A stretch of 64,000 bases of DNA. It comes from Streptomyces albus subsp. albus (lineage in GTDB: Bacteria > Actinomycetota > Actinomycetes > Streptomycetales > Streptomycetaceae). The notes under the pieces were generated by a model. It worked only from the letters and a program-made list of their open reading frames with translations, was not told the DNA's origin and searched no databases. This document shows positions 1 through 64,000 of this stretch, one piece after another (position 1 is the first letter of the stretch; every line of letters begins with the position of its first letter). A program made the translations under genes and the position numbers. Location: assembly GCF_000719865.1 (NCBI RefSeq), contig NZ_JOID01000023.1:33985-97984 (forward strand), read 5' to 3'.

Positions 1-1286
1 TGTTCTCCGGCGACCCCACCTGGGTCACCGAGTCCATCGGCGGCATCGGCCGGGACGGGCGCCCGCTCGTCACCCGCACCTCCTTCCGCTACCTGCAGAC
101 CCTCTACAACCTCGGCCCGGCCCCCGAGCCCAACCTCACCGTGCTCTGGTCGCCGCGACTGCCCGAAGGGTTCAAGACGTTCTGCGCCCAGGTCTCCATC
201 GACACCAGCTCCCTGCAGTACGAGTCGGACGAGCTGCTGCGCCCCTGCACCGGCGACGACACCGCCATCGCCTGCTGCGTCTCCGCGATGACGGTCGGCG
301 AGCAGATGCAGTTCTTCGGCGCCCGCGTCAACCTCGCCAAGGCCATGCTCTACGCCATCAACGGCGGCCGCGACGAGATGACGGGCGAGCAGATCGCCCC
401 CGAGTCCGAGCCGCTCACCGGCGAGTACCTGGACCACGACGAGCTGTACAAGGCGTACGACCGGACCCTCGACTGGCTCGCCGCCACCTACGTGGACGCC
501 CTCAACGTCATCCACTACATGCACGACAAGTACGCCTACGAGCGCCTGGAGATGGCGCTCCACGACCACCCCGTGCACCGCACCATGGCCTGCGGCATCG
601 CCGGCCTGTCCGTCGCCACCGACAGCCTGTCCGCGGTGAAGCACGCCCGGGTCAAGGTCATCCGGGACGCCGACGGGCTGGCCGTCGACTACGAGGTCGA
701 GGGCGACTACCCGGCCTACGGCAACAACGACGACCGCGCCGACACCATCGCCGCCGAACTCGTCCGCTCCTTCATGGAGAAGGTGCGCCGGCACCCCACC
801 TACCGGGACGCCGAGCACACCCAGTCGGTGCTCACCATCACCTCCAACGTGGTGTACGGCAAGCACACCGGCAACACCCCGGACGGCCGCCGCGCCGGAC
901 AGCCCTTCGCCCCCGGGGCCAACCCGATGAACGGCCGCGACAAGCACGGCATGGCCGCCTCCGCCCTCTCCGTCGCCAAGATCCCCTACGAGGCGGCGCG
1001 GGACGGCATCTCCCTGACCTCCACGGTCACCCCGGAGGGCCTGGGCCACGACCCGGCCGAACGGGCGGGGAACCTGGCGGGAATCCTCGACGCCTACACC
1101 GCGTCCGGCGGCTTCCACATGAACGTCAACGTCCTCGACCGGGCCACCCTCGAAGACGCGATGGAACACCCGGAGAAGTACCCCGAGCTGACCATCCGCG
1201 TCTCCGGATACGCCGTCAACTTCGTACGGCTCACCCGCGAGCAGCAGCTCGACGTCATCAGCCGCACCTTCCACGGGGCGATGTGA
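1..1286 (+). CDS. pflB: Pyruvate formate-lyase, 3' part (5' end outside window)
   Basis: Glycyl-radical enzyme that converts pyruvate and CoA to acetyl-CoA and formate without oxygen. The open frame runs from base 3 with no start codon, so the N-terminal roughly 330 residues lie upstream; 427 residues are visible against about 760 in E. coli PflB. Both catalytic signatures are present: the adjacent active-site cysteines (IACCVS, codons 273-278) and the C-terminal glycyl-radical loop (RVSGYA, radical Gly codon 1206-1208). The surrounding residues follow E. coli PflB closely. The stop overlaps the activase start, so the two are co-transcribed and probably translationally coupled. An intact enzyme of this type is notable because the radical form is destroyed by oxygen and streptomycetes are regarded as aerobes. 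Identification is firm; whether the missing part is intact cannot be seen. Confidence 0.95.
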
Positions 1287-2023
1287 GCACCGTGAGCAGC
1301 ATGGGCCGGATTCACTCCTGGGACCTGTCCACCGGCGTGGACGGGCCCGGGACCCGGTTCGTCCTCTTCGTGAACGGCTGCCCGCTGCGCTGCCTCTACT
1401 GCGCCAACCCGGACACCTGGCGCATGCGCGACGGGCGGCTGGTCACCGCCGACGAGGTCATGGAGCAGGTCGACAAGCACCGGGGCTTCATCACCGCCGC
1501 CCGCGGCGGGGTGACCGTCACCGGCGGCGAGCCGCTGCTCCAGCCGGCCTTCACCGGCGAGATCCTGCGCCGCAGCAAGGAACGCGGGCTCCACACCGCC
1601 GTGGACACCTCGGGGCTTCTCGGCGCCCGCGCCACCGACGAGATGCTCGCGGACACGGATCTGGTGCTGCTCGACATCAAGGCCTTCGACGTCGGCACCT
1701 ACCGCAGCCTCACCGGCGGCCGGCTGGCGCCCACGCTCAACTTCGCCACCCGGCTGGACCGGCTCGGCGTCCCGGTGTGGGTCCGCTACGTCCTCGTGCC
1801 CGGCTGGACCGACGACAAGGACTCCGTGGACGGCTTGGGGGAATTCCTCTCCGGGCTCGGCAACGTCGACCGGGTCGACGTCCTGCCGTTCCACAAGATG
1901 GGCGCCGCCAAGTACGAGGCCCTCGGCATCCCGTTCCCGCTCCGCGACAACCCGGTACCGGACCGGGAGCTCACCGACCGGGTGCGGGAGCAGTTCCGGG
2001 AGCACGGGCTGCGGGCGCTCTGA
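1283..2023 (+). CDS. pflA: Pyruvate formate-lyase activating enzyme (radical SAM)
   Basis: Radical S-adenosylmethionine enzyme that installs the glycyl radical on PflB. It has 246 residues, the same length as the E. coli enzyme. The [4Fe-4S] cysteine motif CX3CX2C is at about residues 33, 37 and 40 (GCPLRCLYC), followed by the SAM-binding GGEP motif (VTVTGGEP). The GTG start at 1283 overlaps the pflB stop by 4 bases (GTGA), which suggests translational coupling. An in-frame ATG at 1301 is the alternative start. The next gene is a universal stress protein 120 bp downstream, probably in the same transcript. Family assignment is secure. Confidence 0.95.
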
Positions 2024-2062
2024 CCGACGAAACCGGAGGAGGCGGACGGGACGGAACCGGAA

Positions 2063-2130
2063 AGCCGAAGCAAGCCCCAGCACAACAAGCAAGCCCCAAT
2101 AGCAAGTCCCCAGCAGAACAAGCAAGTCAG
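2063..2130 (+). repeat. A/C-rich degenerate direct repeats between pflA and usp
   Basis: Four imperfect copies of a 15-19 bp unit beginning AGCAAG and continuing C/T-CCC-A are packed head to tail. The stretch is clearly richer in A than its surroundings. It lies in the untranslated gap just upstream of the usp ribosome-binding site. No stable hairpin was seen. A role as an unstructured leader or protein/RNA-binding site is only a guess. Confidence 0.6.
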
Positions 2131-2143
2131 GGAAGGACTCGTC

Positions 2144-2989
2144 ATGACAACCCGTCGCGTGGTCGTCGGTGTGGATGGCTCGCTCCTCGCCGTACGGGCG
2201 CTGGACCGGGCCGCGGAAGAGGCGGCGCTGCGCGGCGCCGCCCTGGAGATCGGCTACGCGGTGCCCGATCCCGACGTGGCCGGGCCGGTCCTGCAGAGCG
2301 CCGTCTCGCGGGCCCGGGCCCGCCACCCCGGACTGGAGGTCACCGCCGTACCGCTCGCCGGTGACCCGGCCCGCGCCCTCGCCGAACTCGGCCGGGACGC
2401 GGCCCTCACCGTCGTCGGCAGCCGCGGCTTCGGCGGCTTCGCCGGACTGCTGCTCGGCTCGGTCAGCCTGCGGCTCGCCGCGTCCACCGAGAGCCCGCTG
2501 CTCGTCGTGCGCCGGGACACGCGCCCCACCGCGTACGGCGAGGTGCTGCTCGGCATCGAGAGCGACGCGGACGCCGACGCCTCGGCGTACGCCTTCCAGG
2601 AGGCCGAGCGGCGCCACGCCCGGCTGCGGATCGTGCACGCCTGGACCTACCGCTACTCGGCCCCCGACGCCCTGGTCCCGGTGCCCGCCACCTCGGTGCA
2701 GGACGACATCAACCGGCAGGCCGCCGCCGAGGAGGCGGTGCCCGCCTTCGCCGTCGCGGGTCTGCGGGAGAAGCACCCGCGGGTCGGGATCGAGACCCGC
2801 ACGGTCCGGTCCGGGCCGGTGCACGCCCTGCTGAACGCGACCCGCACGGCCGACGTCGCCGTGATCGCCTCCCACCGCAGCCGCGAGGAGGGCCGGCACG
2901 GCTTCCAGCTCGGCCACGTCACCCGCGCGTTGCTGCACCACGCGCACTGCTCGGTGGTCGTCGTCCCGAGCGTCGCCGAGGAGAGCTGA
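2144..2989 (+). CDS. Universal stress protein, tandem UspA domains
   Basis: Cytoplasmic 281-residue protein with two UspA folds (about residues 1-140 and 145-280). Such proteins bind ATP in many actinobacteria and are induced by hypoxia and stationary phase. The N-terminal domain opens with VVVGVDGS and keeps the ATP-binding pattern G-x2-G-x9-G-S (GSRGFGGFAG then LLGSVS). In the C-terminal domain the equivalent loop is altered (SHRSREEGRHG then LGHV), so nucleotide binding there is doubtful. The ATG follows an AGGGAAGGA ribosome-binding site at the end of the A/C-rich repeats. The gene sits 120 bp behind pflBA in the same orientation, which fits joint induction under low oxygen. Confidence 0.93.
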   Translation: MTTRRVVVGVDGSLLAVRALDRAAEEAALRGAALEIGYAVPDPDVAGPVLQSAVSRARARHPGLEVTAVPLAGDPARALAELGRDAALTVVGSRGFGGFAGLLLGSVSLRLAASTESPLLVVRRDTRPTAYGEVLLGIESDADADASAYAFQEAERRHARLRIVHAWTYRYSAPDALVPVPATSVQDDINRQAAAEEAVPAFAVAGLREKHPRVGIETRTVRSGPVHALLNATRTADVAVIASHRSREEGRHGFQLGHVTRALLHHAHCSVVVVPSVAEES

Positions 2990-3187
2990 CGGGGACCGGA
3001 GGGGACGGACCGTACGGGTCCGGGGTGCCCGGCGCCCCGGCCGCCCCCGCAAGCCCCGGAGTGGCGCGGACCCTCCACGCCCCCGGCTCTCGCGTCACGG
3101 AACCCGGCAGCGGCCGGGGGTTGCACCCCGTGGCGCGAGGTACCCGGCGTGGCCGGGAACCACAGGACATAACAGGAGGAAAGTGAC

Positions 3188-3739
3188 ATGCACCCGAGCG
3201 GCAGGGAGAACGGCGCCGCCGTCCTCGTGGCGTACGCCAGCGAGCACGGCTCCACCCGCGGGATCGCGGAGCGGATCGCCCACCGGCTGACCCTGGCCGG
3301 GCACCGCGCCGAGGCCCGCCCGGTGGACGGGACGGAGGACCCGGACCCCGGCCGCTACGACGCGGTGGTCGTCGGCAGCGCGGTGCACAACCAGCAGTGG
3401 ATGCCCGAGGCGTCCGGCTACGCCCACCGCCACCAGGCGGAGCTGCGGAGACGCCCGGTGTGGCTGTTCAGCGTGGGCATGGGCGCGGCCCTCGGACGGC
3501 CGCTGCGGAGTCTGGCGAAGCAGCACGAACCCAAGAACATGGCCGGGTTGCGGGAGGAGATCGGCCCGGTGGAAACCCGCGTCTTCACGGGAGCCGTACG
3601 GCGCGGTGCCCTCCCGCCCGCGGGCCACGCGGCCTTCAAGGCGATGGGCGGCCACTACGGCGACCACCGCGACTGGGCGCAGATCGAGGCCTGGGCGGAC
3701 GGCATCGCACAGCGCCTCCTGGCGGCCGAGGCCGCGTGA
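3188..3739 (+). CDS. Flavodoxin-domain protein
   Basis: Soluble 183-residue protein with an N-terminal flavodoxin fold. The FMN-phosphate loop is visible as ASEHGSTRGIAE at about residues 17-28, and VVVGSAVHNQQW at about residues 62-73 matches the family's second FMN-contacting loop. It resembles the stand-alone flavodoxins annotated as menaquinone-dependent protoporphyrinogen oxidase (HemG)-like, but the true electron donor and acceptor are unknown. The start is supported by a strong AGGAGGAAA site 7 bases upstream. It lies between usp genes in the stress island, so a redox role under oxygen limitation is plausible. Domain call is good; enzymatic role is inference. Confidence 0.85.
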   Translation: MHPSGRENGAAVLVAYASEHGSTRGIAERIAHRLTLAGHRAEARPVDGTEDPDPGRYDAVVVGSAVHNQQWMPEASGYAHRHQAELRRRPVWLFSVGMGAALGRPLRSLAKQHEPKNMAGLREEIGPVETRVFTGAVRRGALPPAGHAAFKAMGGHYGDHRDWAQIEAWADGIAQRLLAAEAA

Positions 3740-3880
3740 GGCCCGGCGCGGGGACGGCACCGGCCCGGACGGTGCGTGCACACCGCACCACGGGGCCGAC
3801 CCCGCATGCGGCGTTCATGGGCGTATGACACGCTTTGATCCTGGCCGGTCCGCGCCCGGATGAGGAGAGGTGGTCAGCCC

Positions 3881-4768
3881 ATGGTGCTCCCCGTCGTGGC
3901 CGGCGTGGACGGTTCCGATTCCAGCCTCCGGGCCGTGGACTGGGCCGCCGACGCGGCCGTGCGCCACGAGACCCCGCTGCGCGTGCTGTGCGCCACCGGC
4001 CCGGCCCTCGGCACACCCGTGCCGGACCTGACGGAGAACGCCGAGCGCATCCGGGACCTGGCCGTCGAGCACGCGCGCCAACGGGTCCCCTCCGTCGAGG
4101 TGACCGGCGAGATCGTCCCCGAGAACGCCGCCGAGGCCCTGCTCTCCGCCGGCCGCAACGCGTTCACCGTGGTGGTCGGCAGCCGCGGCCGCGGCGGGGT
4201 GACGGGCATGCTGCTGGGCTCCGTCGGACTGGCCGTCGCGGGACGCGCCGACTGCCCGGTCGTCGTCGTCCGCGGTGAGCCGGACAGCGGCACGGAACCC
4301 GTCGTCCTCGGCATCCAGGACGAGGACGCCGGCGAGGGCCCCAGCCCGGTCCCGGGCATCGAGGACACCGCGGAGGGGCGGAGCGCGGCCGAGTACGCCT
4401 TCCGCGAGGCCCAGCGCCGGGGCTGCGAACTGATCGCCGTGCACGCCTGGCACACCCCCGGCGGCGGGCCCGCGCCGGGCGGGACCCCCGACGAGGAGGA
4501 CATGGCCGAGCAGTGCCGGGCACGGGCCGGGAAGGTCATCGACGAAGCGGTCGGACCGGCCCGGGAGCGGTACCCGGACGTCGTCCTCCGGCGGCGGGCG
4601 GTCGCGGGCTCGGCCCGGCAGGCCCTGCTGAACGCGGCCCGCGAGGCGAGCCTGCTCGTCGTCGGCGCCCATGCCCGCCACGGCCACTTCGGCCTCCAAC
4701 TCGGCCTGGTGAACCATGCCGTGCTGCACCACTCTCCCTGCCCGGTGGCCGTGGTACCGCAGGCGTGA
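3881..4768 (+). CDS. Universal stress protein, tandem UspA domains
   Basis: 295-residue protein with two UspA domains. The N-terminal half begins VVAGVDGS and keeps the nucleotide loop (GSRGRGGVTG then LLGSVG). The C-terminal half has a degraded loop (GAHARHGHFG then LGLV) like the first usp of the window. About 30 residues between the domains are acidic and Gly/Pro-rich and look like a flexible linker. An ATG at 3860 is in frame, but GAGGAGAGG at 3862-3870 is correctly spaced for the ATG at 3881, which is chosen. Transcribed in the same direction as the flanking flavodoxin and usp genes. Confidence 0.92.
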   Translation: MVLPVVAGVDGSDSSLRAVDWAADAAVRHETPLRVLCATGPALGTPVPDLTENAERIRDLAVEHARQRVPSVEVTGEIVPENAAEALLSAGRNAFTVVVGSRGRGGVTGMLLGSVGLAVAGRADCPVVVVRGEPDSGTEPVVLGIQDEDAGEGPSPVPGIEDTAEGRSAAEYAFREAQRRGCELIAVHAWHTPGGGPAPGGTPDEEDMAEQCRARAGKVIDEAVGPARERYPDVVLRRRAVAGSARQALLNAAREASLLVVGAHARHGHFGLQLGLVNHAVLHHSPCPVAVVPQA

Positions 4769-5371
4769 GCGGGCGCGCCTTGGCCAGGTCCGGAGCAACC
4801 GGTAAAAGCAGTGGAGCGGGTGGAGCCGGGGGATTTGGTGGAGCCGTTGGAGCCGTTGGAGCCGTTGGAGCCGTTGGAGCCGTTGGGGCGGCTGGGGCCC
4901 GGGACGGGCGGCCCGGCGCCGGACTCGCGGCGGTCGTGGTGCCGCGGGCGTGAGCGGGCGCCCCGGCGGAGTCCGGGGCAACCGGTGGAGCCGGTGGAGG
5001 GTGCGGTCCGTGGAGTGGGTGAGCCGGCGGAGCCCGGGACGGTCGGCCCGGTACCGAACCCGGCAGGCCCTGTCCCCGGGCCGGGCCCGGTGATGTGCTG
5101 GTGGAGGGAGGACCGGGGCGACCCGGTGCACCCGGCCGGTGCCCGGTCCGTACCCGGGCGGCTTCCCGTCCCCGGTCCGGGGGAGCGCATCCGGTCCGGC
5201 GGAGCTCTCCGGTCCGGCGGAGCTCGCCGGGGCGGCGGGACGCGACCGGGCCGGGCACCCGGCTCCCACCGGGCGCCGGGCCCGCGGCCGGACGCAAGGG
5301 CCGGGACTCCGCCGGACCGGCACCGGAGCACACCGCGACGGGGCGGCGAAGCGGCACAGGAGGAGGGCGTG
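4769..5371. repeat. 603-bp gene-free spacer with tandem repeats
   Basis: No gene is supported here. Positions 4841-4885 hold five perfect copies of the 9-mer GAGCCGTTG, flanked by degenerate GGAGCCGG-type words as far as about 5230. One frame stays open into the next usp gene and would read as (Leu-Glu-Pro)n, but it has no good ribosome-binding site and its composition is repeat-driven, so it was not called. Confidence 0.7.
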
Positions 5372-6304
5372 ATGGCGAGTGACATGGTCGTCGTGGGAAT
5401 CGACGGCTCCCCGCAGAGCATGGCCGCGGCGGACTGGGCGGCCCGTGAGGCCCGGCGGACCAGCCGCCCGCTGCGCCTGGTCCACGCCTGGCACCCGCTG
5501 GCCGGCGACGCCGACTACCCCGTCCACGCCGAATCCCGCCACCGCTGGGTGGAGAACCGGCTGAGCTCCGTCCACCAGACGCTCGCCGAGCGTTGGCCCG
5601 GCCTGCGGATCGAGGTCGAGCGGGTCGCGGAGGCACCCGTCAAGGTGCTGCTCGCCGAGGAGGCGGAGCTGCTGGTCCTCGGCTCCCGCGGACTGTCGGG
5701 CATGTCCGGGCACCTCCTCGGCTCGGTGAGCCTGTCCGTCATCGCGCGCACGGCGCGGCCGGTGGTGCTGGTACGGGCCGACTACGACGGCCGGTCGGAG
5801 GAGTCCGGCACCGTCGTCCTCGGGCTCGACGTGCGGCACTACGGTGACGCGCCCATCGACTTCGCCTTCCGCACGGCGGCGGCCCGGGGCGCGCGGCTCG
5901 CCGTCGTCCACGCCTGGAACCCGCAGCGGGTCTACGGCTACGCCTCGGCGCCGCTGGACGACGAGCTGACCACGGAGTTCCAGGAGCAGGAGGAACGCTC
6001 CCTGGCCGCGGTCCTCGGGCCGTGGCGGGCCACGTACGCGGAGGTCGCCGTCACCGAGCGGGTGCTGTCCGGCGCCGCGGGCCGGGTCCTGATCGAGGCC
6101 GCCGGCGGCGCCGACCTGCTGGTCACCGGTCACCAGCTCGCGCACCCCGGGCACGGTTCGCGGATCGGGCACGTCACCCACGGCGTCCTGCACCACGCCG
6201 CCTGCCCGGTGGCCGTCATCCCCCACGACGGCGAGCCCGGCGCCGAGAGCGGAGCCGGAACGAGCGGCGAAACGGCGGAGCCGGACGGCGAACACGCGGC
6301 GTGA
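5372..6304 (+). CDS. Universal stress protein, tandem UspA domains
   Basis: 310-residue protein with two UspA domains. The first starts MVVVGIDGS and has an intact ATP loop (GSRGLSGMSG then LLGSVS). The second (about residues 150-290) has a changed loop (GHQLAHPGHG then IGHV) and probably does not bind ATP in the usual way. The last 25 residues are a Gly/Glu/Ala-rich tail outside the fold. The start is fixed by CAGGAGGAGGG at 5358-5368; longer in-frame starts from 4811 cross the repeat spacer and are rejected. Third usp in a row on the plus strand. Confidence 0.92.
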   Translation: MASDMVVVGIDGSPQSMAAADWAAREARRTSRPLRLVHAWHPLAGDADYPVHAESRHRWVENRLSSVHQTLAERWPGLRIEVERVAEAPVKVLLAEEAELLVLGSRGLSGMSGHLLGSVSLSVIARTARPVVLVRADYDGRSEESGTVVLGLDVRHYGDAPIDFAFRTAAARGARLAVVHAWNPQRVYGYASAPLDDELTTEFQEQEERSLAAVLGPWRATYAEVAVTERVLSGAAGRVLIEAAGGADLLVTGHQLAHPGHGSRIGHVTHGVLHHAACPVAVIPHDGEPGAESGAGTSGETAEPDGEHAA

Positions 6305-6597
6305 CGCGGGCCGGCCCGGCGCGGGCGGCACGACGGGCGGCCGGCCCGGCGCGGGCGGGGCGGCTGGTGTTCCGGGGTGCGGAAGCCGGCGAGGGACGCC
6401 AACATGGAGCCGCGCCGCCGAGCCCGGCCGGGCGGTTTGCCGGGTCCGGCCCGGTGCCGGGCAGCGGCTCGGTGGACACCGGGCCGTGGGTTTTCGGTCC
6501 GGCCGCGCGCAGGCGCCCCGGTTGCCCCGGTCCCGCCCGGCAAAGGTTTCTCCGGCCGAGCCGCCGAGCCCGGCCGGCCGCCCGTCCGTGCCCGGCC
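6305..6597. other. 293-bp spacer between convergent genes
   Basis: Holds two direct copies of a roughly 22-bp GGCCGGCCCGGCGCGGGCGG-type word within the first 60 bases, then GC-rich sequence with no recognised element. The flanking genes are convergent, so a terminator is expected here, but no clean stem-loop was found. Confidence 0.5.
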
Positions 6598-7746
6598 TCA
6601 GGTGAGGTCGAGGACCTCCTCCACCGGGCGGCGCGGGGTCCGCGGGCCCGTCGGGCCGTAGCCGAGGCGGATCACCATCTGCACCACGCCCATGGACGTC
6701 TGCGGGTCCCGCACGATCCAGCGCAGATCCGGCCACTCCAGGGCCTGCGAGGTCAGCGACGAGGCCAGCCCCTCCCGGGTGGCCAGCAGCAGGACGCGCT
6801 CCATCGCCTGGCCCGCCCGCAGCCAGTCGGCGGGACGGTCCTCGGCCGTGCCGAGCAGGGCGAGCTGCGGAGAGGTCTCGAAGAGGGCCCGTTCCCGGTC
6901 CGGCGGGGCGTCGCGGCCCGCGAAGTCGCGGACCGGGGCCGCCCCGCCGTACGGGCGTGGCCCGAAGGCGTAGTCCGGGACGCCGTCGCCGGCTCTCCCG
7001 GAGACGTCGGCGCCGGTGCGGATCCAGCGCTCGATATCGGCGCGGATGCCGGGGTCCGCGCCGGAACGGCCCTCGGCGTCCCGGACGAGGGACAGCACCG
7101 ACCGCAGATGCCAGATGCCGGGGAAGGCCAGCTCGGCCCCCTCGGCGCGGGCGGCCCCGGCCAGCGCGGCCTTCAGCTCCTCGGGGACGCGCCGGGCGGT
7201 GAACGGGAAGCGGCTGGTGTGCCGGAGGGGAATGGCGGGCCGCAGCTCCGCCAGCCCGTCGGTGTCCGCGACGGGCCGTCCCGTGCCCGGCCGCGTCCTG
7301 TCCGGCTTCGCAGCCGTCCGCTCCGTGTCCGGCTTCGTCACGGTCCGCTCCGTGTCCGGCCGCTCCGTAACCGGCTGCCCCGTGCCGTCCTGCGCCCCGC
7401 CGTGCCCCTGTGGGCCGGGGCCGGTGCCGTCCGTCCCGGTCAGGCGCACGGTGGCCAGCAGGCCGGGGTCCTCCGGGTCCGGCAGCAGCCGGACCTCGGG
7501 CCGCAGCCCCTCACCGGCCGCCGCGACCCGGAGGTTGAACAGCGCCGCGCCGCAGCCGATGTGCAGCGCCCGCTGGTCCGGGTCGGCGTGCGGCATGGCG
7601 CGCTCCGCGTCCCGGCGCAGCTCGATCGTGCGGCTGCCGGGGCGGTGACGGAACCGCCAGGGCTGCGCGTTGTGCATGGACGGGGCGGCCGTGGCCTCCC
7701 GGACCAGGTCCGTCACGAGTGTGGTGTCGAGCGGTCGCGGCGGCAT
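6598..7746 (-). CDS. Acg-type nitroreductase-family protein
   Basis: 382-residue member of the FMN-binding Acg/nitroreductase-like family, known from the mycobacterial DosR regulon, where paralogues are strongly induced by hypoxia. The N-terminal signature APSMHNAQPWRF at about residues 20-31 and the C-terminal segment SSLTSQALEWPDLR are typical. Members often lack true nitroreductase activity and may sequester flavin. The ATG at 7746 has a GAGGAGG site 6 bases upstream; the frame stays open for another 210 codons, but through decayed repeats. Residues about 120-160 are an unusual low-complexity insertion rich in Thr-Glu-Arg-Pro-Asp and Lys-Pro-Asp repeats, coded by 7280-7390, which breaks the fold and may be a repeat expansion. 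Confidence 0.88.
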   Translation of the reverse strand: MPPRPLDTTLVTDLVREATAAPSMHNAQPWRFRHRPGSRTIELRRDAERAMPHADPDQRALHIGCGAALFNLRVAAAGEGLRPEVRLLPDPEDPGLLATVRLTGTDGTGPGPQGHGGAQDGTGQPVTERPDTERTVTKPDTERTAAKPDRTRPGTGRPVADTDGLAELRPAIPLRHTSRFPFTARRVPEELKAALAGAARAEGAELAFPGIWHLRSVLSLVRDAEGRSGADPGIRADIERWIRTGADVSGRAGDGVPDYAFGPRPYGGAAPVRDFAGRDAPPDRERALFETSPQLALLGTAEDRPADWLRAGQAMERVLLLATREGLASSLTSQALEWPDLRWIVRDPQTSMGVVQMVIRLGYGPTGPRTPRRPVEEVLDLT

Positions 7747-8372
7747 ACCGCACCTCCTCGGGTGGCGTGCGGGCCCGGCCCCCTTCGGCGGTCCCGCTGA
7801 CCGGCCGCGGACGAACGGGCCTCTCCTTCCACGGTAGATCGCCCCGCCCCGGAACGGCCCGGGAGCGGCGGGAACGGTCCCCGGGGCGGTCTCATGAGCC
7901 CGGGCCGGCCCGCGGGCTCCGGGCCTGTCCCAGCCCTCGGCTCGGCCCCCCGCCCCGGCCTCCGCTCGGCCCCCCCGCCCCGGCCTCCGCTCGGCCCCGG
8001 GCCCCGCCCCGCCCTCGGTTCGGGCCCCGGGTTCCGTCCCGGCCCTCGGCTCGGACCCTGGCCCCGCCCCGCCCTCGGTTCGGGCGTCGGGTTCCGTCCC
8101 GGTCTCTGGGCCCCGGTTCGGGTGTCGGGTTCCGTTCCAGCCCACTGGCCCCGGTTCGGGCCCCGGGTTCCGCCCCGCCCCCGACCCCGGCTCGGACCCG
8201 GGTCCCGTCCCAGCCCACCGGCCACGGGCCCGCCGCGGACGCCGGGCTCCGTGGGACGGAGGCCGGGCCGGGAACCGTCCGTTCGTCGCCCGGGGGCCCG
8301 GGGGCCCGGGAACCGGTGGGCGGGCCCGCCCCGCGCACGGGCCCGTGCGTTTCCGCCCGGTGCGCGGGCCTG
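7747..8372. repeat. 626-bp spacer of decayed GC-rich repeats
   Basis: From about 7890 to 8230 the sequence is a chain of imperfect copies of words such as CCTCGGCTCGG, CCCCGCCCCG and GGTTCGGGC...GGGTTCCG, in units of roughly 16-50 bp. The minus-strand frame through it encodes Gly/Pro/Arg/Glu repeats fused in frame to the nitroreductase, but no start signal supports it. The 100 bases next to 7746 are free of repeats and presumably carry the nitroreductase promoter. Confidence 0.7.
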
Positions 8373-9701
8373 TCACACGGGGGTGCGCACCGCCAGGACG
8401 GCCATGTCGTCGTGCCCGTCGCCGGGGTGCTCGTCGGCCAGGGTCCGGCAGAGCTCGTCCAGCGGCGCGGCGGCGTGGGCGGCGGCGAGCCGGGCGAGGG
8501 CGTCGAGGCCCTGGTCGATGGGGTGGTCGCGGTGCTCGACCAGTCCGTCGGTGAAGAGGATCACCGTGGCGCCGGGCGGGAGTGGGTACGCGTGGTCGGG
8601 ACGCGGCAGCAGGGCGTCCACCCCGAGCGGCAGGCCCGGCTCGCCGGGCAGGAGGTGGGGCGTCCCGTCCCCGTCCAGGACCAGCGGCGGGGGGTGGCCC
8701 GCCGTGGACCAGTGCAGCGTCCAGGGCCCCGTCCCGCCGGGTGCCGGTTCGATCCGGGCCAGGCAGGCGGTGGTCACGGGGTTCTCCGTGATGGCGTGCA
8801 GGGTGTGGTCGAGCTGGGTGAGGACCCGGCTCGGCGGGGTCCAGCGGTCGTACAGCAGGGCGCGGAGCATGTTGCGGGTCTGCGCCATGGCGGCCGCGGC
8901 GATGAGGTCGTGGCCGACGACGTCACCGATGACCATGGCGCAGGAGCCGTCCGGCAGCAGCAGCGCGTCGTACCAGTCGCCGCCGACCTGCCCCGGGTCC
9001 AGGGCCTGCTCGGTGGAGGTCCGGTAGACCGCGGCGCCCGTGAACGGGGTCAGATCGGGGAGCCGGGGGAGGAGCAGGCGCTGGAACCGCTCGGCGGTGC
9101 CGCGGGTCCGCTCGAAGAGGCGGGCGTTCTCGATGGCGACACCGGCCGCTCCGGCCAGGGCGACGACCACCGCCTCGTCGTGGTCGTCGAAGGACCGGCC
9201 GTCGCGCCGGTCGCAGAGGTAGAGGTTGCCGTAGATCTGGCCCCGGACGCTGATGGCCACCCCGAGCAGGGTGCGCATCGGCGGATGCCCGGCGGGGAAG
9301 CCGACGGACTCCGGATGGCCCGGGATGTCCTCCACCCGCAGCGGCTCGGGGTGGTGGATGAGATGCCCCAGCAACCCGCGGCCGTGCGGGAGTTCGACCC
9401 CTTCCAGGGCGCGGTACTCCGCCTCGTCCAGGCCGAGCGTGATGAACTCCGACAGGCCCTCGGCCTTCTCGTCCAGCACGCCCAGAGCGCCGTAGCGCGC
9501 GCCGACGAGCTCCATGGCGGTGGTGACGATCCGCCGCAGGACGACGGGGAGGTCCAGCTCGCGGCTGACGTCGAGGACCGCGTCCAGGAGACCCCGGAGG
9601 CGGTTCTGCGCCTCGGCGAGCTGCCGGAGCTGCTCGGTGATCCGGTGGATGTCCTCCGGCTGCTGGGGGAGCCCGGGGGCGGGCTGGTTCACGTGGTCCA
9701 T
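8373..9701 (-). CDS. GAF-domain PP2C (SpoIIE-type) phosphatase
   Basis: 442-residue cytoplasmic protein. A short helical N-terminus is followed by a GAF domain (about residues 30-200) and a PPM/SpoIIE phosphatase domain (about 210-440). The metal-binding acidic motifs are intact: GGDWYD, GDVVGHD, AGHPPP, LFTDGLVE and the final DDMAVLAV. Proteins of this design dephosphorylate anti-sigma-factor antagonists and so tune stress sigma factors. GAF domains in dormancy systems can bind haem or nucleotides, but no ligand residue can be assigned here. The ATG at 9701 is the only good start at the edge of the domain. No anti-sigma factor or antagonist is encoded nearby, so its partner is elsewhere. Confidence 0.93.
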   Translation of the reverse strand: MDHVNQPAPGLPQQPEDIHRITEQLRQLAEAQNRLRGLLDAVLDVSRELDLPVVLRRIVTTAMELVGARYGALGVLDEKAEGLSEFITLGLDEAEYRALEGVELPHGRGLLGHLIHHPEPLRVEDIPGHPESVGFPAGHPPMRTLLGVAISVRGQIYGNLYLCDRRDGRSFDDHDEAVVVALAGAAGVAIENARLFERTRGTAERFQRLLLPRLPDLTPFTGAAVYRTSTEQALDPGQVGGDWYDALLLPDGSCAMVIGDVVGHDLIAAAAMAQTRNMLRALLYDRWTPPSRVLTQLDHTLHAITENPVTTACLARIEPAPGGTGPWTLHWSTAGHPPPLVLDGDGTPHLLPGEPGLPLGVDALLPRPDHAYPLPPGATVILFTDGLVEHRDHPIDQGLDALARLAAAHAAAPLDELCRTLADEHPGDGHDDMAVLAVRTPV

Positions 9702-9982
9702 GGGTCCGGTGCTCCCGGTCGCGCGTCGGCTGCCGTCGCTCCCGCACGCGGCCCCGAACGGGCCCGCGGCGGACTCGACGGGGTCATTGGATCACGAGTA
9801 TGCCCATGTCACGCGAGGCGTCCGCACGGGGCCCGCCCGCCGGCCGCCCGTACACCCTCGCCCGACCGGGCCGCGTCTGTCCGGGCTCGCGCGGTCCGGA
9901 CCTCGTCTGTCCTGGCTCCCGAGGTCCGGGATCCCGTCTGTCCGCGCCCGTCCGCGCCCGTCCCGTCCGGCCCGCCTCGGTG
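9702..9982. other. 281-bp spacer with short repeats
   Basis: Between 9870 and 9975 the word CGTCTGTCC recurs three times, separated by CTGGCTC and GTCCGG words, downstream of the HTH-PPOX gene. The side next to 9701 contains GGCCCCGAACGGGCCC at 9752-9767, a near-palindrome resembling but not matching the operator boxes at 11607, 13199 and 13689. Confidence 0.45.
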
Positions 9983-10657
9983 TCAGTCCGTCTCGATGCG
10001 GCGGCCGGACAGCCGCTCGGGTTCGATGAGCACCCAGAAATCCCGCACACCGCCCGCCCAGGGCTCCGAATGGGTGAGTTCCACCAGGCGGCCGACGAGG
10101 TCCGGGTCCGTGACGTGCTGGGCCCGTCCGACGAGGAGCACGCTCCAGCCGCGGCTCATGGCCTCGTCGACGGCGTCGACCTCGAAGGCGACGCGGTGGC
10201 CCGCCGCCCGCGCGGGCACGCTCCCGGGCGTCGTGCGGTAGCCGAGCCGGCCGTGGTCGACCACGTAGTTGATCGGGATGATGGCGGGGTCGTCGGCCAG
10301 GAACAGCCCGACGCGCCCCACGCCGCGCGAGGAGAGCAGGGTCCAGCACTCCTCGGCGCCGAGAGGCTCCAGGTGGGGGTGCGCCGCGGCCCTGCCCCGG
10401 CCGGGCGGTCTCTCCGCGCCGACACCGCGCAGCGCGTCGGCGGACGTCCCGAGCGCGCCGGCCAGTCTGACGAGGCCGGGTGCGCTGGGATCGGCGGAGT
10501 GCTCCTCCAGATACGCCAGATAACCCGGCGCCATACCGGCCCGGGCCGCGGCCTCCTCGCGGCTGAGCCCGAGCCGCTCGCGCTGGAGGGTGATGCGGCG
10601 CCCGATGTCACCGGGCTCCGGGGTCCGGTGGGCCTTAGCGTTCTCCGACACGGCCAC
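9983..10657 (-). CDS. HTH (XRE) - PPOX fusion protein
   Basis: Two-domain protein of 224 residues. The N-terminal part (about residues 12-75) is an XRE/Cro-type helix-turn-helix (QRERLGLSREEAAARAGM, then YLAYLEEHSADPS). The C-terminal part (about 90-215) is a pyridoxamine-5'-phosphate-oxidase-like split-barrel of the flavin/F420-binding kind (RGVGRVGLF, IPINYVVD, VAFEVDAVDE, GWSVLLVGRA). It may couple DNA binding to a flavin, F420 or haem signal. GTG at 10657 is chosen because GGAAGGAAG lies just upstream; GTG at 10672 would overlap that site. A paralogue is at 33666-34331 and a broken fragment lies immediately upstream. Confidence 0.88.
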   Translation of the reverse strand: MAVSENAKAHRTPEPGDIGRRITLQRERLGLSREEAAARAGMAPGYLAYLEEHSADPSAPGLVRLAGALGTSADALRGVGAERPPGRGRAAAHPHLEPLGAEECWTLLSSRGVGRVGLFLADDPAIIPINYVVDHGRLGYRTTPGSVPARAAGHRVAFEVDAVDEAMSRGWSVLLVGRAQHVTDPDLVGRLVELTHSEPWAGGVRDFWVLIEPERLSGRRIETD

Positions 10658-10739
10658 GCTTCCTTCCTTCACGGCTCGGGGTCCCCGTCGCCAGGTCCCG
10701 CGTCACCAGGTTGGCCCGGTACGCCGCCGCTCGCCTGTC

Positions 10740-10875
10740 CGGGACGGCCGCCCGGCGCGGGCGCCGTGTGTCCGGGGACCGCCGCCCGTCGTGGTCGACC
10801 GGGACGATGACGGGTCGCACGGCCGGGAACGGCCCGGCGCGCCCCACGCCGCGACCGGTCCGGACGCGGCGTGCC
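10740..10875 (-). pseudogene. Decayed fragment of a PPOX-domain gene
   Basis: Read on the minus strand, this stretch encodes RGVGRAGPFPAVRPVIVPV followed by DHDGRRSPDTR. It aligns with RGVGRVGLF...IIPINYVVDHGRLGYRTT of the intact neighbour. At DNA level CGCGCCCCACGCCGCG is shared with the intact gene near 10313-10328. The fragment lacks the HTH, the rest of the barrel and any start signal. It looks like a tandem duplicate that has lost most of its sequence. Confidence 0.6.
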
Positions 10876-11115
10876 GCTCCGTGCGGCACGCGGTGGGCCA
10901 GGCCCGCTGTGGGTCCGGCCTGCTCTGGGTCCGGCCCGCGGTGAGTTCTGCCCCGCTCTGGGCCCGGTCCGCGGTGGGTCCGGGCCGCCGCGCGGGGGCC
11001 GCGTCCGCCGGCCGTGGTGCCGGCCGGCGGACGCGGCCGAGGGAGCCGGGTCCGCCCGGTGCCCCGGGGGCGTGTGCGGCGGTGGCGCCGCCGGGCACCG
11101 GGCGGACCCGCGGGG
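10876..11115. repeat. Spacer with CTGGGTCCGGCC-type repeats
   Basis: Five to six imperfect copies of a 15-20 bp word (CTGTGGGTCCGGCC, CTCTGGGTCCGGCC, GTGGGTCCGGGCC) fill 10900-11000. The rest is GC-rich sequence with no gene. Confidence 0.55.
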
Positions 11116-11541
11116 TCAGGCCGTCCGGCCCTCGGCGGGTGCCGCCGCGGCGCGCGGGCCGTCCCCCTCCGCTCCGCCGCGCCACGGCGGCGGAGCGGCC
11201 GAACGGCGCGCGGTCTGCCGGCTGTCGAGGGCCCGCTCCACCTGGCGGCGCAGCCGGTCCTGCAGGCGGTCGGTGGCCTCCTGGCTGGTGGCCTCCCGGG
11301 CGTGGGCGACCACGAGGTCCGGGCCGATCCGCAGTTCGGCCGCCGCGGTCCAGGGGTGCTCGGCGTGGTGGGCGTTCGCCCTGGCGATCCGCACCCCGCC
11401 GGTCACGGGAGGCAGCCCCTGCCGGTCCAGCACCGCGCCGATCTTCGCCCGGAGGTACTCCAGCACCCCCTCGTCGACCTTGCCCTCGGCCCGCACCCGC
11501 ACGGCCTCGGTGCCGCGGACTCCGGTTTCCCTGGCTGTCAT
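11116..11541 (-). CDS. HPF/S30AE-type ribosome hibernation factor
   Basis: 141-residue protein whose first about 100 residues fit the S30AE (HPF/RaiA) fold: an N-terminal strand and helix (VRVRAEGKVDEGVLEYLRAKI), then AAELRIGPDLVVAHAREA and the closing helix DRLQDRLRRQVERAL. Members bind the 30S subunit and silence or dimerise ribosomes in stationary phase or hypoxia. The tail after residue about 110 is Ala/Pro/Gly-rich, and no long-HPF C-terminal dimerisation domain is present, so this is a short form. The ATG at 11541 has GAGGGAG 8 bases upstream. A candidate stress-regulator box (11607-11620) lies 66 bp upstream. Similarity is by pattern, so the family call is good but not certain. Confidence 0.75.
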   Translation of the reverse strand: MTARETGVRGTEAVRVRAEGKVDEGVLEYLRAKIGAVLDRQGLPPVTGGVRIARANAHHAEHPWTAAAELRIGPDLVVAHAREATSQEATDRLQDRLRRQVERALDSRQTARRSAAPPPWRGGAEGDGPRAAAAPAEGRTA

Positions 11542-11606
11542 TCGGACCACTCCCTCGTCGCTCTTCCTGACGACTTCAGTCTTCAGCCGGGGCCGCACCG
11601 GACCCA

Positions 11607-11620
11607 GGGCCCATCGGCCC
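11607..11620. promoter_or_regulatory. Candidate DosR/OsdR-type operator upstream of hpf
   Basis: GGGCCCATCGGCCC is an imperfect palindrome of the form GGGCC-N-AT-N-GGCCC, 66 bp upstream of the hpf start. Near-identical sites are at 13199 and 13689, also upstream of stress genes. Assignment to a DosR-like regulator is inference from the gene set. Confidence 0.55.
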
Positions 11621-11621
11621 C

Positions 11622-12040
11622 GCCCGGAGGGCCGTGAGACCTGCCGCTGATCACGTTCGTCCCGGTCCCGCGGGGCCGTACGGGCCGCCTTCCGGCCGGC
11701 ACGGGAACGGGGACCGGAGCGGGTGTGGACGCGCTCGGCCGACGACCCGCCGGCTGTGCTCCGGCACGGGCGGGCGGCCGTGCCGGGCCGGAACCGCCGG
11801 AACGTGCCAGGCCGGACCGTGCCCGTGCCCTTGCCGGACTGTGCCGCGCCCTTCCGGTCCGAGCCGTGCCGGGCCGGTTCCTGCCTGGCTGTGCTGAGCC
11901 CGGGCCGTGCTGGCCGTTCCGGCTGGACTTGCCGGGCCGTGCTGTGCCGGACCGCGTCGGGCTGTGCCGTGCCGGCCGGACTGGACGGGCGGTGCTGTGC
12001 CGGACCGCGCCGGGCGGCGGCCGGCCGTGCCGGGCCCGCC
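11622..12040. repeat. Gene-free spacer with GTGCCGGGCC-type repeats
   Basis: Imperfect copies of GTGCCGGGCCGG and of a 20-bp word beginning GTGCTGTGCCGGACCGCG (11939 and 11991) run from about 11760 to 12035. No gene on either strand has a start signal or family motif. Confidence 0.6.
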
Positions 12041-12118
12041 GGGGCGGCACCGATGGGGTGGTGCCGCCCCCGGAACTGTCCGGTGCCGCCCCGGAACGTC
12101 CGGTGCCGCCCCGCAACC
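12041..12118 (-). terminator. Stem-loop and 3 x 20-bp repeat after usp
   Basis: Perfect 11-bp stem GGGGCGGCACC / GGTGCCGCCCC (12041-12051 and 12060-12070, 8-base loop), just downstream of the minus-strand usp, is a likely terminator. The distal arm begins the first of three head-to-tail copies of GGTGCCGCCCCGGAAC-type 20-mers reaching 12118. Confidence 0.6.
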
Positions 12119-12119
12119 G

Positions 12120-12986
12120 TCACTCCTCGCGGACGACCGCCACGGGGCAGCCGGCGTGCTGGGTGGCGGCCTGGCTGACCGAGCCGAGCAGCAGCCCGGC
12201 GAAGCCGCCGCGGCCCCGCGCGCCGACGACCAGCAGCCGGGCCTCCTCACTCGCCTCCACCAGGGCCTCCCGGGCACGCCCCCGCACCAGCCGGTGCTCG
12301 ACCGGCACGTCGGGGTACCGATCGCGCCAGCCGGCCAGCGACTCGGCCAGCAGCCGCTCCTCGTCGGCCTTGAGCATGCCGGGCTCGTAGGCGTACGGGG
12401 CCGACTTGTCCTCGGGCGGCGGCACCGGCACGCTCCACTCCGACCAGGCGTGCAGGGCGACCACCCCCGTCTCCTGGGCCGCCGCCGCCTCGAAGGCGAA
12501 GCCGATCGCCGCCTCGCCCGCCGGGGAGCCGTCGACGCCGACGAGCACCGGTCCGGTGCCGTCCGTCCGGCCGCGGACCACCAGCACCGGGCAGTGGCCG
12601 TGCGCCGCCAGCTGCCCCGCTACCGAGCCGATCAGCAGCCGGGCGAAACCGCCCAGGCCCCGGCTGCCGACCACCACCAGGGCGGCCTCGCGGGACCGCT
12701 CCTCCAGGACGGTGAGCGCCTCGCCGGTGACGACCTCGCCCGAGATCTCCGCGTCCGGGGCGGTCGCCCGGGCCCGTTCCTCGGCCTCGGCCACGATCCG
12801 GTTCGCCTCGTACCGCAGGTCGCCCTCGACCGCCCCCAGCGGCATGTGCGTCGAGGGCCAGACGAAGGCGTGCACCACCCGCAGCGGGCGGTTGCGGTAC
12901 CCCGCCTCGCGGGCCGCGACCTCGACAGCCTCCAGACCGGACGGTGATCCGTCCACGCCCACCACCACAGGACCGTTCCTCGCCAT
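12120..12986 (-). CDS. Universal stress protein, tandem UspA domains
   Basis: 288-residue protein with two UspA domains. Unlike the three plus-strand usp genes, both nucleotide loops are intact: GSRGLGGFAR with LLIGSVA in the first domain and GARGRGGFAG with LLLGSVS in the second, so it may bind two ATP. The domains begin VVVGVDGS and VLVGVDGS. ATG 12986 is preceded by GGAGAGG at 9 bases; GTG 12989 is an equally usable start one codon earlier. It is divergent from the P-type ATPase at 13760 across a 770-bp spacer with candidate operator boxes. Confidence 0.93.
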   Translation of the reverse strand: MARNGPVVVGVDGSPSGLEAVEVAAREAGYRNRPLRVVHAFVWPSTHMPLGAVEGDLRYEANRIVAEAEERARATAPDAEISGEVVTGEALTVLEERSREAALVVVGSRGLGGFARLLIGSVAGQLAAHGHCPVLVVRGRTDGTGPVLVGVDGSPAGEAAIGFAFEAAAAQETGVVALHAWSEWSVPVPPPEDKSAPYAYEPGMLKADEERLLAESLAGWRDRYPDVPVEHRLVRGRAREALVEASEEARLLVVGARGRGGFAGLLLGSVSQAATQHAGCPVAVVREE

Positions 12987-13198
12987 CACCGGTCACCTCT
13001 CCACTCGCATCGTCCCCGGGCCGGTTACGGAAACCGGGGGACCTCCGCCGGGCCGGACGGCCGTGCCGCTCCGGCGGGCCGGAGGCGGCGCGACGCGGGC
13101 CGGACGCCGTGCCCTCGTCACCGGGCAGGTGTCCCGGTCTCCTCCCAGCACACCACCGCCGGTGCCCGGACAGCAGGGCCCGGCGGGCCACTTGGCGG

Positions 13199-13212
13199 GG
13201 CCCACCGGCCCT
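13199..13212. promoter_or_regulatory. Candidate stress operator, usp side
   Basis: GGGCCCACCGGCCC, identical to the site at 13689-13702 and one base different from the site at 11607. It is 213 bp upstream of the minus-strand usp start. A related sequence GGGCCCGGCGGGCC lies about 20 bp away, as expected if dimers bind side by side. Confidence 0.5.
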
Positions 13213-13688
13213 GACGTGTGGCGGACGGACCCGCGGTCCCGCGGTCCCGCGGTCCCGCGCCGACGGGGCCGCCGGCCCGGCTCCGCGCCGGGAACGCACG
13301 GCAGCGGGGAGCCGGGCCGACGGCCCCCGGACGGCCGTTGCGGACGCACGGCCGGGCGGCGCCGGACGTACAGCCGGGCACCGTACGGCAGTTGTCTCGT
13401 AACGACACATCACATGGCGAGGCGTCCGGTACCGGGGCATCACGTGACACGACGTCCGCCGCCGCCCCACACCGCCGCCGCTCCGGCCCCCGCGGACCGG
13501 CCGCTCGGTGGTCCGCGGGGGGATCGAGGCGGGTCCGTACGGACCCGTGAGCCGGAGCCCGCCCGGCCCCGCGCCTGCCCGCGCCTGCCCGCGCCGTGCG
13601 GGGCCACTCTCCACGATGCGGCCCCGCCTCCCCGGCGGCAACCGCGCGGGTGAACCGGGCAGCGGGCCCGACGGCCGGTGCCGCGCAA

Positions 13689-13702
13689 GGGCCCACCGGC
13701 CC
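13689..13702. promoter_or_regulatory. Candidate stress operator, ATPase side
   Basis: GGGCCCACCGGCCC, 57 bp upstream of the P-type ATPase start, a distance typical of an activator site. Identical over 14 bases to the copy 490 bp away in the same divergent spacer. Confidence 0.55.
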
Positions 13703-13715
13703 CGCCCGTACCCCG

Positions 13716-13736
13716 CGGGCCCTGTTGCAGGGCCCG
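13716..13736. promoter_or_regulatory. Perfect 9-bp inverted repeat before ATPase gene
   Basis: Arms CGGGCCCTG and CAGGGCCCG flank TTG, ending 23 bp before the ATPase ATG. It could be a second operator for the same regulator or a 5'-leader hairpin. Confidence 0.5.
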
Positions 13737-13759
13737 GGCGTTGCGGGAAGGCTGCGAGC

Positions 13760-16498
13760 ATGGTGAGGGATGAGGAGGCTCCGGTGGCGGCACCGCCCGC
13801 GGCCGGTCTGTCCGCGGGGGAGGCCGCCGCGCGGCTGGAGCGGTACGGTCCGAACATCGTCAGCGCGGCCCGCCCCACGCCGCTGTGGCACCGGATCGCC
13901 GCGCAGTTGCGCGATCCGCTGATCCTGGTCCTGCTGGTGGCCATCGCGCTGACCGTCGCGACCGGCGACTACCTCGACACTGCGATCATCTCCTTCGTCG
14001 TCGTGGTCAACTCGGCCGTGGGCGTGGTCCAGGAGGTCCGCGCGGAGCGGGCCGTCATGGCGCTGCGCGCGCTGAGCGCGCCCGGCGCCCGGGTGGTGCG
14101 GGGCGGCGAGGAGCGCCATGTGCCGTCCTCGGAGGTGGTGCCGGGGGATCTGGTGCTGCTCGGCGAGGGCGACATCGTGCCCGCCGACGGGGAGCTGCTG
14201 GAGGAGGCCGCGCTGCTCGTCGACGAGTCCTCGCTGACGGGCGAGGCGGAGCCGGTGGGCAAGCCGCTGCCCGCGGACGGGGAGCCGCGGCCCGTCGTGT
14301 CGGCGGGCACCGTCGTCGTCCGGGGCCGGGCCCGCTTCGTCGTCACCGCGACCGGCGCGGACAGCGCCACCGGCCGGATCGCGGCGCTGATGACGACGAG
14401 GCCCTCGGCGACGCCGCTGCAGCGACGGCTCGCCGCGTTCGGCCGGGTCCTGGCCGCCGTCGCCGTGGCGCTCTGCCTCGTGGTGCTGGTCATCGGGCTG
14501 CTGCGGGGGCAGGACGCGGAGCTGATGGCGGTCACGGCGATCAGCCTGGTGGTCGCCGCCGTGCCCGAGTCGCTGCCGGCCGTGGTCACGCTCGGGCTGG
14601 CGCTGGGCGCCCGGCGCATGGCGGAGCGCAACGCGATCGTGCGGCGGCTGCCGGCCGTGGAGACCCTGGGCTCGGTCACCGTCATCGCCACCGACAAGAC
14701 CGGCACCCTGACCGAGGGCCGGATGTCGGCCCAGCGGCTGTGGACCCGGCACGGCACGGCCGCGGTCTCGGGCACCGGCTACGCCCCCGAGGGGCGGGTG
14801 GAGCGCGCGGACACCGAACTGCGGCCGGACACGGCACCGGACGTCACGGAGCTGCTCACCGCCGCCGTGCTCTGCAACGACGCCGCGCTCCAGGCCCCCG
14901 ACGAGCAGGACGGCCGGGGCGCGGAGGGCCGGGGCGACGAGGCCCGTTCGAGCGCCCAGGGGGACGAGGCCGACTGGCACGCCCTGGGCGACCCGACGGA
15001 GGCCGCCCTGCTCACCGCCGGGGCCCGGCTGGGCCTCGACCGGGAGGCGCTGGCCCGGCAGTGGCCCCGGACGGAGGAGATCCCGTTCACCAGCGACCGG
15101 GCGCGGATGACCACCGTCCACCGCCGCCCCGGCGGCGGGCTGCGCGTCATCTGCAAGGGCGCGCCCGAGGTGGTGCTCGTCCCTGAGGTGCTGGCCGACG
15201 GCGCCGGGGCGCTCGCCGAGGCCGCGGAGGCCGCCGGGGAGCTGGCCGCGGAGGGCTACCGGGTGCTGGCCGTCGCCGTAGCGGACCGTGCGGAACCGCC
15301 GGAGGACGGCGAGGACTGGGAGTCCGGGCTGAATCTGCTGGGGCTCATCGGCATCCTCGACCCGCCGCGGGAGGCGGCGGCCGTGACCGTGGCGGCCTGC
15401 CGCCGGGCCGGGATCATCCCGGTCCTCATCACCGGCGACCACCCGCTGACGGCCGGGGTGGTGGCGCGGCGCCTCGGCATCGTGGAGGCCGGGGAGGAGG
15501 CGGAGGAGGTGACCACCGGAGACCGCATCCGCGACGGCTCCGCCGGCGACCTCACCAAGCCGCGGGTCTTCGCCCGCACCAGCCCCGAGCAGAAGCTCGA
15601 CATCGTGCAGGCCTGGCGCGGTGCCGGGCACGTCGTCGCCATGACGGGCGACGGCGTCAACGACGGGCCGGCGCTGCACCGCGCCGACATCGGTGTCGCC
15701 ATGGGCCGCCGCGGTACCGAGGTGGCCCGGCAGGCCGCGGACCTGGTGCTGGCCGACGACGATCTCGGTACCGTGGTCGCCGCCGTCGAGGAGGGCCGCC
15801 GCGTCTACGCCAACGTGCGGCGGTTCCTGCTGTACGGGCTGGCCGGCGGCACGGCGGAGATCCTGGTGATGCTGACCGGCCCGCTCCTCGGCATGCCGCT
15901 GCCGCTGCTGCCCGCCCAGATCCTCTGGATCAACCTGCTGACCCACGGCCTTCCGGGCGTGGCCCTCGGCGCCGAGCCGGTGGCCCCCGACACCATGCGG
16001 CAGCCGCCGAGGCCGCCGGAGGAGAGCGTGCTCGGCGCGGGACTGTGGCCGCGCATCCTCGCCATGGGCCTGGTGATCACCGCGGCCTCGCTGGGAGCCG
16101 GCGTCTGGGCCCACGAGACCGGACGGCCGTGGCAGACCATGATCTTCCTGGTGCTGGGCGCCACCCAGCTCGGGGTGGGCCTGGCCTCGCGGGCGCGGCC
16201 GGGCACCTTCACCAACCCGTTCCTGCTCGTCGGGATCGCCGTCGCGCTGGCGCTGCAGATCGCGGGCGTCTATCTGCCGCCGCTGCAGAAGCTGCTCGGC
16301 ACGGAGGCGCTGAGCGCGGGTGACCTGGCCATCGGCTGCGCCCTCTCGGCGGTCGGCTACGCCGCGATGCGCCTGCAGACGCGGCTGTCGGCCGGCGGGG
16401 AGCGGGCGGCCGGCCCGGGGGCCCCGAACGCCCCTTCGGCTTCCGGAACTCCGGGGACGTCCGGGGCCACGGAGAGCCGGGCACGGGCGGGCCGCTGA
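13760..16498 (+). CDS. P2-type cation-transporting ATPase
   Basis: Integral membrane ATPase of 912 residues. It has an N-terminal cation-ATPase domain, actuator loop (SLTGEAEPVGK), fourth membrane helix with VPESLPAVVT, phosphorylation site DKTGTLT (Asp about 311), nucleotide-binding domain, the hinge TGDGVNDGPAL, and C-terminal membrane helices. The PESLP variant of PEGLP marks the P2 (Ca2+/Na+-type) group rather than heavy-metal CPx pumps, but the ion cannot be read from sequence. The nucleotide-binding domain carries an acidic insertion near residues 390-415. ATG 13760 follows GGGAAGG. Candidate DosR-type boxes lie just upstream, matching CtpF of the mycobacterial dormancy regulon. The last 35 residues are a Gly/Ala/Ser tail. 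Confidence 0.93.
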   Translation: MVRDEEAPVAAPPAAGLSAGEAAARLERYGPNIVSAARPTPLWHRIAAQLRDPLILVLLVAIALTVATGDYLDTAIISFVVVVNSAVGVVQEVRAERAVMALRALSAPGARVVRGGEERHVPSSEVVPGDLVLLGEGDIVPADGELLEEAALLVDESSLTGEAEPVGKPLPADGEPRPVVSAGTVVVRGRARFVVTATGADSATGRIAALMTTRPSATPLQRRLAAFGRVLAAVAVALCLVVLVIGLLRGQDAELMAVTAISLVVAAVPESLPAVVTLGLALGARRMAERNAIVRRLPAVETLGSVTVIATDKTGTLTEGRMSAQRLWTRHGTAAVSGTGYAPEGRVERADTELRPDTAPDVTELLTAAVLCNDAALQAPDEQDGRGAEGRGDEARSSAQGDEADWHALGDPTEAALLTAGARLGLDREALARQWPRTEEIPFTSDRARMTTVHRRPGGGLRVICKGAPEVVLVPEVLADGAGALAEAAEAAGELAAEGYRVLAVAVADRAEPPEDGEDWESGLNLLGLIGILDPPREAAAVTVAACRRAGIIPVLITGDHPLTAGVVARRLGIVEAGEEAEEVTTGDRIRDGSAGDLTKPRVFARTSPEQKLDIVQAWRGAGHVVAMTGDGVNDGPALHRADIGVAMGRRGTEVARQAADLVLADDDLGTVVAAVEEGRRVYANVRRFLLYGLAGGTAEILVMLTGPLLGMPLPLLPAQILWINLLTHGLPGVALGAEPVAPDTMRQPPRPPEESVLGAGLWPRILAMGLVITAASLGAGVWAHETGRPWQTMIFLVLGATQLGVGLASRARPGTFTNPFLLVGIAVALALQIAGVYLPPLQKLLGTEALSAGDLAIGCALSAVGYAAMRLQTRLSAGGERAAGPGAPNAPSASGTPGTSGATESRARAGR

Positions 16499-16514
16499 GC
16501 CGGAGGCCCGGCCG

Positions 16515-16540
16515 GGCACGCCGCACGAGAGGCGCGTGCC
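16515..16540. terminator. Weak stem-loop between convergent genes
   Basis: GGCACGC and GCGTGCC form a 7-bp stem with a 12-base loop between the convergent ATPase and CBS genes. It may serve as a bidirectional terminator. Confidence 0.35.
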
Positions 16541-16572
16541 GGGCGGGCGGTGCCCGCGCCGTGCCGGCCCCG

Positions 16573-17250
16573 TCAGATGTCGGGGCCCTCGCGGACCGGC
16601 CCCGCGTCGTCGTGGGCGAGGTGCTCGCGCACGTCCACGACACCGTCCACGCTCCGGCACAGCCGGACGAGGACGGGCACCAGCCGCCGGGACGCCACCG
16701 CGCCCTCCAGCCGGACCTGCCCGTCCGTCACCTCGACCGTCACCTCCCGGGCGGCGTCCCCGAAGGTCTCCGCCAGGAGGTCCCGGCGGATCTCCTCGCG
16801 GATCGCCTCGTCCGTGCGGAGGAAGACCCGCAGCAGGTCGCGGCGGCTGACGATGCCCAGCAGCCGGTCGGCCGCGTCCACGACGGGCAGCCGCTTGACC
16901 CCGTGGATCTCCATCAGCCGGGCGGCCTCCACGACCGTCCACTCCGGGCGGACGCACACGGCCGGCGCCGACATGATCTCCTCGGCCCGGGCCCCCTCGG
17001 CCTTGGCGCGCTCCCAGGCCTCCAGGTGCGGCATGGGGGAAGGACCGTCCCCGGTCTCCGGCCGGTCGGTGGCCTTCCGCAGCAGGTCGTTCTCGGAGAC
17101 GACGCCGATGGGGCGGCCCGTGGCGTCGACGACCGGCACGGCCGCGACCCCGTGGGCGGCCAGGAGCCCGGCGAGTTCCTTGAACGAGGTGTCCGGCCGG
17201 GCGGACACGACGTCCCGGGTCATCAATTCTCCGACCGTGCGATGGCGCAC
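16573..17250 (-). CDS. CBS-pair and BON domain protein
   Basis: 225-residue soluble protein. Two CBS motifs (about residues 7-65 and 85-145; VGELMTRDVVSARP and AEEIMSAPAVCVRP each start one, ending IGVVSENDLL and LGIVSRRDLL) form a Bateman module of the kind that binds adenine nucleotides or c-di-AMP. A C-terminal BON domain (about 155-215; VTVEVTDGQVRLEGAVAS) follows. CBS proteins such as Hrp1 are hallmark members of the mycobacterial dormancy regulon. GTG 17250 is chosen because GAGAGGAG lies upstream and the first CBS motif starts immediately. It is in the same orientation as the trkA pair but 118 bp downstream of it. Confidence 0.9.
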   Translation of the reverse strand: MRHRTVGELMTRDVVSARPDTSFKELAGLLAAHGVAAVPVVDATGRPIGVVSENDLLRKATDRPETGDGPSPMPHLEAWERAKAEGARAEEIMSAPAVCVRPEWTVVEAARLMEIHGVKRLPVVDAADRLLGIVSRRDLLRVFLRTDEAIREEIRRDLLAETFGDAAREVTVEVTDGQVRLEGAVASRRLVPVLVRLCRSVDGVVDVREHLAHDDAGPVREGPDI

Positions 17251-17368
17251 CGTCCCGCTCCTCTCGCGCGTCCGCCCGTCCCCTCCGGGGCCGGGGCCCG
17301 GTACCAGAACAGCACCGCGCCGCACCGTCCGCCAGCGGGACGCCGCCGGCGGGACCGGCCCGGGGACG

Positions 17369-18022
17369 TCACTGGACGGCCGAGCGGATCTCCTGCTCGG
17401 TGGCGGTGTGGGAGACGAGGAAGAGGATGTCCCCCGGCCGCAGCGGCAGATCACGGGTGGGGAACACGGGTTCGCCCTCGCGGATGACGGCGGCGACGAG
17501 CGTGCCGGCGGGCAGCCGCAGGTCGTCGATCCGGCGGCCGTCCGCGCGGGAACCGGCGGAGACGAGGGTCTCGACGACACCCACCCCCGTCTGCCCCAGC
17601 CGGAGCAGGGACACGGTGTCCACCGCGCCGGCGACCTCCTCGACCAGGGCGACCAGCGGCATGTCGGCGGGCACCGCGATGTCCACGCCCCAGTGCTCGT
17701 CGAACAGCCAGGTGTTCTCGGGGTCGTTGACCCGGGCGGCGACCCGGGGGACGGCGAACCGGTTCTTGGCGAGATGGCTGATGACGAGGTTGTCCTCGTC
17801 CCGGTCGGTGGCGGCGATGAGGACGTCGGCGGTGTGGACCCCGGCGTGCTCGAGCACGGCCGGCTCGCACGCGTCTCCCAGGACGACGCCGGGGCCCGCC
17901 CCGTCCGCCGGGCCGGCCGGCCGGCGTTCGTCGAGGTCGACGAGGGTGACGTCGTGCTCGGTGGCGAGGACGCGCGCGATCCGCCCGCCCATCCGGCCGG
18001 CGCCCGCGATGATCGCTCTCAT
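17369..18022 (-). CDS. TrkA-family RCK (NAD-binding) protein, second of pair
   Basis: 217-residue peripheral protein with a Rossmann TrkA_N domain (GAGRMGGRIA at residues 7-16, acidic VDLD after the second strand for NAD(H)) and a TrkA_C domain (about 140-215) that in relatives binds nucleotides or c-di-AMP. Such proteins gate K+ transport channels. Its ATG overlaps the stop of the upstream trkA gene by 4 bases (ATGA). No TrkH/KtrB membrane subunit is encoded in the window; the coupled membrane protein is instead a P-type ATPase, so the usual potassium-uptake role is not assured. Confidence 0.9.
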   Translation of the reverse strand: MRAIIAGAGRMGGRIARVLATEHDVTLVDLDERRPAGPADGAGPGVVLGDACEPAVLEHAGVHTADVLIAATDRDEDNLVISHLAKNRFAVPRVAARVNDPENTWLFDEHWGVDIAVPADMPLVALVEEVAGAVDTVSLLRLGQTGVGVVETLVSAGSRADGRRIDDLRLPAGTLVAAVIREGEPVFPTRDLPLRPGDILFLVSHTATEQEIRSAVQ

Positions 18023-18678
18023 GTTCCGAGCTCCTTGCCGAGGAAGCCGCGCAGCGTGCCGAGGGCGGTGGCGGCGACGGCGAACGTGACGATGTCGGAC
18101 GGTTCCGCCGCGGTGTTGTGCGCCGGGACGAGGGAGTGGCCGCCCCGGGTCACCTCCACGACCCGGATCTCCCCGTCCACGTCGAACTCCGCCAGCCGCC
18201 GCCCCGTGAGGTAGCCGGGCAGCTCGGAGCGGACGAGCAGCGTCTCCCCGTTGCCGAAGGTCAGTTCGGGGTCGAGGTGGCGGTGGAGCAGGGTGCGGTG
18301 GATCTGCTGGACGGTCCACCGGACACCGGCCACCGTGGGAATGCCGAAAGCCCGGTAGAGCTCCTTGCGGCGCGGGTCGTGGATGCGGGCGACGACCATG
18401 GGGACCCGGTAGGTCTCCTTGGCCGTGCGGGCGGCGACGAGATTGCGGTTGTCGCCGGAGGTCAGGGCCACGAACGCGTCGGCGTGCTCGATCCCGGCGG
18501 CCTCCAGGGCGGGGCGGCCGAAGCCGCTGCCGGTGTGGAAGGCGCCGGAGAAGCCGGCCGGCAGCAGCCGCCGGGCCGCGGGCAGCGGATCGATGATCCG
18601 TACGTCGTGGCCCTCGGCGGCGAGCTGGGCGGCGAGGGTGGAACCCGTCCGCCCGCAGCCCGCGATGATCACTCTCAT
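18019..18678 (-). CDS. TrkA-family RCK (NAD-binding) protein, first of pair
   Basis: 219-residue TrkA protein with the Rossmann loop GCGRTGSTLA at residues 7-16 and a C-terminal TrkA_C region (about 135-210). It is similar in layout to, but clearly diverged from, the following gene; actinobacterial RCK pairs of this type (CeoB/CeoC-like) are thought to form hetero-oligomeric rings. The ATG at 18678 shares ATGA with the stop of the upstream ATPase and is preceded by AGAGGA. The ATPase-trkA-trkA reading frames thus overlap without a gap, and stoichiometric synthesis is likely. Confidence 0.9.
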   Translation of the reverse strand: MRVIIAGCGRTGSTLAAQLAAEGHDVRIIDPLPAARRLLPAGFSGAFHTGSGFGRPALEAAGIEHADAFVALTSGDNRNLVAARTAKETYRVPMVVARIHDPRRKELYRAFGIPTVAGVRWTVQQIHRTLLHRHLDPELTFGNGETLLVRSELPGYLTGRRLAEFDVDGEIRVVEVTRGGHSLVPAHNTAAEPSDIVTFAVAATALGTLRGFLGKELGT

Positions 18679-21638
18679 CGGTCCTCTTCTCTTCCTGGAG
18701 TCCGGGCGGTGGCCACCCCGCCGTCCGCCGGCTCGCGGCGTCCGGCCGGCCCGCCGCCGTCCGCGCGCCCGCCGCCCCGGGCGGCCCGCTCGCCGCTCTC
18801 CGGACGGCGGCGACGCAGCCACGCCTTGCGGAGCTCGTCGGCGGCCAGCGGCAGCACCCCGAGCCCGGTCAGCACCGCCCAGTCGGCCGCCGCGAGCGGT
18901 GCGGTGTTGAACACCCCCTGGAGCACGGGCACATAGCTGACGCAGGCCATCAGGGCGATGCCGACGGCACCGGCGCCCAGCAGCCACGGATTGGAGAACA
19001 GGCCCGCCCGGAGCAGGCTCTGCCGGTCGGTGCGCACGGCCAGGCCCACGAAGAACTGGCTGAGCACGATGCCCGCCTGCACCATCGTCACCGCCTCCCG
19101 GTACACCGGGTGGTCCTCGGTGAACTCGGCGAACGGGATGCCGGAGGCGTGGATGTGCCAGAAGAAGACACCGGTCACGCCCAGCGCCTGGATGCCGCCG
19201 AGGAAGAGGATCCGGCGCATCACCACCAGCGAGAACAGGCGTTCCCGGCGGGCGCGCGGCGGCCGGTCCATGACGTCGGACTCCGGCGGCTCCGCCCCGA
19301 GCGCCAGGGCCGGCAGCACGTCCGAGCCGAGGTCGATGGCCAGGATCTGCACCGCGCTGATCGGGACGAGCGGGAAGCCGGTGAACGTCGCCGCGACGAT
19401 GGGGCCCAGCTCGCCGATGTTGCTGCTGAAGACGTAGACCAGGAACTTGCGGATGTTCTGGTAGACGGAGCGGCCCAGCCGCACGGCGGTCGCGATGGAG
19501 GCGAAGGAGTCGTCCAGCAGCACCATGACCGCGGCCTCCCGGGCCACGTCGGTGCCGGATGCGCCCATCGCCACCCCGATGTCGGCGTGCTTCAGCGCCG
19601 GGGCGTCGTTCGCGCCGTCGCCGGTGACGGCCACGACCTCGCCGCGCCGCCGAAGGGCGGTCACGGCCCGCGTCTTGTGCTCGGGGCTGACCCGGCACAG
19701 CAGCAGCTCCGGCACGCCGGCCATCAGCTCGTCCAGCGCCGCGTCGCCGAGGGCGTCCAGCCGCTTGCCGGTGACGACGACCGGCTCGCGCCCGCGGACG
19801 ATCCCCACCTTGCGCGCCACGGCCTCCGCGGTGAGCGGATGGTCGCCGGTCGCCATGACGATGCGGATGCCCGCTCGTCGGCAGGCGTCCACGGCCTCGC
19901 TGACCTCGGGCCGTGGCGGGTCGAGCATGCCGGTGAGGCCGAGCAGGGTCAGCCCGGACTCGGCGGTGTCGCGGTCCTCGCCGGGCCCCTCCGCCCGCCG
20001 GACGGCGACCGCGAGGACCCGCAGCCCCTGAGCGGCCAGCTCGTCGTTGACGGCGACGACACCGGCCCGGGACTCCTCGGTGAGCGGCAGCGCCCCGTCC
20101 GCCCGGCCGATGTGCGTACAGCGGGCCAGCAACTCCTGCGGGGCCCCCTTGGCGTGGACGAGGAAGCCGCCGCCCGGCGCGCGGTGCACGGTGCTCATGA
20201 GCTTGCGGCCCGGGTCGAACGGATGCTCCGCGACCCGCGGGGAGGCGGCCTCCTCGGCGGCCGGATCGAGCCCGGCCTTGGCCGCCGCCACGAGCAGCGC
20301 CCCCTCGGTGGTGTCGCCGAGCACCCGCCAGTTCCCGTCCCGCCCGCCCCGCCCGCGGCCGCCCCCGGTACCTCCTCCGTCTCCGCCGCCACCCGGCGGC
20401 ACGAGCTTGGCGTTGCAGCAGAGCGCCGCCACCCGCAGCAGCTCCCGTACCTGCGGCGCCGGGTCCGCCACCTCTCCCTCCGGGGCGTAGCCGACGCCGG
20501 ACACCGGGTGGAGCGCCCCGTCGGCCCACACCCGGGTGACGGTCATCTCCGCCTGCGTCAGCGTCCCGGTCTTGTCGGTCAGCACCACGGTGGTCGAGCC
20601 CAGCGCCTCCACCGCCAGCAGCCGCTTCACCAGGGCGTTGCGGCGGGCCATCCGCCGCACGCCGATCGCCAGCGACACCGAGAGCGTCGCGGGCAGCCCC
20701 TCCGGGACGAGGGCCACCATCACCCCGAGGGCGAAGACGAAGGCCTCGACCGTGTCGTCGCCGGGGAGCCGGACGGCGAACAGCAGCGCGCCGATGGCCA
20801 GCGCGGTCCCCGCCACGCGCCGCGCCATGGCCGCGACCTGGAGTTGCAGCGGGGTCCGCTGCCGGGACGCGGAGGCGGTCAGCCGGTAGATGCGGCCGAA
20901 CTCGGTGGCCGCCCCGGTCGCGAACACCACGGCCTTCCCCGCGCCGGCCACCGTGTCGGTACCCATGAAGACGCAGTTGCGCGCGTCCGTCAGCGGACCG
21001 GGGACCGCCATCGGGGCGCTGTCACGGCGCACCGGATCGCTCTCCCCGGTCAGCGACGCGTTGTTGACGGACAGCTCGTGCGCCTCGACGAGCCGGCAGT
21101 CCGCGGGTACGGCGTCACCGGCCTCCAGCACCACCACGTCCCCCGGGACCAGCTCCTGCGCCGGCAGCTCCTGCCGTCTGCCGTCCCGCAGGACCCCGCA
21201 GACGTGCGGAACCATGGCCTGCAGCGACTCCGCCGTGCGCTCCGCCGAGTACTCCTGGGTGAAGCCGATGACGGCGTTGAGCGCCACCACGCACAGGATG
21301 GCCACGGCCAGCTGGAGCCGGCCCGCGTCCCGGGGCTCGCTCAGCCAGTAGGCGAGGAAGGTGATCGCCGACGCGATGAGCAGGACGACGGCGAAGAGGT
21401 CGGTGAGCTGCGCCAGCGCCTGCCGCCCCAGGCCCGCCCGGGCCGCGCGCGGCAGCTCGTTGGCGCCGTACCGGGCCCGGCGCTCCTCGGCGGCGGCCGG
21501 GGAGAGGCCCCGCGGGGAGGAGTCCAGGGCGTCGTAGACCTCGGCGGGCGGCAGGGCCTCCAGGGCGGGGCCGGCCGCCTCCGGGGCGCCCGGGGCGCCG
21601 TCACCACCCGGGGAGATGCTGCGGGCTTTCGCGGTCAT
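18675..21638 (-). CDS. P2-type cation-transporting ATPase (CtpF-like)
   Basis: 987-residue membrane pump with a clear cation-ATPase N-domain (LDSSPRGLSPAAAEERRARYGANELP), actuator motif SLTGESDPV, fourth-helix motif VPEGLPATLS, phosphorylation motif DKTGTLT (Asp about 353), hinge TGDGANDAPAL and six C-terminal helices. PEGLP and the overall length match Ca2+/Mn2+-type P2A pumps and mycobacterial CtpF. A Gly-rich insertion (about residues 410-430) sits in the nucleotide-binding domain. No ribosome-binding site precedes the ATG at 21638; the stop of a small upstream frame is 3 bases away, which suggests translation by re-initiation. Downstream it overlaps the trkA pair. Confidence 0.92.
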   Translation of the reverse strand: MTAKARSISPGGDGAPGAPEAAGPALEALPPAEVYDALDSSPRGLSPAAAEERRARYGANELPRAARAGLGRQALAQLTDLFAVVLLIASAITFLAYWLSEPRDAGRLQLAVAILCVVALNAVIGFTQEYSAERTAESLQAMVPHVCGVLRDGRRQELPAQELVPGDVVVLEAGDAVPADCRLVEAHELSVNNASLTGESDPVRRDSAPMAVPGPLTDARNCVFMGTDTVAGAGKAVVFATGAATEFGRIYRLTASASRQRTPLQLQVAAMARRVAGTALAIGALLFAVRLPGDDTVEAFVFALGVMVALVPEGLPATLSVSLAIGVRRMARRNALVKRLLAVEALGSTTVVLTDKTGTLTQAEMTVTRVWADGALHPVSGVGYAPEGEVADPAPQVRELLRVAALCCNAKLVPPGGGGDGGGTGGGRGRGGRDGNWRVLGDTTEGALLVAAAKAGLDPAAEEAASPRVAEHPFDPGRKLMSTVHRAPGGGFLVHAKGAPQELLARCTHIGRADGALPLTEESRAGVVAVNDELAAQGLRVLAVAVRRAEGPGEDRDTAESGLTLLGLTGMLDPPRPEVSEAVDACRRAGIRIVMATGDHPLTAEAVARKVGIVRGREPVVVTGKRLDALGDAALDELMAGVPELLLCRVSPEHKTRAVTALRRRGEVVAVTGDGANDAPALKHADIGVAMGASGTDVAREAAVMVLLDDSFASIATAVRLGRSVYQNIRKFLVYVFSSNIGELGPIVAATFTGFPLVPISAVQILAIDLGSDVLPALALGAEPPESDVMDRPPRARRERLFSLVVMRRILFLGGIQALGVTGVFFWHIHASGIPFAEFTEDHPVYREAVTMVQAGIVLSQFFVGLAVRTDRQSLLRAGLFSNPWLLGAGAVGIALMACVSYVPVLQGVFNTAPLAAADWAVLTGLGVLPLAADELRKAWLRRRRPESGERAARGGGRADGGGPAGRREPADGGVATARTPGREEDR

Positions 21639-21641
21639 CGC

Positions 21642-21788
21642 TCAGGCCCGGTGGACGGCCCGGCGGACGGCCCGGTGGACGCGGACCCCGGCGCGGACCG
21701 GGGCCGCCGCCGCTTCGCCCGCGCGGGGGTCCGGCCGGGTGCCGGGGAAGCGCGGGGGGCTCGGCCGGGTGCCGGGGAAGGGAGCCAT
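21642..21788 (-). CDS. Possible 48-residue leader peptide of the ATPase operon
   Basis: Short frame beginning at an ATG 8 bases after GGAGG and ending TGA three bases before the ATPase ATG (TGA-GCG-ATG). The ATPase has no ribosome-binding site of its own, so this frame could deliver ribosomes by termination-reinitiation. The peptide is Pro/Arg/Ala-rich with a repeated FPGTRP motif and no membrane segment; it resembles no known family. It may act only through being translated. The repeat-coded composition means it could also be chance. Confidence 0.45.
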   Translation of the reverse strand: MAPFPGTRPSPPRFPGTRPDPRAGEAAAAPVRAGVRVHRAVRRAVHRA

Positions 21789-22150
21789 GACCATCCTCCA
21801 GGGAGTGACGGGAGGCGCTGCTGTGCCTCGCCCCCCTTCGTACCCCGTTCCACCGGCCGCCGGGAGTGGCCCGGCCGGTTCTGCCTCGGTTGGCGGAGCC
21901 GCGCACGCCGGGACGCGCCGGACGCGGCGGGGGGCCGGCGGCGGTGGACCCGGCCGGGGAGGGCAGGACCGGTGAGAGAAGTGTGCTGACCGGCGCGGTT
22001 CCGGGTCGCTGCCCGGGGCGGCGGGTAGCGTGCCTCTTCCGTCGAACGCGGCCCGTCCGGTTCCGCGTTCAACTGCCCTCCCACGGAACGGTAATGAGCC
22101 GTCCGGCGAGGGGTAGGCCCATCCAGAAGCGGAACCGGAAGGTGGCGATC
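21789..22150. other. 362-bp divergent spacer
   Basis: Promoter region between the ATPase operon and a lipoprotein gene. An 8-bp inverted repeat GAACGCGG / CCGCGTTC lies near 22043-22070. No copy of the GGGCCCAYCGGCCC box was found. Confidence 0.5.
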
Positions 22151-22705
22151 ATGACTTCTGCGGCACGGGGACCGGCCGCGCTCCTGGCAGCCGCGGCTCT
22201 CCTGTTCGCGGCCGCGTGCGGTTCCGGCGACGACGGCGGGGACGAGAAGACCACGACGCCGTCGACCGCCACCGGGACGGCGGACACCACAACCCCGGAG
22301 CGGACGCCCTCCTCCGCCTCCCCGAGCCCGACGGCGACCGCCCCGGACGACCCGGACCGGGCGGAGGACGAGGTCAGGAAGGCCTGGCGGGGCTTTTTCG
22401 ACCCGGACCTGGCGGTGGAGAAGAAGGCCGCTCTTGTCGAGGACGGCGTGCAGTACGAGCTGATGATCCAGGGGTTCGCCGAGGACAAGCGGGCCCGCGA
22501 CCTGCGGGTGCGCGTCGAGTCCGTGGACTTCACCTCCGAGCGGGCCGCCGAGGTCGGCTACACCCTCCTGAGCGGCGGCGAGCCGGTCCGGCCGGAGAAG
22601 GAGGGGGAGTCCGTCCGGCAGGACGGCGACTGGAAGATCTCGTTCCGGACCCTCTGCGACCTCGCCGACCAGGGTGCCGACGTCCCCAAGGCCGTGGCCT
22701 GCTGA
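22151..22705 (+). CDS. Secreted lipoprotein of unknown function
   Basis: 184-residue protein with a lipoprotein signal: hydrophobic segment ALLAAAALLFAAAC ending at the lipobox Cys (about residue 24), then GSGDDGGDE. A Thr/Pro/Ser-rich linker (about residues 34-65) leads to a roughly 110-residue domain with a predicted NTF2-like pattern (EDEVRKAWRGFFDP, then ending VRQDGDWKISFRTLC), a common shape of actinobacterial extracytoplasmic lipoproteins. No catalytic motif is seen. ATG 22151 follows GGAAGG; an in-frame ATG at 22094 would add a charged stretch before the signal and is less likely. Confidence 0.8.
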   Translation: MTSAARGPAALLAAAALLFAAACGSGDDGGDEKTTTPSTATGTADTTTPERTPSSASPSPTATAPDDPDRAEDEVRKAWRGFFDPDLAVEKKAALVEDGVQYELMIQGFAEDKRARDLRVRVESVDFTSERAAEVGYTLLSGGEPVRPEKEGESVRQDGDWKISFRTLCDLADQGADVPKAVAC

Positions 22706-22710
22706 CACTT

Positions 22711-22800
22711 GCCGTGAGCAGCCGTGAGCAGCCGTGAGCAGCCGTGAGCAGCCGTGAGCAGCCGTGAGCAGCCGTGAGCAGCCGTGAGCAGCCGTGAGCT
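22711..22800. repeat. Nine tandem copies of GCCGTGAGCA
   Basis: Nine consecutive 10-bp units, eight perfect and the last ending in T, start 6 bp after the lipoprotein stop codon. There are no spacers, so this is a minisatellite rather than a CRISPR array. Copy number is likely to vary between strains. Confidence 0.95.
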
Positions 22801-23038
22801 GCTGCGGCTGCCGGGCCGCCCGAGGCCCCGCTCGCCCCCCGCGCCCCGAGTCCCGCGCACGCCCCCGCGCCGCGCCCCGGCGCCCGGGCAGCGGTGACGG
22901 GTATGCGGGGTTTCATCCTTCTTGCCCGGGAACCCGGCAGTCCTGGGCAACGGCCGCCTCCCGGCCGGCCGGCCCTCTGCGCGCCGTGCCGCAGCGGAGC
23001 CCGGCGCACGCACCCCCAGGAGCGGCAAGGAGAGAGCC

Positions 23039-23404
23039 ATGGCGCACACGAGCGTCCCCCAGGTCCTGCACGCGATCAAGGACGTCGACTTTCCGGCCGG
23101 CAAGGACGAACTCATCCGGGCCGCGAAGGTGGGCGGTGCCTCCCAGGCGGCCGTGGCCGCGCTGCGCGGCATCCCGGCCGAGCGGTACGAGAACCGCGAA
23201 CAGGTGGCCCACTCCGTCCGGGTCGACCCGGACTCCGACCTCGGCCACAGCCCCGGCCAGCAGGGTGAACAGGGCCGCAAGGGCGCCAAGCGGCATCTGT
23301 CCCGGCACCTGCGCGACGCGGACAAGCCCCCGGTCGAGGAGGAGCTCGAGCACCGGCGCAGGATGCCCGGCACCGGCCCCCGCCAGGGGCCGCGGCACCA
23401 CTGA
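23039..23404 (+). CDS. DUF2795 domain protein
   Basis: 121-residue basic soluble protein. Residues about 8-70 fit DUF2795 (VLHAIKDVDFPAGKDELIRAAK, then AALRGIPAERYENREQV), a small helical domain frequent in actinobacteria and of unknown function. The tail is rich in Arg, His, Gly and Asp. ATG 23039 has an AAGGAGAGA site. It stands alone between a repeat-rich spacer and a convergent FG-GAP gene; no operon partner is evident. Confidence 0.85.
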   Translation: MAHTSVPQVLHAIKDVDFPAGKDELIRAAKVGGASQAAVAALRGIPAERYENREQVAHSVRVDPDSDLGHSPGQQGEQGRKGAKRHLSRHLRDADKPPVEEELEHRRRMPGTGPRQGPRHH

Positions 23405-23823
23405 GTCCGTCCGGCCCGGCCGCCGGTCAGTTCGGCCCGACCGGCGGTCCGGACGAGCCGCCCGCTCGCCGGCCCGCGCCCGGAGTCCGGGCCCGTGCCC
23501 GGAGTTCCGGCGGACCGCCGACGGAGCCTCCGCGCGGAAGCGCCTCCGGGGTCCGCGGCACCATCGAGGCGGCCCGCCCGGCCCGCCCGGCCGACCCGGT
23601 GGCCCACCGGCCCGAGCCGGGAGCCCGGGCCCGTGCACGCCTCCCCGGCGAACGGCCACCCGAACCTCCCCGCGGAAGCGCCTCCGGGGTCCGCGGCACC
23701 CTCGAGGCGGCCGACCTGGCCCGCCCGGCCCCGTCCCGGACGGCCGAACGGTCGGCCGTCCCGAGCCGAAGGCCGGCACGCGCCCGGGTGCCCGGCGGCC
23801 CGCCGAAGGAGCCTCCCGCGGCC
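23405..23823. repeat. 419-bp spacer with three ~140-bp degenerate repeats
   Basis: A block ending CGCGGAAGCGCC recurs at 23533, 23671 and 23828. The first two copies share about 40 bases almost exactly (from the CGCGGAAG core through CTCCGGGGTCCGCGG) and weaker similarity on both sides. The third copy crosses the stop codon of the next gene. No gene is seen in the spacer. Confidence 0.7.
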
Positions 23824-25266
23824 TCAGCGCGGAAGCGCCCCGCCCAGCCGGGCACCGGCCTCCGGGGCGCCGAAGGCCGACGGCCCGAACGAGACGATCC
23901 CGGTCGTGGTCAGCGAGTCGGCGGCGCCGCGCAGCACCCACACCGCGCCCGAGTCCCGGAATGAACCGTCCTCCAGGGGCGCGCCGGCGGCCAGGTCGTC
24001 CCGGCCGTCGCCGTCGGTGTCCTGCAGGGCGAGGGCCGAGCCGAAGCGGTCCCCGGCCTCGGCGATCCCCGGCACGCCGGCCGTGTCCTGGTGGAAGGCG
24101 CGCGCGCCACTGCCGGAGAGCCCGCCCGTGCCGCCCTTGAGCAGGACGACGGCACCGGCGTCGGCGCCCGCGGGCAGATCCTCGTGCGGCACGCCGACGG
24201 CGATGTCCGCGCGCCCGTCGCCGGTGCCGTCCCCGGCGGCGAGGGCCGCGCCGAACTGGTCGCCCGCCTCACCGGCGCCCGGCACGCCCGCCGTGTCCTG
24301 GTCGATGACCGCCGTCCGGGTGCCGGGGCCGTCCGCCGTGCCGTACACGACCTTGAGCGACCCCTCGTCGTACGGCAGGTCCTCGTTGACGCCGCCGGGC
24401 ACCATCCGCATCACCAGGTCCCCGTACCCGTCGCCGTCCACGTCACCGATCACCGCTGTGGCGCCGCGGCCGGGGGAGGCGCTGCCGCGGGCGAGGCCGG
24501 TGGCGGTGCCGCGCCAGAAGATGGCCGGTTCGGTCATCTCCTCGAAGTCGTGCAGACTGACGAGGTCGTCCCGGCCGTCACCGGTGACGTCGCCCGCGAC
24601 GAGGTCCCGGGGCTCGAACACCCGGCCGGTGGGCACGTCCGCCGTGCGGGCCGGGGCACCGGCGCGCGTGAACGGGCCGTAGAGGATGCGCAGGTCGCCC
24701 CATTCCTCGGAGAGCGAGCTGACGCCGACCAGGTCGGCGTGCCCGTCGCCGTTGAAGTCCCCGCCGGTCAGGCTGTCGCCGTTCGTTCCGGCGGAGACGG
24801 GCAGCACGGTGCCGCCGTCCAGGCCGAACCGGGAGCCCCACAGGACGGTGACGGACGAGGTTCCCGGGGTCTCCACGGCGAGGTCGGTGTAGCCGTCGCC
24901 GTCGAGGTCGCGGGCGACCGTGCGGTGGCCGAACCGGCCGCCGGCGGCCGGCGAGCCGGGGACCCCGGCCGTGGCCTGGCTGATGACGTGCCGCCGTTCG
25001 GTCTCCACACCGCCGGAGGAGCTGTACACCACGACGACGTACCCGGCCTCCGCCAGGCCGCCGATGGTGCCGCCGGGAGCCGAGGAGGCGACGTCGGCGT
25101 GGCCGTCCCCGTCGAAGTCGGGCTGCGGCGCGAGCCCGGCCGGGCGGGCGGCCGGCGCGCTCTCCCCGGCGTTCGCGGGGAGTGCCAGAAGGGACGGCGC
25201 GGCGGTGGCGAGGGCGGCCACGACCGCGCAGCGCGCGACGAGGGACGGGCGGATACGGCGACGCAC
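23824..25266 (-). CDS. Secreted FG-GAP repeat protein
   Basis: 480-residue exported protein with a signal peptide (about residues 1-33, cleavage near ANA-GE) and six or seven FG-GAP/VCBS repeats resembling an integrin-alpha beta-propeller. Each repeat carries a Ca2+-binding DxDGDG-type loop (DFDGDGHADV, DLDGDGYTDL, DFNGDGHADL, DVDGDGYGDL, DTDGDGRDDL) and the phrase DTAGVPGxAEAGDxFG. Such proteins are extracellular and may bind carbohydrate or protein; no enzymatic residues can be assigned. GTG 25266 follows GGAGG. The 3' end overlaps a repeat element, so the last residues may be recent. A perfect 13-bp inverted repeat lies 42 bp upstream. Confidence 0.9.
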   Translation of the reverse strand: MRRRIRPSLVARCAVVAALATAAPSLLALPANAGESAPAARPAGLAPQPDFDGDGHADVASSAPGGTIGGLAEAGYVVVVYSSSGGVETERRHVISQATAGVPGSPAAGGRFGHRTVARDLDGDGYTDLAVETPGTSSVTVLWGSRFGLDGGTVLPVSAGTNGDSLTGGDFNGDGHADLVGVSSLSEEWGDLRILYGPFTRAGAPARTADVPTGRVFEPRDLVAGDVTGDGRDDLVSLHDFEEMTEPAIFWRGTATGLARGSASPGRGATAVIGDVDGDGYGDLVMRMVPGGVNEDLPYDEGSLKVVYGTADGPGTRTAVIDQDTAGVPGAGEAGDQFGAALAAGDGTGDGRADIAVGVPHEDLPAGADAGAVVLLKGGTGGLSGSGARAFHQDTAGVPGIAEAGDRFGSALALQDTDGDGRDDLAAGAPLEDGSFRDSGAVWVLRGAADSLTTTGIVSFGPSAFGAPEAGARLGGALPR

Positions 25267-25308
25267 AGAGGGCCTCCACGGGAGTCGTCACGGGAACGGA
25301 GCGCCGTG

Positions 25309-25347
25309 TGTTCACCGGGCCGCAAGCGTGTGTTGGCCCGGTGAACA
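25309..25347. promoter_or_regulatory. Perfect 13-bp inverted repeat upstream of FG-GAP gene
   Basis: Arms TGTTCACCGGGCC and GGCCCGGTGAACA with a 13-base loop, 42 bp before the GTG start. It could be an operator or a leader hairpin limiting translation; it is too far upstream to be a terminator of any seen gene. Confidence 0.6.
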
Positions 25348-25379
25348 TGTCCGGCACATCTCTGACGACGACGGGACGG

Positions 25380-25413
25380 GCTGAAAGGTTGCGGTGCCAT
25401 GTCACCGTTCAGC
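25380..25413. repeat. 34-nt hairpin repeat, copy 1
   Basis: GCTGAA...TTCAGC closes a hairpin containing ATGTCACC. About 40 bases match copy 2 at 25478, but the third stem pair is T-A here and C-G there, so the stem is preserved by a paired change. Confidence 0.65.
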
Positions 25414-25477
25414 ACGCCCCGGAGGTGCCCGAACTGACCTCTTCCGTAAGGCAGTTGATGCGGCGACGGCGGGACGC

Positions 25478-25511
25478 GCCGAACGGTTGCGGTGTCATGT
25501 CACCGTTCGGC
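25478..25511. repeat. 34-nt hairpin repeat, copy 2
   Basis: Perfect 10-bp stem GCCGAACGGT / ACCGTTCGGC around a 14-base loop. It is in direct orientation 98 bp after copy 1, and the homology extends into flanking GGGAC and ACGCCCCGG on both sides. Confidence 0.65.
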
Positions 25512-25587
25512 ACGCCCCGGTAGCAGTTCCGGCCGGTTCTCCCGTACGGGAGCCGGGCGGATGCGTCCCGTACGGAGCCGGGCGGAC

Positions 25588-27732
25588 TCAGCCCCCGGCG
25601 CCGGACCGGGCACCCGCGTCGCCGGGGCTCCGGTCGGCGGCCGCCGGATCGTGGCGCAGCGCGCTGGGCCACCACACCGCCGGCCCGATGTCCCGGGTGA
25701 GCGCCGGCACCAGCAGCGACCGCACCACCAGGGTGTCCAGCAGCACGCCGAAGGCCACGATGAACGCGATCTGGACGAGGAACGCCAGCGGGATGACGAC
25801 CAGCGCGGCGAACGTCGCCGCCAGCACCACCCCGGCCGAGGTGATCACGCCGCCGGTCGCCGTCAGCCCCTTGAGGACGCCCAGCCGGGTGCCCCGGAGC
25901 TGCGCCTCCTCCCGGACCCGCGTCATCAGGAAGATGTTGTAGTCCACCCCCAGGGCCACCAGGAAGACGAACCCGTACAGCGGCACGGACGGATCGACCC
26001 CGCCGAAACCGAAGACGTGCTCGAAGACGAGCGTGGCGACCCCGATCGTCGCCCCGTAGTTGAGGGCGACGGTGAGCACCAGCAGCACCGGCAGCAGCAG
26101 CGAGCGCAGCAGCGCCACCAGGATCACCAGGATGATGGCCAGCACCACCGGGACGATCACCTTCAGGTCGCGCTGCGCGGTGGTCTGGGTGTCGTACTGC
26201 TGCGCGGTGTAGCCGCCGACGAGGGCGTCCGCGCCGGGCACCTCGTGCACCGCGTCCCGGAGCCGCTGCACGGTCGCCCGGGCGGCGTTGCTGTCGGCGT
26301 CGTCCTCCAGCACGGCGTCGATCCGCACCCGTCCGTCCACGACCAGGGGCTCGCCCCCGCCGGGCCGCCCGGACTCGGTGACGGGCGCGGCCGCGGAGAC
26401 GCCGTCCGTGCCGTTCGCGGCCCGCGTCACCTCCCGGACGCGGTCGGCGTCGGCGATGACGACCGCCGGATTGCCCGTGCCGCCGGGGAAGTGCTCGCTC
26501 AGCGTGCGCTGCGCGGCGACCGACGGCGCGTCGTTGACGAAGATCTCGCTCAGCGGCACCCCCTCCGACTTCAGCTGCGGCGCGAAGACGGCGAACAGGG
26601 CGAGCACCGCGAGGGTCACGGCCCAGATCTTCCGCGGCGCCCGGTCCACCCAGGCGGCGACCCGGGCCCAGATGCTGCCGCCCCGCGCCTCCGGGTGCTC
26701 CGGGTCCGCCACGGGCTTGGGACGGGCCGGCCAGTACGCGGCCCGGCCGAGGAGCAGCAGGGCGGCGGGCAGGAAGGTCAGCGCGGCGAGGACGGAGCAG
26801 ACGATGCCGATGGCGCCGACCGGGCCGAGCGCCTTGTTGTTCGCCAGATCGCTGAGCAGCAGGGCGAGCAGGCCCAGCGCCACGGTGGCGGCGCTGGCCG
26901 TGATCGCCCCGGCGGACCGGCGCACGGCGGCGCGCATGGCGTCGAACCGCTGTTCCTTCAGGGGCAGTTCCTCGCGGAAGCGGGCGGAGAGCAGCAGGGC
27001 GTAGTCGGTGGCCGCGCCGATGACGAGGATGAAGAGGATGCCCTGCACCTGCCCGTCCACCCGCACCACATCGCGCTCGGCGAGGGCGTAGACGATGCCG
27101 GTGGCCAGCGACAGCGCGAAGACCGCGCTGAGGATGATGACGAGCGGCAGCAGCACACTCCGGTAGACCAGCAGCAGGATCAGCAGCACCACGCTGAGCG
27201 CCACCCCGAGCAGCAGTCCGTCGACGCCGGCGAAGGCCTCGGAGAGGTCGTTCTGGGTGGCGGCGGGACCGGCGATCCGTACCGACGTCCCGTCAACCCG
27301 CTCGGCCGCCTTCTCGATGCGGTCCAGGGCGGCGCCGGTCTCATCGCCCAGGTCGTCGCGGAGCTGGACCACGCCCTGCAGCGCCAGGCCGTCCTCCGAG
27401 GGCAGGGCGGGGGAGACCCTGCCCGTGACACCGGGGCTGTCGGAGAGCGAGGCCAGCGCGCCGGTGGCCGCCTCCCGCTGACCGCCCGTGATCTTCCCCT
27501 CGTCGGCGGTCCAGACGACGATCGCGGGCAGCGTCTCGCTCTGCCGGAACGCCTTCTGAGCATCGATCACCTTCGTCGACTCGGCGCTCTCGGGGAGGAA
27601 GGCCGACTGGTCGTTGGTGGCGATCTCGCTGAGCTTCCCGGCGTACGGCCCCAGGGCCCCGCCGATCCCCAGCCAGACGACGAGCAGCAGGGCGGGTACG
27701 AGCCAGCGGGCGGCTCGCGGTGTGGACGGCAT
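25588..27732 (-). CDS. MMPL-family (RND) transporter
   Basis: 714-residue inner-membrane protein with the two-fold MMPL layout: one N-terminal helix (WLVPALLLVVWLGIG), a large extracytoplasmic loop, five helices, a second loop and five more helices. The conserved GxxxD(Y) proton-relay motifs are visible as GAATDYALLL and, in the second half, GVDYNIFLM. MMPL proteins export lipids, siderophores or drugs with proton motive force; substrate is unknown. Start ATG 27732 is preceded by GAGGGAG; longer in-frame starts at 27771 and 27834 are less supported. It is transcribed alone, convergent with nothing nearby; no TetR or MarR gene is adjacent. Confidence 0.92.
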   Translation of the reverse strand: MPSTPRAARWLVPALLLVVWLGIGGALGPYAGKLSEIATNDQSAFLPESAESTKVIDAQKAFRQSETLPAIVVWTADEGKITGGQREAATGALASLSDSPGVTGRVSPALPSEDGLALQGVVQLRDDLGDETGAALDRIEKAAERVDGTSVRIAGPAATQNDLSEAFAGVDGLLLGVALSVVLLILLLVYRSVLLPLVIILSAVFALSLATGIVYALAERDVVRVDGQVQGILFILVIGAATDYALLLSARFREELPLKEQRFDAMRAAVRRSAGAITASAATVALGLLALLLSDLANNKALGPVGAIGIVCSVLAALTFLPAALLLLGRAAYWPARPKPVADPEHPEARGGSIWARVAAWVDRAPRKIWAVTLAVLALFAVFAPQLKSEGVPLSEIFVNDAPSVAAQRTLSEHFPGGTGNPAVVIADADRVREVTRAANGTDGVSAAAPVTESGRPGGGEPLVVDGRVRIDAVLEDDADSNAARATVQRLRDAVHEVPGADALVGGYTAQQYDTQTTAQRDLKVIVPVVLAIILVILVALLRSLLLPVLLVLTVALNYGATIGVATLVFEHVFGFGGVDPSVPLYGFVFLVALGVDYNIFLMTRVREEAQLRGTRLGVLKGLTATGGVITSAGVVLAATFAALVVIPLAFLVQIAFIVAFGVLLDTLVVRSLLVPALTRDIGPAVWWPSALRHDPAAADRSPGDAGARSGAGG

Positions 27733-27949
27733 CGGTCTCCCTCGGAGAGATCGTTCGGAACGCATCGCCATTCTCGTGCCCCCGATCCTCCCGGGAGTGC
27801 ACGACGCCCCCCATTCGTGATCAGCCGTCCGCACGGATGCGGGCGGGGCGGCCCGGCCGCGGCGGGGGCCGTACGGGCCGCGGGCCGCCCGTACCAGCCG
27901 CGGCGGCCGGGTGCGGGTGCGGGTGCCCAGCGGGCCTGGAGCCTCGCCA

Positions 27950-27975
27950 CCCTCCGGCGCACTCGCGTCGGAGGG
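27950..27975 (-). terminator. Stem-loop after ABC permease gene
   Basis: CCCTCCG and CGGAGGG form a 7-bp stem with a 12-base loop directly after the permease stop codon (TAG at 27976-27978, minus strand). Confidence 0.5.
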
Positions 27976-30432
27976 CTAATCCCGTACGCCCGCCTGCTCG
28001 ACCGCCGTCCGGCGCAGGGAGAGGCCGGCCGGGGCCACCGCCGAAACCACGGCGAGCACCGCGCAGGCACCCACGACCGTACCGAGCGCCGTCCACGGAA
28101 CCACGATCGGGGTCCACACCGAGAGCAGACACAGCGCGCTCCACATGCCCAGCAGATTGAGCCCGGCGACCAGCGCTCCCAGCACCCCGCCGACCACGAC
28201 GACCATCAGCGCCTCGGCACCCACCAACCGCAGCACCTGCCACCGGGTGGCTCCGGTCAGCCGCAGCACGGACAGCTCGCGCGTCCGGTCGGAGGTCGCC
28301 ATGACCATCGTGTTGGCCAGCGAGATGCCGGTGTAGACGAGGGCGATCCCGAGGACCAGGAAGAAGCCCATCCGGGTCGTCCGGTTGCTCTCGGGGTACG
28401 TCGCCCGCACCCATGCGTCCCCGGCGAGGACCTCCCCGCCCGACACCCGCACCGCCTGACGCAGGCCGGCGGCCACGGTGCCCGAGCCGGCACCTTTCGC
28501 GAGGTGTACGTCGACCTGGTCGACGGGCGCCGCGGGGGCGTTGCGCGGGGTGACGTAGACGCCGTTGTTGCCGGTGCCGGTGGTCATGACCGCGGCGATC
28601 CTCAGGGACGTCCTCGTGCCGTCGCCGAGCCACACGTCAACCCGCTCGCCCACGGTGTGCTTCTCCCACTCCTCGTTGACGATGATCGAGTCATCGTCCA
28701 GATCGCTCACCTTCCCCGCCGCCAGCGGGAGACGGGCTGTCGCCGCGAGCCCTTGGGGATCGACGGCCCTGGCATCGGACCTGATGAGCGACGTGCCCTC
28801 CTCCAGTGCGTACACGGCGCTGGACGCGGTCGCGGAGAGCTCGGCCCCGGGCACGGCGTCCAGCCGCTGGAGCGTCGCCCTGTCGAAGCCGGCATCGCCC
28901 GCCGGGCTGACGACGAAGTCGGCGGTCGTCCGCTCACGGATCTCGGTGGCCTTCGCCTCGTTGAGCGTGGCCGTGGCGCCCAGCAGTGATCCCGCCAGCG
29001 CGACCGTGACCAGGACGGGGGCGGCGACGGCGGCCGTGCGGCGGACCCCGGTGGCGGCGTTCTCCCGCGCCAGCATGCCCACGGCGCCCGGCAGCCGGGC
29101 CGGCAGCCAGGCGAGCAGCCGGACCAGTGGCCGCACCAGCACTGGTGCGAGGAGCGCGACCGCGGTGATGAGCAGCATGGGCCGGCTCACATAGGTCTTG
29201 CGCCGCAGCAGGTCGCCCGGGTCCGTCACCAGGGCCAGGACCAGCGTTACCGCGGCGGTGACGAGCAGGGCCGCGCCGAACAGCCGACGGCCCCATGTCA
29301 TCGTCCGGGTGTCCACGGACGCCTCGCGCAGCGCCTCGGTGGGACCCGTGCGCCCCGCTCGCCACGAGGCGGCCAGAACGCCGCACAGTGCCACGAACAG
29401 ACCTGTCCCGAACGCCACGTGGTACGGCCAGGTGTAGTCGCCGATGGTGAACCAGCGCGGCGCGAGGCTCTCTTCGACCGCCCACGAGGCGAGCTTCGGC
29501 GCCCCGTGGTATCCGAGCACGCAGCCGGCGGCCGAGGCGAGCACACCGACCGCGAGCGCCTCGTGGACGACCATGCGGCGGATCTGCCCCGGGGTCGCCC
29601 CGGCGATCCGCAGCAGCCCGAACTCGCGGCGCCGCTGGGCCACCGCGAACGCGAAGGTCGAGGCCACCACGAACACCGATACGAACCCGGTGACGCCACC
29701 GGCCGTGCCGAACATGGCGTTCATCGCGGTGAGGGCCTCGCTGTCCCGGTCGGGGTCGGCGTCGGCGTACCGGCGCGCGTCCCCGGTGAGGACCTGGACG
29801 CCCTCGCTGCCGCGCACCGCCTCGCGCACGGCCGCCGCATCGGCGTCGACCACGAGCTGAAGGCTGCGCGGCGACAGTTCGGCGGCGCGGGTGTCGGTGT
29901 AGAAGATGGCGTTCTCGAAGCCGAGGCCGGCCACGGTGCCGACGACGCGCACCGTGCCGCCGCCGGTCCGCACCTGTGTGCCCGGACGGGCCCAGTCGCC
30001 GCTGATCACCGCCTCGTCCCCGGTCTCGGGCGCGCGTCCCGCGGCGAGCTCGTACGGCGCGAAGGCCGCAGTGGACCAGGGATGGCCCACCAGATCGGCG
30101 GGCCCGCCCTCGGCCCGCACGGCGAACGACCGGTCCTCGACGACTGTCCCCAGGTCCCGCAGCTTCGCCACCGCGTCGCCGGGCACGGAACGTGGATGCG
30201 CGAGCTTCCGGGAGCGGTCGCCGGCCGGGGTGGGCACCACGAGGGTGTCCTGGCCCTTGACGACGACCGGCGCGGCGGCGAACCGCTCCGGCCCTCGGTC
30301 GGGTGCGTCCAGCGAGGACGCCAGAGCCAGCCCCATGACGGCGATCAGCGCCACACCGAGGGACAGGGCGACGAAACTGCCGGCGAAGGTGACCCAGCGA
30401 GTGCGCAGGGTGCGCAGGGCGGTGCTCAGCAC
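27976..30432 (-). CDS. FtsX/MacB-type ABC transporter permease
   Basis: 818-residue membrane protein of the duplicated FtsX type: an N-terminal helix (residues about 15-38), a large extracytoplasmic domain, three helices with an FtsX signature (VASTFAFAVAQRRREFGLLRIAG), then a second half repeating this (ANTMVMATSDRTRELSVLRLTG). Such permeases pair with a MacB-like ATPase and move peptides, lipoproteins or antibiotics rather than import solutes. The start overlaps the ATPase gene by 7 bases, so they are translated together. Divergent from a two-component system that probably senses its substrate. Confidence 0.92.
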   Translation of the reverse strand: MLSTALRTLRTRWVTFAGSFVALSLGVALIAVMGLALASSLDAPDRGPERFAAAPVVVKGQDTLVVPTPAGDRSRKLAHPRSVPGDAVAKLRDLGTVVEDRSFAVRAEGGPADLVGHPWSTAAFAPYELAAGRAPETGDEAVISGDWARPGTQVRTGGGTVRVVGTVAGLGFENAIFYTDTRAAELSPRSLQLVVDADAAAVREAVRGSEGVQVLTGDARRYADADPDRDSEALTAMNAMFGTAGGVTGFVSVFVVASTFAFAVAQRRREFGLLRIAGATPGQIRRMVVHEALAVGVLASAAGCVLGYHGAPKLASWAVEESLAPRWFTIGDYTWPYHVAFGTGLFVALCGVLAASWRAGRTGPTEALREASVDTRTMTWGRRLFGAALLVTAAVTLVLALVTDPGDLLRRKTYVSRPMLLITAVALLAPVLVRPLVRLLAWLPARLPGAVGMLARENAATGVRRTAAVAAPVLVTVALAGSLLGATATLNEAKATEIRERTTADFVVSPAGDAGFDRATLQRLDAVPGAELSATASSAVYALEEGTSLIRSDARAVDPQGLAATARLPLAAGKVSDLDDDSIIVNEEWEKHTVGERVDVWLGDGTRTSLRIAAVMTTGTGNNGVYVTPRNAPAAPVDQVDVHLAKGAGSGTVAAGLRQAVRVSGGEVLAGDAWVRATYPESNRTTRMGFFLVLGIALVYTGISLANTMVMATSDRTRELSVLRLTGATRWQVLRLVGAEALMVVVVGGVLGALVAGLNLLGMWSALCLLSVWTPIVVPWTALGTVVGACAVLAVVSAVAPAGLSLRRTAVEQAGVRD

Positions 30433-31163
30433 GGCACGGCCTCGACCCTGGTCATCCGCGCCGAGATGCCCTCCGCGGAGGCGCCGGTCAGCTCGCCGTT
30501 GACACGGCCGTCGACGAGGAAGACGACGCGATCGGCGTAGGAGGCCGCGACGGGGTCGTGGGTGACCATGATGATCGTCCGGCCGTCCCGGTCGACCATG
30601 CGGCGCAGCAGGGTCAGCACCTCGCGGCCGGTCCGCGAGTCGAGCGCGCCGGTCGGCTCGTCGCCGAACAGCACTTCCGGACGGGTGATCAGCGCTCGGG
30701 CCAGTGCGACCCGCTGCTGCTGGCCTCCGGACATCTCCGTCGGCCGGTGCCGCGCCCGGTCACCGAGTCCGACCTGTTCGAGCACCCCGCGCACACGGGC
30801 TTTCCCGGGACGGTGGCCGGCCAGCCGCAGCGGCAGGGCGACGTTCTGTTCGGCGGTCAGCGAGGACAGCAGGTTGAACGACTGGAACACAAAGCCGATG
30901 CGCTCGCGACGCAGCAGGGTCAGTCCGGTCTCGCTCAGCTCGCTCAGGTCGGTCCCGCCCACGGTGACCGAGCCCGAAGTGGGCCGCTCCAGACCCGCCG
31001 CGCACTGCAGCAGGGTCGACTTGCCGGAGCCGGACGGACCCATGACGGCGGTGAACGTCCCCTCCGGGGAAGCGAACGACACCTCGTCGAGAGCGGTGAC
31101 GGCGGCGCTGCCCGAGCCGTAACGCCGGGTTACGGAGCACAGGCGGATCGCGTCGTTGGTCAT
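30426..31163 (-). CDS. MacB-type ABC transporter ATP-binding protein
   Basis: 245-residue ATPase. Walker A GPSGSGKST (about residues 42-50), Q-loop QSFN, signature MSGGQQQRVALARAL, Walker B VLFGDEP and the switch His MVTHDP are all present, as in MacB/LolD exporters. The ATG at 31163 opens a two-gene operon with the overlapping permease. The 368-bp gap to the divergent kinase gene holds two related dyad elements that could be response-regulator sites. Confidence 0.95.
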   Translation of the reverse strand: MTNDAIRLCSVTRRYGSGSAAVTALDEVSFASPEGTFTAVMGPSGSGKSTLLQCAAGLERPTSGSVTVGGTDLSELSETGLTLLRRERIGFVFQSFNLLSSLTAEQNVALPLRLAGHRPGKARVRGVLEQVGLGDRARHRPTEMSGGQQQRVALARALITRPEVLFGDEPTGALDSRTGREVLTLLRRMVDRDGRTIIMVTHDPVAASYADRVVFLVDGRVNGELTGASAEGISARMTRVEAVPC

Positions 31164-31318
31164 GCGTTTCCCCTCATGTCGCTGTCGTTCCTGCCATCCC
31201 CGGCAGCCGCTCAGCCGGCCAAGCCGCCTTCGGACACCGCCGTCTCCGTCGTGTCGGCGGTGTCTCCACGAAACCGTGACGGCGCCTCACGGCGCAGTGG
31301 GGCAGGGACGAGACTTGA

Positions 31319-31336
31319 GGTAAGGCCAGACCTATC
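31319..31336. promoter_or_regulatory. Candidate response-regulator site, ABC side
   Basis: GGTAAGGCCAGACCTATC, a loose dyad matching 13 of 18 positions with the site centred at 31463. It lies 156 bp upstream of the ABC ATPase start. Confidence 0.4.
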
Positions 31337-31449
31337 CTGCGGCCTCGGCCCCGCTCACCCCGGGCCGCGGTCGCCCGGGTGCCGTACGACGGCCTGCGGG
31401 GGAGAGCGGCAGGGGCCCGTATCTCCTCGCCCCGCCGGGGCAGGGCCTG

Positions 31450-31477
31450 CCGGGGGTAGGTCCGGCCCTACCCCCGG
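31450..31477. promoter_or_regulatory. Perfect 11-bp inverted repeat before kinase gene
   Basis: CCGGGGGTAGG and CCTACCCCCGG around TCCGGC, 54 bp before the kinase ATG, in the divergent spacer with the ABC operon. It is a good candidate operator for the encoded NarL-type regulator. Confidence 0.55.
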
Positions 31478-31531
31478 CCCGGGCCCTGGACCGATGGCGC
31501 CGGGCCGGTTCCCGCTCCTACGGTGCTCCCC

Positions 31532-32830
31532 ATGCGTCCTCGGAATGTGTGGCAGGCCATGTCCCGGCCGGGCTTCCTGCTGTCGGCGTGGCCCTGGCGT
31601 TCCGTCGCCTATCTGCTCACCGGAGCGGCGGCCGGTGCCACCGCCCTGGTGGGGGTCGTGACGGTGGCGGCGTTCGCCGGGGCGCTCGCCATCACGGTGG
31701 TGGGACTTCCCCTGCTCGTGGTGGTCGCGCTGACCGGAATTCCGGTGGCCTGGGTGGAGCGGCGCAGGCTGAGCCTGATCGACTGTGATCCGGCACCCGG
31801 ACGGCACCGGGGGCCGGTCGCGCCGGGCCTGTGGGCCTGGCTGACCACCCGGCTGCGCGAACAGGCGACGTGGCGGGAGCTCGGGTTCGTGCTGCTGTTC
31901 GCCGGGCTGCTGTGGCCGGTTGACGCCTTGGTGCTCACGGCGGCCCTTCTCTTCCCCCTGGCTATGGTCGCCACCCCGCTGCTGATGGCCACGGTCGGCG
32001 ACGGCCAGGAGACCAAGGTGCTCAAATTGTGGACGATCACCACGTGGCCCACCGCGTACGGCGTCGCCCTGCTGGGCCTGGTCCTCATGGGCCTGTGCGC
32101 TTACGCGCTCGGCGTCGCGGCGGGTGCCCGTGCCGGGCTGACCCGGCTGCTGATCACCTCCCACGAGGGCGAACTCGACGCAAGGGTGACCGAGTTGACC
32201 CGGTCCCGCTCCCGGTTGGTGCACGCCTTCGAAGCGGAGCGGCGCCGCATCGAACGCGATCTGCACGACGGCGCGCAACAGCGGCTGGTGGCCCTGACGA
32301 TGGCCCTGGGCCTGGCACGGCTGGACGCACCGCCCGGTCAGTTCGCCGACCACCTCGCCAAGGCCCATGAGGAGGCGGACAAGGCTCTCGCGGAGTTGCG
32401 CGAGCTCATCCACGGCATCCATCCCAGGGTCCTCGCGGACTACGGTCTGGAAGCCGCGGTCGCCGACGCCGCGGACCGCTCCGCGATCCCCGTCGACATC
32501 GACCTCGAACTGCCGGGCCGACTGCCCTCAGCGGTCGAATCCGCGGCGTACTTCGCGGTCTGCGAAGCGCTCGCCAACGTCGCCAAGCACAGCGGCGCCG
32601 GCCGTGCGCAGGTGAGCGGATGTCACCGAGACGGCCGCCTGTTCCTCCAGGTGCGCGACGACGGCACAGGCGGCGCCGATGCCTCGCTGGGCAGCGGGCT
32701 CACCGGCCTCGCGGACCGGGTGTCCGTCCTGGATGGCAGACTTGCCCTGGCCAGCCCGCCGGGGGGACCGACGCTGTTACTTGTGGAGTTTCCTTGCGAG
32801 TTGACCGAGGGAGACCATCGCTCCGCGTAG
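31532..32830 (+). CDS. Sensor histidine kinase (NarL-type two-component system)
   Basis: 432-residue membrane kinase. An N-terminal sensor with four helices (about residues 25-60, 110-150 and 165-195, no large extracellular loop) is followed by a HisKA_3 helix with the phospho-acceptor motif ERDLHDGAQQR and an ATPase domain (N-box CEALANVAKHSG, G-box GSGLTGLADRV). The small sensor suggests detection inside the membrane, as in LiaS/VraS-like antibiotic-stress kinases. ATG 31532 lacks a ribosome-binding site, but a TACGGT box ends 7 bases upstream, so a leaderless transcript is possible. The end overlaps the response regulator. It is divergent from the MacB/FtsX exporter, its likely target. Confidence 0.93.
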   Translation: MRPRNVWQAMSRPGFLLSAWPWRSVAYLLTGAAAGATALVGVVTVAAFAGALAITVVGLPLLVVVALTGIPVAWVERRRLSLIDCDPAPGRHRGPVAPGLWAWLTTRLREQATWRELGFVLLFAGLLWPVDALVLTAALLFPLAMVATPLLMATVGDGQETKVLKLWTITTWPTAYGVALLGLVLMGLCAYALGVAAGARAGLTRLLITSHEGELDARVTELTRSRSRLVHAFEAERRRIERDLHDGAQQRLVALTMALGLARLDAPPGQFADHLAKAHEEADKALAELRELIHGIHPRVLADYGLEAAVADAADRSAIPVDIDLELPGRLPSAVESAAYFAVCEALANVAKHSGAGRAQVSGCHRDGRLFLQVRDDGTGGADASLGSGLTGLADRVSVLDGRLALASPPGGPTLLLVEFPCELTEGDHRSA

Positions 32831-33462
32831 TGCTGGCCGAGGACAGCGTGCTGCTGCGGGAAGGACTCATCGGTCTGCTCGGCCGCTCCGGCAACGAGGT
32901 GGTGGCCGCCGTGGCCGACGCGGAGTCGCTGGTCGCCGCAGTTGAGGAGCACGCCCCCGACATCGTGGTGACGGACGTGCGGATGCCGCCCGGTTTTCAG
33001 GACGAAGGGCTGCACGCGGCGGTGCGGCTGCGCGAGAAGCGGCCGGCTCTGCCGGTTCTGGTCCTCAGCCAGTACGTGCAGCGGACCTACGCCGCTGAGC
33101 TGCTGGACTCCGGCGACGGTTCCGGGGTCGGTTACCTGCTGAAGGACCGTGTCGGCCAGGTCGAGGAGTTCGTCGACGCCCTGCACGAGGTGGCGGACGG
33201 CGGGACCGTGGTCGACCCGGAGGTGGTGCGCCGCCTGCTGCGCCGTCGCCGCGATCCGCTGGAGCGGCTCACGCCGCGCGAGCGCGAGGTGCTGGCGCTG
33301 ATCGCGGAAGGCAGGTCCAACAGCGCGATCGCGAAGGAGCTGGTGGTCTCGGAGGCCGCGATCGGCAAGCACATCAACGGCATCCTCACCAAGCTGGACC
33401 TGCCTCCGGCGGACGGGACCCACCGCAGGGTGCTGGCCGTTCTGGCCTACCTGCGGGCCTGA
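32794..33462 (+). CDS. NarL/LuxR-family response regulator
   Basis: 222-residue regulator with a receiver domain (acidic AED, phospho-acceptor Asp in VVTDVRMP, switch Ser in LSQYV, Lys in LLKDRV) and a C-terminal LuxR helix-turn-helix (LTPREREVLALIAEGRSN, then EAAIGKHINGILTKLDL). The TTG at 32794 has GTGGAG 6 bases upstream and overlaps the kinase by 37 bases; GTG 32830 is an alternative but would remove the first strand of the receiver fold. The pair most likely controls the divergent exporter and itself through the dyads in the shared spacer. Confidence 0.92.
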   Translation: MRVDRGRPSLRVVLAEDSVLLREGLIGLLGRSGNEVVAAVADAESLVAAVEEHAPDIVVTDVRMPPGFQDEGLHAAVRLREKRPALPVLVLSQYVQRTYAAELLDSGDGSGVGYLLKDRVGQVEEFVDALHEVADGGTVVDPEVVRRLLRRRRDPLERLTPREREVLALIAEGRSNSAIAKELVVSEAAIGKHINGILTKLDLPPADGTHRRVLAVLAYLRA

Positions 33463-33545
33463 CCGGCGGCCGGGCCGGGCCGCGCGGACCCGTGTGGTGT
33501 TCCCGGAACGTCCGGGTTGCGGGGAGCCGGAGGCCCGCCGGAGGC

Positions 33546-33568
33546 GCCCGGTGGCACGGCCACCGGGC
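33546..33568. terminator. Perfect 10-bp stem-loop between convergent genes
   Basis: GCCCGGTGGC, loop ACG, GCCACCGGGC. A second perfect stem (CTGCCGGC / GCCGGCAG) follows near 33620. Together they can end both the regulator and the convergent HTH-PPOX transcripts. Confidence 0.65.
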
Positions 33569-33665
33569 ATGCAGGGTGAACCCCCGCTCCGCGGAGCCGG
33601 GCCGCCTCCGGGGACTGCCGGCCCACTCGCCGGCAGGCGGTGCCCGAAGGCGCCCCGCCCCCCGC

Positions 33666-34331
33666 TCAGCCCAGGTGCATGCGGCGTCCCGAGACGTGCT
33701 CCGGGGTGATGAGCACCCAGCGGTCGCGCCCGTCGCCCGCCCATGGCTCGCGGGGCGCCCGCTCGTCCAGCAGGGCGGCCTCGTGGCCGGTGGCGGCCCG
33801 GGCGCGGCCCGTGACCAGGACGCTCCAGCCCTGGCTCAGCATCTCGTCCACGTCGTCGACCTCGAAGGCGACCTCCTGCTCCGGTGCGGTCGCGGCCGGG
33901 GTGCCGGGCCGGGCCCGGAAGGCGATCGTGTCGTCCAGGACCAGGTAGTTCACCGGGATGATCACCGGGCCCTCCGCGCCGGAGACGGCGACCCGGCCCA
34001 CCCCGTGCGAGGCGAGCCGGTCCCGGCACTCCTCGGGGCCGAGGTCGCGCAGCTGCGGATAGTCACCGGGCCGGCCCCGCTCCGGCGGGGGGCAGGGCAA
34101 GCCGCCGCGCAGCGCCGCGACCGTCGTCTCCAGCGCCCCGGCCAGCTTGAGCAGGCCCGGGCCGCTGGGGTCGGCGGGGTGCTCCTCCAGATACTCCAGG
34201 TAGCCGGGGGCCATCCCGGCCCGGGTCGCCAGCTGCTCGCGGCTGAGACCGAGGCGTTCGCGCTGGCGGGCGACGCGCCGTCCGATGTCGCCGCCGTCGT
34301 GTGCCGCTCGGTGGGCTGCCTTGTGGGACAC
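33666..34331 (-). CDS. HTH (XRE) - PPOX fusion protein
   Basis: 221-residue paralogue of the protein at 9983-10657, with the same order: XRE-type HTH (RQRERLGLSREQLATRAGM, then YLEYLEEHPADPS) and a PPOX split-barrel (HGVGRVAV, IIPVNYLVLDD, VAFEVDDVDEM, GWSVLVTGRA). The two share the signature of the HTH recognition region and the same overall lengths. GTG 34331 is chosen from GAGAGGA upstream and from alignment with the paralogue; the frame is open further upstream. Location away from the stress island but conservation of architecture suggest the same type of redox-linked regulation. Cofactor not known. Confidence 0.87.
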   Translation of the reverse strand: MSHKAAHRAAHDGGDIGRRVARQRERLGLSREQLATRAGMAPGYLEYLEEHPADPSGPGLLKLAGALETTVAALRGGLPCPPPERGRPGDYPQLRDLGPEECRDRLASHGVGRVAVSGAEGPVIIPVNYLVLDDTIAFRARPGTPAATAPEQEVAFEVDDVDEMLSQGWSVLVTGRARAATGHEAALLDERAPREPWAGDGRDRWVLITPEHVSGRRMHLG

Positions 34332-34451
34332 AGCGATCGCATCCTCTCGCCGGTTCGGGGCCCGGCCCGGGTACCCACCGGAGCGGAGGACTATCACCCC
34401 CCGGGCGGCCCCGATGCCCGGCCGCCTCCCGACGGGACCGTGCCCGCCGCC

Positions 34452-35741
34452 TCAGCCCTCCTCTTCCCCCTCCGGGCCGTCTCCGGCCTCCGCCTCCGTC
34501 GCCGTCCCCGCCGCCCCGGCCCCCTCGCCGCTCCCCCCGCCGGGCCGGAGCACCGTGCGGATGTAGTCCTCCACGGTGGCCTCCAGGCCCACGTCGTGAC
34601 GGGCCCGCTCCGACAGCAGCCAGCGGTGTTCCAGCAGCTCGTGGTAGATCTGCGCGATGTCGGCCGAGCCGCGCAGCTCGCGTGGGACCAGGCGGACGGC
34701 GGGCCGGAACACGTCCCGCACCCAGCGGTGGGCCAGCACCTCGGGGCGTGCGCCGAGCGGGTCGCCCGGCGCGTAGTCGTCCTGCGAGACCATCCAGGTC
34801 TCCAGGTCGCGGAGCAGGCTGCGCGCCTGGTTCTCCTCGGCGTCCATACCCGTCAGCCGGAGCAGCTGCCGCTGGTGGTGTCCGGCGTCGACGACCTTCG
34901 GGAGGAACGTCACCGCGTCGCCGTCGGGGGTCGCCTGGATCTGCATCTCCGCCACGTCGAAGCCGAGGTCGTTGAGGCGGCGGATGCGGCGGTCGATGTA
35001 GTGCCGCTTGGCGAGCGGGTACACCGACTGGCGGGTCAGCTCGTGCCACAGCTCCCCGTACCGCTCGGCGATGGCCGTGCCGAACTCGACCGGGTCCACC
35101 GAGGGGTGCAGGGAGCCGCCCGCCTCCAGGTCCATCAGCTCGCCGGATATGTTCACCCGGGCGATCTCCAGGTCGTACTCCCGCTGCCCGCGGCTCAGCT
35201 GGGGCTGGAGCTGCCCCGTCTCGGCATCGACGAGGTAGGCGGCGTACTCGCCCGCGTCGCGCCGGAAGAGGGTGTTGGAGAGCGAACAGTCGCCCCACGC
35301 GAAGCCGCTCAGGTGGAGACGGACGAGGAGGACGGCGAGCGCGTCCAGCAGCCGGTTGATGGTGCCGGGCCGCATCGTCGTCTCGAACATCGAGCGGTAC
35401 GGCAGCGAGCCGTCCAGATGCCGGGTGATGAGCACCGGCTCCAGCGGCTCGCCGCTCGCGTCTCTCCGCCCGGTGACCACCGCGAGCGCGTCCACGGCCG
35501 GTACGGCGAGCCGGTCCAGGTCCCGCAGCAACTCGTACTCCCGTACGGCCGCCCACTCGCCGACCTCCTTGACGGCGACCACCTCGTCGCCCGCGCGGGC
35601 GAACCGCACCACATGGCGGGAGATGCCGCGCGGCAGCGCGACCAGGTGCTTGTCCGGCCACTCCTCCAGCGGCACGCTCCACGGCAGATCGAGGAGGTCG
35701 GCGGGATGCTCGGGGGAGGTCGCGGTGATCTGGAGTTCCAT
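34452..35741 (-). CDS. DUF4032 / LPS-kinase-like protein
   Basis: 429-residue soluble protein. The N-terminal two-thirds has a kinase-like fold: VVAVKEVGE for the ATP-contacting lysine, WGDCSLSN as the catalytic-loop equivalent of HGDLxxxN, and YLVDAETG in place of DFG. The C-terminal DUF4032 region (about residues 240-390) contains FLPKVVDAGHHQRQLLRLTG. Family members are annotated as lipopolysaccharide-kinase-like, but their substrate in actinobacteria, which lack LPS, is unknown. The last 30 residues are an acidic Gly/Glu tail. The start at 35741 places the conserved ELQITATSPEHP segment at the N-terminus. Confidence 0.88.
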   Translation of the reverse strand: MELQITATSPEHPADLLDLPWSVPLEEWPDKHLVALPRGISRHVVRFARAGDEVVAVKEVGEWAAVREYELLRDLDRLAVPAVDALAVVTGRRDASGEPLEPVLITRHLDGSLPYRSMFETTMRPGTINRLLDALAVLLVRLHLSGFAWGDCSLSNTLFRRDAGEYAAYLVDAETGQLQPQLSRGQREYDLEIARVNISGELMDLEAGGSLHPSVDPVEFGTAIAERYGELWHELTRQSVYPLAKRHYIDRRIRRLNDLGFDVAEMQIQATPDGDAVTFLPKVVDAGHHQRQLLRLTGMDAEENQARSLLRDLETWMVSQDDYAPGDPLGARPEVLAHRWVRDVFRPAVRLVPRELRGSADIAQIYHELLEHRWLLSERARHDVGLEATVEDYIRTVLRPGGGSGEGAGAAGTATEAEAGDGPEGEEEG

Positions 35742-35952
35742 GGGGCCAGTCTGCGGCAGGCCGACGGCGCACCGGGAGGGCGAGGGGCCACGGCGCGGGT
35801 ATGCGTCGACATGCCCGCCCCGGTCACCTCACCGGCCGGGCCCGGCGGACGTGACGCATGGCCGCTGCCGTAGGGGGGAGTCGAGAGCATGCGGCGAGAC
35901 CGCGGAAGCGGATGAGGGACGCAGGCGACCGCTCACCGTGGCCCCTCTGCCG

Positions 35953-37167
35953 TCACCGTCCGATCCCCCTCGTCCTCGCGCGTCGTGTGCGCGCTGCCGT
36001 TCGGTCGCACCAGGCCGGGACGAGGGCTGTCAGCATCAGGAACGCGGTCAGGACGATGGCCCAGGGGTAGCCGGTCACACCGGCCACCATGCCGAAGCCG
36101 ACCGCGCCGATACCCATCCCCGCGTCGTAGGCAAGATTCCACAGGGCGCTCACCGTCCCGTACCCGGAGGACGGGACCCGGGTGTACATCAGCGTGAGGG
36201 TGGCGCTCTGGATGACGCCGAAGCCGATCCCGAACACGGCCGCACCCACGACGACCGCGGCGGGGACGCCCGTGAGGGCGATGACGAAGATGCCGGCGGC
36301 TGACACGGCCAGCCCCGGCACGAGCAGCCCGGCGGCTCCGCGCCGGTCGGCGCGCCGGCCGGCGAACCAACGGGATGCGGTCGCGGCGGCCGGTTGCACG
36401 AAGAGAGCCGCGGCAACCACGCCGGAATGGCCCGGTGCCACGGCCAGTGGCAGAAAGGTGACGACGAACCCCGCGCCCACCGCCGTCACCGCGAACACGG
36501 CCGTGGGCCGGCCGAGCGCGCCGGAACAGGCGCCGGCGAAGACCCCCAGGGGCGGCCCCGACGCTGCTTTCCGGCCGGGCAGACCCGGGACAGCGGCGAT
36601 GGAGACCAAAGCGATGAGTGCCGCCACTGAGCAGACGGGTCCGTACCCCGTGTGCAAGGCCAGCCAGGCCCCGAGCGGCAGGCCCACCAGCAAGGGCACA
36701 CCGGCCACGACGCCGATCAGGGCCAGCCCCTCCCCGCGGCGTTCGGGCGGGATCAGCGACGCCGTCAGCGCCCCACCCGCCACCAGGGTGAACGCGAAGC
36801 CGAACCCCCGGACAAGGCACACCACCACGATCCACGCCATACTCTGCGACACGGTCAGGGCCAGGGCCGGAGCGCCCAGGAGGAACAACCCCGCCCCCAG
36901 CATCACGCGATAGCCACAGCGTGCGGCCAACCACGGGGCAGTCAGCTCGCCGGCCACCGTGGCCAGCATCAGCGCACCGGTGACCAGGCCCGCCTTGTCG
37001 CTGCCCCCGCCCGGCGCGCTCTGTGCGTAGGCCGGGACGACGGGCAGCAGCAGATGGAAGCTCGCCGAAGAGCCGACAACCGTCACGAAGCGCAACAGCA
37101 GCGGGCGGGTCATCAGACGTGGCCGCGCCTCGTCAACTCGGTCATCAGGACCCATGGATGAGGCCAT
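35953..37167 (-). CDS. MFS transporter
   Basis: 404-residue membrane protein with twelve predicted helices. The loop 2-3 motif is weak (GYRVMLGAG) but motif C-like GVVAGVPLLVGLPLGAWL in helix 5 and the second-half repeat ADRRG support the drug:H+ antiporter-like MFS fold. It resembles YfcJ/YhhS- and arabinose-efflux-type permeases; the substrate is unknown. ATG 37167 and ATG 37155 are both possible starts. Codon usage has slightly less extreme third-position GC than its neighbours, and an IS5-family remnant lies immediately upstream, so horizontal acquisition is possible. No regulator is adjacent. Confidence 0.88.
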   Translation of the reverse strand: MASSMGPDDRVDEARPRLMTRPLLLRFVTVVGSSASFHLLLPVVPAYAQSAPGGGSDKAGLVTGALMLATVAGELTAPWLAARCGYRVMLGAGLFLLGAPALALTVSQSMAWIVVVCLVRGFGFAFTLVAGGALTASLIPPERRGEGLALIGVVAGVPLLVGLPLGAWLALHTGYGPVCSVAALIALVSIAAVPGLPGRKAASGPPLGVFAGACSGALGRPTAVFAVTAVGAGFVVTFLPLAVAPGHSGVVAAALFVQPAAATASRWFAGRRADRRGAAGLLVPGLAVSAAGIFVIALTGVPAAVVVGAAVFGIGFGVIQSATLTLMYTRVPSSGYGTVSALWNLAYDAGMGIGAVGFGMVAGVTGYPWAIVLTAFLMLTALVPAWCDRTAARTRRARTRGIGR

Positions 37168-37249
37168 GGGGTGAAACCTAGGGAACGGAGCTGCCGGAAA
37201 GCTCGGGATTTCCCTTCCTGTTCGGCGGGAGTTCGTCCCAGGGAACTGT

Positions 37250-37540
37250 TACCGGTGACCCGTGGGACAAGCCACGAACCGTGCAAGTCCCTTGTCCTGC
37301 AATCTCATTCGGCGAGTCTGCGGTAGCAGACTGGGCGTTGGCCCCGAGGATGCCCATGGACAGGGTCGGACGCGCCGGTGAGCGGATGGATCTTCGAGCC
37401 GTACTTCCCTCGACCAACAGGCGGATCCGTCGGCTCCCCCTTTCAGCGGCCGCATGTTCACCGAGTCGATCACGCGTCGCGACCAGTCCGGCTCGCCGCG
37501 ACCACCCGAGCTCGTCGAGGACCGGGCGGCAGGGGTTCCC
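37250..37540 (-). pseudogene. IS5-family transposase remnant
   Basis: Read on the minus strand, fragments in three frames reconstruct the core of an IS5-type DDE transposase: VLDELG, then DWSRRVIDSVNMRPLKGG (the segment with the first catalytic Asp), then in another frame GRGKYGSKIHPLT, and in a third LSMGILGANAQS. At least three frameshifts separate them and both gene ends are missing, so it cannot encode an active enzyme. It is a footprint of past transposition between the MFS gene and the DUF1992 gene; no terminal inverted repeats could be defined. Confidence 0.7.
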
Positions 37541-37710
37541 CCGGGCCTTCGTCGCCCCGCCCTCGGCACCTGACCGGGCGCGCCGGTACAGAGGGCCGGG
37601 AGGGAGCGGATTCTTGTACCGTGGAGGCCCGGTCCGTCACGAGGGACCGGCACTGCCCGCACCGGACCGACCGGCCGGCCGGCCGGCCGGAGCCCAGGGG
37701 AGGCCCTGCC
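37541..37710. other. Promoter-side spacer of DUF1992 gene
   Basis: Contains (GGCC)5 at about 37672-37690 just before the ribosome-binding site, and a somewhat AT-richer patch (GGATTCTTGTACCGTGG) near 37608-37624 that may carry a promoter. Confidence 0.35.
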
Positions 37711-38139
37711 ATGACGGAACGCAAACCGCCCGGCGTCGACTTCGAGTCCTGGGTCGACCGGCAGATCCGGGAAGCCGCCGAGCGGGGCGCTTTCGAGAAT
37801 CTGCCGGGCGCGGGCCAGCCGCTGACCGGCCTGGACGCCCCGTACGACGAGAACTGGTGGATCAAGAAGAAGATGCACCGCGAGGGCGCCTCCGCCCTGC
37901 CCCCGGCGCTCGCCCTGCGCAAGGAGGCGGAGGACGCCTACGAGGCCGCGCTCGGCGCCCGCTCCGAGCGCGAGGCCCGGCGCATCCTGGCGGAGATCAA
38001 CGAGAAGATCGGCGAGGCGATCCGCAGGCCGCCGGTGGGCCCGCCCCTCAATGTCAGGCCCTACGACCCGGAGGCCGTGCTCCGCGACCGGCGCGAGCGC
38101 CGCGCCCGCCGCGACCGCGGCGAGCGGCATCCCGGCTGA
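37711..38139 (+). CDS. DUF1992 (DnaJ-C28-like) domain protein
   Basis: 142-residue soluble protein of the DUF1992 family, the conserved domain also found in the eukaryotic DnaJ homologue DNAJC28. The hallmark segment is WVDRQIREAAERGAFENLPG then GQPL at about residues 13-36, followed by WWIKKKMHREG and a coiled helical tail rich in Arg/Glu. Function is unknown; a chaperone-like or membrane-associated role has been suggested for relatives. ATG 37711 has an AGGGGAGG site. The C-terminus merges into repeat-like sequence after the stop. Confidence 0.88.
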   Translation: MTERKPPGVDFESWVDRQIREAAERGAFENLPGAGQPLTGLDAPYDENWWIKKKMHREGASALPPALALRKEAEDAYEAALGARSEREARRILAEINEKIGEAIRRPPVGPPLNVRPYDPEAVLRDRRERRARRDRGERHPG

Positions 38140-40161
<2,022 letters not shown>

Positions 40162-40191
40162 GCCGGCCCCGGCCGCCGTACGGTACCGGCG

Positions 40192-40217
40192 GGAACCGGC
40201 CCCCTGGGGCCGGTTCC
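40192..40217 (+). terminator. Terminator of cholesterol oxidase gene
   Basis: Perfect palindromic stem GGAACCGGCCCC-CT-GGGGCCGGTTCC starting 30 bp after the stop codon. There is no T-run, as usual in streptomycetes. Confidence 0.8.
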
Positions 40218-40260
40218 TCCGTCAAATCCCGGTGTGGGCACGACAATTGTGTGTGAACGG

Positions 40261-40289
40261 TTTACGAATGATCCCCGGGGTGCTATCTG
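40261..40289 (+). promoter_or_regulatory. Candidate promoter of LPMO gene
   Basis: TTTACG (-35) and TATCTG (-10) with 17 bp between them. The CebR-type box begins 3 bp after the -10 hexamer, so a bound repressor would cover the start of transcription. Confidence 0.5.
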
Positions 40290-40291
40290 TG

Positions 40292-40305
40292 TGGGAGCGC
40301 TCCCA
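40292..40305. promoter_or_regulatory. CebR-type operator upstream of LPMO
   Basis: TGGGAGCGCTCCCA, a perfect 14-bp palindrome identical to the consensus of CebR, the LacI-family cello-oligosaccharide repressor of streptomycetes. A second perfect copy is at 61582-61595. Confidence 0.9.
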
Positions 40306-40474
40306 TTCCCGTCGGCGGCCGTCCCTCCACCCCGGCCGCACAGCGGGACGGGGAGTGGCTGCACATCAGTCGGACTCGATCCGGCGACGGGCCGCCCGCC
40401 GGCCCGGCCGCACGCCAGCGGCCGGGGTCCGTACGGCGCCCGGCCCGCCGGGTGACCCCCTAGGAGACCCCCAC

Positions 40475-41197
40475 ATGGCCATTCGGCACCCGGACCGGAA
40501 GAAGTCCCCGGTCCGCACCCCCCGTTCGCTGAGCCTCCTCGGAGCGGGCCTGTTCGCTCTCGTCGCGGCGTCCATGCCCTCGCCCGCGGCCGCCCACGGC
40601 GCGACCATGATGCCGGGTTCGCGCACGTACCTCTGCTACGAGGACCTGATCAAGAACAACCACCAGATGCCGGCCAACCCGGCCTGCGCCGCGGCGGTCC
40701 AGCAGTCCAGCACCACCCCGCTTTACAACTGGTTCGCCGTGCTGGACTCCAACGGCGGCGGCAAGACGACCGGTTACATCCCGGACGGCAAGCTGTGCAG
40801 TGGCGGCGACCGCGGCCCGTACAACTTCTCCTCGTACAACGCCGCGCGCGCCGACTGGCCGAAGACCCACCTCACCTCCGGCGCCAGCATCCAGGTCAAG
40901 CACAGCAACTGGGCGCACCACCCGGGCAAGTTCGACGTCTACATCACCAAGAACGGCTTCAGCCCGACGAAGAGCCTGGCCTGGAGCGACCTGGAGCTCC
41001 TGCAGACCGTGACCAACCCGCCGCAGTCCGGCGGCGCGGGCTCCAACGGCGGCCACTACTACTGGGACCTCAACCTGCCGCAGCGGTCCGGCCAGCACAT
41101 CATCTACATCCACTGGACCCGTTCGGACAGCCAGGAGAACTTCTACTCCTGCTCCGACGTCGTCTTCGACGGCGGCAACGGCCAGGTCACGTACTGA
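40475..41197 (+). CDS. AA10 lytic polysaccharide monooxygenase
   Basis: 240-residue secreted copper enzyme that cleaves crystalline cellulose or chitin oxidatively. The signal peptide ends AAA, leaving His41 as the N-terminal residue of the mature protein, the first ligand of the copper histidine brace; the second ligand is in NWAHHPG (His148 or 149). Mature length is 200 residues and there is no carbohydrate-binding module, so it is a minimal single-domain AA10. Four cysteines (two likely disulfides) are present, the last in YSCSDVVF. ATG 40475 follows TAGGAGA. The CebR box upstream argues for cellulose rather than chitin as the inducing substrate. Confidence 0.93.
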   Translation: MAIRHPDRKKSPVRTPRSLSLLGAGLFALVAASMPSPAAAHGATMMPGSRTYLCYEDLIKNNHQMPANPACAAAVQQSSTTPLYNWFAVLDSNGGGKTTGYIPDGKLCSGGDRGPYNFSSYNAARADWPKTHLTSGASIQVKHSNWAHHPGKFDVYITKNGFSPTKSLAWSDLELLQTVTNPPQSGGAGSNGGHYYWDLNLPQRSGQHIIYIHWTRSDSQENFYSCSDVVFDGGNGQVTY

Positions 41198-41205
41198 TCG
41201 GTGAC

Positions 41206-41236
41206 GTCACGGTCTGGTGAACCGCCGGACCGTGAC
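41206..41236 (+). repeat. 9-bp stem-loop after LPMO gene
   Basis: GTCACGGTC and GACCGTGAC with a 13-base loop, just upstream of the stronger terminator at 41249. It may act as a first terminator or stabilise the 3' end. Confidence 0.5.
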
Positions 41237-41248
41237 GCGTGACGCTCA

Positions 41249-41282
41249 GGGACCCGCCGGGCTCAACGGCCCGGCGGGTCCC
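41249..41282. terminator. Strong bidirectional terminator
   Basis: Perfect 14-bp stem GGGACCCGCCGGGC / GCCCGGCGGGTCCC with loop TCAACG between the convergent LPMO and lactonase genes. Confidence 0.85.
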
Positions 41283-41325
41283 GTGCGTTGACGGTCAGCC
41301 GAACGGCGCGTCCACGCCCGGGCCG

Positions 41326-42528
41326 TCAGAGCGGCAGGGCGAAGACCGGAACCGGGGCCGTATGCGTGGCCGCTGGGGAGAGGGTGCCCGTGCCCGGGGC
41401 GACCCGGAAGACCGTCACCGAGCCGGAGCGCTGGTTGCAGGCGAACATCAGCGCACCGTCGGGGGAGAGAGCCAGGTGCCGGGGCCAGTCACCGCCGACC
41501 GGGACCGTGCCGAGCAGCCGCAGCGAGGCGCCCCCGTCCTCGACGGCGTAGTGGCTGACGCTGTTGTGCCCGCGGTTGCTGAGATAGGCATGGGCGCCGT
41601 CGCGGGACACCAGCGGCTGCGCGGGGTAGCTGGTGACACCGCCGGTGCCGGTCGGCTGCGGGGTCCCGGGGGTGAGACGGCCGGTGTCCGGGTCGTAGGC
41701 GCAGACCGCGATCGTGTCGCTCAGCTCGTTGGCGAGATACGCGTACCGGCCCGAGGGGTGGAAGGCCAGCGCCCGCGGGCCCGCGCCGGGCGGCAGGACG
41801 GCCACGGAGACCCGGTCGAGCGTCCCGGCGGACGGGTCGAGGCGGTAGGTGTGGACGCTGTCGTTGCCGAGGTCGACGGCGAGGACATGGCCGCCGTCGG
41901 GGGTGGTCAGGATCTGGTGCGCGTGCGGGCCGTCCTGGCCGGGGCCGGGCGGGGGACTGGTGTGCTCCACCAGGTCGGTGCGCTCGCCGAGCGAGCCGTC
42001 CTCCTCGACGGGGTGCACCGCGACGGAGCCCGAGGTGTAGTTGGCGCTCAGCAGGAACCGGCCCCCGGGATGGACGGAGAGGTGGCAGGGCGCGTCGCCG
42101 CCCGTGTCGCGGCTGTTCAGCACCCGGTGCCGGCCGTCCTCACCGAGGGCGATCGCGGTGACGCCGCCGGGCCGGCGCTCGTTGACGGCGTAGAGGGTGC
42201 GCCCGCAGGGGGCGAGGGCGAGGAACGAGGGATCGGCGACGCCGGCAAGGGTCCCGCCCGGGAAGACCTCCCCGCTCACCGGGTCGTACGAGGCGAGGCC
42301 GATGCCCGTGCCGCCGCCGGGCTGCGAGGTGTACGTCCCCAGGAACAGCGGACGGGCGGCGGCCGGGCGCGGCCCGCCACCGCCACCGGCAGCGGGGGCC
42401 GGCGCGCCGGACGGCGGAACGGCCAGGGCGCGGGCGGCGGCCGGCCCGCTCACGGCGGCGCCCGCGGCGAGAGCCGCGGCGGCGGCCAGCAGACCGCGGC
42501 GGGCCGGTAACGGTTTGTTGCTGCTCAT
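41326..42528 (-). CDS. Exported lactonase-family (YbhE/Pgl) beta-propeller
   Basis: 400-residue protein with a twin-arginine-like signal (PARRGLLAAAAALAAG) and a seven-bladed propeller of the 6-phosphogluconolactonase/lactonase family (LFLGTYTS, FLALAPCGRTLYAVNE, CHLSVHPGGRFLLSANY, GPHAHQILTTPDGGHVLAVDLG, ALAFHPSGRYAYLANE). Tat-exported members of this family are common in streptomycetes; since the cytoplasmic sugar-phosphate substrate is absent outside the cell, the real substrate of this one is unknown. ATG 42528 follows GAGG. A Gly/Pro/Ala stretch (residues about 38-60) separates signal and propeller. Convergent with the LPMO gene. Confidence 0.88.
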   Translation of the reverse strand: MSSNKPLPARRGLLAAAAALAAGAAVSGPAAARALAVPPSGAPAPAAGGGGGPRPAAARPLFLGTYTSQPGGGTGIGLASYDPVSGEVFPGGTLAGVADPSFLALAPCGRTLYAVNERRPGGVTAIALGEDGRHRVLNSRDTGGDAPCHLSVHPGGRFLLSANYTSGSVAVHPVEEDGSLGERTDLVEHTSPPPGPGQDGPHAHQILTTPDGGHVLAVDLGNDSVHTYRLDPSAGTLDRVSVAVLPPGAGPRALAFHPSGRYAYLANELSDTIAVCAYDPDTGRLTPGTPQPTGTGGVTSYPAQPLVSRDGAHAYLSNRGHNSVSHYAVEDGGASLRLLGTVPVGGDWPRHLALSPDGALMFACNQRSGSVTVFRVAPGTGTLSPAATHTAPVPVFALPL

Positions 42529-42775
42529 ATCGCGTGCACCTCATATCGGTGGGGGGTGGGGGTGCGGGGCGGGGCGCAGGAGGTTGGCCGGGCGCCGGAC
42601 AGCCTGGCTCATCCCCCAGGGCGGCCACAAGACGCCCGGTGACCCGAAGAGGCCCGGCGAATGGGGGAGTTGAGTGGAACAGGCTCTGCCGACCGGCGGC
42701 CGGTGCCCTTCACGAACGGTCGGACGGCCGCCACCGCCCGCGCCGTCCCCGGGCCGGGGGAGACACGGCACCGGG
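42529..42775. other. Spacer upstream of lactonase gene
   Basis: G-rich top strand (GGTGGGGGGTGGGGGTG at about 42549-42565) next to the lactonase start; no defined element. G-runs here could form a G-quadruplex in the leader region. Confidence 0.3.
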
Positions 42776-43507
42776 TCAGGAGTGGTGCAGCCAGACGCGG
42801 AGCGGGCCGAGCACGGTGAAGCCGCAGGCGAGCGCGGGCCCGAGATCGTCCCCCTGCTCGTAGCCGACGACGGGGAGGCCGGGGAAGTGGCCGGCGGCCG
42901 CGGTGAGAGCGGATGACCACACGGCGGCGATGTCGCCGTCGTTGACGGCGAAAAGGTTGGAGAGGCCGACCAGCCCCGCGCTGCGGTTGAGGACGGCGCC
43001 GCCGGCGAGTTCCCTGCCGTCGTGAAAGGCCAGCACCAGCACGGACGGGTCGTCCAGCAGCGCGGGCCGGAAGATGTCCGGGGCCCCGTCACCGCCGCCG
43101 TGCCAGGCGGTCTGCCAGTCGCGGAGCCGGGCGGCCGCGGTCACCGGTTCGGCGCGCAGGGCAGGCGTTCGCGGTGCGGGAAGGCCGGCGGGGCGGTGGA
43201 TCCAGTGGGCGGTGAACAGTTCGGTGAAGCCGCCCGGGGCGAGGTCGAGCGTGGCAAAACTGTCCTTGACGGAGCACCCGGGTGACGTCGTGTCGATTCC
43301 GGGGAGAAAGCCGTCCGGCGCCGCGGCGGGGTGCAGGGTGACGGCGTCGGGGTAGTACGGCGGGGTGCGGCGGGAGCTGTACCAGGCCGTCTCGTCCAAG
43401 GTGCCCGGAACGCCGTGGGACCGGCAGACCGCGGCGCACCAGTCGGCGTTGTTGCGCGCCGCGGCGGCACGGAGGGAGGTCGTCGTCTCGGTGGAGGTCA
43501 CCGGCAC
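42776..43507 (-). CDS. GNAT-like protein, function unknown
   Basis: 243-residue soluble protein. The C-terminal 120 residues resemble a divergent acetyltransferase fold: VLVLAFHDGRELAGGAVLNRSAGLVGLSNLFAV fits the central GNAT strands, and VVGYEQGDDLGPALACGFTVLGPLRVWL fits the closing helix-strand. The acyl-CoA pyrophosphate loop (Q/RxxGxG/A) is not seen, so catalysis is doubtful. The N-terminal half contains a Cys pair (WCAAVC) and a Tyr/Pro-rich stretch. Start GTG 43507 or 43501; neither has a strong ribosome-binding site. Not recognised beyond this; it lies downstream of and co-directional with a response regulator. Confidence 0.6.
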   Translation of the reverse strand: MPVTSTETTTSLRAAAARNNADWCAAVCRSHGVPGTLDETAWYSSRRTPPYYPDAVTLHPAAAPDGFLPGIDTTSPGCSVKDSFATLDLAPGGFTELFTAHWIHRPAGLPAPRTPALRAEPVTAAARLRDWQTAWHGGGDGAPDIFRPALLDDPSVLVLAFHDGRELAGGAVLNRSAGLVGLSNLFAVNDGDIAAVWSSALTAAAGHFPGLPVVGYEQGDDLGPALACGFTVLGPLRVWLHHS

Positions 43508-43588
43508 AGGTTGGCACCACTCCGGCCCGGCCGCACCCCAGTTGTCCTCCCGCTGCCCCCGCCGGCCCGGCCGTCCCCCGCCCGGTGA

Positions 43589-44251
43589 TCAGCCCGGGGC
43601 CACGAAGCCGGACTCGTACGCCGCGATGACCGCCTGCGTGCGGTCCCGCACCCCGAGTTTCGCCAGGATCGAACTCACATGGGATTTGACGGTCTCGCCG
43701 CCCACGACCAGGCGTGCGGCGATCTCCGCGTTGGACAGCCCACGCGCCATGAGACGCAGCACCTCCCCCTCCCGCCCGGTCAGCGCGGCGCGCTCCATGG
43801 CCGCCCGGGCCCCGGCGTTGCCGTGCTCTTCGCCGTGCGCGGCGGCCAACTGCCGCACCGCCGCCGGGAACAGCAGGGAATCGCCTTCCACCACCAGCCG
43901 CATGGCCTGCACGATCTCCGCCGGCCGCGCCCGCTTGAGCAGGAACCCGTCAGCGCCGGCACGGAGCGCCCCGTACACGTACTCGTCGTTCTCGAAGGTC
44001 GTCACCACCACGATCTTGGGCGGGTCCGGCACCGTGCGCAGGACCGCCCGCGTGGCCTCGATGCCGTCCATGAGGGGCATGCGTACGTCCATGGCCACCA
44101 CGTCGGGGCGCAGCCGCCGGATCAGCGGGATCACGGCCGCCCCGTCACCCGCCTCGCCCACCACCTCGATGTCCGGCTGGGCCTCCAGTACGGCGCGCAG
44201 GCCCGCCCGTACGAGTGGTTCGTCGTCGACCAGGAGAACGGTGAGCGGCAT
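43589..44251 (-). CDS. NarL/LuxR-family response regulator
   Basis: 220-residue regulator. Receiver domain with DDEP, phospho-acceptor Asp in VVAMDVRMPLMDG, Thr in VVTTFEND and Lys in LLKRARP; C-terminal LuxR-type HTH (ALTGREGEVLRLMARGLSN, then GGETVKSHVSSILAKLGV). The most likely partner is the DesK-like kinase at 45343-46563, also on the minus strand, but a plus-strand reductase gene lies between them, which is unusual. The likely target is the ABC exporter at 46671-48358. Confidence 0.92.
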   Translation of the reverse strand: MPLTVLLVDDEPLVRAGLRAVLEAQPDIEVVGEAGDGAAVIPLIRRLRPDVVAMDVRMPLMDGIEATRAVLRTVPDPPKIVVVTTFENDEYVYGALRAGADGFLLKRARPAEIVQAMRLVVEGDSLLFPAAVRQLAAAHGEEHGNAGARAAMERAALTGREGEVLRLMARGLSNAEIAARLVVGGETVKSHVSSILAKLGVRDRTQAVIAAYESGFVAPG

Positions 44252-44616
44252 CCGGTCAGCCTAGTGCCACAACCGTGGCTTTCCGCCGGTGACCTGCGAT
44301 GACGCCCGTCCGCGCAGACCGGCCGGCCGGTGCGGACGCGGCTCGTGCCCTACCGTGAGCGGGAGTGCCGGTGCGGCGCCCCGGCCCGGTGCGATGAGCC
44401 GGGTACCGCGCCGCGCGCTTCACCACCGGCCGGCATGAGAAGTCCGGGACACCGGACGCGCGGGCCGGGACCGAGGCATTCGGCACACCTGCCGGGGCCG
44501 GCGGCAGGACCCTGCCGCAGGGCGAACACGCAGCACGGGGCCGCCGTGGCGATGAGTCCGCCGGCGCCCGCGAGTCCGCCCACCGACCGGAACAACCGAC
44601 CCATCGGGAGCGGGAC
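44252..44616. other. 365-bp divergent spacer
   Basis: Lies between the response regulator and the divergent reductase gene. CCAC-AACC-GTGG at about 44262-44273 is a small dyad next to the regulator start. Otherwise no element was recognised. Confidence 0.4.
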
Positions 44617-45261
44617 ATGGGCCTCATCCACATCGAACTGTTCGCCACCCTCGACCTCGTGGGGCAGGCGCCCGGCGGCCCCGACGAGGACCCGGCCGGG
44701 TTCCCCTTCGGCGGCTGGCAGGCGCCCCTGATGGACGAGGTGGCCGGGGCGCAGGTCGGCGCCGCGTACGAGGGCACGGACGCCCTCCTGCTCGGCCGGC
44801 GGACGTACGACATCTTCGCCGCCTACTGGCCGCACCAGGAGGGCGGCGAGGACGGCGAGATCGCCACGCTCTTCAACCGCGTCCCGAAGTACGTGGCCTC
44901 CCGCGGCAGGCCCGATCTCCCGTGGGCCGGGTCCACGCTGCTCGGCCCGGACCTGGCCGGCGCGGTGCGCGGGATCCGCGACCGGCACGAGCACGTGAAG
45001 GTCGTCGGCAGCCTCAACCTGGTGCAGACCCTGCTGCGGGAGAAGCTGTTCGACCGTCTCGACCTCTGGGTGCACCCGATCGTGCTCGGCGTCGGGAAGA
45101 AGGTGTTCGACGGCGGCGAGGTGCCCACGAACCTCACGCTCCTCGAACCGCCCGCGGCCGGCCCGAAGGGCACCGTGTACCTGCGCTACGGGCTCGCCGG
45201 GGGCACGCCCGGGACGGGGGACATGAGCGCACCCGACCGCAGCGCCGGGCGCGAGACCTGA
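44617..45261 (+). CDS. Dihydrofolate-reductase-like (RibD C-terminal) protein
   Basis: 214-residue soluble NADPH-dependent reductase-like protein of the RibD_C/DfrA superfamily, common in actinobacteria as stand-alone genes. It has the N-terminal strand IHIELFATLDLVGQAP, GRRTYDIFAAYW, the NADP-binding VVGSLNLVQTLL and VHPIVLGVGKKVF near residue 150. True folate activity is unlikely because the active-site Trp/Asp pattern of DHFR is absent. ATG 44617 has GGGAG 6 bases upstream. It is inserted on the opposite strand between the regulator and kinase of a two-component pair. Confidence 0.88.
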   Translation: MGLIHIELFATLDLVGQAPGGPDEDPAGFPFGGWQAPLMDEVAGAQVGAAYEGTDALLLGRRTYDIFAAYWPHQEGGEDGEIATLFNRVPKYVASRGRPDLPWAGSTLLGPDLAGAVRGIRDRHEHVKVVGSLNLVQTLLREKLFDRLDLWVHPIVLGVGKKVFDGGEVPTNLTLLEPPAAGPKGTVYLRYGLAGGTPGTGDMSAPDRSAGRET

Positions 45262-45342
45262 ATCCGCCCCGCGCCAGGGGGTCCGTGTCGCCGGCGGTGC
45301 AGCCGGGCCGGCGGTCCGTCATGTCACCGCCGGTCGGTCACG

Positions 45343-46563
45343 TCACCGCAGCGGCAGGTCGACGCGCAGCAGCCACAGGCCGCCGTCCTGGGCAGCCCGG
45401 GCCTCGCCTCCGAGCAGCGCGGCACGCTCGCGGATGCCGCGCAGCCCGCTGCCGCCGCCCGTGCCCGCCACCGGGGCCGGCGCCGCGCCCAGCGGATTGC
45501 GCACCTCCAGCCGCAGCCGTCCCTCCGCAACGGTGATGCGCACCCGGACCGGGACGGGACCCGCGTGCCGCAGCACATTGGTGAGGGCCTCCTGGAGGAT
45601 CCGGTAGCCCTCGCGGGACACCGGGCCCGGCACGTCCTCCAGGGGCCCGGTCACCTCCGCGTCGACCCGCGAGCCCGAGGACCGTGCGGAGTCCAGCAGT
45701 TGGCCCGCCTCCCCGAGGGCCGGCCGGGCGGCGGCCGGCCGCCGTGTCTCGCGCAGCACGAGCAGGACCCGTTCGAGATCCTCCAGCGCCGCCCGTCCCG
45801 TCTCCTCAATGGTCTCCAGCGCCCGGTCGGTGAAATCCGGGTCGGCCGCCGCCCGGGCGGCACCCGCCTGGACCACGGCCAGCGTCAGGGCGTGGCCGAT
45901 GGAATCGTGCAGCTCCCGGGCGATGCGGTTGCGTTCCAGCAGCCGCTCGGTGCGCTCCTCCAGCTCGGCCAGGCGCTCCTTTGCCGACGGCCCGAGCAGC
46001 CGGCGGGCGGCCTCGGCCATGAGGGCCCCCGCTCCGGCGACCACCGCGACCAGCACCAGGACGGGCACCGGCACCAGCAGACCGTACTCCCAGCCGGTGC
46101 CGGGGACCGGCAGCAGCAGCGGGCCGGCGACACCCGGATTCCCGGTGGCCGCCCCGGCGAGCTCCATCGAGAGCGCCATCAGCTGCCCCGTCACCAGCGC
46201 GACGGCCAGTCCGGCTTCCAGCCGCAGCACCATCCAGGCGCCGGTCCGGGCGCGGTCGCTCCACGAAGCGGACGGAACGGTGGAGACACCCGCGTCCCCG
46301 TCACCCCTCACTCGCGCGTGCGGTCCGGGAAACAGCATCATCTGGGCCTGCAGCCCCTCCGCCCGGCGCACCCCGGGCACCATGGCGGCGGCCAGAACCA
46401 GCGGAACGGGCAGGATCGCGATCAGCGCCCAGTCGGCCGGCGACGGACTGTCCAGCCCCGGATGGACCATGGCGCAGACGAACGGCAGGATCGACCCCAC
46501 CAGCAGATGAAGCCAGCGGGTGTACGTGACCGCACGGGTCAGCGGCATCAGGAGGCCCGGCAC
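45343..46563 (-). CDS. Sensor histidine kinase (DesK-like)
   Basis: 406-residue membrane kinase with about five N-terminal helices (two near residues 15-70, the rest at 110-185), a coiled segment (RLAELEERTERLLERNRIA) and HisKA_3 motif RELHDSIGHAL, then an ATPase domain with N-box EALTNVLRHAG and G-box GGGSGLRGIRERA. The start is uncertain: GTG 46563 or ATG 46548, neither with a good ribosome-binding site. It is divergent from an ABC exporter and separated from its presumed regulator by one opposite-strand gene. The extracytoplasmic part is too small to suggest a ligand. Confidence 0.9.
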   Translation of the reverse strand: MPGLLMPLTRAVTYTRWLHLLVGSILPFVCAMVHPGLDSPSPADWALIAILPVPLVLAAAMVPGVRRAEGLQAQMMLFPGPHARVRGDGDAGVSTVPSASWSDRARTGAWMVLRLEAGLAVALVTGQLMALSMELAGAATGNPGVAGPLLLPVPGTGWEYGLLVPVPVLVLVAVVAGAGALMAEAARRLLGPSAKERLAELEERTERLLERNRIARELHDSIGHALTLAVVQAGAARAAADPDFTDRALETIEETGRAALEDLERVLLVLRETRRPAAARPALGEAGQLLDSARSSGSRVDAEVTGPLEDVPGPVSREGYRILQEALTNVLRHAGPVPVRVRITVAEGRLRLEVRNPLGAAPAPVAGTGGGSGLRGIRERAALLGGEARAAQDGGLWLLRVDLPLR

Positions 46564-46596
46564 GCCGTCATCGTGCCAGAGCGGGCGGGACGGCGG

Positions 46597-46614
46597 CTCC
46601 CCCGCATGGGGGAG
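46597..46614. promoter_or_regulatory. Perfect 7-bp inverted repeat, kinase/ABC promoter region
   Basis: CTCCCCC-GCAT-GGGGGAG in the 107-bp divergent gap, 56 bp before the ABC gene. Candidate operator of the NarL-type regulator at 43589. Confidence 0.45.
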
Positions 46615-46670
46615 ACCGGCTCCACCGGCGGGGGATGCCCGGCCCCGGCCCGTACGGCCACGCTGAAGCC

Positions 46671-47612
46671 ATGACCAGCATCGACCTCACCGACCTGACG
46701 AAGGAGTACGGCGGCACCCGGGCCGTCGACCGCCTGACGTGCAGCATCGCACCGGGCCGGGTCACCGGGTTCCTCGGGCCCAACGGGGCCGGCAAGTCCA
46801 CCACCATGCGCCTCGTCCTGGGCCTCGACCGCCCCACCTCCGGCACCGCCACGGTCGGCGGCCGCCCGTACCGGACCTTCGACGAGCCCCTGCGCACGGT
46901 CGGCGCCCTGCTGGACGCCCAGGCCGCCCACGGTTCCCGCACCGCCCGTGACCATCTGCGCTTTCTCGCCGCCGGCAACCGCATTCCGGCCCGCCGCATC
47001 GACGAGGTCCTCCGGGAGACGGGCCTCACCACGGCGGCACGCCGCCGCATCAAGACCTTCTCGCTCGGCATGCGCCAGCGCCTCGGCATCGCCGCCGCGC
47101 TTCTCGGGGACCCGCCCGTTCTCCTGCTGGACGAGCCGGCCAACGGCCTCGACCCCGAAGGGATCGTCTGGATCCGCGAGTTGCTGCGCCGGCTCGCCCG
47201 CGAGGGCCGCACGGTCCTCGTCTCCAGCCATCTGATGAACGAGACCGCGACCTTCGCCGACCACCTCGTCGTCCTCGGGCGGGGCCGGCTCCTCGCCGAC
47301 CTCCCCCTGCGGGACTTCATCGACCGGCACAGCAACGCGCGCGTCCGCGTCCGCACCGGCGACCCCGTCCGGCTGCGCGCCACGCTGCTGGCCCGGGGGC
47401 ACACGGTCGCGGGAGACGGCGACGGCCGGTGGGTGGTGGAGGGCGCCACGGCCGAGGAGGTCGGAGCCGTCGCCGCCCGCGAGGGCATCCCCGTGTCCGA
47501 ACTCATCGACGAACGCGCCTCCCTGGAGCAGGCCTATCTCGCCCTCACGGCGGACGAGACCGAATTCGCCGCCGCGGCTCCCCCGTCCCCGACCGCAGTA
47601 CGGGAGGCCTGA
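46671..47612 (+). CDS. ABC exporter ATP-binding protein (DrrA/CcmA type)
   Basis: 313-residue ATPase with Walker A GPNGAGKST (about residues 38-46), signature FSLGMRQRLGIAAALLGDP, Walker B LLLDEPANGLDPEG and switch His SSHLM. The C-terminal 90 residues follow the drug/bacitracin-exporter pattern (VRVRTGDPVRLRATLLARG, then SLEQAYLALT). ATG 46671 is preceded only by GAAG, with TACGGC 17 bases upstream. The stop is 2 bases before the permease ATG, so the two are an operon. Likely regulated by the divergent two-component system. Confidence 0.94.
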   Translation: MTSIDLTDLTKEYGGTRAVDRLTCSIAPGRVTGFLGPNGAGKSTTMRLVLGLDRPTSGTATVGGRPYRTFDEPLRTVGALLDAQAAHGSRTARDHLRFLAAGNRIPARRIDEVLRETGLTTAARRRIKTFSLGMRQRLGIAAALLGDPPVLLLDEPANGLDPEGIVWIRELLRRLAREGRTVLVSSHLMNETATFADHLVVLGRGRLLADLPLRDFIDRHSNARVRVRTGDPVRLRATLLARGHTVAGDGDGRWVVEGATAEEVGAVAAREGIPVSELIDERASLEQAYLALTADETEFAAAAPPSPTAVREA

Positions 47613-47614
47613 CC

Positions 47615-48358
47615 ATGTCCGTCACAGCGATCACAGCAGTGCTCCACTCCGAGTGGATCAAGATCAGGTCGGTCCGGGCGAGCTTCGGGTCGCTCATCGC
47701 GGTCCTCGCCGCCTCGCTGGCCATCACCGTGCTCGTCTACGCCACCGTCGGCCGGGCCGAGGCGGACAACGGCGGGGACCCCGTCTTCGAAGCCTTTTAC
47801 GCGATCAACTTCGCGCAGATCGCGGCCATTTCCTTCGGCGCCACCGCCGTGTCGTCCGAGTACACGGGCGGTGCCCTGCGGATCTCACTGGCCGCCGTGC
47901 CACAGCGGGGCCTCTTCTACGCGGCCAAGACGGCGGTCGTGGCCGCCGCCGCCCTCGTGACGGGGTTCGCCACCGCGTTCGCCACCTTCTTCGCCGGCCA
48001 GGCGTTCCTGGGGGAGCTGGCCATCGGTCTCGGGGAGCCGGGAGCCCTGCGGGCCTGCGCCGGCGCGGGGATCTACCTCACCCTGATGACGCTGTTCGCC
48101 GCGGGGCTCACCTTCCTGCTGCGCAGCGCCGTCGCGGTACTGAGCCTGCTCATCCCGTTCATCCTGATCGTCTCCTTCGTGGTCGGGGACATCGCCGAGG
48201 GCGCCGCCGCCTGGCTTCCGGACCGCGCCGGACAGCAAGTCCTGTACCAGGATCCGCCGGGAGGCCTCGGCCCGTGGGCGGGTCTCGCGGTGACGGCGTT
48301 GTGGGCGGCCGCCGCACTCCTGGCCGGCCTGCGAGCGGTGCACCGGCGCGACGCCTGA
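47615..48358 (+). CDS. ABC exporter permease (ABC-2 type)
   Basis: 247-residue membrane protein with six helices and the N-terminal motif LHSEWIKIRSVRASF, which is typical of ABC-2 permeases paired with single-copy ATPases. The segment SSEYTGGALRISLAAVPQR between helices 2 and 3 is a strong family signature. The ATG at 47615 has CGGGAGG 8 bases upstream, inside the end of the ATPase gene. Substrate unknown; antimicrobial peptides or lipids are usual for this class. Confidence 0.92.
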   Translation: MSVTAITAVLHSEWIKIRSVRASFGSLIAVLAASLAITVLVYATVGRAEADNGGDPVFEAFYAINFAQIAAISFGATAVSSEYTGGALRISLAAVPQRGLFYAAKTAVVAAAALVTGFATAFATFFAGQAFLGELAIGLGEPGALRACAGAGIYLTLMTLFAAGLTFLLRSAVAVLSLLIPFILIVSFVVGDIAEGAAAWLPDRAGQQVLYQDPPGGLGPWAGLAVTALWAAAALLAGLRAVHRRDA

Positions 48359-48710
48359 CGGTCGGGGCCCGGGCCGGCGGACGCGGGGGCCGTGTCGGCT
48401 CTCGCCCGGGTCGGCGGCGCTGGTACCCGGGGGCCGTGCCGGCCGGGACCCGCACGGCCCGGCACCCGGCGCGCGGACCGGCCGGTCGGCGACGCAGGCC
48501 GGTCGTGCCCCCGTCATACGGCGACGCCCGGAACCGGTGCGGTGGGGAGGTTTTGCCCGAAAGGGCACGGAAACCCGGCCGGGGACGCTGCAACCGCAGA
48601 CACGCACGCACACCGCACAAGCGCGGCCGGCGGGCACAGCCGTGCGGTGGGCGGACACCGCCGCGCACCCCGTGCTGTGCGGCACCGCGAAGGAGCACGA
48701 GGAGCATCCC
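48359..48710. other. 352-bp spacer
   Basis: GC-rich, with CGGGGGCCGTGNCGGC-like words at 48387 and 48428 that may be repeat remnants. 48590-48640 is slightly richer in A/C and precedes the DUF2267 gene. No gene is supported. Confidence 0.4.
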
Positions 48711-49133
48711 ATGCAGCACGACACGTTTATCGGCCAGGTTCAGGCCCGCGCTCACCTCGGCAGCCGCGGGGCCGCCGAGACGGCCACCCGGGCCAGTCTG
48801 GAAACGCTCGCCGAGCGCGTCCCGGCGACGCTGGCGGAGCATCTGGCGGCCCAGCTGCCCCGGGAGATCGGCGAGCATCTGCGCCGGGTGGCGAACGCGG
48901 CGGACGAGCCCGAGACCGGGGTCCGGATGAGCAGCCAGGAGTTCTTCGAGCGGGTCGCGCAGCGGGCGAGCACCGGCTACCCCAAGGCGGTGCACGAGTC
49001 CCGGTGCGTGGTGGAGGTCGTCCGCGAGGCGACCGACGGCGCCCTGACCGACAAGGTGCGCCAGTCGCTGGACGCCGAACTGGCCGAGGTGCTGTTCTCC
49101 GGCAGCCAGGGCACGGCCCGCCACGCAGGCTGA
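48711..49133 (+). CDS. DUF2267 domain protein
   Basis: 140-residue acidic helical protein. The whole length fits DUF2267, seen as MQHDTFIGQVQARAHLG at the N-terminus, ATRASLETLAERVPATLAEHLAAQLP in the centre and TDKVRQSLDAELAEVLF near the end. The family is common in actinobacteria and cyanobacteria and often lies in stress gene clusters; its function is unknown. ATG 48711 has GAGGAG 6 bases upstream. It stands alone. Confidence 0.87.
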   Translation: MQHDTFIGQVQARAHLGSRGAAETATRASLETLAERVPATLAEHLAAQLPREIGEHLRRVANAADEPETGVRMSSQEFFERVAQRASTGYPKAVHESRCVVEVVREATDGALTDKVRQSLDAELAEVLFSGSQGTARHAG

Positions 49134-49276
49134 GACCGGGGACCGGTGGCCCGCTGCCCGCTGCCCGCTGCCCGCGGAACGCGGCCCGGGGGCCTGCGGG
49201 GACGCGGCCTGCGGGAGGCTGAACGTGCGGGAGGCGGAACGCGGCACGGGGAACCGGGCTCCCGGTGTCGCACCTG
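49134..49276. repeat. Short CTGCCCG repeats after DUF2267 gene
   Basis: Four copies of the 8-mer CTGCCCGC (49152-49180 region) followed by GCCTGCGGGGACGCGGCCTGCGGGAG. No gene. Confidence 0.55.
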
Positions 49277-49390
49277 TCACGGCGTCAGCAGCGCCTTGCC
49301 GGCGACCGCGCCCGACTCCGCCGGCCGCAGGGCTTCGGCGGCGCGGGCCCGCGGCAGCCGCGCCGCGATCCCCCCGGACGCCCGTGCGCC
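49277..49390 (-). pseudogene. Fossil C-terminus of a quinone/zinc oxidoreductase
   Basis: The minus strand reads ARLPRARAAEALRPAESG then AVAGKALLTP and a stop, which matches the closing helix and last strand of medium-chain NAD(P)-dependent quinone oxidoreductases (usual form LPLAEAAEALRLxESGRVxGKVLL). Upstream the frame is lost in GC-rich sequence, and no Rossmann domain or start exists. It is a remnant of a deleted gene. Confidence 0.5.
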
Positions 49391-49548
49391 CGGCGCCGGG
49401 TGGGGGGCCGGTGCCGGGCGCGGTCTCGGCGATGGTGTCGGCGGCGTGCCGGAGCCGGAGCCGCGGTCTGTCGGCGCGGTGGTGGAGGAAGCCGCGCCAC
49501 GGGGCGTGCCGTGCTGGCCGCGGAGGGCCGCGGGACCAGTGCGCGTGG

Positions 49549-50598
49549 TCAGTGAACGTGGTCAGTGCACGGGTCCTGTGTACGGGATCCGTACACCGAG
49601 GCTTCCCGGGAGGTCTGCCGGATGCCGTTGGTGCCGTTGAAGATCCGCTCGCCCCAACTGCTCAGCGAGTTCTTGTCGAACCCGTTGGCCATGTCGAGGT
49701 AGCCGACGTCGCTGCTGTTGCCGCTCCACGACCAGCCGAGGTAGCCGAGGCCCTTGGACTGGGCCTCGGCGAGGATGGCGTCCTCGTCCGGGTTGCCGTC
49801 GGAGTGGTCGTGCCCGAACTCGCCGACGATGATGGGCAGTCGCTTGGAGGTGAAGGCGTTCAGGTAGTCCCGGACCTCGGCGGCGGTGTCGTAGACCCCG
49901 TACATGTGGATCGAGAAGATGGTGTTGCGGTCCGGGTCGGAGTCGAAGACCGACTGGGCGTTGTCGCGCATGGTGCCCGACCAGTCCTGGCCCCAGTTCG
50001 GCGCGTCCACCATCAGCGCGTGGTCGAAGCCGGCGTCGCGGAGCTTGGAGATGGCGCCCTTGGTGTCGTTCGTCCACTGGGCATAGCCGTTGTTGCCGTG
50101 CGGCTCGTTGCCGATGTTGACGATGACGTAGTCCTCCTGGCCGTCCAGCGCGCTCTTGACGCCGATCCAGTAGTCGGCGGCACGGCTGAGGGTGGTGGCA
50201 CCGCTCTGCTCGCCGTAGCCGGTGGTGTCGTGGACTTCCAGGACGCAGATGAGCTTGTTCTGCTTGCACTGGCCGACGACGTTCTGGACGTCGGCCGTGT
50301 CGTTCCTCGTCCACCGGTCGCCCGAACTGAGCACCACACGGACGGTGTTGGCGCCCAGCGACTTGATGTCGGCCAGCGACTGGGTGGTCTGCGAGGTGTA
50401 CCAGGTGTGCGCGTGGTTGACGCCGCGCATCACGAAGTCGGATCCGTCCCGCTCCAGGATCCTGCCGTCGCCGACGTGAATGCCGGTGGCGGCGGCGCGC
50501 GCCGGTGCGTCCGCCGCGGTGGCGGTCTGGGCGGTGGCGGCCAGGGGGGCCATCAGCCCCAGTACGGCTGCCGCGGTGACGGCTGTCCGCATGCTCAT
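49549..50598 (-). CDS. manA: Secreted GH5 beta-mannanase
   Basis: 349-residue endo-beta-1,4-mannanase. A signal peptide (cleavage near ARA-AATGIHV, residue about 37) precedes a single GH5 subfamily-8-like catalytic domain (FVMRGVNHAHTWY, CVLEVHDTTGYG, acid/base Glu in NIGNEPHG, nucleophile Glu in IVGEFGHD, GYLGWSWSGN). It follows the catalytic domain of Streptomyces lividans ManA closely, but ends about 20 residues after that domain (ASVYGSRTQDPCTDHVH) with no linker or carbohydrate-binding module. The stop may be the result of truncation, since the spacer behind is repeat- and fossil-rich. ATG 50598 has AAGGAG 7 bases upstream. Paired LacI-type operators lie at -77 to -113. Confidence 0.95.
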   Translation of the reverse strand: MSMRTAVTAAAVLGLMAPLAATAQTATAADAPARAAATGIHVGDGRILERDGSDFVMRGVNHAHTWYTSQTTQSLADIKSLGANTVRVVLSSGDRWTRNDTADVQNVVGQCKQNKLICVLEVHDTTGYGEQSGATTLSRAADYWIGVKSALDGQEDYVIVNIGNEPHGNNGYAQWTNDTKGAISKLRDAGFDHALMVDAPNWGQDWSGTMRDNAQSVFDSDPDRNTIFSIHMYGVYDTAAEVRDYLNAFTSKRLPIIVGEFGHDHSDGNPDEDAILAEAQSKGLGYLGWSWSGNSSDVGYLDMANGFDKNSLSSWGERIFNGTNGIRQTSREASVYGSRTQDPCTDHVH

Positions 50599-50674
50599 GG
50601 TGCGACTCCTTGACGTGGGGGACCCCCGGGAGGGCGTGGTGCCGCTGTGCTCTCGTGCTCTACTGGTGGTGTCT

Positions 50675-50688
50675 TGACATCGTTGTCA
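50675..50688. promoter_or_regulatory. LacI-type operator 1 of mannanase gene
   Basis: TGACATCGTTGTCA, a near-perfect 14-bp palindrome with the central CG typical of LacI-family sites. It pairs as a larger perfect 12-bp inverted repeat with the site at 50700. Likely bound by a mannan-utilisation repressor. Confidence 0.7.
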
Positions 50689-50699
50689 TCGTCCAGTGG

Positions 50700-50711
50700 G
50701 ACAACGATGTC
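50700..50711. promoter_or_regulatory. LacI-type operator 2 of mannanase gene
   Basis: GACAACGATGTC, the exact reverse complement of bases 50676-50687. The two centres are 24 bp apart, allowing cooperative binding on similar faces of the helix. Confidence 0.65.
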
Positions 50712-50988
50712 GCCCCTGGGATCCCGGGGGCGGGGAGGGGGTGGCACAGTGTGTACGGGGTGCCCGGGACAGTGTCAAGAGGCCCGGGAAATACTGCGGT
50801 TGGGGCGCACGGGTTGCATAAACCCTCCTCCCGCGAGCCCTGTACGGGTCCGCCCCGGCGGCCGGGACGGTGGGGCCGAGTCCATCGCGCCGCCCGCTGC
50901 TTCGCCGCCTCCCGCTTCCCCCTCCCGCCGTCCGCTGAACTGCCGCCCGTCGGACGCGCATCCCGCTTGCCGGGCCCGTCCCGCGCGG
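50712..50988. other. Spacer between mannanase and thiolase
   Basis: Contains the AT-richer patch GGTTGCATAAACCCTC near 50812-50827, possibly a promoter or terminator-flanking sequence. No gene. Confidence 0.35.
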
Positions 50989-52218
50989 TCAGCCGGCCAC
51001 GCGCTCGAAGACCGCCGCCAGGCCCTGGCCGCCGCCGATGCACATCGTCTCCAGGCCGTAGCGGGCCTCGCGGCGGCGCATCTCGTGGGCCAGGGTGGCC
51101 AGGATGCGGGCGCCCGTGGCGCCGACCGGGTGGCCGAGGGAGATGCCCGAGCCGTTGACGTTGATGCGCTGCTCGTGATCGGCCTCCGTCAGGCCCATCT
51201 CACGGGTGACGGCGAGCGCCTGGGCGGCGAAGGCCTCGTTCAGCTCGATCAGATCCATGTCCCGGAGGTCCAGGCCCGCGCGGCCGAGCGCCGCCCGTGT
51301 CGCCGGGACCGGCCCGATGCCCATCGTCCCGGCCGGAACGCCCGCCCGGGCGAACGAGACCAGCCGGACCACCGGGGCCAGGCCCAGCCGTTCCGCCGTC
51401 TCCGCGCTCGTCACGAGACAGGCCGCCGCCGCGTCGTTCTGGCCGCTGGCGTTGCCGGCCGTGACGGTTGCCTCCGGGTCCGCCTTGCGCATGATCGGCT
51501 TCAGCTTGGCGAGCTGCTCGGCGGTGGTGTCGGGGCGCGGGTGCTCGTCGGTGGAGATCACCGTCTCGCCCTTGCGGGTCCTCACCGTCACCGGCACGAT
51601 CTCGTCCTTGAACAGGCCCGTCTCCATCGCCCGGGTGGCCCGCCGCTGGGAGCGGAGGGCCAGGGCGTCCTGGTCCTCGCGGCTGATGGCGTACTCGCGG
51701 CGCAGGTTCTCGGCCGTCTCGATCATGCCGCCCGGCACCGGGTGGTTGACGCCACCCGCGGTGACCCGGCCGCGCGCCAGGGAGTCGTGCAGTTCCAGGC
51801 CCGGCCCCTTGATGCCCCAGCGGGCGTCGTGGGTGTAGAAGGGCGCGGCGCTCATCACGTCCACGCCGCCGGCGATGACGACGTCGCTGAAACCGGCCCG
51901 GATCTGCATGGCCGCGTCGAGGACGGCCTGGAGGCCCGAGCCGCAGCGGCGGTCGATCTGTGTGCCCGTCACCGAGACGGGCAGCCCGGCGTCGAGGGCG
52001 GCCACCCGGCCGATCGCGGGGGCGTCGGAGGTCGGGTAGGCATGCCCGAGGATCACCTCGTCGACCCGCTCCGGGTCGACGCCGGTCCGCCGTACCACCT
52101 CGGCGACGACGTGCGCGGCCAGTCCGGCGGCGCGCAGCCCCGACAGGCCGCCGCCGAACCGCCCGATGGGAGTGCGCAGGGGCTCGCAGATGACGACGTC
52201 GGAGGACTGTCCGGGCAT
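50989..52218 (-). CDS. Acetyl-CoA acetyltransferase (thiolase)
   Basis: 409-residue thiolase of fatty-acid or ketone-body metabolism that condenses or cleaves acyl-CoA. All catalytic motifs are present: nucleophile Cys in [11 protein letters not shown] (about residue 91), NEAFAAQ, His in [12 protein letters not shown] and the second Cys in [10 protein letters not shown]. Length and motifs suit a tetrameric degradative or biosynthetic thiolase; substrate length cannot be told. ATG 52218 is chosen, with GGAAAGG 8 bases upstream, over the longer frame from 52287. A LysR regulator gene lies 198 bp upstream in the same orientation. Confidence 0.95.
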
Positions 52219-52416
52219 GTCGGGGGCCTTTCCGGGGAGAGGGCAAACGTAGACCCGAGCCTTCCACTCCGGACTGTTCCGGTCCAATATCCGATCCGGG
52301 AGAGATTAGGACGCCGGCCGTATCAATCTGTTTTCACGAGGGCGATGCCGAGCCGCAACGCTCAAGCACCCCCCGGAGGAGCCGCTGCCCGGGCCCGGCG
52401 AGCGGCGGTCCTGTTC
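52219..52416. promoter_or_regulatory. AT-richer promoter region of thiolase gene
   Basis: The stretch CCGGTCCAATATCCGATCCGG (52289-52309) and TATCAATCTGTTTTCACG (52321-52338) stand out as AT-rich and may hold the promoter and LysR site. No exact T-N11-A dyad could be fixed. Confidence 0.4.
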
Positions 52417-53340
52417 TCAGCCGGGCGCGGCCGCGTCGCCGTCCGGGCCCGGCGGGGTCGGCAGGGCCTCCTCCGCCACCGCCAGCACGCTGCGCAGCGC
52501 CGCCGACGGGTTGTCCGTACGCCAGGCCAGCGCCGACCGCAGCCGCACCGGCGGCCCGTCCAGCGGCCGGTGCACCAGGCCCGTCTGCTGGATGTGCAAG
52601 CAGGACGAGAGCGTGAGCGTCACCCCGACCCCGGCCGCCACCAGCGCCAGGATCGTGTACGAATCCGGCGCCTCCTGCACGATCCGGGGCCGGAAACCGG
52701 CCTCCTCGCAGACCTGCACGGTCGCGTCCCGCAGCGTGGAACCGGCGTTCGCCGGAAAGCTGACGAAGGGCTCGGCGGCCAGATCGGCCACCGCGATCCG
52801 CTCGCGCTCCGCCAGCGGATGGTCCGAGGGGAGCGCGCACAGCAGCTCCTCCTCGCCGATGAAGCGCGAGGCGATGCCTGGCCGGTTCACCGGCAGCCGG
52901 ACGAAGCCCAGGTCCAGCGAGCCGTCGGCGACCCGGTCGAGGGCCACATTGGCGTAGGTCTGGCCCTTCATGACGAGCTCGATGCCCGGGTGCGCGGCCC
53001 GCACCGCCCGGGTCAGCAGCGGCAGCGTGGCATGGGACGAGGCGCCGGCGAAGCCGACCGTCACCCGCCCGTACTCGCCCTCCCCGGCCGCCCTGGCGAC
53101 CCGCACGGCGATGTCGAGATCGTCGAGGACCGTCCGCACCGGCTTGAGGAAGGACTCCCCGGCGCTGGTGAGCCGCACCGAGCGGGTGCTGCGTTCGAAG
53201 AGCCGCACGCCCAGCTCCCGCTCCAGTTGCCGGATCTGCTGGCTGAGCGGCGGCTGCGCCATCCGCAGCCGCTTGGCGGCACGGCCGAAGTGCAGCTCCT
53301 CGGCCACGGCCACGAAGGAGACCAGATGGCGCAGTTCCAC
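52417..53340 (-). CDS. LysR-family transcriptional regulator
   Basis: 307-residue regulator with an N-terminal winged HTH (ELRHLVSFVAVAEELHFGRAA, then RMAQPPLSQQIRQLERELGV) and a two-lobed effector-binding domain (about residues 90-290). It resembles BenM/CatR-like members that respond to aromatic or acyl metabolites (DLGFVRLPVN, VAAGVGVTLT). GTG 53340 is chosen because the conserved LysR N-terminus begins there; the frame is open to 53445 but the extra 35 residues are Gly/Pro-rich and unlike the family. It probably controls the downstream thiolase gene. Confidence 0.92.
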   Translation of the reverse strand: MELRHLVSFVAVAEELHFGRAAKRLRMAQPPLSQQIRQLERELGVRLFERSTRSVRLTSAGESFLKPVRTVLDDLDIAVRVARAAGEGEYGRVTVGFAGASSHATLPLLTRAVRAAHPGIELVMKGQTYANVALDRVADGSLDLGFVRLPVNRPGIASRFIGEEELLCALPSDHPLAERERIAVADLAAEPFVSFPANAGSTLRDATVQVCEEAGFRPRIVQEAPDSYTILALVAAGVGVTLTLSSCLHIQQTGLVHRPLDGPPVRLRSALAWRTDNPSAALRSVLAVAEEALPTPPGPDGDAAAPG

Positions 53341-53504
53341 GGTTCGCCCCGCTCCGCTCCGGGGCGCGTGCACGGGGGTGCGCGGCCCTCCGCTGCCCGC
53401 CCGGTCCGGGCGGCCGACGGCCGCCTCTCGGCCGGACGTCTCCATGGGAGCCTAATTGGGTCCGGATCCGTAATGGATGCCGGCCCGGTGAGGCGCCGGC
53501 CACG

Positions 53505-53575
53505 GACCCCCGCACGGACCCCCCGCACGGAACTCTCCGCACGGAACTCTCCGCACGGAAACCTCTGCCCGGAAC
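53505..53575. repeat. 14-bp tandem repeats CCGCACGGAACTCT
   Basis: Four to five copies, two perfect and others with one to four changes, lie in the divergent spacer between the LysR gene and the antiporter gene. Confidence 0.7.
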
Positions 53576-53667
53576 TCCTCCGCCCGCGGACCCCGGACCC
53601 GCCGAACCCCGCACGTCACCCCCGCCCCGGTGGTCTTCCGGGGCCCGGAACGGGGCACAAGCACCCG

Positions 53668-54975
53668 GTGACCCTGATCGACTGGATTTTCGCCCTTTTC
53701 GGGCTGGGGGCCCTGCTCGCCGCCGTCCTCCCGCGCGCTGTGGCCCGTCTCCCGCTGTCCATGCCCATGGTGTTCCTCGGCGGAGGGCTGCTGCTCTACC
53801 TGCTCCCGTACGTCCTGCCGCTGTCCCTGCCCGCACCCGACCCGGTCGCCCACCGCGGCTGGGTGGAGCACGCCACCGAGATCTGCGTGATCATCTCGCT
53901 GATGGGCGCCGGGCTCGCGATCAACCGGCCCTTCGGACTCCGCACCTGGGCCACCACCTGGCGCCTGCTCGGCATCACCATGCCGCTCACCATCGGGGCC
54001 GTGGCCCTCGCCGGATGGCTGCTGCTCGGCTGGCCGCCGGCCGTGGCCCTGCTGATCGGAGCCGTCCTCGCGCCCACCGACCCCGTGCTCGCCGCCGAGG
54101 TGCGGGTGGGCGAGCCCACCGACGCCGAGCACGACGAGGACGAGGTGCGCTTCGGGCTCACCAGCGAGGCCGGGCTCAACGACGGACTGGCCTTCCCCTT
54201 CGTCGGCGCGGCCGTCGCCCTGGCCGCCGCCGCGGGCACCGGCTGGTCCACCGGCTGGATCGGCCACTGGGCGCTCGTCGACGTCCTCTACAAGTGCGTC
54301 GTCGGCGTCCTCTGCGGCCTGGCCGCCGGGCGGCTGCTCGGGTGGATGTTCTTCCGCGCCGGCCCCCGGGCCCTCCGGCTCTCCGAGCACAAGGAGGGCT
54401 TCGTCGCCCTCGGCGCGACCTTCCTGTCCTACGGGGTCACCGAAGTCCTGCACGGCTACGGCTTCCTCGCCGTCTTCGTCACCGCCGGCGCCATCCGCGC
54501 CGCCGAGCGGGCCCACGGCTACCACAACGTCCTGCACGACTTCATCGAGCAGATCGAGCGGCTCTTCACCGTCATCCTGCTGTTCCTGCTGGGCGGCTTC
54601 GTCGCCCTCGGCGGCCTGGCCCCGCTCACCTGGCAGGGCGCCGCCATCGGCCTGCTCCTGCTGCTGGTGATCCGCCCGGCCGCCGGCTGGCTCGGCCAGG
54701 CGCGGGGCGGGGCCTGCGCCCGGGAACGCGGCCTGACGGCGTTCTTCGGCATCCGCGGCATCGGCTCGCTGTTCTACCTCGCCTACGCGCTGGGGGAGGG
54801 GGAGTTCGCCGGTGTCGCGGCCGGAGAGCTGTGGGCGGTGGTGACCTTCACGGTCGTGGCCTCCGTCGTCCTCCACGGCATCGCGGTCACCCCGCTGATC
54901 ACCCGCTTCGACCGCCTGCTGCGCCACCGCGCGCGCTCCGCGACGGGCAAGTTGCGCCCCTCCGCGGGGGGATGA
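53668..54975 (+). CDS. CPA1-type Na+/H+ antiporter
   Basis: 435-residue membrane protein with about twelve helices. The ion-binding motifs of the CPA1 group are visible: PTDPVLAAEV in helix 5 and the Asn-Asp pair in GLNDGLAFPF of helix 6, with GIRGIGSLFYL in helix 10-11. It should exchange cytoplasmic Na+ or K+ for protons and regulate pH. No C-terminal RCK or cyclic-nucleotide domain is fused. The GTG at 53668 has only a weak purine stretch upstream; no ATG is available before the first helix. It is convergent with the pntAB operon, with a strong terminator between. Confidence 0.9.
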   Translation: MTLIDWIFALFGLGALLAAVLPRAVARLPLSMPMVFLGGGLLLYLLPYVLPLSLPAPDPVAHRGWVEHATEICVIISLMGAGLAINRPFGLRTWATTWRLLGITMPLTIGAVALAGWLLLGWPPAVALLIGAVLAPTDPVLAAEVRVGEPTDAEHDEDEVRFGLTSEAGLNDGLAFPFVGAAVALAAAAGTGWSTGWIGHWALVDVLYKCVVGVLCGLAAGRLLGWMFFRAGPRALRLSEHKEGFVALGATFLSYGVTEVLHGYGFLAVFVTAGAIRAAERAHGYHNVLHDFIEQIERLFTVILLFLLGGFVALGGLAPLTWQGAAIGLLLLLVIRPAAGWLGQARGGACARERGLTAFFGIRGIGSLFYLAYALGEGEFAGVAAGELWAVVTFTVVASVVLHGIAVTPLITRFDRLLRHRARSATGKLRPSAGG

Positions 54976-55130
54976 CGCCGCGGTCGGGGTGTGTCCGCGG
55001 GGAGACGGTGCCGCGGCGGGGGTCCGTCCGCTGGGAGACGACGCCGCGGCGGGAGTGTGTCCGGCTGGGGATGGTACCGCGGTCGGGGCCCGTCGCCGGG
55101 AGACGATGCCGAGGCGGGGAGCCCTCACCG
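54976..55130. repeat. Five ~32-bp degenerate tandem repeats
   Basis: Imperfect copies of GGGAGACGNNGCCGCGGCGG followed by a GTCCG word start directly after the antiporter stop codon, one of them encompassing it. The frame would read T-x-PRR-x-x-VRxE repeats but is not a plausible gene. Confidence 0.7.
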
Positions 55131-55147
55131 CCGGCCGGTGCACAGCC

Positions 55148-55185
55148 GCGCGGGGCGGGACCGATGAGCCGGTCCCGCCCCGCGC
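55148..55185. terminator. Strong bidirectional terminator
   Basis: Perfect 16-bp stem (GCGCGGGGCGGGACCG / CGGTCCCGCCCCGCGC) with loop ATGAGC between the convergent antiporter and pntB genes. Confidence 0.88.
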
Positions 55186-55226
55186 CGCCCCACCGCGCAC
55201 ACGGCGCGGCGGGTACGCCCGCCGCC

Positions 55227-56651
55227 CTACACCCGGGCCGCGGACAGCGCGTTCACGATGTCGTCCACGCGCGCCCGGGCGTCGCCGAAGAGCATCCGGC
55301 TGTTCTCGCGGAAGAACAGCGGGTTCTGCACACCCGCGTACCCCGTGGCCATGGAGCGCTTGAAGACGATGACGTTCTCCGCCTCCCACACCCGCAGCAC
55401 GGGCATGCCCGCGATCGGGCTGTTCGCGTCCTCCAGGGCGGCCGGGTTCACCGTGTCGTTGGCACCGATGACGAGCACCACCGACGTGGCGGCGAAGTCG
55501 TCGTTGATCTCGTCCATCTCCAGGACGATGTCGTACGGCACGTTCGCCTCGGCCAGCAGCACGTTCATGTGGCCCGGCAGCCGCCCGGCGACCGGGTGGA
55601 TCCCGAACCGGACGTCCACGCCCTGCTCGCGCAGAGCGCGGGTCAGGTCGGCCACCCGCTGCTGCGCCTGCGCGACGGCCATGCCGTACCCCGGAGTGAT
55701 GATCACCGACGAGGCCTCGCGCAGCAGTTCGGCGGTCTCCTCGGCGGTGACCTCGCGGTGCTCGCCCTGCTCGGCGTCCGAGGCCGCGGCCGGCGCCTCG
55801 ACGCCGAAGCCGCCGGCGATCACCGAGAGGAAGGAGCGGTTCATCGCCTGGCACATGATGTACGACAGGTAGGCGCCGGAGGACCCGACCAGCGCACCGG
55901 TGACGATGAGCAGGTCGTTGTCGAGCAGGAAGCCCGACGCGGCGGCGGCCCAGCCCGAGTAGCTGTTGAGCATGGACACCACCACCGGCATGTCACCGCC
56001 GCCGATGGAGGCCACCAGGTGCCAGCCGAGGGCCAGGGCGAGCGCCGTGACCGCGACCAGCAGACCGATGTGCGGCTCCATGACGAAGACCACGGTCAGG
56101 ACGGCGAAGGCCAGCAGCGCGCCGAGGTTGAGCGCGTTCCGGCCGGGGAGCATCAGCGGGCTGGACTTGATCCGCGCGGACAGCTTCAGGAAGGCGACGA
56201 TGGAGCCGGTGAACGTCACGCCCCCGATGAAGACGCCGATGAACACCTCGGCGTGGTGGATGCCGAGGAGCGTGCCGGTCAGCCCGCCGTCCTCCCCGGA
56301 GTGGTCCGCGACCTCGAGATAGCCGTTCCAGCCGACGAGCACGGCGGCCAGACCGACGAAGCTGTGCAGCAGGGCGATGAGTTCCGGCATGGCGGTCATC
56401 TCGACGATCCGGGCCCGCCACAGCCCGATCAGCGCGCCGATCAGCATGGCGGCGGCCAGCAGGGCGGCGCCGGTGCCGGAGATGCTCTGCGAGGCGAGCG
56501 CGATGGTGGCGGCCAGGGCCACCGCCATCCCGGAGATACCCATGACGACGCCCGAGCGGGCGGTCTCGTGCTTGGAGAGTCCGGCCAGGCTGAGGATGAA
56601 CAGCAGGGCGGAGACGATGTAGGCGGCCTGCGCGGCCGTGGTGACGGTCAT
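55227..56651 (-). CDS. pntB: NAD(P) transhydrogenase subunit beta
   Basis: 474-residue membrane subunit of proton-translocating transhydrogenase, which uses the proton gradient to make NADPH from NADH. The N-terminal half has nine helices ([18 protein letters not shown] onwards), and the C-terminal 190 residues form the NADP(H)-binding domain III ([63 protein letters not shown]). Its ATG is 6 bp after the pntA stop, forming a two-gene operon. Length matches E. coli PntB (462). Confidence 0.95.
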
Positions 56652-56657
56652 GAGGCC

Positions 56658-58208
56658 TCAGTCCTTGGAGAACATGCCGAGCATGCGGCGGGTGACCGCG
56701 AAGCCACCGAAGATGTTGATGCTCGCCAGCAGGACCGCGGCGAACGACAGTACGGTCACGACGGTGTTCCCGTGCCCGATCTGGAGCAGGGCGCCGACGA
56801 CGATGATCCCGGAGATCGCGTTGGTCACCGACATCAGCGGCGTGTGCAGCGCGTGGTGCACGCTGCCGATGACGTAGTAGCCGATCACGATGGCCAGCAC
56901 GAACACCGTGAAGTTACCGGCGAGCTGGCTCGGCGAGACCGCCGTCAGCAGGAACAGGCCCAGCGCGACCAGACCACCGAGCGCCAGCTTGCGGCTCTGC
57001 GGCATCGGCTGCTTGCGCTTGCTCTCCGCCGTGGGCGTCGCACCCTCCGCCGGCTTCGGCTGCGCGGCCGGGGCGGCGGACACCTGCACCGGCGGTGGCG
57101 GCCACGTCTTCTCTCCCGCGCGGACCACCGTCATCGACCGCTGCACCACGTCGTCGAAGTCCAGGACGACCTGACCGTCCTTGCCCGGCGTCAGCAGCTT
57201 CATCAGGTTGACGATGTTGGTTCCGTAGAGCTGCGAGGCCTGCGCGGGCAGCCGGCCCGGCAGATCCGTGTAGCCGATGATCGTCACGCCGTTGTCCGTC
57301 ACGACCACCTCGCCCGCGACGGAGCCCGCGACATTGCCGCCCTGCGCGGCGGCCATGTCGACGATCACGCTGCCCGGCCGCATGCTCGCCACGTGCTCGG
57401 CCGTCAGCAGCCGGGGCGCCGGGCGGCCGGGGATGAGCGCCGTGGTGATGACGATGTCGACCTCGGCGGCCTGCTCCGCGTAGATCTCCGCGGCGCGCCG
57501 GTCGTAGTCCTCGGACGTCGCCTTGGCGTAGCCGTCGGCGCTCGCCTCCTGCTCGACCTCCACGGCGAGGAAATCCCCGCCCAGCGAGCGCACCTGGTCC
57601 GCGACCTCCGGACGCGGGTCCGTCGCCCGGACGACCGCGCCGAGGCCCTTGGCGGCGCCGATCGCCGCCAGCCCGGCCACGCCCGCACCGGCCACCAGCA
57701 CCTTGGCCGGCGGCACCTTGCCCGCCGCCGTCACCTGGCCGGTGAAGAACCGGCCGAACCGGTGGGCCGCCTCGATAACCGCGCGGTAGCCGGCGATGTT
57801 GGCCATCGAGCTCAGCACGTCCAGCGACTGGGCCCGGGAGATGCGCGGCACCGCGTCCATCGCCAGGACGGTGATCGAACGCTGCGTGAGCGTCTCGACG
57901 AGCTCCGGGCGCAGAGCGGGGCCGATCAGGCCGATCAGCGTCGCGTCGTCCCGCAGCAGGCCGACCTCCTCCGGAGCCGGTGGATCGACCTTCAGGACGA
58001 CATCGGACCGCCAGGCATCCTCACGGCTGCCTATCTTCGCGCCGGCCTGCGCGTACAACTCGTCCGCGAAATCCGACCGCTGACCGGCACCCGACTCGAC
58101 CAGGACGTCGTAGCCGAGGCTGATCAGCCGGCGCACGGTGTCCGGGGTCGCGGCGACCCGCGTCTCCCCTGTGGCCGACTCCGCGACCACACCGAGCCGT
58201 TGGACCAT
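56658..58208 (-). CDS. pntA: NAD(P) transhydrogenase subunit alpha
   Basis: 516-residue subunit with the NAD(H)-binding domain I (about residues 1-380; [37 protein letters not shown] with the GxGxxG loop, and [12 protein letters not shown]) fused through a Pro/Lys-rich linker (residues about 385-420) to four membrane helices of domain II. The single-chain form is that of E. coli PntA (510 residues); some actinobacteria split this subunit in two. ATG 58208 has AAAGAGG 8 bases upstream and starts a pntAB operon. The reaction links NADPH supply to the proton motive force. Confidence 0.95.
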
Positions 58209-58967
58209 CGATCCGACCTCTTTCTGTGACGTTCCTCCGGGTCCTCCCCGGTGCGGTTGCACTCGAGTGGCCGGAGGGATGTGTGATGAGATCCGCGTTG
58301 TCCGTCGTGATGGCCGGATGTCGTCCTTGACAAAGGCCCTGGCAGCTTCGCGCCGAGCAGGCCCTCACTTGGCGGATCCGGACAGCGGAACCTACTGACG
58401 GGTCACGAGCGAGGGCAGGCTAGCCCGGTGATCTCGCACGGGGCAAGGGAGCGCCGGGGGCCGGAACAGGCGCACACCAGGGTGTTCCGATCTCTGTGAG
58501 CGGCCACAGAGCGGGTCGTGCGGGGAAGGGCCAACCGGCCCATGTGGCAGGACTCACGGCCGGACCGACCGCAGAATGAGACACCGGGAAGGACGGACCG
58601 CCCCGAACCGGACGGCCCGCTTCCGGGACCGTTTCCCTGCCGAAGCGCCGGGTATCCGGACAAGCCCGGCGGGCTTCCGGTTCGGCCGATCGGTTGACTG
58701 ACCGTCTGTCTGTTCGCTGCCCGTCCGGCGGGTTCCGCAGGATGTGCCGGACGCCGGACGCCGGACGCCGGACGCCGGACGCCGGACGCCGGACGCCGGA
58801 CGGCCGGGAGCGCACGGGAGTGCCGGGCGCACCGCCCGGTCATCCGGCCGTTCGGACCGCTCGGGCCGCTGGAGCGGCTGGGCTGCCCGACTGCCGGACT
58901 GCCGGACTGCCGGACCGCCCGGATCCCGCCCGCCGACCGTACGCCCGCCGACCGAGCCGGAGCCGCC
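58209..58967. repeat. 759-bp divergent spacer with tandem repeats
   Basis: 58746-58801 holds eight perfect copies of the 7-mer GCCGGAC, and 58892-58915 holds three perfect copies of the 8-mer TGCCGGAC, both shortly upstream of the P450 gene. The 450 bases next to pntA are ordinary sequence, expected to carry its promoter. No gene. Confidence 0.8.
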
Positions 58968-60323
58968 ATGCCGCCGTCCACCGCACCCGAGCCCACCACC
59001 TCCGCCGCACCTCGGCGGGCCGGCACGGCGGAGCGGCTGCGCTTCACCGCCGAGGTCCTGCTGCCGCTCCTCTCCACAGGAGTGATCAAACGGCGGCCCC
59101 GCGGCATGGCCCTCGCCGAGCGTCTCCAGCTCGACCGCCGGAGTATCGCGTCCCTCCGCCGGCTCCGCGAACGGCACGGCGACGGCCCGCTGCCGATGCG
59201 CCTGGCCGGCCGCCCCTTGCTGCTCCTCCTCGACCCGGGTGACGTGCGCCGCGTACTCGACGGGACGCCGCGGCCGTTCAGCCCGGCCTCCTGGGAGAAG
59301 CGGGGCGCGCTCTCCCAGTTCCAGCCGCACGGTTCGCTGATCACCCGGGGAACGGAGCGCGCGTCCCGGCGGCGCCTCAACGAGGAGGCGCTGGAGATCC
59401 ACCGGCCGCTGCACCATCTCGCCCCTGCCGTCGTCCGCGCCGTGCGCGAGGAGGCCCGCCTCCTGGCCGACCGGGGAGCCGTCACCGGGCAACTGGCCTG
59501 GGACGCGTTCGCGGTGAGCTGGTGGCGCACGGTACGGCGCACCGTCCTGGGCGACGCCGCGCGCGACGACCACCGGCTCACCGGCGAACTGGGGCGGCTC
59601 CGCGAGGCGGCCAACTGGTCCGTCCTGCTGCCCCGGCGGCGCGCGCTGCGCGCCCGCTTCCTGGACCATCTGCGGCAGCGGGCGGAGGCGGCCGGCCCGG
59701 ACACCCTCGCGGCGGCGGCCCTCGCGCACGCGGAGGAGCAGGGCTCCGATCCGCTGAGCCAGATCGCGCACTGGCTGTTCGCCTTCGACGCGGCGGGCAT
59801 GACCGTCCTCCGCACCCTCGCGCTGCTCGCCACCCACCCCGAGGAGGGCGGACGCGCTCGGGACGAGATCGCCGGCACCGACCCGGGCGGGCCGCGGACG
59901 CTGCCGTTCCTGCGAGCCTGCGTACTGGACACCGTCCGGCTCTGGCCGACGACCCCCGCCGTGCTGCGGCAGACCACCGAGGATGTCGAGTGGCGCGGAC
60001 GGACCGTGCCGGCCCGCACCACCGTCCTCGCCCACGCCCCGTACTTCCACCGGGGCGACCCGTATGCCCCGTACGCCGACCGGTTCAGCCCGGACATGTG
60101 GCTCGACGGCCGTGCCCGGGCCGACCCGGCGCTCATCCCCTTCAGCGGTGGCCCGGGGGTCTGCCCCGGGGAGAACATCGTGCTGCTGCACACCAGTACC
60201 TGGCTGGCGGCGATGCTGGGGGAAGGGCTCGTGTACCAGCTGGTGTCACGGCTCCGCCCGGAGCCGGGGCGACCGCTCCCGGCGACGTTCAACCCGTTCG
60301 GCGTGCGGTTCGCCGTCCACTGA
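58968..60323 (+). CDS. Cytochrome P450 with altered ExxR motif
   Basis: 451-residue soluble haem monooxygenase. The haem-Cys loop is clear (FSGGPGVCPGENIV, Cys about residue 402), the PERF-equivalent is RFSPDMW, and the I-helix reads FAFDAAGMTVLRTL, keeping the conserved Gly-x-Thr. The K-helix, which should be ExxR, reads LDTVRLWPTTPAVLRQT: Asp replaces Glu, conserving charge. Departures from ExxR are rare but known in Streptomyces. Haem incorporation is probably retained. Substrate is unknown; the bulky N-terminal region with LLPLLSTGVIKRRPRGM resembles P450s of the CYP4/CYP110-like bacterial group. ATG 58968 has GGAGCC upstream. No ferredoxin gene is adjacent. Confidence 0.9.
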   Translation: MPPSTAPEPTTSAAPRRAGTAERLRFTAEVLLPLLSTGVIKRRPRGMALAERLQLDRRSIASLRRLRERHGDGPLPMRLAGRPLLLLLDPGDVRRVLDGTPRPFSPASWEKRGALSQFQPHGSLITRGTERASRRRLNEEALEIHRPLHHLAPAVVRAVREEARLLADRGAVTGQLAWDAFAVSWWRTVRRTVLGDAARDDHRLTGELGRLREAANWSVLLPRRRALRARFLDHLRQRAEAAGPDTLAAAALAHAEEQGSDPLSQIAHWLFAFDAAGMTVLRTLALLATHPEEGGRARDEIAGTDPGGPRTLPFLRACVLDTVRLWPTTPAVLRQTTEDVEWRGRTVPARTTVLAHAPYFHRGDPYAPYADRFSPDMWLDGRARADPALIPFSGGPGVCPGENIVLLHTSTWLAAMLGEGLVYQLVSRLRPEPGRPLPATFNPFGVRFAVH

Positions 60324-60461
60324 CCGGCGGAGGGTTGACGGCCCACCGCCACCCGGGTGTCCCCGTCCCCGCCGCGCCGCGCCACGCTTCTCGAGCATGG
60401 CGAGAATCCAACGGCCGCGGAACGCCCTTCGGCCAACCTGGGATCGAACTTCGGCAATTGA

Positions 60462-60490
60462 TTGTTGCGCGCCAGAAAACTGTCTAACGT
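60462..60490 (+). promoter_or_regulatory. Candidate promoter of esterase gene
   Basis: TTGTTG (60462-60467), 17-bp spacer, TAACGT (60485-60490), about 34 bp before the ATG and within a locally AT-richer stretch. Confidence 0.55.
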
Positions 60491-60523
60491 CTGTGCCCCA
60501 ACTCCCCCCACAGGAGGCACACG

Positions 60524-61456
60524 ATGCGCGTCAGATCCCTCTTGGCGGCTGTGGCCGGCAGCCTGCTGCTCTTCCTCACGGGCATCTCCGCCCCCTCACC
60601 GGCGTCGGCCGCATCGCTGGTGGAGGTGACCAACTTCGGCAGCAACCCCGGCAACCTGCGGATGCACCTGTATGTGCCGGACTCCCTCCCCGACCGGCCG
60701 GCGGTCGTCGTGGCCATGCACGGCTGCGGCGGGTCCGGGCCGGGCTTCCACCAGTCGGGCGGGTTCGGACAGCTGGCCGACCGTCACGGATTCATCGTCG
60801 TCTACCCGACCGCGACGAAGCAGACGGCGATGTCCAACTGCTTCGACGTGTGGTCCGACGCGTCCAAGCGCCGCGGCGGCGGCAGCGATCCGGCCTCGAT
60901 CGTCTCGATGGTCGGCCACGCGCAGGAGCGCTACAACGGCGACCCGGAGCGGGTCTTCGTCACCGGCAGTTCCTCCGGCGGCATGGAGACCAACACCCTC
61001 CTCGCCCTCTATCCGGACGTGTTCGCGGCCGGAACCGTGTTCATGGGCGTCCCGTTCACCTGCTTCGCCAACGAGGCCGACTTCCCGCCCATGACCAGCA
61101 AGTGCGTCAACGGCAACATGCGCCGGACCCCGCAGGAGTGGGGTGACGCGGTGCGGCGGGCGTACCCGGAGCACACCGGCGACCGCCCCCGCGTGCAGCT
61201 CTGGCACGGCACCAACGACACGCTCATCCCCTTCCAGCTCCTGGAGGAGGAAATGAAGCAGTGGACCAACGTGTTCGGGCTGAGCACCACGCCGACCTCC
61301 ACCGACCAGCCGCAGCCGAACTGGTCGCGCCAGCGCTTCGCCGACACGGCCGGTGAGGTGAAGGTGGAATCCATCAGCGTCCAAGGCGCCGGGCACAGCT
61401 TGCCGATGGGCGGCATGGCCGAGTCGGCCGTCGAATTCTTCGGTATCTCCGGTTGA
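60524..61456 (+). CDS. Secreted CE1 / PHB-depolymerase-type esterase
   Basis: 310-residue extracellular alpha/beta-hydrolase. The signal peptide (residues 1-29, cleavage ASA-ASL) is followed by a single PHB-depolymerase/acetylxylan-esterase domain: oxyanion stretch VVAMHGCGGSG, nucleophile Ser in VTGSSSGGME, catalytic Asp in WHGTNDTLIPF and His in GAGHSLPMGG. Four cysteines suit two disulfides. Homologues remove acetyl or feruloyl groups from xylan, or degrade short PHA; no substrate-binding or CBM domain is present. The ATG has a strong ACAGGAGG site. It lies between the P450 gene and the CebR-controlled cellulose-binding gene, but has its own promoter and terminator. Confidence 0.92.
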   Translation: MRVRSLLAAVAGSLLLFLTGISAPSPASAASLVEVTNFGSNPGNLRMHLYVPDSLPDRPAVVVAMHGCGGSGPGFHQSGGFGQLADRHGFIVVYPTATKQTAMSNCFDVWSDASKRRGGGSDPASIVSMVGHAQERYNGDPERVFVTGSSSGGMETNTLLALYPDVFAAGTVFMGVPFTCFANEADFPPMTSKCVNGNMRRTPQEWGDAVRRAYPEHTGDRPRVQLWHGTNDTLIPFQLLEEEMKQWTNVFGLSTTPTSTDQPQPNWSRQRFADTAGEVKVESISVQGAGHSLPMGGMAESAVEFFGISG

Positions 61457-61473
61457 GGGACCGGGGGTGGAAG

Positions 61474-61514
61474 CGGCTGCCCGCTCCGCTCGGCGGGAGC
61501 GGAGCGGGCAGCCG
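61474..61514 (+). terminator. Strong terminator after esterase gene
   Basis: Perfect 18-bp stem (CGGCTGCCCGCTCCGCTC with its complement) and a GGCGG loop, 18 bp after the stop codon. Confidence 0.88.
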
Positions 61515-61581
61515 GACCGGGGCGCGCCACATCATCTTTCGCCCCGGGCATTTCCCTGAGCGGGCTGGGCGGTTACCTTTC

Positions 61582-61595
61582 TGGGAGCGCTCCCA
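61582..61595. promoter_or_regulatory. CebR-type operator upstream of CBM gene
   Basis: TGGGAGCGCTCCCA, perfect 14-bp palindrome identical to that at 40292. A TACCTT hexamer (61574-61579) ends 2 bp before it, so the box overlaps the likely transcription start, the same arrangement as at the LPMO gene. Confidence 0.9.
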
Positions 61596-61668
61596 CAGCT
61601 CTGGTCCGGCGGCATTCCGTCCCCCACGCGCGCCGGATCTCCACCCCCCGAAGGGAGAGGCACCACCC

Positions 61669-62325
61669 ATGAAGCGATCCCTGAGAACCTGGCGCGCGAA
61701 CGAAGGCGGCGACTCCGGAACCGGAACCCGGAGCGGCCTGTGGCGCAGGCTCTCACTGTTCGGCCTGCTGGTCGCCCTGCCCGTCCTTCTTCTGGCGGTG
61801 TTCACGGGCGGCTCGGGCGACTCCGGCGGCGCCGGTGAGAAGACCGCCGCCGAGGGCGCACGGTCCGCGGCCGAGGCCCGGACCGGGACCGAACCCGGCG
61901 GGAAGTCCGGCGAGCAGCCCGGCGGCGGCGGAAACGGCGAGCACACCGATCACGGGGAACAGGCCGAGCCCGCGGACGGCAAGGCACAGGACGCCGGCCA
62001 CGAGGGCCACTCCGCGAGCGCGGGCGGGAAGTGCGCCGCGAAGGTGAAGATCACTGCCAAGGGTGACGACTACCGCGCCAAGGTGACGGTGACGAACTCC
62101 GGTGAGACGGAGATCGGCAATTGGATGGTGCACTCGTCCATCTCGCCCGACGCGAACATCGAGAAGCACTGGCGCACGGTGCTGAGCGGCTACGGCCTCG
62201 CCGTCGCCTTCGGCAACACCGACAGGAACGGGACGCTGGAGCCCGGCGAGTCGACCACGTTCGGCTTCTACGTCAAGAACGGCACTCCGCCGCCGGCCGA
62301 GGCCAACGTCTGCTACGTGCACTGA
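61669..62325 (+). CDS. Membrane-anchored cellulose-binding (CBM2-like) protein
   Basis: 218-residue protein with a short basic N-terminus, one membrane helix (RLSLFGLLVALPVLLLAVF, about residues 27-46), a Gly/Glu/Ala/His-rich linker (about 47-117) and a C-terminal domain resembling CBM2: Cys near residue 123 and YCxVH-type Cys at the end that could close a disulfide, YRAKVTVTNSGETEIGNW, then LEPGESTTFGFYVKNG. No catalytic domain or sortase signal is present, and there is no signal-peptidase site after the helix, so it should remain anchored in the membrane with the CBM outside. Under a perfect CebR box, it is likely made on cellulose and may tether cells to fibres. CBM family call is by pattern. 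Confidence 0.8.
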   Translation: MKRSLRTWRANEGGDSGTGTRSGLWRRLSLFGLLVALPVLLLAVFTGGSGDSGGAGEKTAAEGARSAAEARTGTEPGGKSGEQPGGGGNGEHTDHGEQAEPADGKAQDAGHEGHSASAGGKCAAKVKITAKGDDYRAKVTVTNSGETEIGNWMVHSSISPDANIEKHWRTVLSGYGLAVAFGNTDRNGTLEPGESTTFGFYVKNGTPPPAEANVCYVH

Positions 62326-62329
62326 GGTT

Positions 62330-62412
62330 GTGCCGTCGTGCCGTCGTGCCGTCGTGCCGCCGTGCCGCCGTGCGACGAGGCGGGACCGGGGCGGGACCGG
62401 GGCGGGACCGGG
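62330..62412. repeat. Two short tandem repeat blocks
   Basis: Five copies of GTGCCGTC/GTGCCGCC (62330-62369) then three copies of the 11-mer CGGGACCGGGG (about 62380-62412), directly after the CBM gene stop. Confidence 0.85.
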
Positions 62413-62504
62413 AGCGCCGGTGCCGCCCCGTCATTGGGTTCCGCCCTGGTCGTCCGGCTTCGGCAGGCGTTGCTCGTGGTCGGCGACGGTCAGCGACGGT
62501 CTGG

Positions 62505-63281
62505 TCAGTTCTCCGAGCTGGTGCCCGAGGGCGGTACCTCGACGACGAAGAACAAGAAGGTGGGTTTGGTCGAAAGGCCACGGAAGCCGTCGGGGAACAG
62601 TTCACGGGCGGCAGGATGGGGCTGGGGCTCGCTGATGACGGAAAGGCGGAATCCGGCGGTGGTGAAGGCGTCGGCCATCGCGTGCAGCGGCCTGCGCCAG
62701 AACTTCATCGGGACGGACTGTCCGTTGATCGTCCAGTCGAAGGCGTAATCGGTGGCAGCGAAATAGTCCGGCCGGGGATCCTGAATCGTATAGGCCACGA
62801 AAGGGTGGTCCACTGATGCGAGCAGCCGCCCGCCGGGCTTGAGTACGCGCCGCAACTCGACCAGCGTGGGGCCCCAGTCCTCCAGGTAGTGCAGCACCAG
62901 CGATGCGACTACGTCGTCGAACGCGGCGTCGGCGAACGGCAGGCGGTCGCGCAGATCGGCCACGTGCAGGGCTGCGTTGTCGCCGAGTCGCCGCCTGGCC
63001 AGCGCCACCATCTCGGCGCTGGCGTCGATGCCGGTGACGGCCGCACCGCGGTCGCGCAGTGCGGCGGACAGGGGGCCCGACCCGCAGCCTGCGTCCAGGA
63101 TCCGACGGTCGGTCACGTCTCCGGCCAGGGCCAACATCGCGGGCCGCTCGTAGTGCGCGTTCACGAGGTTGTTCTCGGTTTCCGCCGAGTAGGCCTCGGC
63201 GAAGCTGTCGTAGTCGTTCGCCCGGGTCGGATCCGCAGGCGGCTGGGCGAGGCGGTCGGGCACATCGGTTACACGCTTCAT
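62505..63281 (-). CDS. Class I SAM-dependent methyltransferase
   Basis: 258-residue cytoplasmic methyltransferase. The SAM-binding motif I is ILDAGCGSGPLSAAL (about residues 61-75), motif II VTGIDASAEMVALAR and motif III LPFADAAFDDVVASLVLHYLEDW; the C-terminus (DYAFDWTINGQSVPMKFWRRPLHAMADAF) follows UbiE/Methyltransf_11 proteins with an unknown small-molecule substrate. ATG 63281 is the first codon that keeps the helical N-terminus (NDYDSFAEAYSAETENN); no strong ribosome-binding site precedes it. No biosynthetic partner is adjacent. Confidence 0.93.
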   Translation of the reverse strand: MKRVTDVPDRLAQPPADPTRANDYDSFAEAYSAETENNLVNAHYERPAMLALAGDVTDRRILDAGCGSGPLSAALRDRGAAVTGIDASAEMVALARRRLGDNAALHVADLRDRLPFADAAFDDVVASLVLHYLEDWGPTLVELRRVLKPGGRLLASVDHPFVAYTIQDPRPDYFAATDYAFDWTINGQSVPMKFWRRPLHAMADAFTTAGFRLSVISEPQPHPAARELFPDGFRGLSTKPTFLFFVVEVPPSGTSSEN

Positions 63282-63566
63282 CGCCGCAGCCTAGGACCCG
63301 GCCTCAGCCCACACCGCAGCCCAGTGGTCACATGTGCGCCAGACAGCGCCTCCGGCGCCGGGTGGGCGGCGCGGTGGTGGTGGCGGGTGCGTCGCGGTCC
63401 GGCGGGGGTTTTGGGGTGGGGGTTCCGGCATCCGTGCCGGGGGTTGGCCCGTGGTCGGTCGTCTATCCGGGGCCTTATGCCGCCGGGGTCGGTTCGAAAC
63501 GCGATGGCGTGGCTGGTGCCGGTGACTGGTGGCGGTTGATCACCGGCGTGATGACGCCCCGGAGGG

Positions 63567-63598
63567 GACGCGTGTCGCGTCGTGCCCCGACACGCGTC
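63567..63598. repeat. Perfect 11-bp inverted repeat
   Basis: GACGCGTGTCG and CGACACGCGTC around a 10-base loop in the gene-poor terminal region. It could be an operator or a transcript-end hairpin. Confidence 0.6.
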
Positions 63599-63805
63599 GG
63601 TGTTCTTCTGCTGTCCCGTCGTCATGGCGGGCTGACGGTGGTGGCGGTGGTGGCGGTGGTGGCGGTGGTGAGCGGCTGTCGTGGGCTGCCGCGACGGGGG
63701 CCGCTGCAGTTGGGGGCGGGGCGCCGGGGATCTTCGGCCAGGGTTGGGGCGGGGCTTTCCCGGCGACCGATTCATGGCGGTCGGCGGGGCGGTCACGGGC
63801 GAGCG

Positions 63806-63819
63806 CATCGGTACCGATG
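63806..63819. promoter_or_regulatory. 14-bp perfect palindrome CATCGGTACCGATG
   Basis: Fully palindromic with central GGTACC. It is of the size of a TetR/GntR/LacI operator and might control a gene beyond position 64000. Confidence 0.45.
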
Positions 63820-64000
63820 GGCAGCTTCGAGGCACAGCCGCCGACGCTGTCGGGCGTTCGGGCCGTCGTGGCGGGCTACCGCCGGCAGGCGTGCAGGGGG
63901 GGTGTGGTGTGGGTCGGGGGTGGAGTTCCCGGGTCCGGTTTCGGTCACTCGTTCGGGTGGTTCCAGCCCGTGGACCTGGATGTATTACCGTCCGTGACGG

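Follow-up and report, generated by a model that had tools for sequence, protein, structure and literature searches.

Palindromic boxes upstream of a RafH-like gene in Streptomyces albus as predicted operators of the DosR orthologue OsdR

Three near-identical palindromes lie in promoter spacers of an hpf-like, a usp and a P-type ATPase gene of Streptomyces albus subsp. albus, and raise the question of which protein reads them and whether they tie the three genes into one regulon. The original prediction, made from a stretch of 64,000 nucleotides of contig NZ_JOID01000023.1 (hereafter the window), proposed a single regulon under a regulator of the mycobacterial DosR type. From sequence comparison we consider it highly probable that the boxes are operators of OsdR, the DevR/DosR orthologue and a NarL-type response regulator, which would give a likely regulator to a previously anonymous box. 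The hpf-like gene is a firm prediction as an OsdR target, usp is a likely target, and the P-type ATPase gene is only a possible one. The features on which the argument draws are:

11116..11541, minus strand: hpf-like gene, 141 aa, with a predicted single-domain ribosome-hibernation-factor fold; nearest solved structure RafH
11606..11621, minus strand: primary hpf box of OsdR type, read on the gene strand as GGGGCCGATGGGCCCT; PWM 16.8 bits; centre -72 from the start codon; kept in relatives
11628..11643, minus strand: degenerate second hpf box, CAGGTCTCACGGCCCT; -2.5 bits; 22 bp upstream of the primary box
11672..11687, minus strand: additional OsdR-like site; PWM 12.1 bits; -138 from hpf
12120..12989, minus strand: usp gene with two Usp domains (Pfam PF00582)
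13049..13064, minus strand: further OsdR-like site; PWM 12.2 bits; -67 from usp
13175..13190, strand unassigned: weak partner box, AGGGCCCGGCGGGCCA; 2.2 bits; 22 bp from 13197
13197..13212, minus strand: OsdR-type box between the divergent usp and P-type ATPase genes; PWM 14.8 bits; -215 from usp
13663..13678, strand unassigned: weak partner box, CGGGCCCGACGGCCGG; 5.0 bits; 25 bp from 13688
13688..13703, plus strand: OsdR-type box; PWM 14.8 bits; -64 from the start codon of the P-type ATPase gene; lacking conservation in the closest orthologues
13760..16498, plus strand: P-type cation ATPase (Pfam and NCBIfam)
58527..58542, minus strand: fourth motif copy; PWM 13.2 bits; -344 from a pntA-like transhydrogenase gene (56658-58190)

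The boxes and their fit to the OsdR operator

Exact copies of the motif GGGCCNAYNGGCCC occur at four places in the window: 11607-11620 (on both strands), 13198-13211, 13689-13702 and 58528-58541. The three boxes named by the original prediction are all present as exact matches, but the second starts at 13198, its claimed position of 13199-13212 being one base too high; the copy at 58528 was absent from the earlier list. Downstream of the three named sites follow the hpf-like (-72), usp (-215) and P-type ATPase (-64) genes, the distances running to start codons chosen in this analysis. The five strand matches at the four places compare with 0.24 expected, and none of 100 dinucleotide shuffles reached five. 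For any GGGCC-N4-GGCCC the window holds five against 1.7 expected (one shuffle in 100 reached five), and with two mismatches allowed in GGGCCNAYNGGCCC it is at background, 97 versus 89.7. The pattern GGGNCNNNNNGNCCC, a 15-mer for a 14-bp box, was excluded from the results.

In Streptomyces, OsdR is the orthologue of mycobacterial DevR/DosR; its operator is given as AGGGCCGATCGGCCCT by Urem et al. 2016 (PMC5069765), who checked predicted OsdR sites by EMSA on several promoters. We built a PWM from the 25 sites in Table 1 of that paper, which themselves score 11.0 to 18.6 bits on it. The boxes at 11607, 13198 and 13689 reach 16.8, 14.8 and 14.8 bits, and all three fit the published 16-bp palindrome.

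Raw counts across the genome tell a different story from the window. In 6.94 Mb no excess of GGGCCNAYNGGCCC was found, with 19 strand matches at 18 places versus 45 strand matches for the reversed pattern, and the 16-mer AGGGCCGWWCGGCCCT with two mismatches is likewise without excess (43 versus 39 places). Genome-wide enrichment was the test that the original prediction had proposed for itself, and its failure would, on those terms, count against the claim; in a GC-rich genome, however, such an excess test is too blunt. The matches are locally clustered, with four places in the 64-kb window versus 14 in the rest of the genome (Poisson P about 1e-5, computed post hoc), and a crude gene predictor puts 11 of the 18 places in non-coding sequence, versus a non-coding fraction of 0.22-0.23. 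It is conservation, rather than raw counts, that decides the status of the boxes.

The window begins within a pyruvate formate-lyase operon (141-2023), which encodes the oxygen-sensitive fermentation enzymes pyruvate formate-lyase and activase. The divergent pfl spacer, just outside the window and shared with a GNAT/CoA-ligase-type gene, carries boxes of 19.9 and 17.0 bits at C23:32758 and 32820 (L050:12758, 12820). Separately, an OsmC-like gene is preceded at 57 nt by a 14.5-bit box (L050:7022, C23:27022) that has a partner 23 bp away. Strong boxes of 20.6 and 15.1 bits (L051:10623 and 11911, on C22) stand beside genes for a DUF2202 ferritin-like protein and an OmpR-type response regulator, both possible further members of the regulon. 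A short tandem repeat with a 7-base unit (GCCGGAC-like), seen by eye, occupies a spacer at about 58749-58802 of the window.

Candidate regulator and kinase

The DosR/OsdR guess proved right in kind, for the box fits the OsdR operator and the genome encodes orthologues of both OsdR/DevR and OsdK/DevS, but the regulon of three genes to which it was attached is uneven. The regulator was expected outside the window, and this is borne out: two OsdR/DevR orthologues lie on other contigs, at C2:240382-241116 (L055:12382-13119) and C22:79937-80647 (L052:14937-15647), and for both the best solved relative is DevR (3c3w), with E 4e-75 (C2) and 1e-81 (C22). Each has receiver and GerE domains, the segment EKTVKN and the context VLDVRLPDG. 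Presumably EKTVKN is where Lys179, Lys182 and Asn183 of DosR fall, consistent with the alignments. According to the review PMC4082495, these three residues are DNA contacts of DosR. Identity between the paralogues is 76%; each sits in an island of its own together with usp- and CBS-type genes, and the two may divide the regulon between them. The cognate kinase, which was found with the devS-like neighbour of hpf in a relative (L073) as query, lies at C47:9749-10843 and onwards; it is of the DosT/DevS haem-GAF type, and its GAF-GAF-HisKA_3-HATPase architecture is that of DevS/OsdK.

The alternative that one of two NarL-type proteins encoded in the window serves as the regulator did not hold. 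Neither is a DevR orthologue, and both match VraR best: the protein at 43589-44251 with E 2e-45 (DevR only fifth, E 5e-34) and that at 32830-33462 with E 7e-19 (DevR third, E 2e-16). The former also departs in the recognition segment, with ETVKSH versus KTVKNH. More generally, another regulator of similar specificity might bind the boxes, for example one OsdR paralogue alone or a different NarL-type protein. That the two OsdR/DevR-like proteins have near-identical recognition segments and that the genome holds 43 GerE-domain matches speaks for this explanation, yet devR/osdR itself is preceded by the identical box type in 29 of the best 30 loci, and the NarL-type proteins of the window differ as just described; we regard it as improbable.

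As a side observation, a fusion of a DosT/DevS-type haem-GAF domain with a SpoIIE/PP2C phosphatase is also encoded in the window (8373-9701, minus strand); over 177 residues it shares 53% identity with the OsdK of this genome. It keeps the segment HPPMRT, the histidine of which would be the haem ligand, and its product is possibly an oxygen-sensing phosphatase. We considered whether the fusion is unusual and rejected this: the best 120 of 5163 matches are GAF + SpoIIE proteins from many actinobacteria, among which the architecture is common.

Conservation and pairing of the boxes

If the boxes are operators of OsdR, they should recur upstream of orthologous genes. A footprint was taken as the best site in a given stretch, with the same stretch reversed as control, a threshold of 12 bits and our own locus counted; for usp, the ATPase and devR/osdR the counts refer to the best 30 loci from 121 genomes. 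The positive control, devR/osdR, has a box in the said 29 of 30 best loci versus 0/30 reversed (400 nt upstream plus 45 nt).

The hpf-like gene carries a box within 400 nt in 13 of 21 loci (controls 0/21) and within 150 nt in 11 of 21 (controls 0). This first sample comprised 30 loci minus nine weak or partial ones (L090-L098), of which seven had no tblastn match, L093 has a 13.2-bit site and L094 has none. Hold-out loci, which omit the already seen L069, L082, L087 and L088, give a box in 9/22 versus 0 controls (150 nt), with positions spread more widely, from -71 to -121. Scores fall below threshold in 8/21 loci of the first sample and 13/22 of the hold-out. Some close relatives are included in the sample, e.g. 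L074 and L079; a non-redundant set, from which upstream regions at least 75% alike were removed, retains the box in 14/26 loci versus 0 controls. In 12 hpf promoters with a box of at least 10 bits 60-92 nt upstream, six boxes are centred exactly at -72 and the rest at -69 to -89.

The other genes follow at a distance. A box is found for usp in 7 of the best 30 loci (0 controls), at variable positions, and for the P-type ATPase in 5 of the best 30 (0 controls), anywhere within 500 nt; however, among ATPase orthologues at least 56% identical in the best-30 listing it occurs in 1/18, and in none of the four nearest (69-71% identical). For pntA, 0/14 relatives have a site of at least 9 bits (five at 68-79% identity, the rest at 43-46%); pntA is therefore unsupported as a regulon member, and the 58527 box upstream of it is probably not a functional regulon site. 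The single regulon of hpf, usp and ATPase thus survives in part: site conservation is strong at hpf and moderate at usp, but poor at the ATPase.

These figures bear on a more sceptical explanation, namely that only the hpf box, perhaps with one usp box, works as an operator, and that the copies at the ATPase and pntA arose by chance as palindromes in a genome of 74% GC. It overlaps with our main reading at hpf, and we give it slightly less than even chances. The weak conservation at the ATPase, its absence at pntA and the lack of a genome-wide motif excess all agree with it. On the other hand, two boxes with an identical core (GGGCCCACCGGCCC) share one divergent spacer of 770 bp, where they have weak partners at 22 and 25 bp; the local clustering described above (P about 1e-5), albeit post hoc, speaks against it too; and the five ATPase loci with a site within 500 nt, among the best 30, stand against none in the controls.

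The partner boxes provide a second line of evidence. In 12 of 12 hpf promoters, our own locus included, the best upstream neighbour of the primary box lies 21-23 bp away, a comparison confined to upstream offsets of 15-40 bp; our own promoter has a degenerate partner (-2.5 bits), and once both sides are considered its best neighbour is at -16. For the hold-out, with either side allowed, 9/12 neighbours lie at 21-25 bp and 3/12 outside this range. A wider survey of the window and 20 other genomic stretches shows that non-coding sites of at least 12 bits have their best neighbour (within 15-40 bp) 21-25 bp away in 16/23 cases, versus 0/12 for coding sites. With close pairs collapsed the non-coding figure is 15/22 (P 8e-7 under equal offsets), the 21-25 bp range having been chosen after the neighbour offsets were seen; permuted-matrix controls for this pairing give a pooled value of 0.22 and a highest value of 0.8. 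Averages of PWM score by offset were noisy and had no clear peak at 22 bp, and best-neighbour offsets were therefore used instead. The hpf promoters test pairing more fairly than does the survey with its post hoc range.

In M. tuberculosis, DevR sites are closely packed and the proximal one overlaps the -35 element, as described in PMC3029386. OsdR would bind co-operatively, along a single face of the DNA. A scan for consensus sigma-70 promoters in 11500-13800 found none. To pick out genuine sites in GC-rich genomes, where counts of single boxes show no excess, a model of paired boxes spaced 21-25 bp suggests itself as a sharper operator description.

Palindromes of this form might also act as RNA or DNA hairpins, i.e. 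as terminators or attenuators rather than protein operators, and as read from the sequence every box could indeed fold into a stem of 5 GC pairs and a loop of 4 bases. However, the boxes at 13198 and 13689 sit between divergent genes, so that no gene ends there, and a scan of 11500-13800 found no T-tailed terminator, a point of limited force since many Streptomyces terminators have no T tail. Moreover, the hpf box retains its partner at 21-23 bp in relatives, and the variant GGGACCGGACGGCCCT (L078) breaks a stem pair yet fits the operator. Hairpin function is accordingly the least credible of the explanations, and very improbable.

The RafH-like protein and known systems

No Pfam family matches the 141-aa hpf-like protein at 0.001, and its named relatives are mostly annotated 'hypothetical protein', the best match being 90% in S. 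xinghaiensis. Its best relative is RafH, by single sequence (E 1e-5), by PDB profile (E 1.4e-10) and by predicted fold. The single-sequence fold was poor (pLDDT 55), and the alignment-based model was taken; this has pLDDT 77, with structure up to residue 114 only and confidence that is low from residue 126 on. As a prediction, the protein has the HPF fold. Profile and predicted fold place in it the N-terminal HPF domain of RafH, while there is no counterpart of the C-terminal second domain in a protein of only 141 aa; since length and model agree on this, we call the protein RafH-like and not RafH. The usp and P-type ATPase assignments, which come from domain matches, hold at family level.

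In the same genus, neighbours of hpf include DevR-like response regulators (L072, L080, L083), CBS-BON genes (L070, L073) and a PPDK-type PEP-utilising enzyme (L074); the adhE-, pfl- and devS-like neighbours in relatives were recognised solely by reading translations.

Under the OsdR reading, events may be envisaged as follows. A fall in oxygen, or a change in redox state or NO, would lead the haem-GAF kinase OsdK to phosphorylate OsdR. Phosphorylated OsdR would occupy the palindrome and, through co-operative binding, a weaker box that lies near the -35 region at a distance of about two helical turns; once bound, it would switch the gene on. The product of the hpf-like gene, a RafH-like factor, would then park 70S ribosomes. 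It seems fairly probable to us that DosR-type low-oxygen control of ribosome hibernation is common to Streptomyces and Mycobacterium, exerted in the former by a single-domain RafH-like factor under a conserved tandem OsdR operator whose boxes are spaced by about 22 bp. A ribosome-hibernation gene would thereby be added to the predicted Streptomyces OsdR regulon, and Streptomyces would offer a tractable host genus for studying DosR-type ribosome parking under oxygen limitation.

Neither the operator nor the regulator is new, and the same goes for much of the gene set; what is new, as a prediction, is the RafH-like conserved target with its paired promoter boxes. A literature search, thin on subscription journals and without supplements, found no paper joining OsdR with ribosome hibernation. 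In its main text, PMC5069765 uses neither 'ribosom' nor 'hibernation' nor 'ATPase'. No hpf-like gene or P-type ATPase is named in Table 2 of PMC6302529, which covers known-function genes only.

The locus is most readily compared with the OsdR regulon of S. coelicolor and S. lividans, as described in PMC5069765 and PMC6302529. Common to both is the 16-bp palindromic operator, and the likeness extends to the gene classes (usp, CBS, PPOX, nitroreductase, pyruvate formate-lyase and PPDK) and to the OsdR/OsdK-type regulators; in the S. lividans RNA-seq, pfl, PPDK, usp, PPOX, CBS and nitroreductase genes are co-expressed with osdR (PMC6302529). Different from the published regulon, hpf-like and P-type ATPase genes carry boxes here, and the regulator genes lie on contigs other than that of the window. 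The ATPase is assigned by P-type ATPase family domains only. In mycobacteria, ctpF, the gene of a P2A calcium ATPase, belongs to the DosR regulon, and the DevR consensus is less GC-rich than the Streptomyces operator.

The Mycobacterium DosR/DevR regulon resembles the present system in having a DosR-controlled hibernation factor and close packing of DevR boxes (PMC10799931, PMC3029386). That factor, RafH (Rv0079/MSMEG_3935), has two domains (PMC10799931), in contrast to the single domain of the Streptomyces hpf-like protein with its 141 aa. In predicted beta-alpha-beta-beta-beta-alpha fold and in length the latter resembles single-domain HPF/YfiA proteins, and yet, compared with the YfiA/HPF chains in the PDB, it is nearer to the N-terminal domain of RafH.
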